Shown here piece by piece: positions 1 to 40,572 of a stretch of 40,572 nucleotides of DNA. Below the pieces are notes generated by a model. It was given only the letters and a program-made list of their open reading frames with translations. It made no database searches and had not been told where the DNA came from. The stretch covers positions 1 to 40,572 of the forward strand of contig JABFXX010000591.1 of NCBI GenBank assembly GCA_013368795.1, written 5' to 3'. The position numbers were made by a program, and so were the translations under genes. The stretch comes from Kofleriaceae bacterium (GTDB taxonomy: Bacteria > Myxococcota_A > Polyangia > Haliangiales > Haliangiaceae). How positions within the stretch are numbered: position 1 is the stretch's first letter; each line of letters starts with the position of its first letter.

Positions 1-104
1 GTCTCACCACCGTCGTCGTGGCCCCCGCATGCTGCCGCCAAGCCCAGCAGCGTTCCGCCTGCCACCCCGATCATCGTGCGCAAAAACTCGTTGCGATTCA
101 TCAT
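1..104 (-). CDS. Lipoprotein, N-terminal fragment (runs off left edge)
   Basis: Only the first 34 codons lie in the window. The reading begins with two adjacent ATG codons (MMNRNEFLRTM) and continues with a hydrophobic stretch ending in LAAAC followed by GGHDDGG, which is a lipobox and a flexible Gly/Asp linker. The product is therefore probably exported and lipid-anchored. An in-frame ATG at 113 would add three residues (MGS) and cannot be excluded. Function cannot be told from this fragment. It lies downstream of the zinc-ribbon gene on the same strand, 89 bases away. Confidence 0.6.
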   Translation of the reverse strand, partial: MMNRNEFLRTMIGVAGGTLLGLAAACGGHDDGGE

Positions 105-141
105 GGACCCCATAGAGGAGGCAGCGTGCAGAAGTCGCACA

Positions 142-158
142 GCTTTTCAAAGAAAAGC
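142..158. terminator. Short perfect inverted repeat, possible terminator
   Basis: GCTTTTC-AAA-GAAAAGC forms a perfect 7-bp stem with a 3-nt loop between the end of the zinc-ribbon gene (194) and the start of the lipoprotein gene (104). Such an AT-rich stem is unusual in this GC-rich DNA. There is no clear T-tract after it on the minus strand, so a regulatory site is an alternative. Confidence 0.3.
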
Positions 159-193
159 CTGCTGCTTCGACGCCGCATCCTGTCAGCGCATGC

Positions 194-490
194 TCACCGG
201 GCCTTGACCGGCCGCACGTTGCCCTCCCCTTTCACCGCCATCTTCGCGAGCCGGTCGAGGTCCTTTGCATACAGCTCGCTGTAGCCGCACCCGCCGCACA
301 CGAATGCCGACACGCGAACGGTCACCCGATCCAGCTTGTCACCGAAAAAGCCGGCCTCCCCGGTCGGCCCGTAGTACGCGGTCAAGGTCAGCGGCAAGAA
401 GGCGTTGGCGTACTTGTGATGCGTCAAGAGTGCCTCGGTGATCTCGTAGACCTTCTCGCCGTCACAATTCGCGCACTTCCCAGCTTTCAT
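194..490 (-). CDS. Small zinc-ribbon protein (DUF2082-like)
   Basis: This is a 98-residue protein starting MKAGKCANCDG. Two CxxC knuckles (C6/C9 and C65/C68) frame a central region, and the second sits in FVCGGCGYSELYA, resembling the CGYTELY ending of DUF2082 nucleic-acid-binding zinc ribbons. It should bind one Zn2+; its partner is unknown. The ATG at 490 was chosen because upstream residues in this frame are Arg-rich shadow sequence inside the previous gene. It is the last gene of the operon that starts at 5295, 31 bases after the acyl-CoA synthetase stop, so it is likely co-transcribed. Confidence 0.7.
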   Translation of the reverse strand: MKAGKCANCDGEKVYEITEALLTHHKYANAFLPLTLTAYYGPTGEAGFFGDKLDRVTVRVSAFVCGGCGYSELYAKDLDRLAKMAVKGEGNVRPVKAR

Positions 491-521
491 CGCCCGAGCA
501 TCGCGCAGCCTGCGCCGCTCG

Positions 522-1988
522 TCAGGATCTCGAGGCGCGCAATGCCGACTTCTGCACCTTGCCCATCGCATTGCGAGGCAGCGCATCGAGCACGCGGACC
601 TCGCGCGGCCGCTTGTGCGGTGAGAGCAGGCGCGCGACGTGGTTCTCGATCGCCGCGGGCTCGACGGGCGAGCGCAGCACGACGAACGCGATGATCCGCT
701 CGCCGAGATCCGGATCGGGCTCGCCGATCACCGCGGCCTCGGCGACGGCTGGATGCTCGAGCAGCGCCTCCTCGACCTCGCCCGCGCCAACCTTGAAGCC
801 GCCGCACTTGATGATGTCGGTCGAGCGACGGCCGACGATCTTGATCTGACCGTCCGCGGCGCGCATCGCGAGGTCGCCCGTGTAGAACCAGCCGTCCGCG
901 TCGACGACCGCGCGCGTCGCATCGTCGTTGTTCAGATATCCCGAGAACACGTTGGCTCCGCGCACCGCGACCTCGCCGATCGCCGTCGCATCGTCGGGAT
1001 CGATCGGCTGGCGCGCGTCGTCGACGAGGCGCAGCTCGAGGCCATCGAGCGGCGGGCCGACGAAGCCCGGCCGGCGCTCGCCGTCGTGACGGCTCGACGT
1101 GATGATCAGCGTCTCGGTCAGGCCGTAGCGCTCGATCGCGCGATGCCCCGTCAATCGCTCGAGCCGCTGGTGCTCGCGCGCGGGCAGCGGTGCAGACCCG
1201 CTGACGAGCAGGCGCGCCGCACGCAGCGCGTTGCCGATCGCCGGCGCGCGCTCCGCCTCCTCGCATAGACGGTGATACATCGTCGGCACCGCGAACAGCA
1301 TCGTCAGACCGGTCGCTGCGTGCTCGCCGACCGCACCGGCGAGATCCTCGACGGAGAATCGCGGCACCCAGCGCAGTGCGCCGCCGCGCCGCATGCTGCC
1401 GTACAGGCCGAGCACGAGGCCGTGGACGTGAAACAGCGGCAGCGCGTGGACGACCGTGTCGTCGCCGGTCCACGCCCACGCGCGCGCGAGCATGTCGAGG
1501 TCGCTCGCGATGTTGCGATCGGTGATCACCGCGCCCTTCGGCGAGCCCGTCGTGCCCGACGTGTAGAGGACGAGCGCGGGCTCGTCGCGGATCGGCCACG
1601 GCGCGATCGGTGCGCGATCGGGACCGCTCGCGATATCGACCGTCTCGATCGCGCCTGCGCGCCCGGTGACCGACGCGACATCGGCGGCGACGCACAGCCG
1701 CGGCGTCGCATTCGCGAGCATGTGGCCGAGCTCGCGCTCGCCGAGCTTCGGATCGATCGGGACCGAGACGTAGCCAGCCGCCGCCTGGGCCAGCAGCGCG
1801 ATCAGCGTCTCGAGCGCGGGCTGCGTCCACACGCCGACGCGTTCACCCGGCGCGAGGCCGCGCGCCCCGAGCGTCGCGACGTGGCGTGCGCACAGGACCG
1901 CGAGCTCGCGCTGGCTCAGGCTGCGTTCGCCGACGCGAAGGGCCAGGCGATCGGTCGGTGCATCGAGCCAGGGAAACAGCGTCTCCAT
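522..1988 (-). CDS. AMP-forming acyl-CoA synthetase (MatB/ACSF3-like)
   Basis: This 488-residue adenylate-forming enzyme would activate a carboxylic acid to acyl-AMP and then acyl-CoA. Visible motifs are the P-loop-like YTSGTTGSPKG (about 142-152), LPLFHVHGLV, the adenine-binding RYGLTET, the hinge GWFYTGDLA, IKCGGFKVGAGEVEE and the C-terminal NAMGKVQK with the adenylation lysine. HVHGLV and the short N-terminus resemble malonyl/methylmalonyl-CoA synthetases (MatB, ACSF3), but the substrate is not proven. It starts 22 bases after the VTT membrane protein and is probably in the same operon as the two glycosyltransferases, suggesting supply of an acyl group to an envelope lipid. Confidence 0.85.
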   Translation of the reverse strand: METLFPWLDAPTDRLALRVGERSLSQRELAVLCARHVATLGARGLAPGERVGVWTQPALETLIALLAQAAAGYVSVPIDPKLGERELGHMLANATPRLCVAADVASVTGRAGAIETVDIASGPDRAPIAPWPIRDEPALVLYTSGTTGSPKGAVITDRNIASDLDMLARAWAWTGDDTVVHALPLFHVHGLVLGLYGSMRRGGALRWVPRFSVEDLAGAVGEHAATGLTMLFAVPTMYHRLCEEAERAPAIGNALRAARLLVSGSAPLPAREHQRLERLTGHRAIERYGLTETLIITSSRHDGERRPGFVGPPLDGLELRLVDDARQPIDPDDATAIGEVAVRGANVFSGYLNNDDATRAVVDADGWFYTGDLAMRAADGQIKIVGRRSTDIIKCGGFKVGAGEVEEALLEHPAVAEAAVIGEPDPDLGERIIAFVVLRSPVEPAAIENHVARLLSPHKRPREVRVLDALPRNAMGKVQKSALRASRS

Positions 1989-2010
1989 CGAGGAGACGGG
2001 TGTAGCACCG

Positions 2011-2487
2011 TCACCCGCGCGTGTGAGCAGCGACCGCGATCAAGATCGCGAACCGCGCCGCGCGTGCGACGGCGATCACGACGCAGAACGTGCGGGGCGG
2101 GATGTCGAGCGCGCCCGCGGCCGTCGACGCGAGCGAGAACGGCGGAAGGCCGAGCAGCGCGCTTGCCGCGAGCACGACCGTCGGGTGCGCCTTCAGCCGC
2201 GCCATCCAGCGCTGCACACGCTCGACATGCTTGCGATGGCGGCCCGGTCTTCCGGCGAGTCCGCGCACCGCGTAGTACACGGGCAGCTTGCCGAACACCT
2301 GGCCGGTGGTCGCGAGCATGATGATCGCGAGCACCGCCCACAGCGAGAGCGGCCCGCCCGGTTGCATGATCGCGATCGCGACGAGGAACACCTCGATGCT
2401 GATGACCGGCACGATGCACGACAGCGCGCCGATGACGAGCGAACCGGCATAGAGCCCGACCGCCGCGAGGATCGTCTCGACGGTCAC
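2011..2487 (-). CDS. VTT/DedA-like small integral membrane protein
   Basis: A 158-residue hydrophobic protein with about four membrane segments, starting VTVETILAAVGLY at a GTG. The C-terminal part GLPPFSLASTAAGALDIP followed by Arg-Ala-Ala-Arg-Phe is like the conserved end of the VTT/SNARE-associated (DedA, YqaA) family, several of which move lipid carriers across the inner membrane. The GTG start overlaps the stop of the GT2 gene as GTGA, implying translational coupling. Placement behind two glycosyltransferases fits a lipid-translocation role, but that is inference. Confidence 0.65.
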   Translation of the reverse strand: MTVETILAAVGLYAGSLVIGALSCIVPVISIEVFLVAIAIMQPGGPLSLWAVLAIIMLATTGQVFGKLPVYYAVRGLAGRPGRHRKHVERVQRWMARLKAHPTVVLAASALLGLPPFSLASTAAGALDIPPRTFCVVIAVARAARFAILIAVAAHTRG

Positions 2488-3416
2488 GCGGCGCCGAGGT
2501 AGCGGTAGACGGCCGGCGCTGCCGCGGCACCGATCGCATCGACCGCGGTCGTGCCGGCGACGAGCGCGAGCCCGCGCAGCGCGGGACCGCGGCGCACCGC
2601 CGACCACGCACCGGTCAGCGCGCGCAGGCCGAGGATCGCGAGCGCCGGGAATGGCCCGAGCTTCTCGACGGCGACCTTCGCGCGCGGAGCATACGTGCCG
2701 AGCACGTGCGGCAAGAGCTGCGTCGTGTCGGCGCCGCGCAGGAGCCTGACCTCGAGCCACTCGGCGAGGCTGCCCGGCCACGCGTGCGTGACCCGCGCGT
2801 CGCGCGCGTAGACGATCGGGATGCCCGCCTCGACGAACCGCAGCGCGAGTACCTGGCACTGGCCATGGAACATCGGCAGCGTCGGATAGCGACGCTCGGC
2901 AAACGCGGGCCGCGCGAACGCGACGTTGTTCGCGAAGAAGTTGCGGACGAGCGAGGTCGTGCGCGGCGACGTCGCGGCGAAGCGTTTTCGCTTGTCGTCC
3001 CAGGTGAAGTACGGGAAGTCGAGCTCGTTCGCGAGCGGTGCGAGTGCGCCCGCGTACGACGTCGAGCCCGCGACGACCGACGCGCCACGCGCGATCGGTG
3101 CGACGAGCGCGGCGAGCCAGCCGGCCGTCGGCTCGCAGTCGCCGTCGACGAACGCGACGACGTCGCCGGTGCTCGCGTCGAATCCGCGGTTCTTGTGGTC
3201 GTAGTAGGTCGCGGTCGCCGGCAGCTCGACCCACGTGATCGCGCGGCCGAGGCGCAGCGCGAGCGCGGCGCGTGCCTCGACGGAGATCGCCGCGTGCGTG
3301 ACGACGACATCGGCGTCGACTGCGGCGGCCTGCGGGGCGAGTATGCCGAGCAGGCGAGCGAGCCCGTCGGTATCGCCGTCGATGTTCCAGCTCTCGATGA
3401 CGACCGAGACGCTCAC
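2484..3416 (-). CDS. Family 2 glycosyltransferase
   Basis: A 310-residue protein starting VSVSVVIESWNIDG. It has the GT-A fold pattern of a nucleotide-sugar-dependent inverting transferase: N-terminal beta strand SVVIES, HKNRGFDASTGDVVAFVDGD with the DxD metal site (DGD), a long acceptor region with FHGQC, and a hydrophobic C-terminal tail. The GTG at 3416 overlaps the upstream GT4 stop by GTGA, and its own stop overlaps the VTT gene the same way. Sugar and acceptor are unknown. Neighbouring genes suggest a lipid or envelope glycan. Confidence 0.8.
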   Translation of the reverse strand: MSVSVVIESWNIDGDTDGLARLLGILAPQAAAVDADVVVTHAAISVEARAALALRLGRAITWVELPATATYYDHKNRGFDASTGDVVAFVDGDCEPTAGWLAALVAPIARGASVVAGSTSYAGALAPLANELDFPYFTWDDKRKRFAATSPRTTSLVRNFFANNVAFARPAFAERRYPTLPMFHGQCQVLALRFVEAGIPIVYARDARVTHAWPGSLAEWLEVRLLRGADTTQLLPHVLGTYAPRAKVAVEKLGPFPALAILGLRALTGAWSAVRRGPALRGLALVAGTTAVDAIGAAAAPAVYRYLGAA

Positions 3417-4576
3417 GATGCTGCCTCCAGCTGGCGCGAGGCCATGACCCGGCCGTAGACGTCGAACGTCGCGCGGACGGCTGCGGCGAGGTCGTAGCTC
3501 GCAGCGTGCGCGTGCGCTGCACCGCCGAGCTCGCTGCGCAGCGATGCGTCCTCGATCAAGCGAAGCAGCGCCGCGGCGAGCTGTGCCGGCTTGCCACCAT
3601 CGACGACGAGCCCGGTGATGCCGTCGACGACGTGCTCGTGCGATGCCCCTGCCGCCGCGACGATCGCCGGCAAGCCACTCGCGGCTGCCTCGACGATCAC
3701 GTTGCCGAACGTCTCCGTCTCGCTCGGGAACGCGAACACGTCGGCCGACGCGAACACGGTCGCGAGCTCCTCGCCGTACAGGCCGCCCGCCTCGACGATG
3801 CCGGGCTGCGTGAACGTCCCGCGCAGCGGACCCTCGCCTCCGACGACGAGGAGCCTCGCGTCGGGGCGTGCCGCATGGACCGTCGCCCACGCCGCGACGA
3901 GCGCGTCGAGGTTCTTCTCCTTCGACAGCCGGCCGACGTACAGCGCGACCGGTGCATCGGCCGGGATGCCGAACCGAGCGAGCGCGCTGCGATCGCGCCG
4001 CGACGGCCGGAACAGCTCGCGATCGACGCCGCGCTGGATCCGCCACACGCGATCCGGCGCGATGCCGAACGACGCCAGCCGATCGGCGACCGCCTGCGAC
4101 GGCGCGAGACACACGTCCGCCTGCTTGTAGAACCACGCGACGAGCGGCTCGACGAGCATGCGCACCATCGGCATGCCGGTCATCCGCGCCGCGTACTCGG
4201 CGACCTCGGTGTGGTACTGCGCGATCACCGGCAGGCCGAGCATGCGCGCGGCGACGAGGCCGGCAATCCCGACGGGGCCCGGCGTCGCGACCTGCACGAG
4301 GTCCGCCGAGCGGCCGAGCCAGTCCGCGAGCGCGGGCACCTCGGGCACGCTCCACGTCATGTCGGGATAGATCGGCAGGCACACGTTCATCGCCGCCGGC
4401 ATGCGCACGACCTCGTCGCTCACACCGGGGCGCGCAGCGCCGACGAGATGAATATCGTGACCGGCGCGCCGCGCGGCAGCGACGAGCCGCCGCAGCCCGA
4501 TCGCGATGCCGTTCGTGTCATCGACGGTGTCCGAGATGATCGCGACGCGAGGGCTCGATCCGCGAAGGCGTATCAC
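3413..4576 (-). CDS. Family 4 glycosyltransferase (MgtA/SQD2-like)
   Basis: A 387-residue GT-B enzyme. The start ISDTVDDTNGIAIGLRRLV, then QVATPGPVGIAGLVAARMLGL and QYHTEVAEYA, follows the pattern of GT4 transferases that glycosylate diacylglycerol or similar lipids (SqdX/SQD2, MgtA). The C-terminal half has YVGRLSKEKN and the donor-binding PSETETFGNVIVEA. It begins with GTG at 4576, overlapping the TGA of the ferritin-like gene as GTGA. It probably works at the inner face of the cytoplasmic membrane. The specific sugar cannot be told. Confidence 0.85.
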   Translation of the reverse strand: MIRLRGSSPRVAIISDTVDDTNGIAIGLRRLVAAARRAGHDIHLVGAARPGVSDEVVRMPAAMNVCLPIYPDMTWSVPEVPALADWLGRSADLVQVATPGPVGIAGLVAARMLGLPVIAQYHTEVAEYAARMTGMPMVRMLVEPLVAWFYKQADVCLAPSQAVADRLASFGIAPDRVWRIQRGVDRELFRPSRRDRSALARFGIPADAPVALYVGRLSKEKNLDALVAAWATVHAARPDARLLVVGGEGPLRGTFTQPGIVEAGGLYGEELATVFASADVFAFPSETETFGNVIVEAAASGLPAIVAAAGASHEHVVDGITGLVVDGGKPAQLAAALLRLIEDASLRSELGGAAHAHAASYDLAAAVRATFDVYGRVMASRQLEAAS

Positions 4577-5295
4577 GCGGCACCTCGCACCGTCGCCGGC
4601 GCTTCGGCGAGCGCACGCAGCTCGTCGACGCGGTCGCGCACGACACCGGCCGCGATCACGACCCAGAACGCGAGCGAGATCGTGACGCCGAACGAGCGAT
4701 CGATCATCGCGATCTTGCCTTTCAGCGAGTCGAGCATCCCGCGCTCGTCGTCGCGCACGAGCCGGTCGACCGCATTCGCACAGGATCTCGCGTGGCGCTG
4801 CTCGTCGGCGACGATCGACCGGAGCATCGCCGTCGTCGCGTCGGCGGGACGCAGCGCCTCGAGCACCGCGAGGTGACGGCCGAACATCCGCACGCCGGTC
4901 GCCTCGAGCTGGGCGGCGATCGCCATCAGCACGACGCACGGTCCCGCGGCGAACGCGTTCATGTACGGCGCAGTCGTGCGCTCGATCCACCACAGCTTCG
5001 CGCGCATGAGGCTCGGCGGCTGACGATCGGTGCGGGCACCGAGCGCGACGAGACGGTCGCGAACGAGTGCGGCGTGACGCGTCTCGTCAGCGAGCTGGTT
5101 CGCGGCAAGCTTCTCGACCCACGCTGGCGGTGTCGCGCCAGACGCGCGATGGAGCGCCGCGGTCTCGGCGCCCTCCTCGCTCCACAGGTACTCGGTCAGG
5201 ATGCGAGCCTGAGCGCGCGGCGAATCGAGCGACAGGATGAGGGCGTGGCGCTTGATGCCGTCGACGGCGCGCCGCTGCAGATCGCGAAGAAGCAT
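4573..5295 (-). CDS. Ferritin-like di-iron protein
   Basis: A 240-residue helical protein that shows the duplicated di-iron pattern: SEEGAE near residues 39-44, ADETRH with E71/H74, QLEATG with E131, and ADEQRH with E165/H168. This is the four-helix carboxylate-bridged di-iron arrangement of the ferritin/oxidase superfamily. A hydrophobic stretch near the C-terminus (SLAFWVVIAAGVV) may touch the membrane. ATG 5295 was preferred because the upstream in-frame sequence is not protein-like. It heads an operon with two glycosyltransferases, so it could hydroxylate or desaturate a lipid. The exact reaction is unknown. Confidence 0.7.
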   Translation of the reverse strand: MLLRDLQRRAVDGIKRHALILSLDSPRAQARILTEYLWSEEGAETAALHRASGATPPAWVEKLAANQLADETRHAALVRDRLVALGARTDRQPPSLMRAKLWWIERTTAPYMNAFAAGPCVVLMAIAAQLEATGVRMFGRHLAVLEALRPADATTAMLRSIVADEQRHARSCANAVDRLVRDDERGMLDSLKGKIAMIDRSFGVTISLAFWVVIAAGVVRDRVDELRALAEAPATVRGAA

Positions 5296-5450
5296 GACAG
5301 CGCGCTGAGCAACCTGCGTTCCCCGCAGTTTTCCGGGAATTGGCCGGGCCACTGCCGGGCGATGCCGGAGATTCCATGCTCCTCGTCGGGCGGCACGACC
5401 AATCGCTGACACGTGGCCGATGATTCGCCGACACCCTAGAGTGCACGGCG
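5296..5450. other. Divergent intergenic region
   Basis: These 155 bases separate the minus-strand envelope operon from the plus-strand TPMT gene and should carry both promoters. I see no strong -35/-10 pair, no clear repeat and no small gene with a convincing ribosome binding site. Confidence 0.5.
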
Positions 5451-6077
5451 ATGGATCCCGCATTCTGGAATGCACGCTGGCAGGAAGGCCGCATCGGCTT
5501 TCACGAAGGCGTGCCGAACGTGTTTCTCGCAAAGTACGGCGATCGCCTCGCCGACAAGCGCCGCATCCTCGTCCCGCTGTGCGGCAAGACCGAGGACCTC
5601 GCGTACCTCGCGAGCCGCGGTCACGAGGTCGTCGGCATCGAGCTCGTCGAGGATGCCGTGCGTCAGTTTTTCGCCGAGCACCAGACGACGCCGGCGATCG
5701 AGAAGCGCGGACCGTTCACTGCGTACACCTCCGGACCGATCACGATCTTCGCCGGCGACTTCTTCGCGAGCACGCGCGAGACCGTGGGTGAAATCGATGC
5801 GATCTATGACCGCGCCGCGCTGATCGCGCTGCCGCCGCCGCTGCGCGACCGCTACGTGCCGCACCTCCGGCAGATCGCGGCAACCGCGCGCCGCGAGCTG
5901 CTCGTCGTCGTCGAGTATCCCGACGGCTCGTTCGAGGGTCCGCCGTTCTCGGTCGACGATGCCGAGGTGCGCCGCCGGTTCGCCGATGCATCGATCGAGG
6001 AGCTCGAGACCGCGCCGGAGCCGCGCGGCCGCGCCAACGGCCAGATGATGGAGCGCTGCTACGACCTGAGGTACTAG
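5451..6077 (+). CDS. tpm: TPMT-family S-adenosylmethionine methyltransferase
   Basis: A 208-residue protein with the thiopurine S-methyltransferase family pattern: FWNARWQEGRIGFHEG at the N-terminus, the SAM-binding LVPLCGKTEDLAYLASRG, VVGIE, then IYDRAALIALPP and YPDGSFEGPPF. Bacterial members methylate small thiols, tellurite or selenite species, or thiopurines. Length matches the family (about 210-220). Its TAG stop shares CTAG with the stop of the convergent ArsR gene. Which substrate it uses here is unknown. Confidence 0.85.
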   Translation: MDPAFWNARWQEGRIGFHEGVPNVFLAKYGDRLADKRRILVPLCGKTEDLAYLASRGHEVVGIELVEDAVRQFFAEHQTTPAIEKRGPFTAYTSGPITIFAGDFFASTRETVGEIDAIYDRAALIALPPPLRDRYVPHLRQIAATARRELLVVVEYPDGSFEGPPFSVDDAEVRRRFADASIEELETAPEPRGRANGQMMERCYDLRY

Positions 6078-6775
6078 CCGCGGCGGTGGACCGGCAGCAC
6101 GAGGCCGAGCTCGCGCCCGAGCGCCACGCGTCCACGATCGGTCACCCGCAGCGCGCGGCTATCGCGAGCCGGCACGAGCCAGCGCGCGTCGAGACACACC
6201 GACGCGATCGCCGCGCCGATCCGGCCGGCAACATGCGGCACGCGCTCGGTCCAGTCGAGACACGACCGGCTGAGCGGCCGCCGCCCGCCGATCTCGACCG
6301 GCTGGCCGTGATCGGCGAGCCAGCGAAATAGCGGCGGCGCCGGCTCGAAGCTGTCGCCCGTGTCGTGCAGCCAGCCGCGATCGACGAGCGCGCCCGCGAC
6401 GAGCACGCCGAGCACACCGGCGAGGTGGTCGTAGCACGTACGTGCAAACCTCAACGCCTCGCGCCCGGCGGGCCGCGCGGGCGTCGCGAGCACGGACAGC
6501 CGCTCGAGCAGCTCCGCGACGTCGGCACCGGCGAGCTGGACCTGGCGCTCGCGTCCGTCCGCGGTCACGGTGACGAGCCTCGCCTCGACGAGCTTGCGCA
6601 GGTGCGCCGACGCGGTCGCCGCCGTGATCCCGGCCCGCTTGCCGAGCCGGCCGATCGTGTGCGCCTTGCCGTCGAGGAGCGTCTCGAGCATCTCGGCGCG
6701 CGACGGGTCCGCGAGCACGCCGGCGAGCTGCGCGATGTCGGGCACGTCATTGCGCGGCGCGATCCGGCGCGCCAT
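6074..6775 (-). CDS. ArsR-family transcriptional regulator
   Basis: A 233-residue regulator. Residues 10-80 form an ArsR winged helix (LADPSRAEMLETLLDG, then ATASAHLRKLVEARLV and DGRERQVQL). The C-terminal half includes LRFARTCYDHLAG and DWTERVPHVAG, a layout I associate with a long-ArsR subfamily. C-terminal cysteines could be sensing residues, but this is not established. The ATG overlaps the stop of the OsmC-ACT gene as TGATG, so both come from one mRNA. The 20-bp dyad at 7649-7668 ahead of the operon is a good candidate for its operator. Confidence 0.85.
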   Translation of the reverse strand: MARRIAPRNDVPDIAQLAGVLADPSRAEMLETLLDGKAHTIGRLGKRAGITAATASAHLRKLVEARLVTVTADGRERQVQLAGADVAELLERLSVLATPARPAGREALRFARTCYDHLAGVLGVLVAGALVDRGWLHDTGDSFEPAPPLFRWLADHGQPVEIGGRRPLSRSCLDWTERVPHVAGRIGAAIASVCLDARWLVPARDSRALRVTDRGRVALGRELGLVLPVHRRG

Positions 6776-7626
6776 CACGACCTCCAGGCCGTGGCGACTC
6801 GCTCTGCGGCGGGCAGATCGTCGACGCACAGGATCAGCTGATGATCGTGGTCGCTGTACACGCACGTGATGTTAACGCCCGCATCGCCCATCGCACGTCC
6901 GATCGCACCGAGCTGACCGGGCCGCTCCTGATCGAGCCTCACGGTGACGACGTCCTGGACGCCGAGCAGCTCGAACCCGAGGTCGCGCACGGCGCGAACC
7001 GCGGCATCGTCGTTCGCGACGAGGAAATGGACGACGCCGGCGAAGCCGCCGCCACCCTCGACGCTGACGCCCGCTCGGCCAAACGCCTCGCCGAGTCGTG
7101 CGAGCGCGCCCGGCTCGTCGGGCAACCGCACGGCGAGGTCGCGGCGCACCGGCGGCGGCGCGGGCGCGCGGTCGGTCACCTCGATCGTCGGCTCGCACCG
7201 GATCGGGAAGCTGCACGATGCGGCGATGTAGCAGCTCTCGTGCGCCCGGTCGTGAAGCGTCCGGGCGAGCTCGACGTCACCGCCCGCAGCGATCGCGACG
7301 CGCGGATGGAGCACGATCTCGTCGAACCGCCCACCCTCGGCCGTCGCGGTCATCTGCCCGGCTGCCTCGTCTGCATACGCGAGGACGTCGACGCCGTGGC
7401 GCGCGCACAGCGCGAGATACGACAGCATGTGACACGACGAGACCGCGGCGACGAGCAGGTCCTCCGGGCTGTGCCGCGACGGATCGCCGCGAAACGCTGC
7501 ATCGGCGCTGCCGACGAGGAGCGGCTTCCTCGGCATCGCGACGCGGAATTGCCGCGTGTAGCTCGCGTAGCTCCGGGTGCCGCTGCCGTCCCAGCGAAGC
7601 TCTGAGGTGTAGCGATGCGTCGTCAT
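6775..7626 (-). CDS. OsmC-like thiol peroxidase fused to two ACT domains
   Basis: A 283-residue fusion. Residues 1-150 are OsmC/Ohr-like: SPEDLLVAAVSSCHMLSYL with C65 and HESCYIA with C132, the spacing of the peroxidatic and resolving cysteines of OsmC, which reduce organic hydroperoxides. After a Pro-rich linker (RAPAPPPVRRD), residues about 162-283 hold two consecutive ACT modules (LPDEPGALARLGEAFGRAG and QERPGQLGAIGRAMGDAGVN), usually amino-acid-binding regulatory domains. The ATG at 7626 is well placed. The gene is first in the operon with ArsR and divergent from the DctA-type transporter. Amino-acid or dicarboxylate control of a peroxidase is a plausible guess. Confidence 0.85.
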   Translation of the reverse strand: MTTHRYTSELRWDGSGTRSYASYTRQFRVAMPRKPLLVGSADAAFRGDPSRHSPEDLLVAAVSSCHMLSYLALCARHGVDVLAYADEAAGQMTATAEGGRFDEIVLHPRVAIAAGGDVELARTLHDRAHESCYIAASCSFPIRCEPTIEVTDRAPAPPPVRRDLAVRLPDEPGALARLGEAFGRAGVSVEGGGGFAGVVHFLVANDDAAVRAVRDLGFELLGVQDVVTVRLDQERPGQLGAIGRAMGDAGVNITCVYSDHDHQLILCVDDLPAAERVATAWRS

Positions 7627-7648
7627 GCGCGTGTACTAGCGCGACGTC

Positions 7649-7668
7649 GCTTCGACCTGCGTCGAAGC
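7649..7668. promoter_or_regulatory. 20-bp perfect dyad, candidate ArsR operator
   Basis: GCTTCGAC-CTGC-GTCGAAGC is a perfect 8-bp inverted repeat with a 4-base centre, in the 66-base gap between the divergent OsmC-ACT/ArsR operon (start 7626) and the DctA gene (start 7693). Its central position between two starts fits an operator controlling both directions. A transcribed hairpin is possible but less natural here. Confidence 0.55.
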
Positions 7669-7692
7669 ATCGCGTAAGCTCTCGGTTCTCGC

Positions 7693-8991
7693 ATGAACCT
7701 CGACCCAGCGCCGCCGCGCAACGGCAAGCCGGCGTTCCACAAGACGCTGTACTTCCGCGTCCTCGTCGCGATCGCGCTCGGCATCGTCGTCGGCGCGGTG
7801 TGGCCCGAGACCGGCGCGAAGCTCGGCGTCCTCGGCGAGGGCTTCATCAAGCTGATCAAGATGACGATCGCGCCGCTGATCTTCTGCACGATCGTCGTCG
7901 GCATCGCCGGGATGAAGAGCATGAAGTCCGTCGGCAAGGTCGGCGGCCTCGCCCTGCTCTACTTCGAGATCGCGAGCACGGTCGCGCTGCTCATCGGCCT
8001 CGTCATCGTCAACCTCGTCAAGCCGGGCGAGGGCATGAACATCGATCCGACCACGATCGATCCGTCGAGGTTCGCGAAGTACTCGGGCGGGAAGATGAAG
8101 TCGACGGTCGACTTCCTCCTCGACATCATCCCCGACACGTTCACCGGAGCGTTCGTCCACGGCGAGCTCCTTCAGGTCTTGCTCGTCGCGATCCTGTTCG
8201 GGTTCGCGCTGCACAGCATCGGCGAGCACGGCAAGCCGGTGCTCGATTTCGTGTCGCGCTTCAGCCAGGTCATCTTCAAGATCGTCGGCCTGATCATGCA
8301 CGTTGCGCCGATCGGGGCGTTCGGTGCGATGGCGTACACCGTCGGTGCACACGGCGCCGGCGCGCTGCTCTCGCTCGGCGAGCTGATGCTGTGCTTCTAC
8401 AGCACGTGCCTGTTGTTCATCTTCGGCGTGCTCGGGTTCGTCGCGCGCCTCCACGGGTTCAGCATCCTGCGCTACCTGCGCTACATCGGCGACGAGCTGT
8501 TCATCGTGCTCGGCACATCGTCGTCGGAGTCGGTCCTGCCTCGCATGATCGGCAAGCTCGAGCGGCTGGGCGCCGGGCAAGGCACGGTCGGCCTCGTCGT
8601 GCCCGCCGGCTACTCGTTCAACCTCGACGGCACGTCGATCTACCTGACGATGGGCGCCGTGTTCGTGGCGCAGGCGACGAACACGCACCTGTCTCTGACC
8701 GCACAGCTCGGCCTGCTCGCGGTGCTGCTGCTCACCTCGAAGGGCGCCGCCGGCGTCACCGGCAGCGGCCTCGTCGTGCTCGCCGCGACGCTCGAGGCGG
8801 TCGGCAACGTACCGGTCGCCGGCGTCGCCGTGATCGTCGGCATCGATCGCTTCATGTCGGAGGCGCGCGCGCTCACGAACGTGATCGGCAACGGCGTCGC
8901 GACGCTCGTCGTCGCGAAGTGGTGCGACGACCTCGACGAGCCGAAGCTGCAGGCCGAGCTGGCAGCCGGCCCCCCGCCCGCGACGAGCTAG
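7693..8991 (+). CDS. Dicarboxylate/amino acid:cation symporter (DctA/GltP family)
   Basis: A 432-residue membrane transporter of the DAACS family with about eight membrane helices and two re-entrant loops. Signature stretches are [21 protein letters not shown], the serine-rich loop [13 protein letters not shown], the NLDGTSIY substrate/Na+ site, and [17 protein letters not shown] with [18 protein letters not shown]. It should import C4-dicarboxylates or acidic amino acids with H+ or Na+. The motif set is closer to DctA than to neutral amino acid carriers. The dyad just upstream suggests control by the adjacent ArsR protein. Confidence 0.9.
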
Positions 8992-9044
8992 AAACGCCCG
9001 CGCCGGGTGTCACGCTGCGGCGAGTCGCGCGTTAGTCTCTCGCC

Positions 9045-10967
9045 ATGCGCCGCATCGCGCTCGCTCTCGTTGTCCTGTTCGTCGCCTGCAAAGGCGACAA
9101 GCCCGCCGCCAAGAAGGAGGTCCTGCAGGCCGGCGACCTCGCGTTGGTTGGCGCGACGGTCGTGCCGATGGATCGCGAAGGCACACTCGCCGATCAGATC
9201 GTCGTCGTGCGCGGCGACAAGATCGCGCTCGTCGCGCCGTCGGCGCAGGTCGACACGAAGGCGGCGACCGTCGTCGATGTCAAAGGCAAGTGGATCGTGC
9301 CCGGCCTCGCCGACATGCACGTCCACACGTGGGTCGACAAAGACTTCCCGATGTACCTGCTGAACGGTGTCACGACGATTCGCGACATGTTCGGCTCGCC
9401 GCAGCACCTCGCGTGGAAGAAGCAGATCCAGGAGGGCACGCTCGACGCGCCGACGCTGTTCACCGCAGGCCCGATCGTCGACGGCGACCCGCCGGTGTGG
9501 CCCGGCTCCGCCGTCGTCAAGACGGCCGACGAGGCGCGCGCGGTCGTCCGCGAGCAGAAGGCGGCCGGCTACGACTTCATCAAGGTCTACAACAACCTCT
9601 CGACCGAGGCGTACGACGCGATCGCCGCCGAGGCGAAGGCGCAGAACATCCCGTTCGCCGGTCACGTGCCGAAGGCCGCCGGCCTCGACAAGGTGCTCGC
9701 GTCGGGCCAGCGCACGATCGAGCACCTCGACGGCTACGTGCCGTTCGGCGAGGAGGCTCACGTCAGCCCGGACATCATCGCCGCGACGGTCAAGGCAGGC
9801 ACCTGGAACTGCCCGACGCTCGTCGTCACCGAGCGCTTCGCTCACCTCGACAACCTCGCCGGGCTCGAGAGCACGGCCGGGCTCCAGTACGTCGCCCCGG
9901 TCGTGAAGGAGCGCTGGAACCCGAAGAACGACTTCCGTCTCAAGTCGTGGACCCCGGAGATGTTCGCGCAGGCGCGCGCGAAGAACGACGTCCGCCGCAA
10001 GCTGGTCGCCGACCTCCAGAAGGCCGGCGCGAAGCTCGTGCTCGGCACCGACACCGGCAATCCGTACGTCGTGCCCGGCTTCGCGGTCCACGACGAGCTC
10101 GCGCTACTCGTCAAATCGGGCCTCACGCCGTGGCAGGCGCTCCGCATGGCGACGGCCGCGCCCGCCGAGCTCGTCGGCCAACCCGGCGCGTTCGGCACGA
10201 TCGTGCCCGGCGCGCGTGCCGACCTCGTCGTCGTCGATGCCGATCCGCTGCGCGACATCGGCGCGCTCGCGACGCCGTCTCGCGTCGTCGTCCGCGGCAA
10301 GATGCACGAGCGCAGCGCGATGCTCGCCGCTCTCGATGCCGCGAAGCCTCCCGCGGACCCGTACGCGAAGCTCCCCGCGCTCGAGGCCGAGGGCGAGAAG
10401 CTCGCGACCGCGAACTACGCGATCGAGATGGGCACCACGGTCATCGGCCACGAGCGCGCGCTGATCTCGAAGCTCGCCGACAAGACGTTCGCGGTGCGAG
10501 GCCAGGCCGTCTACGACATGCCCGCGCTGGTCTTGCAGTACCGCGCCACGCCGGACGCGCTCGAGATCGCCGATGTCGTCAGCGTGAAGCGCGAGGGTAC
10601 CAAGGTGATCGCAAAGCCGGCGAAGGGTGCCCAGCTCGAGCTCGCAACGGCCGCCGATGCCGTGATCGCGCCGCAGACGATCGCGGAGTTCGTCTGGTAC
10701 GCGACGCGCTTGTCGTCGCTGAAGGTCGGCGCGACGAAGGCGCTCACCGCCGCCGAGGTGATGATGGACAACGCGCTCCAGCTCGTACCGGCAAGCTTCA
10801 CGTTCAAGCGACTCGATGACCAGGACGGCCGGCGCCGCTACGAGCTCAGCGGCAAGAATGGCAAGCTCGACGTGACCGGCCAGTTCTCCGTCGACGCCGA
10901 CGGTGCACCGCACGTGGTCGAGATCACCGTGCCGTGGGGCAAGTTCGTCACCAAGCGCATCGACTAG
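9045..10967 (+). CDS. Amidohydrolase-family lipoprotein with C-terminal extension
   Basis: A 640-residue exported protein. Residues 1-15 are a lipoprotein signal ending LFVAC. Residues about 30-430 form an amidohydrolase barrel: metal site H92/H94 in MHVHTW, K180 in FIKVYNN, H207 in FAGHVP, H227 in IEHLDG and D336 in LVLGTDTGNP. This places it with imidazolonepropionase/prolidase-like amidohydrolases. The last 200 residues are beta-rich and look like a separate domain I do not recognise. Its TAG stop shares CTAG with the convergent gene. The substrate is unknown, possibly a peptide or cyclic amide. Confidence 0.85.
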   Translation: MRRIALALVVLFVACKGDKPAAKKEVLQAGDLALVGATVVPMDREGTLADQIVVVRGDKIALVAPSAQVDTKAATVVDVKGKWIVPGLADMHVHTWVDKDFPMYLLNGVTTIRDMFGSPQHLAWKKQIQEGTLDAPTLFTAGPIVDGDPPVWPGSAVVKTADEARAVVREQKAAGYDFIKVYNNLSTEAYDAIAAEAKAQNIPFAGHVPKAAGLDKVLASGQRTIEHLDGYVPFGEEAHVSPDIIAATVKAGTWNCPTLVVTERFAHLDNLAGLESTAGLQYVAPVVKERWNPKNDFRLKSWTPEMFAQARAKNDVRRKLVADLQKAGAKLVLGTDTGNPYVVPGFAVHDELALLVKSGLTPWQALRMATAAPAELVGQPGAFGTIVPGARADLVVVDADPLRDIGALATPSRVVVRGKMHERSAMLAALDAAKPPADPYAKLPALEAEGEKLATANYAIEMGTTVIGHERALISKLADKTFAVRGQAVYDMPALVLQYRATPDALEIADVVSVKREGTKVIAKPAKGAQLELATAADAVIAPQTIAEFVWYATRLSSLKVGATKALTAAEVMMDNALQLVPASFTFKRLDDQDGRRRYELSGKNGKLDVTGQFSVDADGAPHVVEITVPWGKFVTKRID

Positions 10968-11962
10968 CGGTGCACGCGCGCCCGTACGATCTTCTTCCGG
11001 TGATCGAGCTGCACGACCTCGACGACCGTCGTGCCGAGCTGGTTCTTGTAGATCATCGCGACGCCGTCGACACCGGGGACCGCGTCGATCGGCTCGAAGT
11101 GCAGCTTCGGCTGCGCCGCCGCGAGCCCCGCCGAGAAGTACGCGCGTAGCTCCGCCTTGCCGACGACGGTGCCGTCGGCGCGCCCGAGCCTCTGGACGAC
11201 GAGCGGCGACGTCTGCTCGATGTGGTCCGCGTAGTGCGCGAGGATCGCCTCGAGATCACCGGCGTTCCACGGCTCGATCCACTCGCGCATGAATGCGCGC
11301 GCCTCCTCGGCCGACATCACGGGCACGTGCGAGCGCCCACTCGCCGCGGCCGCCGACGCGATCGCATCCTCGAGCCGATCGTCGCCCCAGTACAGCTCGC
11401 CGTCGCCGACGAACACCGTCGGCGCGCCGAAGATGCCACGCGCCATCGCCTCGTCGGTGCGCTCGCGCAGCCGCTGCTTCGTCTCTGGGGCCTCGGCGCG
11501 CGTGAGTAGCTCCGCCGGATCGATCGCGAGCGACAGCTCCGCCGCGAGCTCGCGCAGCACGTCGCCGATCACCTCCGGACTGTCGATCGTACGATCCTCG
11601 ACGAAGTTCGCCTTGTACACGCGGCGGCTCAGCTCGCCGATCCACGGCTCGCGCTCGACGAGCAAGCTGACGCGCGTCGCGAGCAGCGAGCGCCGCGGAA
11701 ACTCGGTCGGATGGCCGAACGCGATCCGGTGCCGCTCCGCGCGGCGCCGTACGTCCTTCCACATGTGGCTGCCGCGCGGCGCGTTGCGCGAAAACGGCGA
11801 GTCCGACGAGCCGTGCAGCGCCTGGAAGATCGGACCGAGGATGAACGGCCGCCAGATGATCGCGACGCCCGCCGATGCCGCGAGGGACTCGACGCGCTCG
11901 ACCGCGAGATAGGAGTACGGGCTTCCGTACGTGTACCAGAGCTCGATCTGCGGATTGCTCAC
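10964..11962 (-). CDS. HCCA isomerase/DsbA-family protein fused to SnoaL-like domain
   Basis: A 332-residue fusion. Residues 1-200 match 2-hydroxychromene-2-carboxylate isomerase (kappa-class GST, DsbA fold): YTYGSPYSYLAVERV with the active-site Ser region, WRPFILGPIF, and GIFGAPTVFVGDGELYWGDDRL with the cis-Pro loop. Residues about 215-332 form an NTF2/SnoaL-like alpha+beta cone (FMREWIEPWNAGDLEAILAHYADH). The start is the GTG at 11962, since the nearby ATG is out of frame. It likely acts on an aromatic or glutathione-linked small molecule. The fused domain could supply a second active site. Confidence 0.8.
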   Translation of the reverse strand: MSNPQIELWYTYGSPYSYLAVERVESLAASAGVAIIWRPFILGPIFQALHGSSDSPFSRNAPRGSHMWKDVRRRAERHRIAFGHPTEFPRRSLLATRVSLLVEREPWIGELSRRVYKANFVEDRTIDSPEVIGDVLRELAAELSLAIDPAELLTRAEAPETKQRLRERTDEAMARGIFGAPTVFVGDGELYWGDDRLEDAIASAAAASGRSHVPVMSAEEARAFMREWIEPWNAGDLEAILAHYADHIEQTSPLVVQRLGRADGTVVGKAELRAYFSAGLAAAQPKLHFEPIDAVPGVDGVAMIYKNQLGTTVVEVVQLDHRKKIVRARVHR

Positions 11963-12057
11963 ATTGCGATTCTCGCACGCGCGACACAGGCCTCCCGCAC
12001 AGCTCGGGCGGTCGCCGAGCGACACAGATCGGCATGCAGGTCGCAGCGCTCGTCGGT

Positions 12058-12549
12058 ATGCGCGCCGCTCCGATCCTGCTCCTCTTCCTGATCTCGACCG
12101 CCTGTGCCAAAGAGCGTGACCGCGAAAAGCCCGCGTCACGCGAGCGCGCGAGGCCCGAGTCGACGTTGACGGGCACGCTGCCCAAGCAGATGCGCAATTG
12201 TCCGAGCGCCGTACCGTCGGCGAAGACGTCCGCTGTCCCGACAGACAAGGGCGTCGACGTTGTCATCACCGCGCCGGAGCTCGATGCGCGACACAGGATC
12301 CTCGCGCTCGCCGAGCTTCACGCCAGTCAGCGCGAGCCGATCGCCATGCTCGGTGAGCACAACGGCATGCACGGCGGTCCCGGAACGATGGGCCGCTGCC
12401 CGATCATCCACGCGAACACGACGGTGAAGCTCGACCCGATTCCAGAGGGCGTGCGCATTCACGTGACCGCGAACGACAAGGACGACATCCAGGCGCTCCA
12501 GAAGGCGACCGACGCGCGCGTCAAAACACTTCAGCTTCCGTCGAGCTAG
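12058..12549 (+). CDS. Small lipoprotein of unknown function
   Basis: A 163-residue protein with signal MRAAPILLLFLISTAC, then a charged linker. The mature part contains AMLGEHNGMHGGPGTMGRCP, rich in His, Met and one Cys, and ends in an alpha/beta segment (GVRIHVTANDKDDIQALQ). The His/Met/Cys cluster could bind a metal; this is only a suggestion. A second in-frame ATG at 12034 (MQVAALVG) is a possible earlier start. It is divergent from the HCCA isomerase gene, and the start regions lie within 100 bases of each other. Confidence 0.65.
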   Translation: MRAAPILLLFLISTACAKERDREKPASRERARPESTLTGTLPKQMRNCPSAVPSAKTSAVPTDKGVDVVITAPELDARHRILALAELHASQREPIAMLGEHNGMHGGPGTMGRCPIIHANTTVKLDPIPEGVRIHVTANDKDDIQALQKATDARVKTLQLPSS

Positions 12550-12696
12550 AGAAATTGCTACCCGTCGCGAACGCGCGGTGCTAGAAGACTCGCCGTGACT
12601 CGTTCCCTGCTCCGCGAGCGTTAGCCGGCCGACGCCCCCCGCGTTCGGATCGCTAGAGCTACGTGTCGAGCAATTGAGCATTGAAGGGATCAGGTC
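12550..12696. other. Leader region before release-factor-like gene
   Basis: These 147 bases contain an 8-bp inverted repeat, CGAACGCG at 12568-12575 and CGCGTTCG at 12640-12647, which could fold the leader, and AAGGG at 12684-12688 upstream of the ATG. A TTCGGATC stretch resembles a tRNA T-loop but lacks the conserved A and any acceptor pairing, so no tRNA is called. Confidence 0.4.
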
Positions 12697-13372
12697 ATGT
12701 CGAAGGAAACGGTCATCGTCGAGATCCGTGCCGCCGAGGGTGGTGCGGACGCCAAGCAGCTGGTCGAGGAACAGGTCGCGATCTACGTGCGGCTCGGAGG
12801 CCGGAGGTCGCTTTAGCGTCGCGGTCGTCGAGCGCCGTCCCGGCCTCGCGATCGTGCGCGTGACCGGCAAGGGTGCGCCGGCGCTGTTCGCCGATGAAGT
12901 CGGCGGCCATCGCTGGCAGCGCGTGCCGCCCACCGAGAAGCGCGGTCGCGTGCAATCGAGCACGATCACGGTCGCGGTCCTCGACGAGCACGCGGAGGCC
13001 GAGGTCGAGATCCGCGAGGAAGAGCTCGAGTGGAGGGCGTGTCGCGCGCAGGGCAAGGGCGGTCAGCACCTGCAGAAGACGGACTCGGCCGTGCAGGTCA
13101 CGCACCTGCCGACGGGCATCCAGATCCGCGCTCAGACCTCGCGGTCGTGGCACGCGAACAAGGCCGAGGCGCTCGCGAAGCTGCGCGAACGGCTCACCGC
13201 CGACGCGCGCGATGCAGCGACGTCCACGCGCGCGACCGAGAGGCGCGAGCAAGTGGGCAGCGGCATGCGCGGCGACAAGCGCCGAACCATCCGCGTGCAG
13301 GACGACAGCGTGGTCGATCACCTGACAGGGCGCACGTGGCGGCTGCGCGACTACCTGCGCGGTGCCTGGTGA
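12697..13372 (+). CDS. RF1-like short release factor, needs +1 frameshift
   Basis: The first frame (12697-12813) reads MSKETVIVEIRAAEGG and stops at UAG 12814-12816 after 39 codons. The +1 frame continues from AGC 12815 to TGA 13370-13372, giving about 224 residues. The joined protein aligns with RF1 domains 2-4: EIRAxxGG, GGHRWQRVPPTEKRGRV (PxT tripeptide of RF1-type stop recognition), QGKGGQHLQKTDSAVQVTHLPTGI (GGQ hydrolysis loop) and VGSGMRGDKRRT. Domain 1 (about 95 residues) and the C-terminal tail are missing, and the RF1 His in RIHTS is Gln (RVQSS). A prfB-type slippery site sits at the break. Decay into a pseudogene is the alternative. Confidence 0.75.
12803..12817 (+). promoter_or_regulatory. 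Putative programmed +1 frameshift site
   Basis: In the first reading frame the codons are CGG AGG UCG CUU UAG, followed by C. The E. coli prfB site is AGG GGG UAU CUU UGA C. Both have a Shine-Dalgarno-like hexamer, exactly one codon, the slippery CUU, an in-frame stop and then C. Here the stop is UAG instead of UGA. A second GGAGG lies at 12796-12800. Slippage from CUU to UUU would resume at AGC and join both halves of the release factor. Confidence 0.65.
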
Positions 13373-13373
13373 A

Positions 13374-14003
13374 TCACTTGCGCGCGAGGAGGTACGTGCG
13401 CCGGCTCGGATGCTCCGCGCCCGGATAGGGCTCGCGATCGAGCCTCGCCTCGATCGTGAAGCCGGCGGCGACGAGCGCCGCGGCGACGTCGTCGGGCGGA
13501 TGGAACATGAAGTCGAGCGACGTCGCACCGCCGAACAGCTCGTCGACGTGCACGGTCTCGGTCCCGACGTGGAACGCGACGAGCGCGACGCCGCCGGGCG
13601 CGAGCACGCGATGAAACTCCTCGAACGGTCGGCGGAGCTCGCGGGTGTGCACGATCGCGTAGAACGCGACGATGCCGCCTGCGCTCGCCGCGTCGTACGG
13701 CAGGTCGAACATGTCACCGACGCGAAACGCGAGATCGGGACATGCGGCGCGCGCCTCGGCGATCATCTCGGGGGACAGGTCGACACCCTCGACGTTCGCG
13801 CCGCGCTCGGCGAGGTAGCGCGCGACGTGTCCCGGCCCGCAGCCGATGTCGAGGAGCAGGCCCTGCCCGACTCGCTCGGCGAACGCGTCGAGCATCGCGC
13901 GATCGAGCGGCTTGCCCGCGAGCTCACCGGAGAGCTCCTCGCGGTAACCGCGGGCGACCGTCGAGTAGCCATGGCGAAGCACGTCGGCGCGCGGATCTGG
14001 CAC
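13374..14003 (-). CDS. Class I SAM-dependent methyltransferase
   Basis: A 209-residue methyltransferase of the type 11 family. Motif I is LLLDIGCGPGHVARYLAERG, with the acidic end of strand 2 in VEGVDLSPEMI and motif II-like FRVGDMFDLPYD. It ends one base from the release-factor-like gene on the other strand (TGA-A-TCA). Methylation of Gln in the GGQ loop of release factors is done by PrmC, but this protein lacks the PrmC NPPY motif, so that link is not supported. Substrate is unknown. Confidence 0.85.
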   Translation of the reverse strand: MPDPRADVLRHGYSTVARGYREELSGELAGKPLDRAMLDAFAERVGQGLLLDIGCGPGHVARYLAERGANVEGVDLSPEMIAEARAACPDLAFRVGDMFDLPYDAASAGGIVAFYAIVHTRELRRPFEEFHRVLAPGGVALVAFHVGTETVHVDELFGGATSLDFMFHPPDDVAAALVAAGFTIEARLDREPYPGAEHPSRRTYLLARK

Positions 14004-14016
14004 GCGCCGACTCTAC

Positions 14017-14787
14017 CTATCGCCCGGCCTCGAGCGCCAGGTCGTGCTGGAGTCTCAGCAGCGGTCGGTCGCCTGTCGTGATGAAACCGACGCGGCTCAG
14101 ATCGAGGTCAGCCAGCACCAGGAATGCGAGCGAGAACAGGAGCGGCACGAGGTAGAGCGTGATCGTGGTGCGACTGCGCACGAGCCCTGCGGCCATGCCT
14201 GACACAAAGATTCCGACGATCGCGACCGCGACGAGGAGGACATGGATCGTCCTCGGCACGCGGGCAGCGAGCGACAGCTCGCGCGCTGCCTCGAGACGGA
14301 TCATCTCGATGACCTTGTCGAGATAGCCAGCGCTCAGGTCCCAGTCGGGATGCTCGTGGGCGAGTGCCGTCGCGAGGCGCATCAGGTCGCGCTGGGTCAC
14401 CTGCGAGCGCGCGGTGGCGGCTGGAGCCTCTTCGCGCGTCGCGAGAAAGAACGCGTGGCGCTCGCCGACGTAGCGCCGCAACAGCTCGCGGCTCTGGGAC
14501 CGCACCGGTTCGGGCAGCGCGTCTGCATAGAGAAACGTCGTCCGGATCGCGCCGGCCTCGGCGGCCATGATCTCGCGGCGATTCGTGAAGCGCTGCTCGG
14601 CCATCGACAGGCCGAACGCGAGCAAGAGCGCGAGCAGACCGAGCACGGAGGCTTGCACCGCGGTCACCTGCGCCCGCAGATGTTCGTCCTCGCGACGCTT
14701 GCTGCGAGAGCCGACGCGGTAGCCCACCTCGGCGGTCAGAATAGAGATCGCGACGACCGCGATCGCGAGGAGCACGAACGGCAGCAT
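14017..14787 (-). CDS. Membrane protein, DUF4239/bestrophin-like
   Basis: A 256-residue protein with two N-terminal helices (LPFVLLAIAVVAIS and ASVLGLLALLLAFGLSMA), a cytoplasmic or periplasmic helical middle, and two C-terminal helices (HVLLVAVAIVGIFVSG and ITLYLVPLLFSLAFLVLADLDL). The order and the AEAGAIRTTFLYADALPEPVR segment match DUF4239 proteins, which are distantly bestrophin-like. ATG 14787 is preferred; an in-frame TTG at 14820 would add 11 residues. It lies between the GST and the methyltransferase on the same strand. Confidence 0.7.
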   Translation of the reverse strand: MLPFVLLAIAVVAISILTAEVGYRVGSRSKRREDEHLRAQVTAVQASVLGLLALLLAFGLSMAEQRFTNRREIMAAEAGAIRTTFLYADALPEPVRSQSRELLRRYVGERHAFFLATREEAPAATARSQVTQRDLMRLATALAHEHPDWDLSAGYLDKVIEMIRLEAARELSLAARVPRTIHVLLVAVAIVGIFVSGMAAGLVRSRTTITLYLVPLLFSLAFLVLADLDLSRVGFITTGDRPLLRLQHDLALEAGR

Positions 14788-14847
14788 CCTTCGAGCTACC
14801 GCTCGCGACGGCTCCCGCAATTTGCGCAGTCTACGTACGGCTCGCGC

Positions 14848-15501
14848 TCAGGTGTCGGGCGCGTTCGGCGGACGCTCGTGCTCGACGAACTCGCGCACCG
14901 ACGGTCGCGCCCAGATCGTGCGGGCGTACGCGCGCAGCGGCTCGGGTACATCGAACCCGGTCGTGACGAGGCGCATGAGCGCGAACGCCAGGTCGACGTC
15001 GATCACCCCGAACGTGCCGAACAGCGCACCGCGCGCGTCGGCACCGAGCCGCGTCGCGACTCGCACGAGGCTGTCGGCGGCACGCTGTGCGTCATCCGAC
15101 AGAGGGTGCAAAGCTTGCGTGCTCGGATAGAGGATGCGCTCGGCGGGCCGCTCGCGGCGCAGCGCGTCGTGCTCGTGCCGCATCCACGCCATCAGCTGGC
15201 GCGCACGGGCCCGCTCGCGGACGTCGAGCGGCAGCATCGGCGGGTTCGGGAACATCTCCTCGAGGTACTCGACGATCGCGAGCGACTCGGCGAGCCAGAA
15301 CTCGCCATGCTGGAGCACCGGCGCGGTGCCCGTGAACGTCCGCTCGCGCATCAGATCGATCGCGCCGACGCCCTTGCGCATCATCGCGCGCGCCGTCGTG
15401 AACGGGATGCCCTTCTCGCGCAGCACGGCGTGAACCACGCACACCCACGGGCTGCTCCACGACGCTTCGACGTACAGCACGATCCGTTCCGACGAGATCA
15501 C
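14848..15501 (-). CDS. Glutathione S-transferase, YfcF-like
   Basis: A 217-residue GST with a thioredoxin-fold N-terminus (VEASWSSPWVCVVHAVLREKGIPF, then TGTAPVLQHGEFWLAESLAIVEYLEEMF with the cis-Pro and Glu-Ser glutathione site) and a helical C-terminus. RARARQLMAWMRHEHDALR, ERPAERI and FGVIDVDLAFALMRLV closely follow the E. coli YfcF pattern, an enzyme with peroxidase and transferase activity. The start is GTG 15501. It is divergent from the outer-membrane protein gene with 49 bases between the starts. Confidence 0.85.
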   Translation of the reverse strand: MISSERIVLYVEASWSSPWVCVVHAVLREKGIPFTTARAMMRKGVGAIDLMRERTFTGTAPVLQHGEFWLAESLAIVEYLEEMFPNPPMLPLDVRERARARQLMAWMRHEHDALRRERPAERILYPSTQALHPLSDDAQRAADSLVRVATRLGADARGALFGTFGVIDVDLAFALMRLVTTGFDVPEPLRAYARTIWARPSVREFVEHERPPNAPDT

Positions 15502-15550
15502 CGCGCCGGATGATACAGCGCCGCGCCGGTCAGGCTACCCTCGCCGGCCA

Positions 15551-16933
15551 ATGCACCGTTTGCTGTTGATCGGGGCCTTGCTGGGGGTGGCGACGCGCGC
15601 GTCCGCGCAGCCTGCGCCGGCGCCCCCGCCCGGCGAGACTCCGCCGGTGAAGACAGAAGGCTCGCCCGCTGCCGAGACGCCGCAGCCGCCGCCGCCGCTC
15701 TCGCCACCGTCGCAGACGCCCGTTGCACCGGCCGTCGTCGAGCCGATCCGCGTCGCGATCCAGTGCGAGGAAGAAGGCCGCACCAAGACGTGTCCCGCGT
15801 TCCTGCTCGGCTTCGTCGACGCGAACAAGGTGCTGCTCAACTCGCCGCGCTCGGACGCCGATGTCACCGTCTACGCGACCGCCACCGAGGTCGCGCTCAT
15901 CGATCGCGTGCACCTGCGCTTCGTCGGTCACATGCCGGGCGCACCGTCGGTGATCGAGCTCGACGTCGATGTCGACACGCGCAAGACCGACGACGAGCAG
16001 CGCGCGGTGCTCGGCCCGGTGTTCCTCCAGGGCATCGCGCTGTTCGTCCGCGCGCGCCATCCAACGGCGGTGAAGGTCGAGCTCGGTGTCCCCGATGGGC
16101 TGAGCGAGGTGAAGCGGAAGGGCTCGCCATGGGCGATCGCGCTCAACTTCGAGGGCAACGCCAGCTACACCGAGAAGTATCGCTCGGCGACCGGCGAGCT
16201 GAACCTCGTCGGCCGCTACATCACGAAGCGGTTCCGCGCGCTCACGCTCCAGTCCTTGCACGGCGGTCTGAATCGCCAGCCTCCGCTGACGCTCGAGGAC
16301 GGGACGAAGGTCTCGCTCGACAGCAACCAGTGGGCGTTCCGCGGCGGCGCCGAAGCGATCTACTCGTTCAACGACACCTGGTCGCTCGGCGTCGGCAGCT
16401 ACACGGCGTTCGAGGATCCGAAGGCGCAGTACAAGTACAACTCGCGGTCGCGCGCCGCGCTCGAGTGGGACATGTTTCCCTCCGACGATCCGCGCGGCAA
16501 CCGGCTCGCGGTCTTCTATCACGTCGGCTGGCAGGTCGACCGCTACAACATCCGCAACGACATCGGCGAGCGGTTCGCGCAGTTCCCGGTCCATGGCATC
16601 GACGCGGTCGGCAGCGTGCGCCACGACAAGATGTCGTACGGGCTCAACCTGTCGAGCGACGTCCAGCTGAACCATCCGTCGCGGCGCCACCTGTTCACCG
16701 CCTCACCGTTCGTGACGGTCCAGCTCGGCACGCACGTCGACCTCGAGCTGTCGCTGTCGGTGACGCAGCGCGAGCTGCCTGCGCCCGACCCGGCCGCGAT
16801 CGATCCTTCGGACTACGAGCAGCTATCGCGGCTCTCGTTCGCCGAACCGCTGTCGATCACCGGCGCCATCGGCCTCACGATCCATTGGGATCCGACCAAC
16901 GGCGTGCGCAACGATCGAATCGAGTCGATCTAG
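15551..16933 (+). CDS. Outer-membrane beta-barrel-like protein
   Basis: A 460-residue exported protein. The signal MHRLLLIGALLGVATRASA ends with AxA before Gln-Pro-Ala. A Pro-rich linker follows (about residues 20-55), then a soluble domain (IRVAIQCEEEG to about 180), then about 260 residues of alternating hydrophobic strands with aromatic girdles (GSYTAFEDPKAQYKYNSRSRAALEWDMF), typical of an outer-membrane barrel. The conserved order EGNASYTEKYRSATGELNLVG resembles DUF481-type barrels. Function is unknown, possibly a channel or assembly factor. Its TAG shares CTAG with the convergent gene. Confidence 0.7.
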   Translation: MHRLLLIGALLGVATRASAQPAPAPPPGETPPVKTEGSPAAETPQPPPPLSPPSQTPVAPAVVEPIRVAIQCEEEGRTKTCPAFLLGFVDANKVLLNSPRSDADVTVYATATEVALIDRVHLRFVGHMPGAPSVIELDVDVDTRKTDDEQRAVLGPVFLQGIALFVRARHPTAVKVELGVPDGLSEVKRKGSPWAIALNFEGNASYTEKYRSATGELNLVGRYITKRFRALTLQSLHGGLNRQPPLTLEDGTKVSLDSNQWAFRGGAEAIYSFNDTWSLGVGSYTAFEDPKAQYKYNSRSRAALEWDMFPSDDPRGNRLAVFYHVGWQVDRYNIRNDIGERFAQFPVHGIDAVGSVRHDKMSYGLNLSSDVQLNHPSRRHLFTASPFVTVQLGTHVDLELSLSVTQRELPAPDPAAIDPSDYEQLSRLSFAEPLSITGAIGLTIHWDPTNGVRNDRIESI

Positions 16934-17487
16934 TACGCGCGCGCCGCGAGCAGCGGGCGCTGCTGCGCCATGTTGAGACGGTGCGCGGCAGATGCCGATG
17001 ACGCCATCGCGAACAGGTGCAGGATCAGGCCCGGCAGGATCAGCGCGTAGCCGAGACCGACGACGACGAACCACAACAGCGCCGCGCCGATCTTGCCGGC
17101 GTACAGGTGGCCAGCACCGGGCACGAACATCGTCAGCACCGCGGCGAGCATCGGGCTCGCGGCACGGCCACGCTCGACGGGAACGAGCGCCGTCTCGCGG
17201 CGCAGCGGGATGTAGCCGGGATGAGCAGGCGCCGGACGCGACGCGCCGATCTTCTGGCGGCCGGGCATCGTGTAGACGATCGTGCCGTCGTCCTCGACGT
17301 CCATCGTCAGCTGCTCGCGAGTCGACAGAGCGTCGAGCACGCGCTGCGCGTCCTCGATCGAGCACGGCGCGAAGTATGCGAGCGCCGGCGCGGTGATCTT
17401 CGCGTCGGTCGTATGAGCCAGCTCGAGGAGCCGCGCCTCGATCGCGCTTGGATCTTTGATTCGGTTCACGGAGAAGTGTGTAACCAT
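16930..17487 (-). CDS. Membrane protein with winged-helix-like head and TM2-like tail
   Basis: A 185-residue protein. Residues 1-80 (KITAPALAYFAPCSIEDAQRVLDALSTREQLTMDVEDDGTIVYTMPG) look like a winged-helix fold. Residues about 110-165 hold two membrane helices around FVPGAGHLYAGKIGAALLWFVV, which has the G-x-G-x-x-Y pattern of TM2-type domains. It may join a sensing head to the membrane. It follows the esterase gene by 28 bases and is probably co-transcribed with it. Confidence 0.65.
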   Translation of the reverse strand: MVTHFSVNRIKDPSAIEARLLELAHTTDAKITAPALAYFAPCSIEDAQRVLDALSTREQLTMDVEDDGTIVYTMPGRQKIGASRPAPAHPGYIPLRRETALVPVERGRAASPMLAAVLTMFVPGAGHLYAGKIGAALLWFVVVGLGYALILPGLILHLFAMASSASAAHRLNMAQQRPLLAARAY

Positions 17488-17515
17488 CTGGAACGACTTG
17501 TCACCACCCGTTCGG

Positions 17516-18355
17516 CTAGGTGTCGGGCGTAGGCGCCGCGAACAGCGTGCGAATCCCTCGCAGTGCCGCCGTCGGAAAGATCGTGCTGTGGTGCTCCATG
17601 GGCATCGGCTCGTACGTCCACGTGACGCCCGCGGGCGCGTTCAGGCGTAGCGCGGTGAGCAGCGTCGCGATCGCGTCTTGCGTCTCCTTGTAGTCCGCGG
17701 TCGCGATGTAGACCTGCTTCGGCCCGGCGCTCCACCACGCGAGCTGCTCGTTCGCGCCGCGCACGAGCGTCTGCTCGTTCCACCACACACTCGGATCGGC
17801 CGAGATGTAGCCGTCGAACAGCGTCGGCTCGACGAGAAATGTCTCGAGCACGAACAGGCCGGCGAGCGACTCGCCGATCAGCGCCGACTCCGACGTCACG
17901 CGATAGCGCTTCGCGATCAGCGGCTTCAGCTCGTCGCGCAGGAACGCGCGGAACTTGTCGGCGCCGCCCGCGTGCGGAGCGACTTTCTTCTCCTCGTCCA
18001 CCGACGTCTCGGCGACGAGATCGCGGCGCCGCTCGGTGTTCTCGACGCCGACGACGATCAGCGGCCGGATCACCGCGTTCTTGATCGACACGTCGACCGA
18101 GCCGACGACATGCGGGAAGTCCTCGCCGAGGCCGCCGTCGGGCATGTACAGCACCGGAAAGCGCTCGTCCGACTTCGCATAGTCGGGCGGGACGTAGACG
18201 TTGATCACGCGGCGCTCGCCGAGAATCCTCGACTCGATCGTGAACGTCTCGCCGATCGCGGCGGGTGTCTTCGTCGACGACGCGGGTGACTTCGCTGAAA
18301 CGGGGGCGCGCGCGCAGCCGGCGAGCGCGGCAAGGACGACGAGAGAGCGCAACAT
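17516..18355 (-). CDS. Esterase-like alpha/beta-hydrolase lipoprotein
   Basis: A 279-residue protein with a lipoprotein signal (MLRSLVVLAALAGC). The mature part is an esterase D / IroE-like alpha/beta hydrolase: INVYVPPDYAKSDERFPVLYMPDGG, the nucleophile elbow GESLAG, ADPSVWWNE, and the catalytic His region MEHHSTIFPTAALRG. It would hydrolyse esters such as siderophore or acyl esters outside the inner membrane. ATG 18355 was chosen because it precedes the hydrophobic signal. Confidence 0.8.
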   Translation of the reverse strand: MLRSLVVLAALAGCARAPVSAKSPASSTKTPAAIGETFTIESRILGERRVINVYVPPDYAKSDERFPVLYMPDGGLGEDFPHVVGSVDVSIKNAVIRPLIVVGVENTERRRDLVAETSVDEEKKVAPHAGGADKFRAFLRDELKPLIAKRYRVTSESALIGESLAGLFVLETFLVEPTLFDGYISADPSVWWNEQTLVRGANEQLAWWSAGPKQVYIATADYKETQDAIATLLTALRLNAPAGVTWTYEPMPMEHHSTIFPTAALRGIRTLFAAPTPDT

Positions 18356-18440
18356 CGCTCGCGAGCACACCACGTTTGCCTACAGATGTCGCGGTCGCGC
18401 CCGGCATCGCGGCGTGAGATGCTCGCTGCAGGGGGACCTG

Positions 18441-19931
18441 ATGCGTAGTTCGTCGTTCGCACTCCTGTTCCTTGTCGCGTGTGGCGGCGGCGGAGGTGGC
18501 ACCGATGGGCCGGGCAGCACCGTCGATGCCGCGGTACCGGTCGCGCTCTGCGAGCGCCCTCCTCTCGCCGACGTGTCGAGCCCGACGGCGACGGTCGGCG
18601 ACGGCACCGCGGCCAGCTGCACGCAAGCGGCACTCCAGCAGGCCGCAAGCGGTGGCGGCACGATCGTCTTCGACTGCGGCAGCGCGCCGGTGACGATCAC
18701 CGTGACGTCGCCGATCACGGTCACGAAGGAGACCGTGCTCGACGGCGGCGGCACCGTCACGCTCAGCGGCGGCGGCGCGTCGCGCATCCTCTACCTCGAC
18801 TCGGACTACAACACGCGGACGCCACGCCTGACCGTACAGCGCCTGTCGTTCCGCGACGGCAAGAGCCCTGCGACCGGCGAGGACACCGCGCAAGGCGGCG
18901 GCGCGATCTATCGCGACGGCGGCAGCCTCACGGTGATGGACTGCGCATTCGAGAACAATCACGCGCCCGCGACCGGCCAGGACGTCGCCGGCGGCGCGAT
19001 CTACGGATTCGGCGGCGGCGAGACGATCATCGTCGGCAGCACGTTCACGAACAACGCGGCGAGCGACGGCGGCGCGGTCGGCAGCCTCAACGGCGACCTG
19101 ACCGTCATCAACAGCACGTTCACGAACAACGCGGCGACCGGCACCGACGGCAACCCGGGCAACGGCGGCTGCGGCGGCGCGCTCTACATGGACGGCGGCG
19201 ACGAGGCGACATCGCTGTGCGGCGTGACGATCCGCGACAACACCGCGGGCGCGATCGGCGGCGGCTTCTTCCGCGTGTCGAACGACAACAGCGGCTCGTT
19301 CGCGATGGACCGCTCGACCGTCGATCACAACAAGGTATCTCCGTCCGGAGATTCCGGTAACGCCGGTGGTCTTTACCTCCAGGGCCTCGCAATCACGATC
19401 ACCGCGAGCACGATCTCCCGCAACGAGGCCTTCTACAACGGCGGCATCTGGATCAACACGTGCTCCGTACAGATGACGAACGTGACGATCGCCGAGAACA
19501 CCGCGTTCGGCAGCAACGGCGGCGGCATGTGGCTAGGAAACACACCGACCGGCACGCTGAAGAACTGCACGATCGCGAACAACCACTCGACGGCCGCGAA
19601 CCAGATCGCCGGAGCGATCTTCGGCGAAGGCCTCACGCTCGTGAATACGCTGATCGCGAACAACACCGCGATGTACACGCCGAGCTGCGAGACGAAGCGG
19701 ACCGACGGCAGCGGCAATCTCCAGTGGCCGAACAGTGCGCTGTGCACGACCGGTCCCGTCGTCGCGGATCCGATGCTCGGCGACCTCGGAGACAACGGCG
19801 GCGACACGGAGACGCTCGTGCCGGCGAGCGGTAGCCCGGCCAAGGGCATCGCGACCGGCTGCCCGCCGACCGATCAGCGCGGCAATCCGCGCCCGGAGCC
19901 GTGCACCGCTGGCGCGGTCGAAGCGCCCTGA
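18441..19931 (+). CDS. Parallel beta-helix lipoprotein (choice-of-anchor Q type)
   Basis: A 496-residue protein with signal MRSSSFALLFLVAC and a Gly-rich tail after the Cys. AGGGGG five bases before the ATG is a strong ribosome binding site. The body is built of right-handed beta-helix rungs with repeated TFTNNAA, NNGGAI-type and TIANN motifs. The C-terminus (DPMLGDLGDNGGDTETLVPASGSPA, then DQRGNPRPEPCTAGAVE) is typical of choice-of-anchor Q surface proteins. It probably sits on the cell surface, but ligand or glycan specificity is unknown. Confidence 0.8.
   Translation: MRSSSFALLFLVACGGGGGGTDGPGSTVDAAVPVALCERPPLADVSSPTATVGDGTAASCTQAALQQAASGGGTIVFDCGSAPVTITVTSPITVTKETVLDGGGTVTLSGGGASRILYLDSDYNTRTPRLTVQRLSFRDGKSPATGEDTAQGGGAIYRDGGSLTVMDCAFENNHAPATGQDVAGGAIYGFGGGETIIVGSTFTNNAASDGGAVGSLNGDLTVINSTFTNNAATGTDGNPGNGGCGGALYMDGGDEATSLCGVTIRDNTAGAIGGGFFRVSNDNSGSFAMDRSTVDHNKVSPSGDSGNAGGLYLQGLAITITASTISRNEAFYNGGIWINTCSVQMTNVTIAENTAFGSNGGGMWLGNTPTGTLKNCTIANNHSTAANQIAGAIFGEGLTLVNTLIANNTAMYTPSCETKRTDGSGNLQWPNSALCTTGPVVADPMLGDLGDNGGDTETLVPASGSPAKGIATGCPPTDQRGNPRPEPCTAGAVEAP
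19037..19137 (+). repeat. Repeated beta-helix rung (26-bp exact repeat)
   Basis: The 26-base unit coding STFTNNAA occurs exactly at 19037-19062 and again at 19112-19137, 75 bases (25 codons) apart, matching one or two helix turns. It indicates recent duplication of a rung. Confidence 0.7.
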
Positions 19932-19995
19932 TGCTCCCGATCCGCGACATCAGACCGCGGTGGACGGCGACCGATAGGAGCGCCAGACTTGGCAG

Positions 19996-20283
19996 GTGGA
20001 TCGGCGCGAAGTGCTACTCGACTACATCGAGGAGACCCGGCGGACCCAGAAGAGGCTCGCGGTCGTGTTCGGCGTCCTCGCAGTCGTGCCGATCGGCCTG
20101 ATGTTCTGGCGCGTCGGGGTCGGCGCCTTCGTCCTGGTCGTGCTCGCGCTCGTCGCCGTCTGCTCGTTCTGGGTCACCGAGGCGCACAACGCAGCGCATC
20201 GCCAGAAGCTCGATGAGCTCGCGCGGATGGAAGCCAATCAAGGTAAGCCGCTCCAGACGGCACACCGCCGCTGGCACAAGTAG
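19996..20283 (+). CDS. Small two-helix membrane protein
   Basis: A 95-residue protein starting at GTG with MDRREVLLDYIEETRRTQKR, then two membrane helices (LAVVFGVLAVVPIGLMFW and GAFVLVVLALVAVCSFWV) and a charged C-terminal tail. No family recognised. It is in a plus-strand run between the beta-helix lipoprotein and the kinase. Its charged ends and paired helices would fit a small accessory protein. Confidence 0.55.
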   Translation: MDRREVLLDYIEETRRTQKRLAVVFGVLAVVPIGLMFWRVGVGAFVLVVLALVAVCSFWVTEAHNAAHRQKLDELARMEANQGKPLQTAHRRWHK

Positions 20284-20439
20284 CTGCGCGTTGCAGGCAG
20301 CCACGCACGATCGAGCCGCGCGCACGCGCACGATCGACGGCCCCAGCCCTGCGTGAACGGAAGTAGCCGCCCTCGGCAGACCACGGGATGTCGGCGGCGG
20401 ACGGCTGGCACGAACGCTGCTGAGCGAGCACCCATCGGC
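20284..20439. other. Intergenic region before kinase, with a 10-bp direct repeat
   Basis: These 156 bases hold the exact direct repeat GCACGATCGA at 20305-20314 and 20328-20337, spaced 23 bp (about two helical turns), which may be a regulator site. If the kinase begins at the alternative GTG 20353, part of this becomes coding. Confidence 0.35.
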
Positions 20440-22077
20440 GTGCGCTCGCTAGAACCCGTTACCCGCCCGCTAACCGTTCACCCCGGCGACACCGTCGAGG
20501 GCCGCTACCGGATCATCGAGCTGCTCGACGTCGGCGGCATGGGCGCGGTGTTCCTCGCCGAGCATCTGCTGCTCAAGCGCCGCGTGGCGATCAAGTTCCT
20601 CCACGTCGAGCTCACGCGCGACACCGACATGATCAAGCGCTTCATGAAGGAGGCGCACGCTGCCGGGACGCTCGGTCATCCGAACATCGTCGAGGCGACC
20701 GACATGGGGTTCCTCGACGAGCACACGCCGTACATCGTGTTCGAGTACCTCGAGGGCGCGCTGCTCACCGAGGAGATCTATCGGGTCTCCGGGATGCCAC
20801 CGCGACGTGCACTCGCGATCGCGCGACAGATCGCGAGCGCACTCGAGGCCGCGCACAACGCCGGCATGGTCCATCTCGATCTCAAGAACGACAACATCTT
20901 CCTGGGCGACAAGAACGGCGCGGCCGATCACGCCACGGTGATCGACTTCGGCATCTCGAAGTTCATGGAGGTCGACGCCGAGTCGACGCAGCCAGGCGTA
21001 CCGATCGGGACACCGGAGTTCATGGCGCCGGAGCAGATCGAGACACCGGATCTCGTCGACAAGCGCGCCGACATCTATGCGCTCGGCGTCTGCCTCTACG
21101 AGATGCTGACCGCGCGGCGGCCGTTCGCGGGCGACGACCCGCGCGTGCTGTTCCATCGCATCATTCACGAGCCGGCGCCGCCGCTCGCTCGCCTCGAGGT
21201 CCCGGCGAACCTCGACGCCTTCGTGTTCGAGCTGCTCGCGAAGGATCCGGCGACCAGGCCGCCGACGATGCGCGAGGTCGTCGAGCGGATCGATCGGCTC
21301 CAGCTCGAGGCGGTTCGCGAGCGTCGCGCGACCCGCACGCGCCGGCGCACCGAGCAGTCCCAGCCCGTAACGCCACCGCCAGTCGCTCGGCCATCGTCAC
21401 TCGCCCCGTGGGTGCTCGCCATGTTCGTCGCAGGCTCGGTCGGTGGCGTGCTGCACGCGCTCGATGTCCGTGCACCCGACACGCGGCGTGCCGAGCCTCC
21501 GCCAGTGCTGGAGATCGATGCCGAGACCGAGCAGCTGAACGCGCTCGTCGGCGCGCAGCTCCGGACGACGCGATTGCGCGCAGATTCGATCGCGAGGACA
21601 CCGATGCTCCGCGCCGCGATCGAGGCAGACGCGGCCACCGTCGACGACGTGCTGCGCTCGGAGCGCATCCTCGAGCCGACCGCGAACGAGACGATCGAGG
21701 TGTTCCAGGCCACCGCCGGCAAGCTCGCGTCGCTCTCGCGCGCGCCTCGAACGGCAGCGCCGCTCTCGGGCATCGATGACGCGCGTATCCTCCGCACGTC
21801 GCGTGGGCTCCTCGTCGAGGCGAGCGCGCCGATCGCGAACCACGACACGAAGCTCGCCGGCGCCGTCGTCGTGTCGGCGCTCGTCGACCTGGTACCGATC
21901 GAGCAAAAGGTCGCCGCCCGCGCGCGAAAGTTCGTTGCGGCCGCGACGACGCCGCCTGTGATCGAGATCGCGCACACGCCCGAGCGCGAGCTCCTCCGGC
22001 GCGCGCGCACGACCTGCCTCGGCATCGCGGCACTGCTGCTGCTGTACGTCGCGTGGATGCTCAGTCGCCGCGAGTGA
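20440..22077 (+). CDS. Ser/Thr protein kinase with periplasmic domain, HLD variant
   Basis: About 545 residues. The kinase domain (22-295) has the Gly loop VGGMGAVFLAE, K52 in VAIKFL, E71, catalytic loop HLDLKNDN with D147, DFG 169-171 and APE 196-198. The usual Arg of HRD is Leu and the Pro of KPEN is Asn, making it a non-RD kinase. A membrane helix (PWVLAMFVAGSVGGVL), a periplasmic region of about 170 residues and a second helix near the C-terminus follow, suggesting a ligand-sensing transmembrane kinase. An alternative GTG at 20353 would add 29 residues, but they lack protein-like character. Confidence 0.85.
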   Translation: MRSLEPVTRPLTVHPGDTVEGRYRIIELLDVGGMGAVFLAEHLLLKRRVAIKFLHVELTRDTDMIKRFMKEAHAAGTLGHPNIVEATDMGFLDEHTPYIVFEYLEGALLTEEIYRVSGMPPRRALAIARQIASALEAAHNAGMVHLDLKNDNIFLGDKNGAADHATVIDFGISKFMEVDAESTQPGVPIGTPEFMAPEQIETPDLVDKRADIYALGVCLYEMLTARRPFAGDDPRVLFHRIIHEPAPPLARLEVPANLDAFVFELLAKDPATRPPTMREVVERIDRLQLEAVRERRATRTRRRTEQSQPVTPPPVARPSSLAPWVLAMFVAGSVGGVLHALDVRAPDTRRAEPPPVLEIDAETEQLNALVGAQLRTTRLRADSIARTPMLRAAIEADAATVDDVLRSERILEPTANETIEVFQATAGKLASLSRAPRTAAPLSGIDDARILRTSRGLLVEASAPIANHDTKLAGAVVVSALVDLVPIEQKVAARARKFVAAATTPPVIEIAHTPERELLRRARTTCLGIAALLLLYVAWMLSRRE

Positions 22078-22095
22078 ATGATACGCTGCGCCGAC

Positions 22096-22665
22096 ATGGC
22101 AGCGACGGCACCTGGGAAGCCCGCGGCACCGCCGAGCAACAACCGCTACATCGTTCTGATCGCAGGCATCGTCGGCGTGCTCGGCATGTTCCAGCCTCTG
22201 ATGGAGGTCGGCCGCGGTAAGCTCCACATCGCGGTCAGTGCGTACGAGCTGTCGTTCGGCCTGTCGCGCACCCACAAGGTGGTCGACGCGAAGATCCCGC
22301 TGCTCGTCGAGCTGAAGATTCCCGCCGACATCCGATCGACGCGCGACGACATCAAGCTCGTGCTCGATGCCTCGAAGCACGCCGCGCTCGCCTACATCCC
22401 GGCGGCGCTGCTCCTCCTGATCGGCGTGTACGCGATGTTCCGCAAGAAGCTCGGGCGCGCGCTCGGCGGCGCAGCGCTCCTGTTCGGCCTCGCCTCGATC
22501 GCCGCCTACGTCGGCCTGCGCTACGGCCTCGCCTACGGCAAGGAAGAGGAGCCGATCCTGCAACGCGTGCAGCTCCACCTGGCGCTCGGCGCGCACGTCC
22601 TGCTCGCAATCGGCATCGGCGCGGCCATCGCAGGCCTCGCGTCGCTGCTGAAACCCGATCGCTAG
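22096..22665 (+). CDS. Four-helix membrane protein of unknown function
   Basis: A protein of 189 residues starting MAATAPGKPAAPP, with four membrane helices (IVLIAGIVGVLGMFQPLM, AALAYIPAALLLLIGVYAMF, LGGAALLFGLASIAAYVG and LGAHVLLAIGIGAAIAGLA). An in-frame ATG at 22078 abuts the kinase stop and would add six residues. It may be functionally linked to the kinase. The TAG stop shares CTAG with the convergent ABC permease gene. Confidence 0.6.
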   Translation: MAATAPGKPAAPPSNNRYIVLIAGIVGVLGMFQPLMEVGRGKLHIAVSAYELSFGLSRTHKVVDAKIPLLVELKIPADIRSTRDDIKLVLDASKHAALAYIPAALLLLIGVYAMFRKKLGRALGGAALLFGLASIAAYVGLRYGLAYGKEEEPILQRVQLHLALGAHVLLAIGIGAAIAGLASLLKPDR

Positions 22666-23450
22666 CCGGTGGTGCGGATCCTGAACCGGCGCAGCGCGAG
22701 CGGGATCGTGATTGCGAGGATCGCGATGCACGACACCACCGCGACCGCGACCGCGTGCTGCAGCGGCCATGGCGCGTCTGCCGGCATCGCCGTCGGGTTG
22801 CCGAACAGCTCGCGCAGCGCTGCGGCGAGCGTCGAGATCGGATTCCACGCCGCGATCGTGCGCAGGACCGGAGACAGGCCGCCGAGCGGAACAAACGTCG
22901 ACGCGAGGAACGTCATCGGGAACATCGTCATGAACACGACGCCCTGCGCGGCATCGGGAGAGCGGACGAGGAGCCCGAGCAGCGTACCTGTCCATTGCAT
23001 CGCCGCTGCGAACAGCACGACGAGACCGAAACCGGCGAGCGCGTGCGGCAGGTCGGTGTGGATTCGCCACCCGACGATGAGGCCGGAGGTCGCGACCACG
23101 ACGACGCCGATCATGGCGGCGCCGAGCTCGGCGAGGATGTGGCCATTCAGGTACGCGGCCCGTGCCATCGGCAACGTGCGGAACCGATCGACGACACCCT
23201 CCTGGAGATCCGTCGCGATCGAGGTCGCCGGACCCATGATGCCGAACGAGAGCGACTGGATCAGGATGCCGCCGAGCAGGTACTCGCGATAGCTGCCGTC
23301 CGGGATCGCGATCACGCCGCCGAACACGTACGTGAACAGCAGCACGAACATGATCGGCTGGAGCGTGACGTCGAGCAGCTTCTCGGGAATCTGACGAACG
23401 TGCTCGAGGTTGCGCCTGGCCAGGACCAAACTGTCGGAGAGGACACTCAT
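22662..23450 (-). CDS. ABC-2 exporter permease (DrrB-like)
   Basis: A 262-residue permease starting MSVLSDSLVLARRNLEHV. It has the ABC-2 layout with about six helices: LQPIMFVLLFTYVFGG, EYLLGGILIQSLSFG, DRFRTLPMARAAYLNGHILAE and MFPMTFLASTFVPLG, then WNPISTLAAALRELFG, as in DrrB-type drug exporters. Its ATG overlaps the stop of the ATPase gene as ATGA, so both subunits are coupled. It likely exports a hydrophobic compound. The inducer is probably recognised by the divergent TetR protein. Confidence 0.85.
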   Translation of the reverse strand: MSVLSDSLVLARRNLEHVRQIPEKLLDVTLQPIMFVLLFTYVFGGVIAIPDGSYREYLLGGILIQSLSFGIMGPATSIATDLQEGVVDRFRTLPMARAAYLNGHILAELGAAMIGVVVVATSGLIVGWRIHTDLPHALAGFGLVVLFAAAMQWTGTLLGLLVRSPDAAQGVVFMTMFPMTFLASTFVPLGGLSPVLRTIAAWNPISTLAAALRELFGNPTAMPADAPWPLQHAVAVAVVSCIAILAITIPLALRRFRIRTTG

Positions 23451-24433
23451 GCTGCCGCCTTCGTGGTGGGCTCGGAACCGGTGATCGTGAGAAAGACGTC
23501 GTCGAGCGTGACCTCGCGACGCTGGACGTCGACGACATCGACACCCGCGGCATCGAGCGCGCGCACGATCTCGACGAGTCGCGCATCGCTCCGCATCGGC
23601 GCGGTGACCTGACGAGCCTCCGCATCGAGCGAAGGCAGCGCGGCGACGAATGCCGACAGCGCGTCGCGCGCACGCTCGAGCATGCTCGGCTCCGTGACGG
23701 TGACGACGATGCGCTCGCCGCCGAGCCGCTGCTTGAGTTGCGCCGGCGTACCGTGCGCGGCGATCCGCCCCTTGTCGAGAACGACGATGTCGTCGGCGAG
23801 GCGGTCGGCCTCCTCGAGATACTGCGTCGTGAGCACGAGCGTCGCGCCGTCGCGTACGTGCGAGCGCAGGAGCTCCCACAGCTCGTTGCGGCTGCGTGGG
23901 TCGAGCCCGGTCGTCGGCTCGTCCAGGAACACGACCGGCGGCGATGCGACGAGCGCGGCGGCGAGGTCGAGCCGGCGCCGCATGCCGCCGGAGAATGACT
24001 TCACGAGCTTCGTCCCGGTGTCGGTCAGGCCGACCTTCTCGAGTAGCTCGCCTGCACGCCGGCGCGCCTCGGTGCGCGGCAGCTGGTAGAGGCGCCCGAC
24101 CATCTCGAGGTTCGCGCGCGCGGTCATCAGGCCGTCGACGGTCGCCGCTTGCCCCGCGACCCCGATCCGCTTCCGCACCGAGGCCGCGTCGCCGACGACG
24201 TCATGGCCGGCGACCTGCGCACTCCCTTCCGTCGGCCGCGCGAGAGTCGTCAGGATCCTGAGCGCGGTCGTCTTGCCGGCACCGTTGTGGCCTAGCAAGC
24301 CCAGTACGGTCCCCGCCGGCACCTCGAAGCTGACGTCGCGGAGCGCCCACAGCTCGCCGAACTGCTTGCCGAGGCCATCGACGCGAACGCCGGCCGTACT
24401 GTTCGTACGCCGTACACTATCTTCGTACACCAT
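23447..24433 (-). CDS. ABC exporter ATP-binding subunit (DrrA-like)
   Basis: A 328-residue ATPase. Motifs: Walker A GHNGAGKTT, Q-loop region GVAGQAATVDG, signature SGGMRRRLDLA, Walker B VVFLDEPTTGLDP and H-loop-like TTQYLEEA (Gln in place of His). After about 230 residues the C-terminal part with PTTKAAA matches daunorubicin-type DrrA. The ATG at 24433 lies inside the operator array and only 29 bases from the divergent TetR start; no other in-frame start exists nearby. The switch His-to-Gln is seen in DrrA relatives. Confidence 0.85.
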   Translation of the reverse strand: MVYEDSVRRTNSTAGVRVDGLGKQFGELWALRDVSFEVPAGTVLGLLGHNGAGKTTALRILTTLARPTEGSAQVAGHDVVGDAASVRKRIGVAGQAATVDGLMTARANLEMVGRLYQLPRTEARRRAGELLEKVGLTDTGTKLVKSFSGGMRRRLDLAAALVASPPVVFLDEPTTGLDPRSRNELWELLRSHVRDGATLVLTTQYLEEADRLADDIVVLDKGRIAAHGTPAQLKQRLGGERIVVTVTEPSMLERARDALSAFVAALPSLDAEARQVTAPMRSDARLVEIVRALDAAGVDVVDVQRREVTLDDVFLTITGSEPTTKAAA

Positions 24434-24462
24434 ACGAACACGATTAACGTACACTGTACGAA
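24396..24462. promoter_or_regulatory. Three-copy palindromic operator for TetR regulator
   Basis: Three copies of GTAC-N3-RTAC lie at 24405-24415, 24425-24435 and 24449-24459 (CGTACGCCGTAC, CGTACACCATAC, CGTACACTGTAC), with centres 20 and 24 bp apart. A further GTAC lies at 24396-24399. One copy is also part of TTCGTA-N5-TACGAA. The array covers the ABC start codon and the region ahead of TetR, so the TetR protein could repress both genes. Binding is inferred, not shown. Confidence 0.65.
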
Positions 24463-25221
24463 ATGGCAAGACCGAATCGCGGAGGGGACAAGAAGCGAGT
24501 CTCCGCGCCGATCTGGACGGAGCCCGAGCCGGGCACGCGCCGGACCAAAGTCACCCGGGAGCAGATCGCACAGGCAGCATTCGCCATCGCGGACTCCGAA
24601 GGCATCGAGGCGGTCTCGATGCGCCGGATCGCCGACGAGCTCGGCGTCGGCACGATGACCCTCTATTACTATGTCCGCACGAAAGACGATCTCCTCGCGC
24701 TGATGGACGACGCGCTCATGGCCGAGACCCTCGTTCCCCCCGATTCGATGCCCAAGGATTGGCGCGCTGCCATCACGGCGGTCGCTCGCGCCAGCCGCGA
24801 TGCGTTCATCCGCCATCCGTGGTCGTTCCAGATGACGGGCTACGGGATCGGTCCGAACGGGATGCGGCACATGGAGCAATCCATGCGTGCGGTCGAGAGC
24901 CTGGGCCTCGACCACCACGGCAAGATGGAGATCCTCGCCATCGTCGACGATTTCGTGTTCGGCTACTCCCTGCGAATGTCTGAATCGCTCGCCTCCACGA
25001 TCGCCGATCCTCGCGCCGCGCGTTCGATCACGAAGTTCACGAACGCGCAGCTCGCGACCGGAGAGTTCCCGCTGATCGAGGCGCTCATCGGCGACGACGA
25101 ACCCATCGACGCGTTCCAGCGGATCGCGAAGTGGATGGACGACGAGCATCGCTTCGACGTCGGCCTCGAGGCGATCCTCGATGGTTTCGAGGCGAGGCTC
25201 GCTCGCAAGAAGAAGCGCTGA
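24463..25221 (+). CDS. TetR-family regulator
   Basis: A 252-residue regulator. After an N-terminal arm of about 30 residues the TetR helix-turn-helix is clear (VTREQIAQAAFAIADSEG, then SMRRIADELGVGTMTLYYYV). The C-terminal effector domain is typical of the TetR_C_1-like class that includes drug-responsive regulators. It is divergent from the ABC exporter and precedes a GNAT enzyme by 12 bases. Autoregulation is likely through the operator array in front. Confidence 0.9.
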   Translation: MARPNRGGDKKRVSAPIWTEPEPGTRRTKVTREQIAQAAFAIADSEGIEAVSMRRIADELGVGTMTLYYYVRTKDDLLALMDDALMAETLVPPDSMPKDWRAAITAVARASRDAFIRHPWSFQMTGYGIGPNGMRHMEQSMRAVESLGLDHHGKMEILAIVDDFVFGYSLRMSESLASTIADPRAARSITKFTNAQLATGEFPLIEALIGDDEPIDAFQRIAKWMDDEHRFDVGLEAILDGFEARLARKKKR

Positions 25222-25233
25222 GGAGGAGACACG

Positions 25234-26040
25234 ATGACGCTCGGGACGAGAGGTGCGGTAAGCGCGGACTACGGCGCGTTCGTGAAGCTATTCGGCGAGC
25301 TCGGAATCCCCGACCCAGTTCCCGATCGCGACTACTACGTCGCGAAGCTGATGCCCGAAATGATCGTCGCGCACGACGGTGCCACCGTCGTCGGCTACGC
25401 GACCTGGCGCACGTACGGCACCACCGCGCACATCCCGAACGTCTCCGTCGATCCCGCGTGGCGAGGCCGGCGCGTCGGCCAGCTCCTGCTCGAGCGCATC
25501 CGCGAGCTCGCCAAGGCCGCCGGCTGCACGCGCTGGTACCGCAACGTGAAGGCCGACAACGCGCCCGCGATCCGGCTCTACGAGCGCTGCGGCTTTGTCA
25601 CCGACAAGGAGAGCTGGGCAATGTCGATCTCGTGGCGCGATGCGCTCGCGCTGCCATTCGACCCCGGACTCGCCGAGACGGTCGTCCGCCCCGACGACGA
25701 TGCCGAGGTCGCCGCGCGCTTCGGTCTCGAGGCCGCACGAGTGCCCGTGTTGCGCGCGCGCTCGGACACGACGGTGCTCGTCGCGGTACACGCGCCCGAT
25801 GGCGGCGGACCGGTCGCGTTTGCGGCGTTCGACACGAGCTTCCCGGGCGCCTACCCGTTCAAGACGCTGCGACCCGATCTCGCGGGAAATCTCCTGCGCG
25901 CGTGTCACGCGTACGCCGAGCTCGATCGCCACGACTCCATCCGCCTCACCGTGGAAGGCGACCGGGCCCTCTACGAGACGCTCGCTGCTGGCGGCGCGAC
26001 GCTCATGTTCGCGCTGTTCCAGCTGGCGAGCCCGCTCTGA
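25234..26040 (+). CDS. GNAT acetyltransferase with second C-terminal domain
   Basis: A 268-residue protein. The N-terminal half is a complete GNAT fold (MIVAHDGATVVGYATWR, then the acetyl-CoA loop VSVDPAWRGRRVGQLLL and NAPAIRLYERCGF). The C-terminal half (VVRPDDDAEVAARFGLEA onward) looks like a degenerate second GNAT-like domain. A strong GGAGGAG ribosome site precedes the ATG. Together with TetR and the exporter it could modify the exported or toxic compound. Substrate is unknown. Confidence 0.8.
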   Translation: MTLGTRGAVSADYGAFVKLFGELGIPDPVPDRDYYVAKLMPEMIVAHDGATVVGYATWRTYGTTAHIPNVSVDPAWRGRRVGQLLLERIRELAKAAGCTRWYRNVKADNAPAIRLYERCGFVTDKESWAMSISWRDALALPFDPGLAETVVRPDDDAEVAARFGLEAARVPVLRARSDTTVLVAVHAPDGGGPVAFAAFDTSFPGAYPFKTLRPDLAGNLLRACHAYAELDRHDSIRLTVEGDRALYETLAAGGATLMFALFQLASPL

Positions 26041-26197
26041 CTCAGCACACCGGGCCGCAGCGCGACACCGACGGCCGCCACGTTTCCGATCGTGGCGATC
26101 ATGGCTCGGGTGAACGTGCGCCGATGCACCGCTCGACGGAAACGTCGCGAATCAGGTGCCTCTTCGTGCTGGCAGTACCTTTGCACTACCAAGGGAC
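26041..26197. other. Intergenic region with hairpin
   Basis: These 157 bases hold a hairpin CGACG-GAAA-CGTCG at 26134-26147 and a related ACGTTTCC/GGAAACGT pair (26080-26087 and 26138-26145). The sigma-54-like site noted separately lies at the right end. I see no gene here. Confidence 0.4.
26170..26185 (+). promoter_or_regulatory. Sigma-54-like promoter
   Basis: TGGCAG-TACCT-TTGCA has the -24 GG and -12 GC exactly 10 bases apart, one mismatch from TGGCAC-N5-TTGCA. The start site would fall about base 26196, two bases before the ATG of the miniprotein, so the message would be nearly leaderless. This weakens the call. Confidence 0.35.
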
Positions 26198-26341
26198 ATG
26201 ATCACCCTACTCATCGTCCTACTTCTTCTGGCTCTCCTCGGTGGCGGTCTTGGATATGGACGCTTCGGCGCTGCTGGCCTCTCCCCGGCCGCATTGATCG
26301 TCGTGATCCTGATCGTGCTCGCGCTGACCGGTCGCCTGTAG
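26198..26341 (+). CDS. DUF3309-like membrane miniprotein
   Basis: A 47-residue protein, MITLLIVLLLLALLGGGLGYGRFG then LSPAALIVVILIVLALTGRL: two hydrophobic helices around a Gly-Tyr-Gly centre. This is the pattern of DUF3309 proteins, small stress-associated membrane proteins of unknown role. An AAGGG site lies directly before the ATG. Confidence 0.75.
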   Translation: MITLLIVLLLLALLGGGLGYGRFGAAGLSPAALIVVILIVLALTGRL

Positions 26342-26379
26342 CGATTGAATCGCTCTCGCCGGGTCGCGATACTGCCCCG

Positions 26380-29300
26380 GTGAGAGCGCTGTCGATCGCC
26401 GGGTTGCTCCTCTGCGGATGCCTGGCGGCCCCGCGCGTCCCGGCGTCGCCACCTCGCCAGGCGAACCTCGGGCTCGCGATCAGCAGTTACCTGCTCGCGA
26501 ACGGTCTGCGCGTCGTGCTCGTGAACGATCCAGACGCGCCCGCAGTCCAGGTGACCATGCGCTACCAGGTCGGCTCGGTGGATGATCCGGCCGACCATCC
26601 GGGCATGGCTCACCTGGTCGAGCACCTCATGTACGAGCAGGTGCTCGACGGCGAGTCGCTGCTGGCGAGGTTCGAGGACGTCGCGACGTTCTACAACGCG
26701 ACGACGACCCACGACGCGACGACCTATGTCGCGCGAGCGAGCGGCGAGCATCTCGAGGACCTGCTGTCGCTCGAGGCCGCTCGCGTCCAGCTGCGCTGCG
26801 GGTCGATCACCGACTCGACGTTCGCGCGCGAGCGCGAGGTCGTCGTCAACGAGCTGACACTGCGCGACCAGGCGACCGAGATCCTCGGCTCGATCGCGCA
26901 GGCACTCTACCCGGTGGGCCATCCGTATCGCCGCAATGTCGGCGGCACCGTCGACTCGGTTGCCGCGATCACGCGCGACCAGGCCTGCGCGTTCGCCGAT
27001 GCGCACTACGCGCCAAACAACGCGGTGCTGGTCGTGTCGGGAAAGATCACGCCCGCGCAGGAGAAGACGATCTTCGGCAAGTACGTCGCGCAGGTTCCGA
27101 AGCGTGCAGTCGTCGCGCCCGTGCCGATTTACCAGGTGCCGTTCCAGCCCTGGTTCGTGTCGGCGCCGGTCGAGATCGACGACGATGCGCTGCTCGTCGC
27201 CTGGCCCGTCCCGAGCGACGCACGCCTGCGCGCGAAGATCCGCGCGTTCGTCGTCGCGATGGCGACGCTGATCGACAACGAGATCGCAGGCTCGGTGACG
27301 CCGATCGATCTCGGTGACACGCGCTCGCCGATGGTCGGGCTCGTCATCTTCCCCGCGGCGAACGAGACGTTTCAGCACGCACGGGACGGCATGGAGCGCG
27401 GCGTCGCACGGCTGGCCGGCGGGCTCGACCAGACAGACGAAGCGTCGTTCGGCGAGCTCGCATTCGACCGGATCCAGCAGAGCGCGATCTATCAGCTCTA
27501 CGCGGCGCTCGAGGATGGCGGCGATCGCGACACTCGGCTCGCGAGCTACACGCTCGCCGGCGGCGATCCGCGCACGGTATTCCAGGACGAGATCGCCGGG
27601 CTGCGCGACATGGACGCGTACGAGGCCGCGGCGCTCGCGCGCACATACCTGACGCTGCAGAGCGCGAAGGTGGTCGTCCTCGACGCGACGGAGGGCAAGA
27701 AGCGCGGCTCCAAGGTCGCGCTGACCGCGGCGATCCACGATCTCGGTCAACGCCGGCGCACGCCCGACGTCGCCGAGGCGCACCACGCCGCAAGCGCGGT
27801 CGCGCAGCACGCGGTCGCGATGAAGACGCGCACGCTGCCGAACGGTCTGCGCGTCGTGCTGCTGCCGTCGACCAGCGTGCCGACGGTGGAGATGCGGCTC
27901 GTGTTCGGTGTCGGCACTGCCGACGAGCCGGCCGACAAGCGCGGCGTCGCGCAGGTCGCGGCGAGCTCGCTGTCGTGGGACATGCGCTACCTCAAGGACC
28001 TCATGCTGTTCGCGGCGGTCGGCGGCACCAAGCTCGTCGACGTCGGGCTCGATCGCACGACGTTTGCCGCGCACGGCGTCGACATGAACCTCGACTTCTT
28101 GCTCGCCGGTCTGCGCCGCTGGGTCCGCGAGGGCACGTATGACGAGAGCGTCGATGACGCGGTCGATGCCCAGCGCCGACAGCGCAAGAAGCTCGACGAC
28201 GACGGCCCGTTCACGGACGCCTGGCGCACGGCGGTGTTCGGCGCGTCGCATCCCTATGCCCACGCGGGGCTCGCTCGCCACGGCAGCAAGACGCTGACGG
28301 TCGACGACGCGGCACGGTTTCGCGCGGCGTACTACACGCCCGACAACGCGACGCTCGTGATCGCGGGACAGTTCGACGCGGAGCTCGCCGACCGCTGGAT
28401 CGACTACCTGTTCGCCGACTGGACCGGCCACGCGCACCGCCGGAGCTCACCTCGCTCGACGCTCGCGCCTGCTTCGATCGCGAAGCTCGAGGATCTCGGC
28501 CAGGTCCAGCTCCGCGTCGCGATGCCTGCGAAGTCGAGCTCGCGTGCCGCGCAGCTCGTCGCCGCGGAGATGCTGTCCGAGATCGCCGGCGACGTTCGCC
28601 ACCAGCTCGGCGCGACGTACGACCTCAGCGCCCAGCTCGCCGAGCAGCGCCTCTCGCTGAACTACTTCATCGCCGGCTCGATCGACGCCTCGCGTGCATC
28701 GTCGGCACTCGAGCTGCTGCGCGATCGCATCCACGCGCTGCAATCCGACAAGGACGTCGCAGCACGTGCGTTCGTGCTCGCGCGGAGCCGCGTGATGACG
28801 CGCCTCACCTCGGTGACCGGCAGCGCCGCCCTCCTCGCCCAGCAGGTCGAGCGCGACATCGAGATGGGCCGCGCGCCGATGACCGACCTCGGGACCGCCG
28901 CCGACGTCGGCAAGCTCACGATCGATCAGATGAGCGCCGCGCTCGCCGAGCTCTCGCTCGACGGTGCCGTCGTCGCGATGCGAGGCCCGGCCACCGATGT
29001 CACGAGCGCGTTCGCGGTACTCGGGCGCAAGCCGGCACCGATCGCAGTCGCCACCTCCGTCGATTCGCCGGACGACGTCTCCGCGCCCGGCACGCGCACG
29101 ACCCGCTCGGAGTCGCCGACCGAGCTCGCCGACCCGATCACGATGCCGCGCAGGGACACGGGCCGCGTGATCGGCCTCCAGCTCGGCATCATGACCTCGG
29201 GGCTCCTGATCGACCGGCCGGAGGAGACCCAGGCGACCGGGTTCGATCTCGCGATCCGGTTCGGCGGTCGCCTGCGCGGTGGCGGCCAGGCCGGGTTCCA

Positions 29301-29619
29301 TGCCGGCATCGGTCTACTCACCGTTCCCGAGGCGCTCGCCGATGCGATGCTCGTTCCGATCGATCTACTCGGCTACTACCGCTATGGCCGCGACGGTGGC
29401 CTGAGCGCGACCGTGATGGCGGGCCTGCACTACCAGCGTCTGTCGCTGCCCGCCGAAGGCACGACCGAGACCGAGTCCGCGCTCGGCCTCGGCGCCGAGC
29501 TCGCCTACGACTTCGCGCGCTTGGAGAAGAGCTGGTGCGGCATCTTCGTCCGCGCGGCCGCAGAGGTCGGCAGCTCGACGGTCAGCACGTTCAGCGTCGG
29601 CGGAACATTCCACCGATAG
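26380..29619 (+). CDS. M16 zinc peptidase lipoprotein with C-terminal barrel-like domain
   Basis: A 1079-residue protein starting at GTG (MRALSIAGLLLCGC, lipobox ending at C14). The first M16 unit has HLVEH (H78, E81, H82) and the distal glutamate region in FAREREVVVNEL, so it should be active. A second unit after TLPNGLRVVLLPSTSVPTVEM lacks HxxEH and is the usual inactive partner. From about residue 927 a region of alternating strands (RVIGLQLGIMTSG to VGGTFHR) looks like an outer-membrane barrel rather than a third peptidase unit. It probably degrades peptides in the periplasm or outside. Confidence 0.85.
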   Translation: MRALSIAGLLLCGCLAAPRVPASPPRQANLGLAISSYLLANGLRVVLVNDPDAPAVQVTMRYQVGSVDDPADHPGMAHLVEHLMYEQVLDGESLLARFEDVATFYNATTTHDATTYVARASGEHLEDLLSLEAARVQLRCGSITDSTFAREREVVVNELTLRDQATEILGSIAQALYPVGHPYRRNVGGTVDSVAAITRDQACAFADAHYAPNNAVLVVSGKITPAQEKTIFGKYVAQVPKRAVVAPVPIYQVPFQPWFVSAPVEIDDDALLVAWPVPSDARLRAKIRAFVVAMATLIDNEIAGSVTPIDLGDTRSPMVGLVIFPAANETFQHARDGMERGVARLAGGLDQTDEASFGELAFDRIQQSAIYQLYAALEDGGDRDTRLASYTLAGGDPRTVFQDEIAGLRDMDAYEAAALARTYLTLQSAKVVVLDATEGKKRGSKVALTAAIHDLGQRRRTPDVAEAHHAASAVAQHAVAMKTRTLPNGLRVVLLPSTSVPTVEMRLVFGVGTADEPADKRGVAQVAASSLSWDMRYLKDLMLFAAVGGTKLVDVGLDRTTFAAHGVDMNLDFLLAGLRRWVREGTYDESVDDAVDAQRRQRKKLDDDGPFTDAWRTAVFGASHPYAHAGLARHGSKTLTVDDAARFRAAYYTPDNATLVIAGQFDAELADRWIDYLFADWTGHAHRRSSPRSTLAPASIAKLEDLGQVQLRVAMPAKSSSRAAQLVAAEMLSEIAGDVRHQLGATYDLSAQLAEQRLSLNYFIAGSIDASRASSALELLRDRIHALQSDKDVAARAFVLARSRVMTRLTSVTGSAALLAQQVERDIEMGRAPMTDLGTAADVGKLTIDQMSAALAELSLDGAVVAMRGPATDVTSAFAVLGRKPAPIAVATSVDSPDDVSAPGTRTTRSESPTELADPITMPRRDTGRVIGLQLGIMTSGLLIDRPEETQATGFDLAIRFGGRLRGGGQAGFHAGIGLLTVPEALADAMLVPIDLLGYYRYGRDGGLSATVMAGLHYQRLSLPAEGTTETESALGLGAELAYDFARLEKSWCGIFVRAAAEVGSSTVSTFSVGGTFHR

Positions 29620-29693
29620 CGAGCGCGCCGATTCACACTACGCAACACAAATCGTGAAATCGATTGGAGGGGCTCTGCGTCATAGGGCCCCTA

Positions 29694-30464
29694 ATGCGGA
29701 TTTCAAGCTCGATTCTCGTCACCGCCGCACTGCTGTCTGGCTGTACCAAGTGGGGCACAACTGCCGTCTACGGACCGAAGTACGAGGTCGAACGGCGCCT
29801 GCTCGGCTCACCGTCGCTCGCGACGACGAAGTCGTCGTCGCTGTCGGCCGGTTTTGCCGGCGCGCGCGGCGGCGGCGTCGCGATCGCCGGACTCGAAGGC
29901 GCCACCGACAGCCTGTCGCGCACTCACTGCGTGCAGCAGGCCGAGATCACGTACGAGCAGCCGATCGAATTCCAGCCGGTCGAAACCGGCCGCACCGGCG
30001 ACGTCGCTGCATCGGTCGCGCTCGGCTTCGTCGGCCTCGGCTTCGTGGTCGCCGGCCTGATCCGATCGAGCGATGACTCCGTGTTCCAGCCCGGCGATCC
30101 GTACTACAAGGAGCCGGCGTCGGGCGCGCCGCTCTACGCGATCGGTGGCCTCATGGTCGGCGGCGGCATCGGCATCGCGGCCTACTCGTTCGGCGCGCTG
30201 CCGAAGGGTCCCAAGCCCGCGCCGACGCAGTCCAAGCGCGCGTGGGTGCAGCAGGAGCTCGTCGAGGCGACGGGCTGCGGCCTGCCCGGCGATGTCGCTC
30301 AGCAGCCTCAGCCGCAGCCGATCGCCCAGCCCGCGTCGGCGACGCCGCCTCCGTCGAACGAGACCGCCGACCGCCTGCGCAAGCTCGACCAGCTTCGCTC
30401 GTCCGGCGCGATCACCGAGGCCGAGTACCAGAAGAAGCGCAAAGAGATCCTCGACGCGATCTAG
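29694..30464 (+). CDS. Lipoprotein with two helices and C-terminal SHOCT domain
   Basis: A 256-residue protein with signal MRISSSILVTAALLSGC. Two hydrophobic segments (AASVALGFVGLGFVVAGLI and AIGGLMVGGGIGIAAYSFGAL) follow, then a Pro/Gln-rich linker and a C-terminal SHOCT motif (LRKLDQLRSSGAITEAEYQKKRKEIL), a short oligomerisation domain. ATG 29694 was chosen at the signal start. Function unknown. The TAG shares CTAG with the convergent kinase. Confidence 0.75.
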   Translation: MRISSSILVTAALLSGCTKWGTTAVYGPKYEVERRLLGSPSLATTKSSSLSAGFAGARGGGVAIAGLEGATDSLSRTHCVQQAEITYEQPIEFQPVETGRTGDVAASVALGFVGLGFVVAGLIRSSDDSVFQPGDPYYKEPASGAPLYAIGGLMVGGGIGIAAYSFGALPKGPKPAPTQSKRAWVQQELVEATGCGLPGDVAQQPQPQPIAQPASATPPPSNETADRLRKLDQLRSSGAITEAEYQKKRKEILDAI

Positions 30465-32092
30465 TTGAGCTCGGGGCGCGATGGCCGCTCGTACGGATCC
30501 TCGAGACGCGCTTCGATGTCGACCGTGATCGTCTGCGTCGACGCGCCCGGACCGAGTGGACGATCCTGACGGCGAAAGTCGGCCCACCAGCGCCGCGCAT
30601 CGTCCTCGCTCCAGCCGGTGCCGGTCGCGGCCGCGCGCAGGAGCGTCGCGAGTACCGCCGCACTCTCGGGTCGATCGGCCGGCTTCTTCGCGAGACACCG
30701 GAGGATCGCCTCCTCGAGCGCCGGCGGAATCTTGCGCGTCGTCACCGTCGACGGCGGCTTCGGCGTCGCGGTCACGTGCTGCACGCACAGGTCGACGTTC
30801 GTCTTCGCCTCGAACACGCGCCGCCCGGTGAGCAGGAAGTAGCCGACCGCGCCGAGCGCGTAGAGATCCGCCGCCGGAGACATCGTCGTCGGATCCGTCA
30901 CCGCCTCCGGCGAGATGTACGCCGGCGTGCCGAGGATGCTGCGCGACGTGTCGCCGACGCGCGAGTCGACGACCTTCGCGAGGCCGTAGTCGACGACCTT
31001 CGCGACATCGGGGACGTCGCCGCGCTCGCACAGGAGGATGTTCGCCGGCTTGATATCGCGATGGATGATGCCGCGCCGGTGTGCCTCGCTGAGCGCCGAG
31101 CACACCTGGACGAGGATCTCGACGACGCGGTCGGCCGGCTGCGGTCCGAAGTCGACGACGAGGTTCTCGAGGTCGATGCCGTCGAGATACTCCATCGCGT
31201 AGTAGAAGTAGCCCTCGGGGCTGCGGCCATAGTCGTAGACCGCGACGTTGTTCCAGTGCGTCAGCTGACTCATGTGCTGGACCTCGCGCTCGAACCGGTC
31301 GACGTTCTCGGCGCCGGCCTTGTCGGGCTGGATCAGCTTGATCGCCGTCGGCCGCCGCAGCATCGCGTGGTGCGCGCGATAGACGGTGCCGTTGCCGCCC
31401 TCGCCGATCTTGCGATCGATCGTGTACTGGCCGAGCCGCATCGCCGCGCTCACCTGCTTGCGCAACCCGTAGAGGATCCGCGAGCCGATCGTCGCGAGCA
31501 GCACGACGACGCTCGAGATGATCGCCGCACTCGACACGTACGCGAGCGGCGGCAACTCCTGCGTCGTCGTCAGCGCGAGGCCGACCGCGGCGACCAGGAT
31601 CGGCACGAACGTCAGCGCGCCCGCGATCGCCGTGCGAAAGCCCGTGCTCGGCACGACGATGCAGCGCAGGAACACCATGAAGCACGACCACAGTAGATTC
31701 GCGAACGCCGACGAGCGCAGCTCCCACGCGAGGTACGACGCCGCGCCGAAGATCGAGCCGGTCGCGGTCGCGTAGAACAGATCGATCGCGATCAGCGCTT
31801 CGAGGCGCAGCTGGCGGCGGACGAGGAACCCGCGCCAGATGATCGCGAGCACGAGCACGCCTGCCGCACCGATCGCGTAGATCGAATCGTTATCGCCCGG
31901 CTCGATGCTCGGGTACTGGCGATACAGCGCGACCATGCCGCCGAGCAGCACGACGAAGCTCCAGAACATGAGCTTCGAGAGGACCGTCAGGCGCGACTGC
32001 AAGAACGCGCGCGACTCCTCGTCGTGCGCCTGGCCCTGCAAGGCGAGGCGCGACGTGATCAGCGTTCTGGGCGCGGGTGCATCCCCCAGCAT
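30461..32092 (-). CDS. Ser/Thr protein kinase with N-terminal membrane domain, DYG variant
   Basis: A 543-residue protein. Residues 40-210 hold about six membrane helices. The kinase domain (about 222-480) has Gly loop GEGGNGTVYRA, K252 in TAIKLI, HRDIKPANILL with HRD 344-346, and APE-like YISPEA. The DFG motif is DYG (368-370), a tolerated change. The kinase being C-terminal to the membrane part reverses the more common bacterial order. It follows the membrane-hydrolase gene by 12 bases on the same strand. Targets unknown. Confidence 0.85.
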   Translation of the reverse strand: MLGDAPAPRTLITSRLALQGQAHDEESRAFLQSRLTVLSKLMFWSFVVLLGGMVALYRQYPSIEPGDNDSIYAIGAAGVLVLAIIWRGFLVRRQLRLEALIAIDLFYATATGSIFGAASYLAWELRSSAFANLLWSCFMVFLRCIVVPSTGFRTAIAGALTFVPILVAAVGLALTTTQELPPLAYVSSAAIISSVVVLLATIGSRILYGLRKQVSAAMRLGQYTIDRKIGEGGNGTVYRAHHAMLRRPTAIKLIQPDKAGAENVDRFEREVQHMSQLTHWNNVAVYDYGRSPEGYFYYAMEYLDGIDLENLVVDFGPQPADRVVEILVQVCSALSEAHRRGIIHRDIKPANILLCERGDVPDVAKVVDYGLAKVVDSRVGDTSRSILGTPAYISPEAVTDPTTMSPAADLYALGAVGYFLLTGRRVFEAKTNVDLCVQHVTATPKPPSTVTTRKIPPALEEAILRCLAKKPADRPESAAVLATLLRAAATGTGWSEDDARRWWADFRRQDRPLGPGASTQTITVDIEARLEDPYERPSRPELN

Positions 32093-32104
32093 GCGCCGAC
32101 GATA

Positions 32105-32659
32105 TCAACCCGTGGGGGACAGCCAGGGCGAATTCGTCACGTGGAGCGCGAGGACGATGCCGACCACCCACCACGCGTGACCGCCAAACGTGCCATCTCG
32201 GCGCGCGCGTACGATGTAGTACGCACCGCATAGCGCGACGAACGCGAGCTCGAAGTACCACCAGCCGGTCGGCCACCGCGTCCACAGGCCGAGCCCGACG
32301 TGGGCCTCCGAGTGCGGCGACACCGCGAGATCGCCGGGGTGCATCAACAGGTCGAGCACGAAGTGGGAGAACACGGCCGCCCAGCACCAGGCCGCGACCG
32401 CCGCACCTCGCCGCACGAATGCGAGCGCGTAGACGACGCCCCACACCGCCGACATCACGAGCGAGTGAGACCAGTCGATGAAGTCGAGCGAGAACCCGGG
32501 CGCGTGCCCCGGCGTCAGGCGTACGTGCTCGACGCCCGCGACGACGAACACGCCGAACAGCACGTCGAGAAAGCCGACGCCGAGCAGCAGCGGCCACGTC
32601 GGGGTGCGCGGCGCGGTCGCCTTCATCGCCAGCCCGGCGGCGAAGTGTCCCGCGTACAT
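32105..32659 (-). CDS. Membrane-bound metal-dependent hydrolase-like protein (YdjM-like)
   Basis: A 184-residue protein starting MYAGHFAAGLAMKA with a GAGGAGG site six bases upstream. It has about five helices and His/Asp residues spread in H5, SLDFIDWSHSLVMSA and VFSHFVLDLLMHPGDL, the pattern of DUF457/YdjM-like membrane-bound metal-dependent hydrolases. It could cleave a phosphate or lipid bond. The ATG overlaps the stop of a 30-residue miniprotein as TGATG. Confidence 0.7.
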   Translation of the reverse strand: MYAGHFAAGLAMKATAPRTPTWPLLLGVGFLDVLFGVFVVAGVEHVRLTPGHAPGFSLDFIDWSHSLVMSAVWGVVYALAFVRRGAAVAAWCWAAVFSHFVLDLLMHPGDLAVSPHSEAHVGLGLWTRWPTGWWYFELAFVALCGAYYIVRARRDGTFGGHAWWVVGIVLALHVTNSPWLSPTG

Positions 32660-32751
32660 CAGCGCCTCCTCGGGCGATCGAGCCACGCGAGGATCGGCAC
32701 CGGCACCACGAAGCTGACCAGCACCAGCACACCGAACGCTGTCGCGCTCAT
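32659..32751 (-). CDS. 30-residue membrane miniprotein
   Basis: ATG 32751 opens a 30-codon frame with MSATAFGVLVLVSFVVPVPI, then AWLDRPRRR and TGA, a single membrane helix with a basic C-terminus. Its TGA overlaps the ATG of the membrane-hydrolase gene as TGATG. The ribosome site (GAGG) is weak and close. The in-frame helix and exact junction support a real small gene, but it could be a leader peptide. Confidence 0.55.
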   Translation of the reverse strand: MSATAFGVLVLVSFVVPVPILAWLDRPRRR

Positions 32752-32763
32752 GCCTCGAACGTA

Positions 32764-33279
32764 TCACTCGTGCGGCGCGGCAACCGCGAGGCGCAGGCCC
32801 AATGCGATCGCCTTGGCCGGCGCATCCGCAAACCACCGCAGCTGGCGCTCCGCAACATCGACGAGCGGCACGCGGTCGGCGAGCAGGTCGTCGCAGAAGT
32901 TCACCATGTGCTCGTCTTCGAACCGTGCGGCGACGTCGCGAAGCAATCTCGCGACGCCGATGCCGTGGTGAAATCCGAGCAGCGTGCCGCGATACGAGCG
33001 CTCCGCGTCGACCATTCGATCGAACACGAAGTGCCGTAGCGTGGAGAACGCCTCGCCCACGCTATGTCCGGCGACGCGACCGATCGGTTGTCGCTTGCCG
33101 AGGAGCGCGACGAGACGCGGCCTCATCGACGCAGCGTGCGCGCTGACTGCACGGAGCGCATGTGCCGGTGGCGTATCGCCCAGTCGACGTGCTTCGCGAC
33201 GAGGGTGAACAACCGCCGAGTGTTCGGACTGTGCGAGCTCGCGAAGTAACTTCGAATACAGCTTGTGTAGCGGCGTCAC
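32764..33279 (-). CDS. Hypothetical alpha-helical protein
   Basis: A 171-residue protein starting at GTG (VTPLHKLYSKLLRELAQSE). It is rich in Arg, Leu and His, with helices such as SVGEAFSTLRHFVFDRMVDAE, GTLLGFHHGIGVARLLRDVA and FEDEHMVNFCDDLL. No family is recognised, although the spaced His/Glu residues recall four-helix ferritin-like or hemerythrin-like folds. It is divergent from the DUF2171-like gene. Confidence 0.5.
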   Translation of the reverse strand: MTPLHKLYSKLLRELAQSEHSAVVHPRREARRLGDTPPAHALRAVSAHAASMRPRLVALLGKRQPIGRVAGHSVGEAFSTLRHFVFDRMVDAERSYRGTLLGFHHGIGVARLLRDVAARFEDEHMVNFCDDLLADRVPLVDVAERQLRWFADAPAKAIALGLRLAVAAPHE

Positions 33280-33387
33280 GATGATCGATGACTCGTGCGA
33301 GGCATGTGCCGCGCTACCGACGAGAAACTCGGAATACGTTCGCGCAGCGCGCGCCCAGGAGATGCGTACGCATTCGAACCCGCGCGT

Positions 33388-33414
33388 TTGCACTCTTGGA
33401 TCGCGCGGTAGACT
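33388..33414 (+). promoter_or_regulatory. Candidate sigma-70 promoter of DUF2171-like gene
   Basis: TTGCAC at 33388-33393 and TAGACT at 33409-33414 are separated by 15 bases, a short but usable spacing, 18 bases before the ATG. The start site would fall near the GGAGGAA ribosome site, so the call is weak. Confidence 0.3.
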
Positions 33415-33431
33415 CCGCTCGGAGGAAGTTC

Positions 33432-33680
33432 ATGACTCAAAACTTCACCGTGAACGTTGGCGACCACGTCTTCCTCGAAGAAGGTGGAGAAGAGATCGGC
33501 GCGGTCCGCAAGGTGGAGCGCGATCATCTCGTCGTCTACATCGAGGCGGCTGGCGACTTCGTCGTGCACGGGCCGGAAGTGAAGGCCGTGCACTATGGCA
33601 AGGTGGTGCTCAGTCCGGATCTGGTGGATCCACGTCTGCTCGAGGCCGCTCGAGGGGCGCACGAGCGCGAGACCGACTAG
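33432..33680 (+). CDS. DUF2171/PRC-barrel-like small protein
   Basis: An 82-residue protein with a strong ribosome site (GGAGGAA four bases before the ATG). NVGDHVFLEEGGEEIGAVRKVERDHLVVYIE is the small beta-barrel of DUF2171/PRC-like proteins, often linked with stress responses or RNA/ribosome assembly. The tail is helical (PRLLEAARGAHERE). Role here unknown. Confidence 0.65.
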   Translation: MTQNFTVNVGDHVFLEEGGEEIGAVRKVERDHLVVYIEAAGDFVVHGPEVKAVHYGKVVLSPDLVDPRLLEAARGAHERETD

Positions 33681-33693
33681 CCGCATCGGGTAC

Positions 33694-33740
33694 CGCGCGT
33701 GGGCGCACGTGCAGATTGGTCCTACGCGCGCCCGCGCACG
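33694..33740 (+). terminator. GC-rich hairpin, possible terminator or attenuator
   Basis: GCGTGGGCGC at 33697-33706 pairs with GCGCCCGCGC at 33728-33737 (one G-U pair), extendable by CG/CG across a mismatch, around a 21-base loop. It lies just after the DUF2171-like gene. No U-tract follows, so Rho-independent termination is uncertain. Confidence 0.4.
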
Positions 33741-33781
33741 CTCTTAGCTAGACGAACCTTCGGATAGTGGTGGGGTAACCG

Positions 33782-33797
33782 TTGCACAGGGTTTGCA
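33782..33797 (+). promoter_or_regulatory. Sigma-54-like promoter variant
   Basis: TTGCAC-AGGGT-TTGCA has the N5 spacing of TGGCAC-N5-TTGCA, but the -24 GG is TG. The start site would lie near 33808, twelve bases before the heme oxygenase ATG. The duplicated TTGCAC could instead be a regulator site. Confidence 0.3.
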
Positions 33798-33819
33798 CTG
33801 TCGCGACGACAACCTCGCC

Positions 33820-34407
33820 ATGTCCTCGATGTTGACCCAGCTCGACGTCGCAACGCGTGATCTTCATGCGGGTGTCGACGGTTACTGGCTCGACTTGATG
33901 GCGTCAGGCGTCACGCGGGAGCAGTACCGCTCACAGCTCGTCAGGGTGTACGGCTTCGAAGCCGCGCTCGAAAGTGCGCTGGTCACGACGCCGAACCTCG
34001 TTCTCGCCGACCGACTCGACCGCACGCGCTCGGGCCTGCTCGCCCAGGACCTCCTGGCGCTCGGCGTCACTCCCGGCCGGATGACCGCGCTCCCGCAGGC
34101 CGACATCACCTCGTTCGACGATCCGATCGAGGCGCTCGGCTGGAAGTACGTCGCCGAACGTCCGACGCAGCTGCACTCCGCGATCAAGCGCAACATCGTG
34201 GCGCGCGTGCCCCACTCGGCCAACGCGCTCGCCTATCTCTCCGCGTACGACGGTGTCGCGGCCGCACGCTGGCAGTCGCTCGGCATGCTCCTGGATCACA
34301 TCTCGCGGCGGCCACTCGCCGGCGAGCGCCTGGTCCGCGCCGCGAAGGCGGCTTTCAGCACGATGGGGAAGTGGTTCCGCGAGAGCGGCTACGTCTCGTT
34401 CCTATGA
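33820..34407 (+). CDS. Heme oxygenase-like protein (BphO type)
   Basis: A 195-residue helical protein starting MSSMLTQLDVATRDLHAGVDG, where LxxATRxxH gives the proximal heme ligand H16. Further family features are TREQYRSQLVRVYGFEAALE, GWKYVAERPTQLHSAIKRNI and a helical C-terminus. It should open heme to biliverdin, CO and iron, and in bacteria often supplies phytochrome chromophore. Here the next gene overlaps as ATGA and codes for a receiver, but no phytochrome is in the window. Confidence 0.7.
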   Translation: MSSMLTQLDVATRDLHAGVDGYWLDLMASGVTREQYRSQLVRVYGFEAALESALVTTPNLVLADRLDRTRSGLLAQDLLALGVTPGRMTALPQADITSFDDPIEALGWKYVAERPTQLHSAIKRNIVARVPHSANALAYLSAYDGVAAARWQSLGMLLDHISRRPLAGERLVRAAKAAFSTMGKWFRESGYVSFL

Positions 34408-34763
34408 CGGCCATCGGCAGGGTCCTTCTCATCGACGACAACGATGATCACCGCGGTGCGCTTGCGAGCGCATTACGCGAGCGCGGCTGGACGGTGGACA
34501 CCGCGCGAACCGCCCGGCTCGGACTCGACCTCGCCACGAAGAGCCCGCCCGATGTCGTGCTGACCGAGCTGATCCTGCCCGACGCGCGCGGCTATCAGTT
34601 CGCACGCGCACTGCGCAGCGCGATCGATGGCGAGGTCCGGGTGATCGCGCTGACGCGCCTACCGGCGCAGCTGCACGCGCACGCGCTCGCCGAGGGCTTC
34701 GATCACGTCGAGGCCAAGCCGGTCAACGTCGACACGCTGATCGAGAAGATGCGTCAGGGCTGA
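34404..34763 (+). CDS. Single-domain receiver with Glu at phosphorylation site
   Basis: A 119-residue receiver starting MTAIGRVLLIDDNDDHRGA. The acidic pair D11/D12, T84 and K105 (AKP) are present, but the phosphoacceptor in VVLTELILPD is E55 instead of Asp. Glu often mimics phospho-Asp, so this protein may be constitutively active or a structural adaptor. The ATG overlaps the heme oxygenase stop as ATGA, so they are co-translated. Its end overlaps the next gene, on the other strand, by 10 bases. Confidence 0.85.
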   Translation: MTAIGRVLLIDDNDDHRGALASALRERGWTVDTARTARLGLDLATKSPPDVVLTELILPDARGYQFARALRSAIDGEVRVIALTRLPAQLHAHALAEGFDHVEAKPVNVDTLIEKMRQG

Positions 34764-35731
34764 GCCGGCTCGCAGGGCGGCGCGAGGCTGTCGACCGCGT
34801 CCCACGCCTCGTTCGGCGCGATCATCCACCTCACCTGGTGGCCGAGCTTCGCGCCGTCCGCGGTGAGATCGTACGTCGCGTACTCGCCCGGGCCCTCGGC
34901 GAGCAGCACCTTCGCGCCGCCGCTGTCGACGAGCGCGGCCGACAGCACGAGTGGGTGGTCCTGGCCCTCGGTGACCTTGACCGCCCCGCCCTGCGACGGC
35001 ACGAAGAAGCCGCTGAACCGCTCCGCCTTCCAGTTGCACCGATCGGCGGGCGCGCCGATCTGCAGCCAGTTGACGGCGCCGCTCCACGCGACGGGCTTGC
35101 CATCGACCTTCACCGCACCGAACGCGTACAGCTTCTCGCAGTCGGGCGCGTTGCACGTGTGCTCCGGGATTGCGGCGGCAATCTCGGGCGGCAGCGGCGT
35201 CTCCTTGGTCGGCCGTTGCCACTGCTTCTGCGCGTCCAGCTCGCCGACGCGCGCCGCGATCGGTTGCGGCTGCTCGAAGTGACAGCCGGTCGGCACCTGA
35301 TCGGAGACCAGCACGATGCCACCGGCCTCGTCGGGGTTGGCCGGCGCGGCACAGCCCTCGAGCTCGACGCCGTACGACACGCTCTGCGGCGGGCCCTCGA
35401 TCTTCGCCGAGTAGAACGCGCCGACCTTCGCCTTGCAGTGCGCACCATTCGCGGTCGCGAGCCAGAGCGTGCCCTGCGGAGCCGGCGGGACGCCCGCGGC
35501 GCTCGCGACGGACGGATCGATCTGTGCGTAGTCGACGAGCTGCGCACCCGCGCCCGCCTTCGAATGAAGCGGCACGACCCAGTGGCCCTGGCCCTGCCCC
35601 GTCGATGCATACGACGCGACGTAGACACCGCTCGCCGGCGGGCAGCCAGCACCGGCTGCCTGCGGTTGCGGGTTACTCGCGTTCTTCTGAGGACACGCCG
35701 CGAGCACGAGGAGGAGAGCAAGCCGCTTCAT
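34754..35731 (-). CDS. Cys-rich lipoprotein of unknown function
   Basis: A 325-residue protein with signal MKRLALLLVLAAC. The mature part carries several further cysteines (GCPPASG, CKAKVG, LEGCAAP, TGCHFE, HTCNAPDCEKLY, RCNWK, PPCEP) that could form disulfides in the periplasm. No family recognised. The 3' end overlaps the receiver gene by 10 bases in convergent orientation. Confidence 0.7.
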   Translation of the reverse strand: MKRLALLLVLAACPQKNASNPQPQAAGAGCPPASGVYVASYASTGQGQGHWVVPLHSKAGAGAQLVDYAQIDPSVASAAGVPPAPQGTLWLATANGAHCKAKVGAFYSAKIEGPPQSVSYGVELEGCAAPANPDEAGGIVLVSDQVPTGCHFEQPQPIAARVGELDAQKQWQRPTKETPLPPEIAAAIPEHTCNAPDCEKLYAFGAVKVDGKPVAWSGAVNWLQIGAPADRCNWKAERFSGFFVPSQGGAVKVTEGQDHPLVLSAALVDSGGAKVLLAEGPGEYATYDLTADGAKLGHQVRWMIAPNEAWDAVDSLAPPCEPAQP

Positions 35732-35746
35732 GCGGCGGACGATAGC

Positions 35747-36373
35747 TCAATTCTCTGCGATGCCCAGATAACGCGTGACGAGCACGGTGGCCTCATCGAC
35801 GAGGCGCGGATCACGTAGGCGACTCGGATAGAGCAGCGCCGCGCGATGCACGATCGACTCGATCGTCGAGACAAGGATGAAGGCGGCAAGATCCGGATCG
35901 CGGATCGCGAGCTCGTCTTTGCGCGCGGCGAGCAGGCCCGCGATCATGCGGTGACAGATCTCGTCGAGCTCGCGCAGGCGAGCAAGCTTGCCGATGCGCG
36001 GCACCTGCTCGGTGAGCACGCGATGCAGCTCGGGATCGATCGCGTGCGCTTTGATCGTCAGCTCGATCACCGCGCGCGCCGCCTCCGCGATCGGCAGCTT
36101 CGCGACGCGCGTCAGCTCCGCGAGGATCGACGTGTTCATCTGCTCCATGTGGCGATCGATCAGCGCCGAGACGAGCGCCTCCTTGTTCGGGAAGTACTGG
36201 TAGAGCGAGCCGATCGAGACTCCCGCCGCGGCCGCGACCGCGTTCGTGGAAAGGCTGTCGAAACCCTGCTTCACCAAAACCCGAGTGGTCGCCTCGAGGA
36301 TGGTGTCGACGGTCGCCTTGCTGCGCGCCTGGCGCGGGCGTTTTCGTGGCGTGGTCCGGACTTGGCGCTGCAT
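35747..36373 (-). CDS. TetR-family regulator of the P450 gene
   Basis: A 208-residue regulator: RQARSKATVDTILEATTRVLVKQGFD and AVAAAAGVSIGSLYQYFPNKEAL are the TetR helix-turn-helix. The C-terminal domain (RVLTEQVPRIGKLARLRELD) is common in TetR proteins near oxidoreductases. It is divergent from the cytochrome P450 gene, and palindromes lie between them, so it probably represses both. Confidence 0.9.
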   Translation of the reverse strand: MQRQVRTTPRKRPRQARSKATVDTILEATTRVLVKQGFDSLSTNAVAAAAGVSIGSLYQYFPNKEALVSALIDRHMEQMNTSILAELTRVAKLPIAEAARAVIELTIKAHAIDPELHRVLTEQVPRIGKLARLRELDEICHRMIAGLLAARKDELAIRDPDLAAFILVSTIESIVHRAALLYPSRLRDPRLVDEATVLVTRYLGIAEN

Positions 36374-36401
36374 CGGCGACTCCTGAGCTCGCGTCTCGAA
36401 C

Positions 36402-36433
36402 GCGAGTAGACAATGTGAGCGATTACTCGCATT
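36402..36433. promoter_or_regulatory. Palindromic operator between TetR and P450
   Basis: AATGTGAG at 36412-36419 and CTCGCATT at 36426-36433 form an inverted repeat with a 6-base centre and one mismatch. GCGAGTA at 36402-36408 and TACTCGC at 36424-36430 form another. Both lie in the 71-base gap between the divergent genes and fit a TetR site. Confidence 0.5.
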
Positions 36434-36444
36434 TTAGGCAGACG

Positions 36445-37797
36445 ATGGCCACGCTGACCAGCGCTTTCTCTCCCGGCGTCAACTCCGTCCCCGCCGTGCG
36501 AGGACTGCCGTTCATCGGCAACCTGCTCGACTTCCGCCGCGATCGCCTCTCGCTCCAGGACAATGCCGCAAAGGTCGGGCCGATCGCGCGCCTGCATCTC
36601 GCGCACATCCCGCTGTACGTCGTCACCGATGCCGAGCTCGCGCACGAGGTGTTCGTCGTCCACGCCGACAAGTACAAGAAGTCGCGCGCGCTGCAGTTCC
36701 TCCGGCCGATGCTCGGCGATGGCCTCCTGACCTCCGAAGGCGCGACGCACAAGCGCCATCGCAAGCTGCTCGCACCTGCGTTCGCGCCGAAGCGACTCGC
36801 CGCCTACGGCGAGGTGATGGTCGACGAGACGAAGCGTCAGCTCACCGGCTGGCGCAACGGCGCGCGGATCGATCTCGCGCACGAGATGATGGAGATGACG
36901 CTCGCGATCGCGGGCAAGACGATGTTCGGCGCCGACGTCCGCCGCGATGCGACGGCGGTCGCCGAGGGACTCGAGCTCGGCATGCGCGCACACCAGGCGA
37001 CGCTCACCTCGCCTCTCCAGGTCCCGTTCGAGTGGCCACTGCCGCGTAATCGTCAGATGCGCAAGGCAGTGAAGCTGCTCGACGACGTCGTGTATCGGCT
37101 GATCGCCGAGGGCCGCGCGCGCGGTACCGACAAGGGCGACGTCCTGTCGATCCTCTTGCTCGCGCGCGACGAGGAGGACGGCACCGGCCTCACCGATCGC
37201 GAGATCCGCGACGAGGTGATGACGCTCCTGCTCGCCGGCCACGAGACGACCGCCAACGCGCTGACGTGGACCTGGTTCGAGCTCGCGCGCAATCCCGCCG
37301 CGCTCGCGCGCCTGCGCGAGGAGCTCGCGCCGTTCGGCCAGCGCTCGGTCACGACCGACGATCTACCGAAGCTGCCGTGGAACGCGGCGGTGATCGACGA
37401 GGCGATGCGCCTGCATCCGCCCGCCTATATCACCGGCCGCGAGGCACTCGAGGACATCACGCTCGGCGGTCACCGCCTGCCCAAGGGCTCGCTCGTGCTT
37501 CTCAACATCCGCGGCATTCACATGCGCGAGGACTACTACCGGTCGGCGAAGTCGTTCGCGCCCGAGCGCATGCTGCCCGACGCGAAGAAGGCGCGCCCGC
37601 GCACGCAGTACCTGCCGTTCGGTGCGGGACCTCGCGTGTGCATTGGCTCGCACTTCGCGCTGCTCGAGGCACAGCTCGCGCTGGCGACGATGGTCCAGCA
37701 CGCGAGCCTGCGGATGCTCAGCGAGCACGTCGTGCCCGAGCCGCTCGTCACGCTCCGTCCGCGCGGTGGGATGCCCGCGGTCGTCGAGCGACACTGA
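36445..37797 (+). CDS. Cytochrome P450
   Basis: A 450-residue P450. Landmarks: I-helix AGHETT (264-269), K-helix E319-A-M-R322, and the heme loop FGAGPRVCIG with ligand C399. The N-terminus has no long hydrophobic anchor, so it is probably soluble and needs separate redox partners, none of which are in the window. The pattern EAMRLHPPAYITGREA and PFGAGPRVCIGSHFA resembles bacterial fatty-acid or steroid/terpene hydroxylases. Controlled by the divergent TetR, it could detoxify or modify a hydrophobic compound. Confidence 0.9.
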   Translation: MATLTSAFSPGVNSVPAVRGLPFIGNLLDFRRDRLSLQDNAAKVGPIARLHLAHIPLYVVTDAELAHEVFVVHADKYKKSRALQFLRPMLGDGLLTSEGATHKRHRKLLAPAFAPKRLAAYGEVMVDETKRQLTGWRNGARIDLAHEMMEMTLAIAGKTMFGADVRRDATAVAEGLELGMRAHQATLTSPLQVPFEWPLPRNRQMRKAVKLLDDVVYRLIAEGRARGTDKGDVLSILLLARDEEDGTGLTDREIRDEVMTLLLAGHETTANALTWTWFELARNPAALARLREELAPFGQRSVTTDDLPKLPWNAAVIDEAMRLHPPAYITGREALEDITLGGHRLPKGSLVLLNIRGIHMREDYYRSAKSFAPERMLPDAKKARPRTQYLPFGAGPRVCIGSHFALLEAQLALATMVQHASLRMLSEHVVPEPLVTLRPRGGMPAVVERH

Positions 37798-37824
37798 TGG
37801 ATCGTCCTGCTACGCTGGGCGGAC

Positions 37825-38985
37825 GTGTTCCTGAAGATTCTCCTCGGTGCCGCCTTCTCGGGGTCGCTCCATCTCTACGTGTGGTGGCGCCTCGTCAAGA
37901 ACGCGCACCTGGCGCGCCGGTGGCACATCGGGCTGTCGCTCGCGATGCTCCTCATGTGGCTGTCGATCCCGATCACGACGACGGGCCGGCTGTGGTCGCC
38001 GTCGATCGCGAGCGCGCTGTCGTGGATCTCGATGCCCTGGATGGCGCTCGTCGGCCTGATGTTTGTCGTCAGCGTCGCGATCCACGTCTCGCGCGGCGTC
38101 GCGTGGGCGAGCCGCAAGGCGCTTCGTCGCGAGTCGCCACCGGAGTCGATGTCGCGGCGGGTGTTCCTCGCCCGCGTCACGAGCGGCGCCGCGGTCACGG
38201 TGGCAGGAGCGAGCGTGGCGCGCGGCATGACGCAGGCGCGCGGCGATCACGAGATCGTCACCGTCGAGTTCACGCTGCCGAAGCTGCCCAAGGAGCTCGA
38301 CGGGTTCACGATCGTCCAGCTCTCCGATCTGCACGTCGGCCTGACGATCGACCGTGACTTCGTCCAGCACGTCGTCGATCAGACGAACAGGCTGTCGCCC
38401 GATCTGATCGCGCTGACCGGCGATCTCGTCGACGGGCCGGTCAAGGATCTCGAGCACGACATCGCGCCGCTCGGGTCGCTGCGCGCGAAGCACGGCGTCT
38501 ATGCGGTGACCGGCAACCACGAGTACTACGCCGGCGCGGATGCGTGGATCGCGGCGATCACGAATCTCGGCGTGCGCTACCTCCGCAACCAGCTCGTCAC
38601 GATCGGCGACGGCACCGCCTCGTTCGATCTCGCCGGCGTCGACGACTACGGCGCCGCGGACTACCGCGGTCACGGCGAGGATCTGAAGGCGGCGACCGCT
38701 GCGCGCGATCCGAACCGCGCGCTCGTCCTGCTCGCTCACCAGCCGCGCCAGGTGCGCAACGCCGCGAAGCATGGTGTCGACCTCCAGCTGTCGGGCCACA
38801 CGCACGGCGGCCAGATCTGGCCGTGGCACTACATCGTGCGCGTGCAGCAGGGCGGCCTGCTCGCCGGGCGCTACACGTACGAGGGCACCCAGGTCTACGT
38901 GTCGCGGGGTTGCGGCTACTGGGGCCCGCCGGTGCGACTCCTCGCGCCACTCGAGATCACGCGCGTGGTACTACGCAGCGCATGA
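37825..38985 (+). CDS. Membrane-anchored metallophosphoesterase (YkuE/YaeI-like)
   Basis: A 386-residue protein starting at GTG (MFLKILLGAAFSGSLHLYVWW). Three or four N-terminal helices precede SRRVFLARVTSG, then the calcineurin-like phosphoesterase core from about residue 150: LSDLHVG, GDLVDG, GNHEYY, LLAHQP and SGHTHGGQIWP supply the two-metal site. YkuE/YaeI relatives cleave UDP- or lipid-linked phosphates in the envelope. The stop overlaps the next lipoprotein start as ATGA. Confidence 0.85.
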   Translation: MFLKILLGAAFSGSLHLYVWWRLVKNAHLARRWHIGLSLAMLLMWLSIPITTTGRLWSPSIASALSWISMPWMALVGLMFVVSVAIHVSRGVAWASRKALRRESPPESMSRRVFLARVTSGAAVTVAGASVARGMTQARGDHEIVTVEFTLPKLPKELDGFTIVQLSDLHVGLTIDRDFVQHVVDQTNRLSPDLIALTGDLVDGPVKDLEHDIAPLGSLRAKHGVYAVTGNHEYYAGADAWIAAITNLGVRYLRNQLVTIGDGTASFDLAGVDDYGAADYRGHGEDLKAATAARDPNRALVLLAHQPRQVRNAAKHGVDLQLSGHTHGGQIWPWHYIVRVQQGGLLAGRYTYEGTQVYVSRGCGYWGPPVRLLAPLEITRVVLRSA

Positions 38986-39839
38986 AGTGGATCGCGCTCG
39001 TCGCGGCCCTCGCCGCGTGCGGCAAGCATGACAGGCCGATCGACAAGGAAGCGGCACGAGCGCTGTTCGACGAGATCACGATCGATGCCCCACCGGGCAT
39101 CTCGGATCTGACGATCGACGATCGCGGCGTGTTGTGGGCAGTCGCGGAGCGCGACAGGAAGGTCCTCGAGATCGCGCTCGGCAGCGGCTCGGCGACCGTC
39201 ACGAGCCACGACCTCACCGGCATCCCCGCTGGCATCGACACCGAGGCGCTCGCGTGGCTCGGCGATGGCTCGTTCGCGATCGGCGTCGAGGGCTCGGCGC
39301 TCCCGCTCGCAGGCATCGTGTACGCGAAGCTCTCGGGCAACAGCGTCGTCGCCGGCGAGACGCAGCGGTTCGACGCGGCACAGCTCGGCGTCGCGCCGAC
39401 GATCAACCACGGCATCGAGGCGGTGTGCGGCAAGGCCGGCCAGCTCCTCGCGGCCGAAGAGATCGCCGGCGTCGATCCAGACGGCACGCGGTGGGCGTCG
39501 CTCGTTCGCATCGAGGGCGACAAGGTGACGCGCGCGAAGCTCCACCTCACGACGAAGACCGGCAAGATCTCCGCGCTTCACTGCACGTTCGACGCGGACG
39601 GGACGGCACACGGCGTCGCCGTCGAGCGGCACTACAGCGTGTCGCGCGTGCTGTCGTTCGATGCCGCGCGCGGTGCGAACGACATCGTGCCAAAGCTCGA
39701 GCACGATCTCGCACCGGTCGTCGGCTCGCTCAACATCGAGGGCATCGCGAAGCTGCCCGACGGCCGGCTCGTCCTCGTCAACGACAACCAGAACGCCACG
39801 GTGAGCGGCTCCACGAAGCTGCTCGTGTTCCATCGCTGA
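38982..39839 (+). CDS. Phytase-like/esterase-like lipoprotein
   Basis: A 285-residue lipoprotein with signal MKWIALVAALAAC. The mature part has repeated beta-propeller-like segments (SDLTIDDRGVLWAVAERDRKVLEI, TEALAWLGDGSFAIGVEGS, NIEGIAKLPDGRLVLVNDN), matching the esterase-like activity of phytase family (PF13449-like pattern). ATGA overlap with the metallophosphoesterase implies coupled expression and perhaps joint phosphate or phospholipid processing outside the cell. Confidence 0.7.
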   Translation: MKWIALVAALAACGKHDRPIDKEAARALFDEITIDAPPGISDLTIDDRGVLWAVAERDRKVLEIALGSGSATVTSHDLTGIPAGIDTEALAWLGDGSFAIGVEGSALPLAGIVYAKLSGNSVVAGETQRFDAAQLGVAPTINHGIEAVCGKAGQLLAAEEIAGVDPDGTRWASLVRIEGDKVTRAKLHLTTKTGKISALHCTFDADGTAHGVAVERHYSVSRVLSFDAARGANDIVPKLEHDLAPVVGSLNIEGIAKLPDGRLVLVNDNQNATVSGSTKLLVFHR

Positions 39840-39857
39840 GGCGATATCATCGGCAAC

Positions 39858-40572
39858 ATGGGAAAGCGCTGGGTTTCGTGCGCCCTGTTGATCCTGTTCG
39901 CACTGTTCGTCACACGTGACGTCCTCGCCGATACCGGCGGCAGCATGGGCGGCGGAGACTGGAGCAGCCGCAGTGGCGGTGGCAATTCGGGCGGCGGCAG
40001 CTACTCGGGCGGCGGCAGTTACTCGGGCGGCGGCAGCTACTCGGGCGGCGGCAGCACCGCGAACACCTACTCGAGCGACGACTCGAGCGACCGGAGCTGG
40101 CGATCGAAACCATCGAAGCCATCGAGGCCATCGAGCGACGATTCGAGCAGCAATGGCGACTCGAGCACCGACTACTCGAACAGCGATCACTCGAGCTCGT
40201 ATCATGGCGACCCGTCGAGTTGGTTCGCCTTCCTCGCGTGCGTCGTGGTCGGCCTCTTGCTCCTCTGGATCTTCGCGGTGGCGTGGGAGGCCTGGAAGCG
40301 CTCCAGGTCGTCGAGCATGTCGTCGTTCGTCCAAGAGACAGCGCCGGACCTCGTCGACATCACCGTGCTGCGGATCGCGATCGACAGCCGCGCGCGAAGG
40401 TTCGTGCAGACCAAGCTCAAACGGATCGCCGAGGGCGCCGACACCGGGACCGGCGAGGGTCGCCTGAACATGCTGCGCGAGGTCGCGGTCATGCTCCGCA
40501 GGATCCGCGGCGCGTGGGTCTACGGCGGCGCGGTCAACGAGCCGATGCGCGACCTGCGGGGCGCCAAGCCCG
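39858..40572 (+). CDS. DUF1517-like membrane protein, right-truncated
   Basis: 238 codons are visible before the edge. A signal-like N-terminus (RWVSCALLILFALFVTRDVLA) is followed by a Gly/Ser-rich region with SGGGSY repeats, then a Ser/Asp-rich linker, a membrane helix (WFAFLACVVVGLLLLWIFAVAW) and the start of a DUF1517 domain (VDITVLRIAIDSRARR, ADTGTGEGRLNMLREVAVML). DUF1517 proteins occur mostly in phototrophs and some other bacteria, with unknown function. The C-terminal end lies outside the window. Confidence 0.75.
   Translation, partial: MGKRWVSCALLILFALFVTRDVLADTGGSMGGGDWSSRSGGGNSGGGSYSGGGSYSGGGSYSGGGSTANTYSSDDSSDRSWRSKPSKPSRPSSDDSSSNGDSSTDYSNSDHSSSYHGDPSSWFAFLACVVVGLLLLWIFAVAWEAWKRSRSSSMSSFVQETAPDLVDITVLRIAIDSRARRFVQTKLKRIAEGADTGTGEGRLNMLREVAVMLRRIRGAWVYGGAVNEPMRDLRGAKP
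39987..40058 (+). repeat. 18-bp tandem repeat coding SGGGSY
   Basis: Four units of TCGGGCGGCGGCAGCTAC run from 39987 to 40058; the third base of one unit varies (AGT) and the last unit ends in ACC. It is inside the coding region of the DUF1517-like protein. Confidence 0.8.

Follow-up and report, generated by a model that had tools for sequence, protein, structure and literature searches.

The window analysed here, i.e. the whole stretch of 40,572 nt from Kofleriaceae bacterium (assembly GCA_013368795.1, contig JABFXX010000591.1, positions 1-40,572, forward strand), probably encodes a short class-I release factor of the RF1 type (224 aa), produced through a programmed +1 slip at a UAG codon. 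We consider it likely to be a conditional extra or rescue factor, and a member of a family gated by the sensing of termination. Support at the sequence level comes from the gene and its site, their conservation, the selection acting on them, the modelled fold of the product, and the interchange of stops among relatives. The features of the gene are the following:

12697..12816, + strand: zero-frame ORF, start of release factor domain 2 (EIRAAEGG region); ATG, 39 codons, UAG at 12814-12816; weak release factor model match
12803..12807, + strand: internal Shine-Dalgarno (SD) sequence GGAGG, 3 nt 5' of the slippery codon, by sequence reading
12811..12813, + strand: slippery codon CUU; CTT in 100 of 100 frameshift members of the family
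12814..12817, + strand: gating stop UAG, then C, by sequence; in the family UGA 74, UAG 23, UAA 3
12815..13372, + strand: +1 frame with the remaining domain 2/4, the GGQ domain 3 and the stop; open from AGC, 185 aa; RF1 model match
12926..12934, + strand: PPT, the PxT-type stop-recognition motif
13058..13066, + strand: GGQ, presumably the peptide-release motif; invariant in alignment A1

The junction reads CGG AGG TCG CTT TAG C, that is GGAGG, 3 nt, CUU, UAG and C. The gene carries a prfB-type cassette, GGAGG-TCG-CTT-TAG-C: the zero-frame CTT-stop-C is followed by homologous protein going on in the +1 frame, and the SD-like GGAGG (12803-12807) lies 3 nt 5' of the slippery codon. The site departs from the usual prfB element, an RF2 gene with the stop UGA (rarely UAA), in that the window gene is RF1-like and uses UAG. 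The window contains GGAGGNNNCTTTAGC a single time, and 100 shuffles do not contain it at all. Across the draft genome (9.8 Mb, 723 contigs), GGAGGNNNCTTTRRC is found at two places, the window gene and prfB. The reversed pattern, taken as a control, likewise occurs twice, so that the bare count carries no weight; the weight lies in the sole other place being prfB. The genome's own prfB site is GGAGGTTG-CTT-TGA-C. The original prediction had placed the ATG at 12697, the UAG after 39 codons and the +1 frame at 12815-13372, and we found no slip in these coordinates; the prfB-like CUU-UAG-C with its upstream SD, which it had described at the join, is confirmed and is shared by relatives.

The two pieces of the gene match adjoining stretches of release factor models in the correct order. 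The +1 part exhibits 168 bits against the RF1 model NF001859 and 97.7 bits against Pfam RF-1. For the 39-aa part, the match is to the stretch preceding this one in the same RF1 models (15.2 bits, E-value = 0.0087) and to Pfam PCRF (19 bits, E-value = 0.0014), weak and in both cases under the cut-off, and the joined sequence reaches 59 bits against PCRF. The joined product, of 224 aa, covers RF1 from domain 2 onward: its match to NF001859 begins at profile position 103 of 347 and scores 184.9 bits against a cut-off of 400. Its scores are 118 bits with the RF2 model and 88.5 bits with PrfH (TIGR03072, cut-off 166.65). An AlphaFold2 prediction for the joined product (alignment A3) gave pLDDT 94.1 and pTM 0.81, with ribosome-bound RF1 as the best PDB matches (TM 0.90; PrfH, TM 0.66), and in the model the join follows a helix (17-36) and precedes a strand (40-47). 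The joined product thus models as RF1 domains 2-4. It had been called an RF1-type factor with a PPT motif; the motif is there, and the likeness to RF1 holds for profile, fold, PxT loop and GGQ, but the protein is not a full RF1, lacking domain 1 and scoring below the equivalog cut-off.

Relatives were collected from cellular, viral and plasmid sequences. One contig scan of a genome collection yielded 32 loci, among them ordinary RF1 genes, and 56 related genomes were searched for the gene. Ten of 377 genomes of the phylum match at E-value ≤ 1e-60 and eight of 30 genomes of the family at E-value ≤ 1e-74, the window's own genome being included in both counts, with a partial match in genome G027. 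Among 399 genomes of one order around an Achromobacter genome, that genome alone matches at E-value ≤ 1e-60. A viral scan found 339 relatives, of which 80 were kept, a pattern scan gave 72 stretches, and three more viral scans added few relatives. Relatives are carried by phage records including LR745208, LR745206, LR756502 and LR756504 (485-642 kb) and by plasmids including those of Bosea and Variovorax. The model phrog_2, which we take to be a terminase model, matches 26 of the 50 virus records examined and also 11 of 14 control genomes. Taken as a set, many of the contigs bearing relatives are phages.

From 188 unique hits we set aside 37 full release factors, 15 hits without the N-terminal part by motif, and two shifts of another kind (L018 and the second frame of L187). 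The remaining 134 members, the window gene included (L066), have both halves by motif and form a non-independent and incomplete sample. They come from IMG/VR (96), cellular genomes (32), phage records (4) and plasmids (2), i.e. 100 from viral records; these shares mirror the search design, in which five scans went to the viral collection and one to the genome collection. Seen by eye, four of the 15 hits set aside resemble frameshift members (L117, L174, L206 as L105, L194 as L140) and seven have in-frame stops (L156, L166, L169, L175, L177, L179 and L259, the last with UGA twice); L220 is truncated, L260 lacks a stop, L004 resembles ArfB and L167 is ambiguous. Alignment A2, made of separate pieces, was misaligned and was excluded.

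Nearly all members are interrupted. A +1 shift at UGA is found in 74, at UAG in 23 and at UAA in three; 25 have one in-frame UGA, five have two, and four (L044, L163, L164, L213) have no stop. The 32 cellular members comprise 22 UGA shifts, seven UAG shifts, two in-frame UGAs and one gene without a stop. The UAG gate recurs with the same join in a gene of the same genus (L078, identical in sequence to L005 and L037), and five further unique cellular members have it. Among named strains, Pyxidicoccus fallax DSM 14698 carries a UAG gate, and Minicystis rosea DSM 24000 and Nannocystis carry a UGA gate. At the 100 shift sites the codon 5' of the stop is invariably CTT, which accounts for 12% of leucine codons across these genes. 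AGGA, GGAG or GAGG lies within 12 nt of the site in 85 of the 100, against 2183 of 18040 control windows (12.1%), and the base after the gating stop is C in 74. The check proposed with the original prediction was whether homologs repeat CUU-UAG-C, the SD and the +1 join; the slippery codon and, mostly, the SD do recur, but UAG is the stop in only 23 of 100. Single-frame homologs without the stop, which would have spoken against a programmed shift, are limited among the 134 to the four named above. The shift site lies about 10 codons later than in the window gene in L024, L026 (Achromobacter), L028 and L234. The 30 in-frame-UGA members have their stop at the RF1 tryptophan column (9), one codon later (3) or further downstream (18). 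Since the gates differ in kind and place, the gate arose or moved more than once.

Two other explanations of the choice of gate were rejected. An alternative genetic code would account for the in-frame UGAs; in seven such phage stretches TGA terminates 42 of the 144 mechanical ORFs, and the gain in ORF coverage from reading TGA as tryptophan is 0.13-0.14 near in-frame-UGA genes versus 0.11-0.12 near UGA- or UAG-shift genes, a small difference. Nor does the gate appear to be set by stop usage, UAG being 23% of ORF stops in ten UAG-gated stretches versus 22% in 20 UGA-gated ones.

We propose that a ribosome waiting at the UAG would slip from CUU to UUU, with the aid of the internal SD, and continue in the +1 frame. 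A quickly recognised stop would release a 39-aa stub; by analogy with prfB, slow termination would raise the slip rate and yield more release factor, and the factor may feed back on its own synthesis. The in-frame-UGA members would reach the same outcome by readthrough. UGA is known as the leakiest stop codon, which fits the finding that all 30 in-frame stops are UGA, nine of them at the tryptophan position. As nearly every collected member is gated by some stop, the common trait would be the sensing of failing termination rather than UAG itself. It is unclear how the two-UGA members (L012, L168, L189, L226, L254) could make sufficient product, and this counts against the proposal. A more general reading, which we find nearly balanced but hold only tentatively, is that these are short codon-indifferent release factors, largely spread by phages, that act as an alarm for termination failure and are made upon stalling at any gate stop; several separate gate solutions (+1 slips at UGA, UAG or UAA, one or two in-frame UGAs) would have been found, and the window gene would be a bacterial member with the UAG setting.

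A tree was made from the part 3' of the site. It has 132 rows, two of the 134 members being absent, and is a quick tree with 63 of 129 inner branches open; on it the 100 shift members require at least 22 changes of the gating stop, and the kind of gate switches at least 13 times. Well-supported stop swaps include L106 (UGA) adjoining L139 and L141 (UAG), L120 (UGA) adjoining L152 (UAG), and L137 and L148 (UAG) grouped with UGA members. From this distribution, the gate appears to be interchangeable, UAG being one of its settings. At the PxT position, threonine is present in 61 of the 74 members with a UGA gate and in 19 of the 26 with UAG or UAA. Six members (L139, L141, L155, L158, L171, L253) have lost the PxT loop and kept the gate, as if codon reading had been abandoned; L139 and L141 are gated by UAG. 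The pattern would fit a factor able to act at all stops, or else a sensor of the host's own factors.

The latter leads to a quite conceivable alternative, somewhat short of an even chance, in which the gate reads the cell's RF1 (UAG), RF2 (UGA) or both (UAA) and the short factor serves as a backup or rescue factor without regulating itself. Stops that interchange with little change in the loop agree with it, and deleted loops would be expected of a codon-blind rescue factor. The window's genome also has matches resembling a complete RF1 (contig C229), a complete RF2 (C448) and an ArfB-like protein (C573), so that the window gene appears to be an extra factor; each of the ten other genomes searched with A1 likewise has, in addition to the short factor, at least one further release-factor-like match. 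A natural trigger might be the trapping of release factors, as described for apidaecin in the accessible part of PMC7544508. Against this alternative, at 125 loci no shared neighbour was found in more than nine, none of them annotated. Nine ORFs scanned around the window gene comprise seven of ordinary Pfam families (transporter, enzymes etc.) and two without Pfam matches. An rtcB operon was not found for the factor in the window's genome, where RtcB lies on contigs C719 and C410 and the factor on C301. A link to PrfH and RtcB was also considered and rejected, given the PrfH score under the cut-off and these separate contigs.

To see which residues follow the stop, 686 residue tests were made on the columns of the 100 frameshift members. 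The sole strong tracker is residue 40, which is encoded by the site itself. No link with the stop survives correction for the 686 tests at the loop residues 85 (first proline of PPT, uncorrected p = 0.010), 77 (p = 0.012) and 90 (p = 0.039) or at residue 19 near the alpha5 tip (p = 0.009). Independent pairs on well-supported branches number five, below what a sign test needs. The earliest relatives had hinted at a coupling of the UAG gate to a histidine or glutamine in the decoding loop; this was rejected, glutamine being present in 13 of 23 UAG, 29 of 74 UGA and 0 of 3 UAA members. Two C-terminal residues of P0003 may be mentioned separately: glutamine at residue 153 occurs in 45 of 74 UGA-gated versus 4 of 26 UAG/UAA-gated members (p = 7e-5, about 0.05 corrected), and alanine at residue 217 in 2 of 74 versus 8 of 26 (p = 2.6e-4 in 686 tests).

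The PxT loop therefore does not clearly follow the gate stop as far as these columns tell, which weighs against our own proposal and also against the mirror image of the RF2 circuit, in which a factor reading UAG (and UAA) like RF1 would limit its own synthesis at UAG as RF2 does at UGA. The PPT motif and the RF1-like scores are in its favour, as are the UAG gates of the window gene, L078 and the five other cellular members, the UGA form of the genome's own prfB, and the weak lean of three loop columns with the stop. Against it, the same protein type is UGA-gated in 74 of 100 members, close relatives swap stops, and loop-less members, two of them with UAG, keep the gate. Together with the weak loop links, the swaps and the loop-less members argue against a codon-matched RF1 circuit as a general rule, and we regard this circuit as doubtful. 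The original prediction had explained the UAG by the RF1 type of the factor; this is not supported for the family, in which the same kind of loop goes with all three stops. For the window species, autoregulation at UAG is possible.

Both halves of the gene are maintained as protein under purifying selection, judging from codon comparisons. When the window gene is compared with L078, the 33 codons before the site have a dN/dS of 0.10 and the 185 codons after it one of 0.28. In 12 chosen pairs pooled, mismatches at the three codon positions number 29/18/123 before the site and 59/45/127 after it in the +1 frame; three C-terminal parts gave no usable dS and one N-terminal part had no differences. 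It is accordingly very improbable that two products are made, a short peptide from the N-terminal part and a C-terminal factor with a start of its own. A relative on the Variovorax plasmid is annotated as two CDS, and the +1 frame has a TTG at 12674, upstream of the join; yet that frame exhibits no release factor likeness 5' of the join, and the zero-frame N-terminal part shows conservation at the protein level and, in the predicted model, makes one domain complete. A sequencing error such as a missing base, a frameshift mutation or a decaying gene hardly comes into question, despite the draft state of the genome and a relative (L018) that looks like a case of two 1-nt losses, because the same join is found in the complete-genome records of Minicystis rosea (CP016211) and Nannocystis poenicansa (NZ_CP114040) and, always with CTT, at 100 unique loci, and selection is purifying on either side of the site.

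Our preferred reading, a short release factor gated by the sensing of termination, can be compared with known systems. The window gene shares with prfB (RF2) the CUU-stop-C, the SD 3 nt upstream and its being a class-I release factor gene; it differs in that the factor is RF1-like, lacks domain 1 and has its gate in domain 2, and in its stop, which is UAG here and variable in the family, whereas the accessible part of a 2025 survey (PMC12421855) counts zero UAG among 8,164 prfB motifs. RF1 (prfA) is closest by profile and fold and has the PxT-type loop and GGQ, but the window factor lacks domain 1 and is additional to the genome's RF1. For prfA, the accessible parts of that survey and of a 2016 review (PMC5009743) know of no programmed shift. 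PrfH (RFH), which occurs with RtcB2, is likewise a release factor without domain 1 and sporadic in its distribution, according to the portions at hand of PMC6514570 and PMC9223846; the window factor stays below the PrfH cut-off, models closer to RF1, and in its own genome has no adjoining rtcB.

In the same part of the 2016 review, an RF2 gene with an early in-frame UGA and the remainder in the same frame is not known, nor is the UAG counterpart in RF1 genes. The E. coli prfB shift is put at about 28%, and at 47% without RF3, in the accessible part of PMC5373646. The main text of PMC3711429 contains none of the terms RF1, prfA and UAG. In PMC1586002, as far as its text was available, the shift is discussed for RF2, and a reviewer's comment in that paper states its absence from the RF1 family. 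RFH is the subject of PMC6514570, in whose accessible part the word frameshift is absent; PMC7162821, which finds release factors 1 and 2 in huge phages, also lacks the word. Among the matches listed for the open-access literature, no paper deals with a stop-gated RF1-like or bacteriophage release factor, though such a paper could exist. The release factor of a giant amoeba virus differs, being presumably of the eukaryotic type, and its virus is not a bacteriophage. We rate prfB-type gating as already known, and as new the stops used and the family, which is named by no model scanned. This RF1-like family exhibits both UAG gates and in-frame-UGA gates, many of them in viral contigs. Close relatives in nature whose gating stops differ make it testable whether the gate senses the factor's own codon or general termination capacity.

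Several minor observations concern single relatives. Besides the five members with two in-frame UGAs in one reading frame, L259 from a 735-kb phage record has the same arrangement. A 20-kb piece (L302) of the 456-kb virus contig of L113 has two predicted tRNAs with a CUA anticodon, of the UAG suppressor type, and the gate of its short release factor is UGA. Genome G039 (Myxococcota) has three similar family matches (contigs C19, C380 and C355), and the one examined (L044) is ungated. In L018 (5870-6560, Nannocystis pusilla Na p29) two single nucleotides have apparently been lost relative to its kin, perhaps by assembly errors. Minicystis rosea has an additional release-factor-like match with an internal TGA (G416:C1:15128698-15129084). 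The gene also escapes annotation: it appears as two CDS on the Variovorax plasmid and as an opposite-strand hypothetical protein on the Bosea plasmid (L257 5968-6672; L258 6004-6636).
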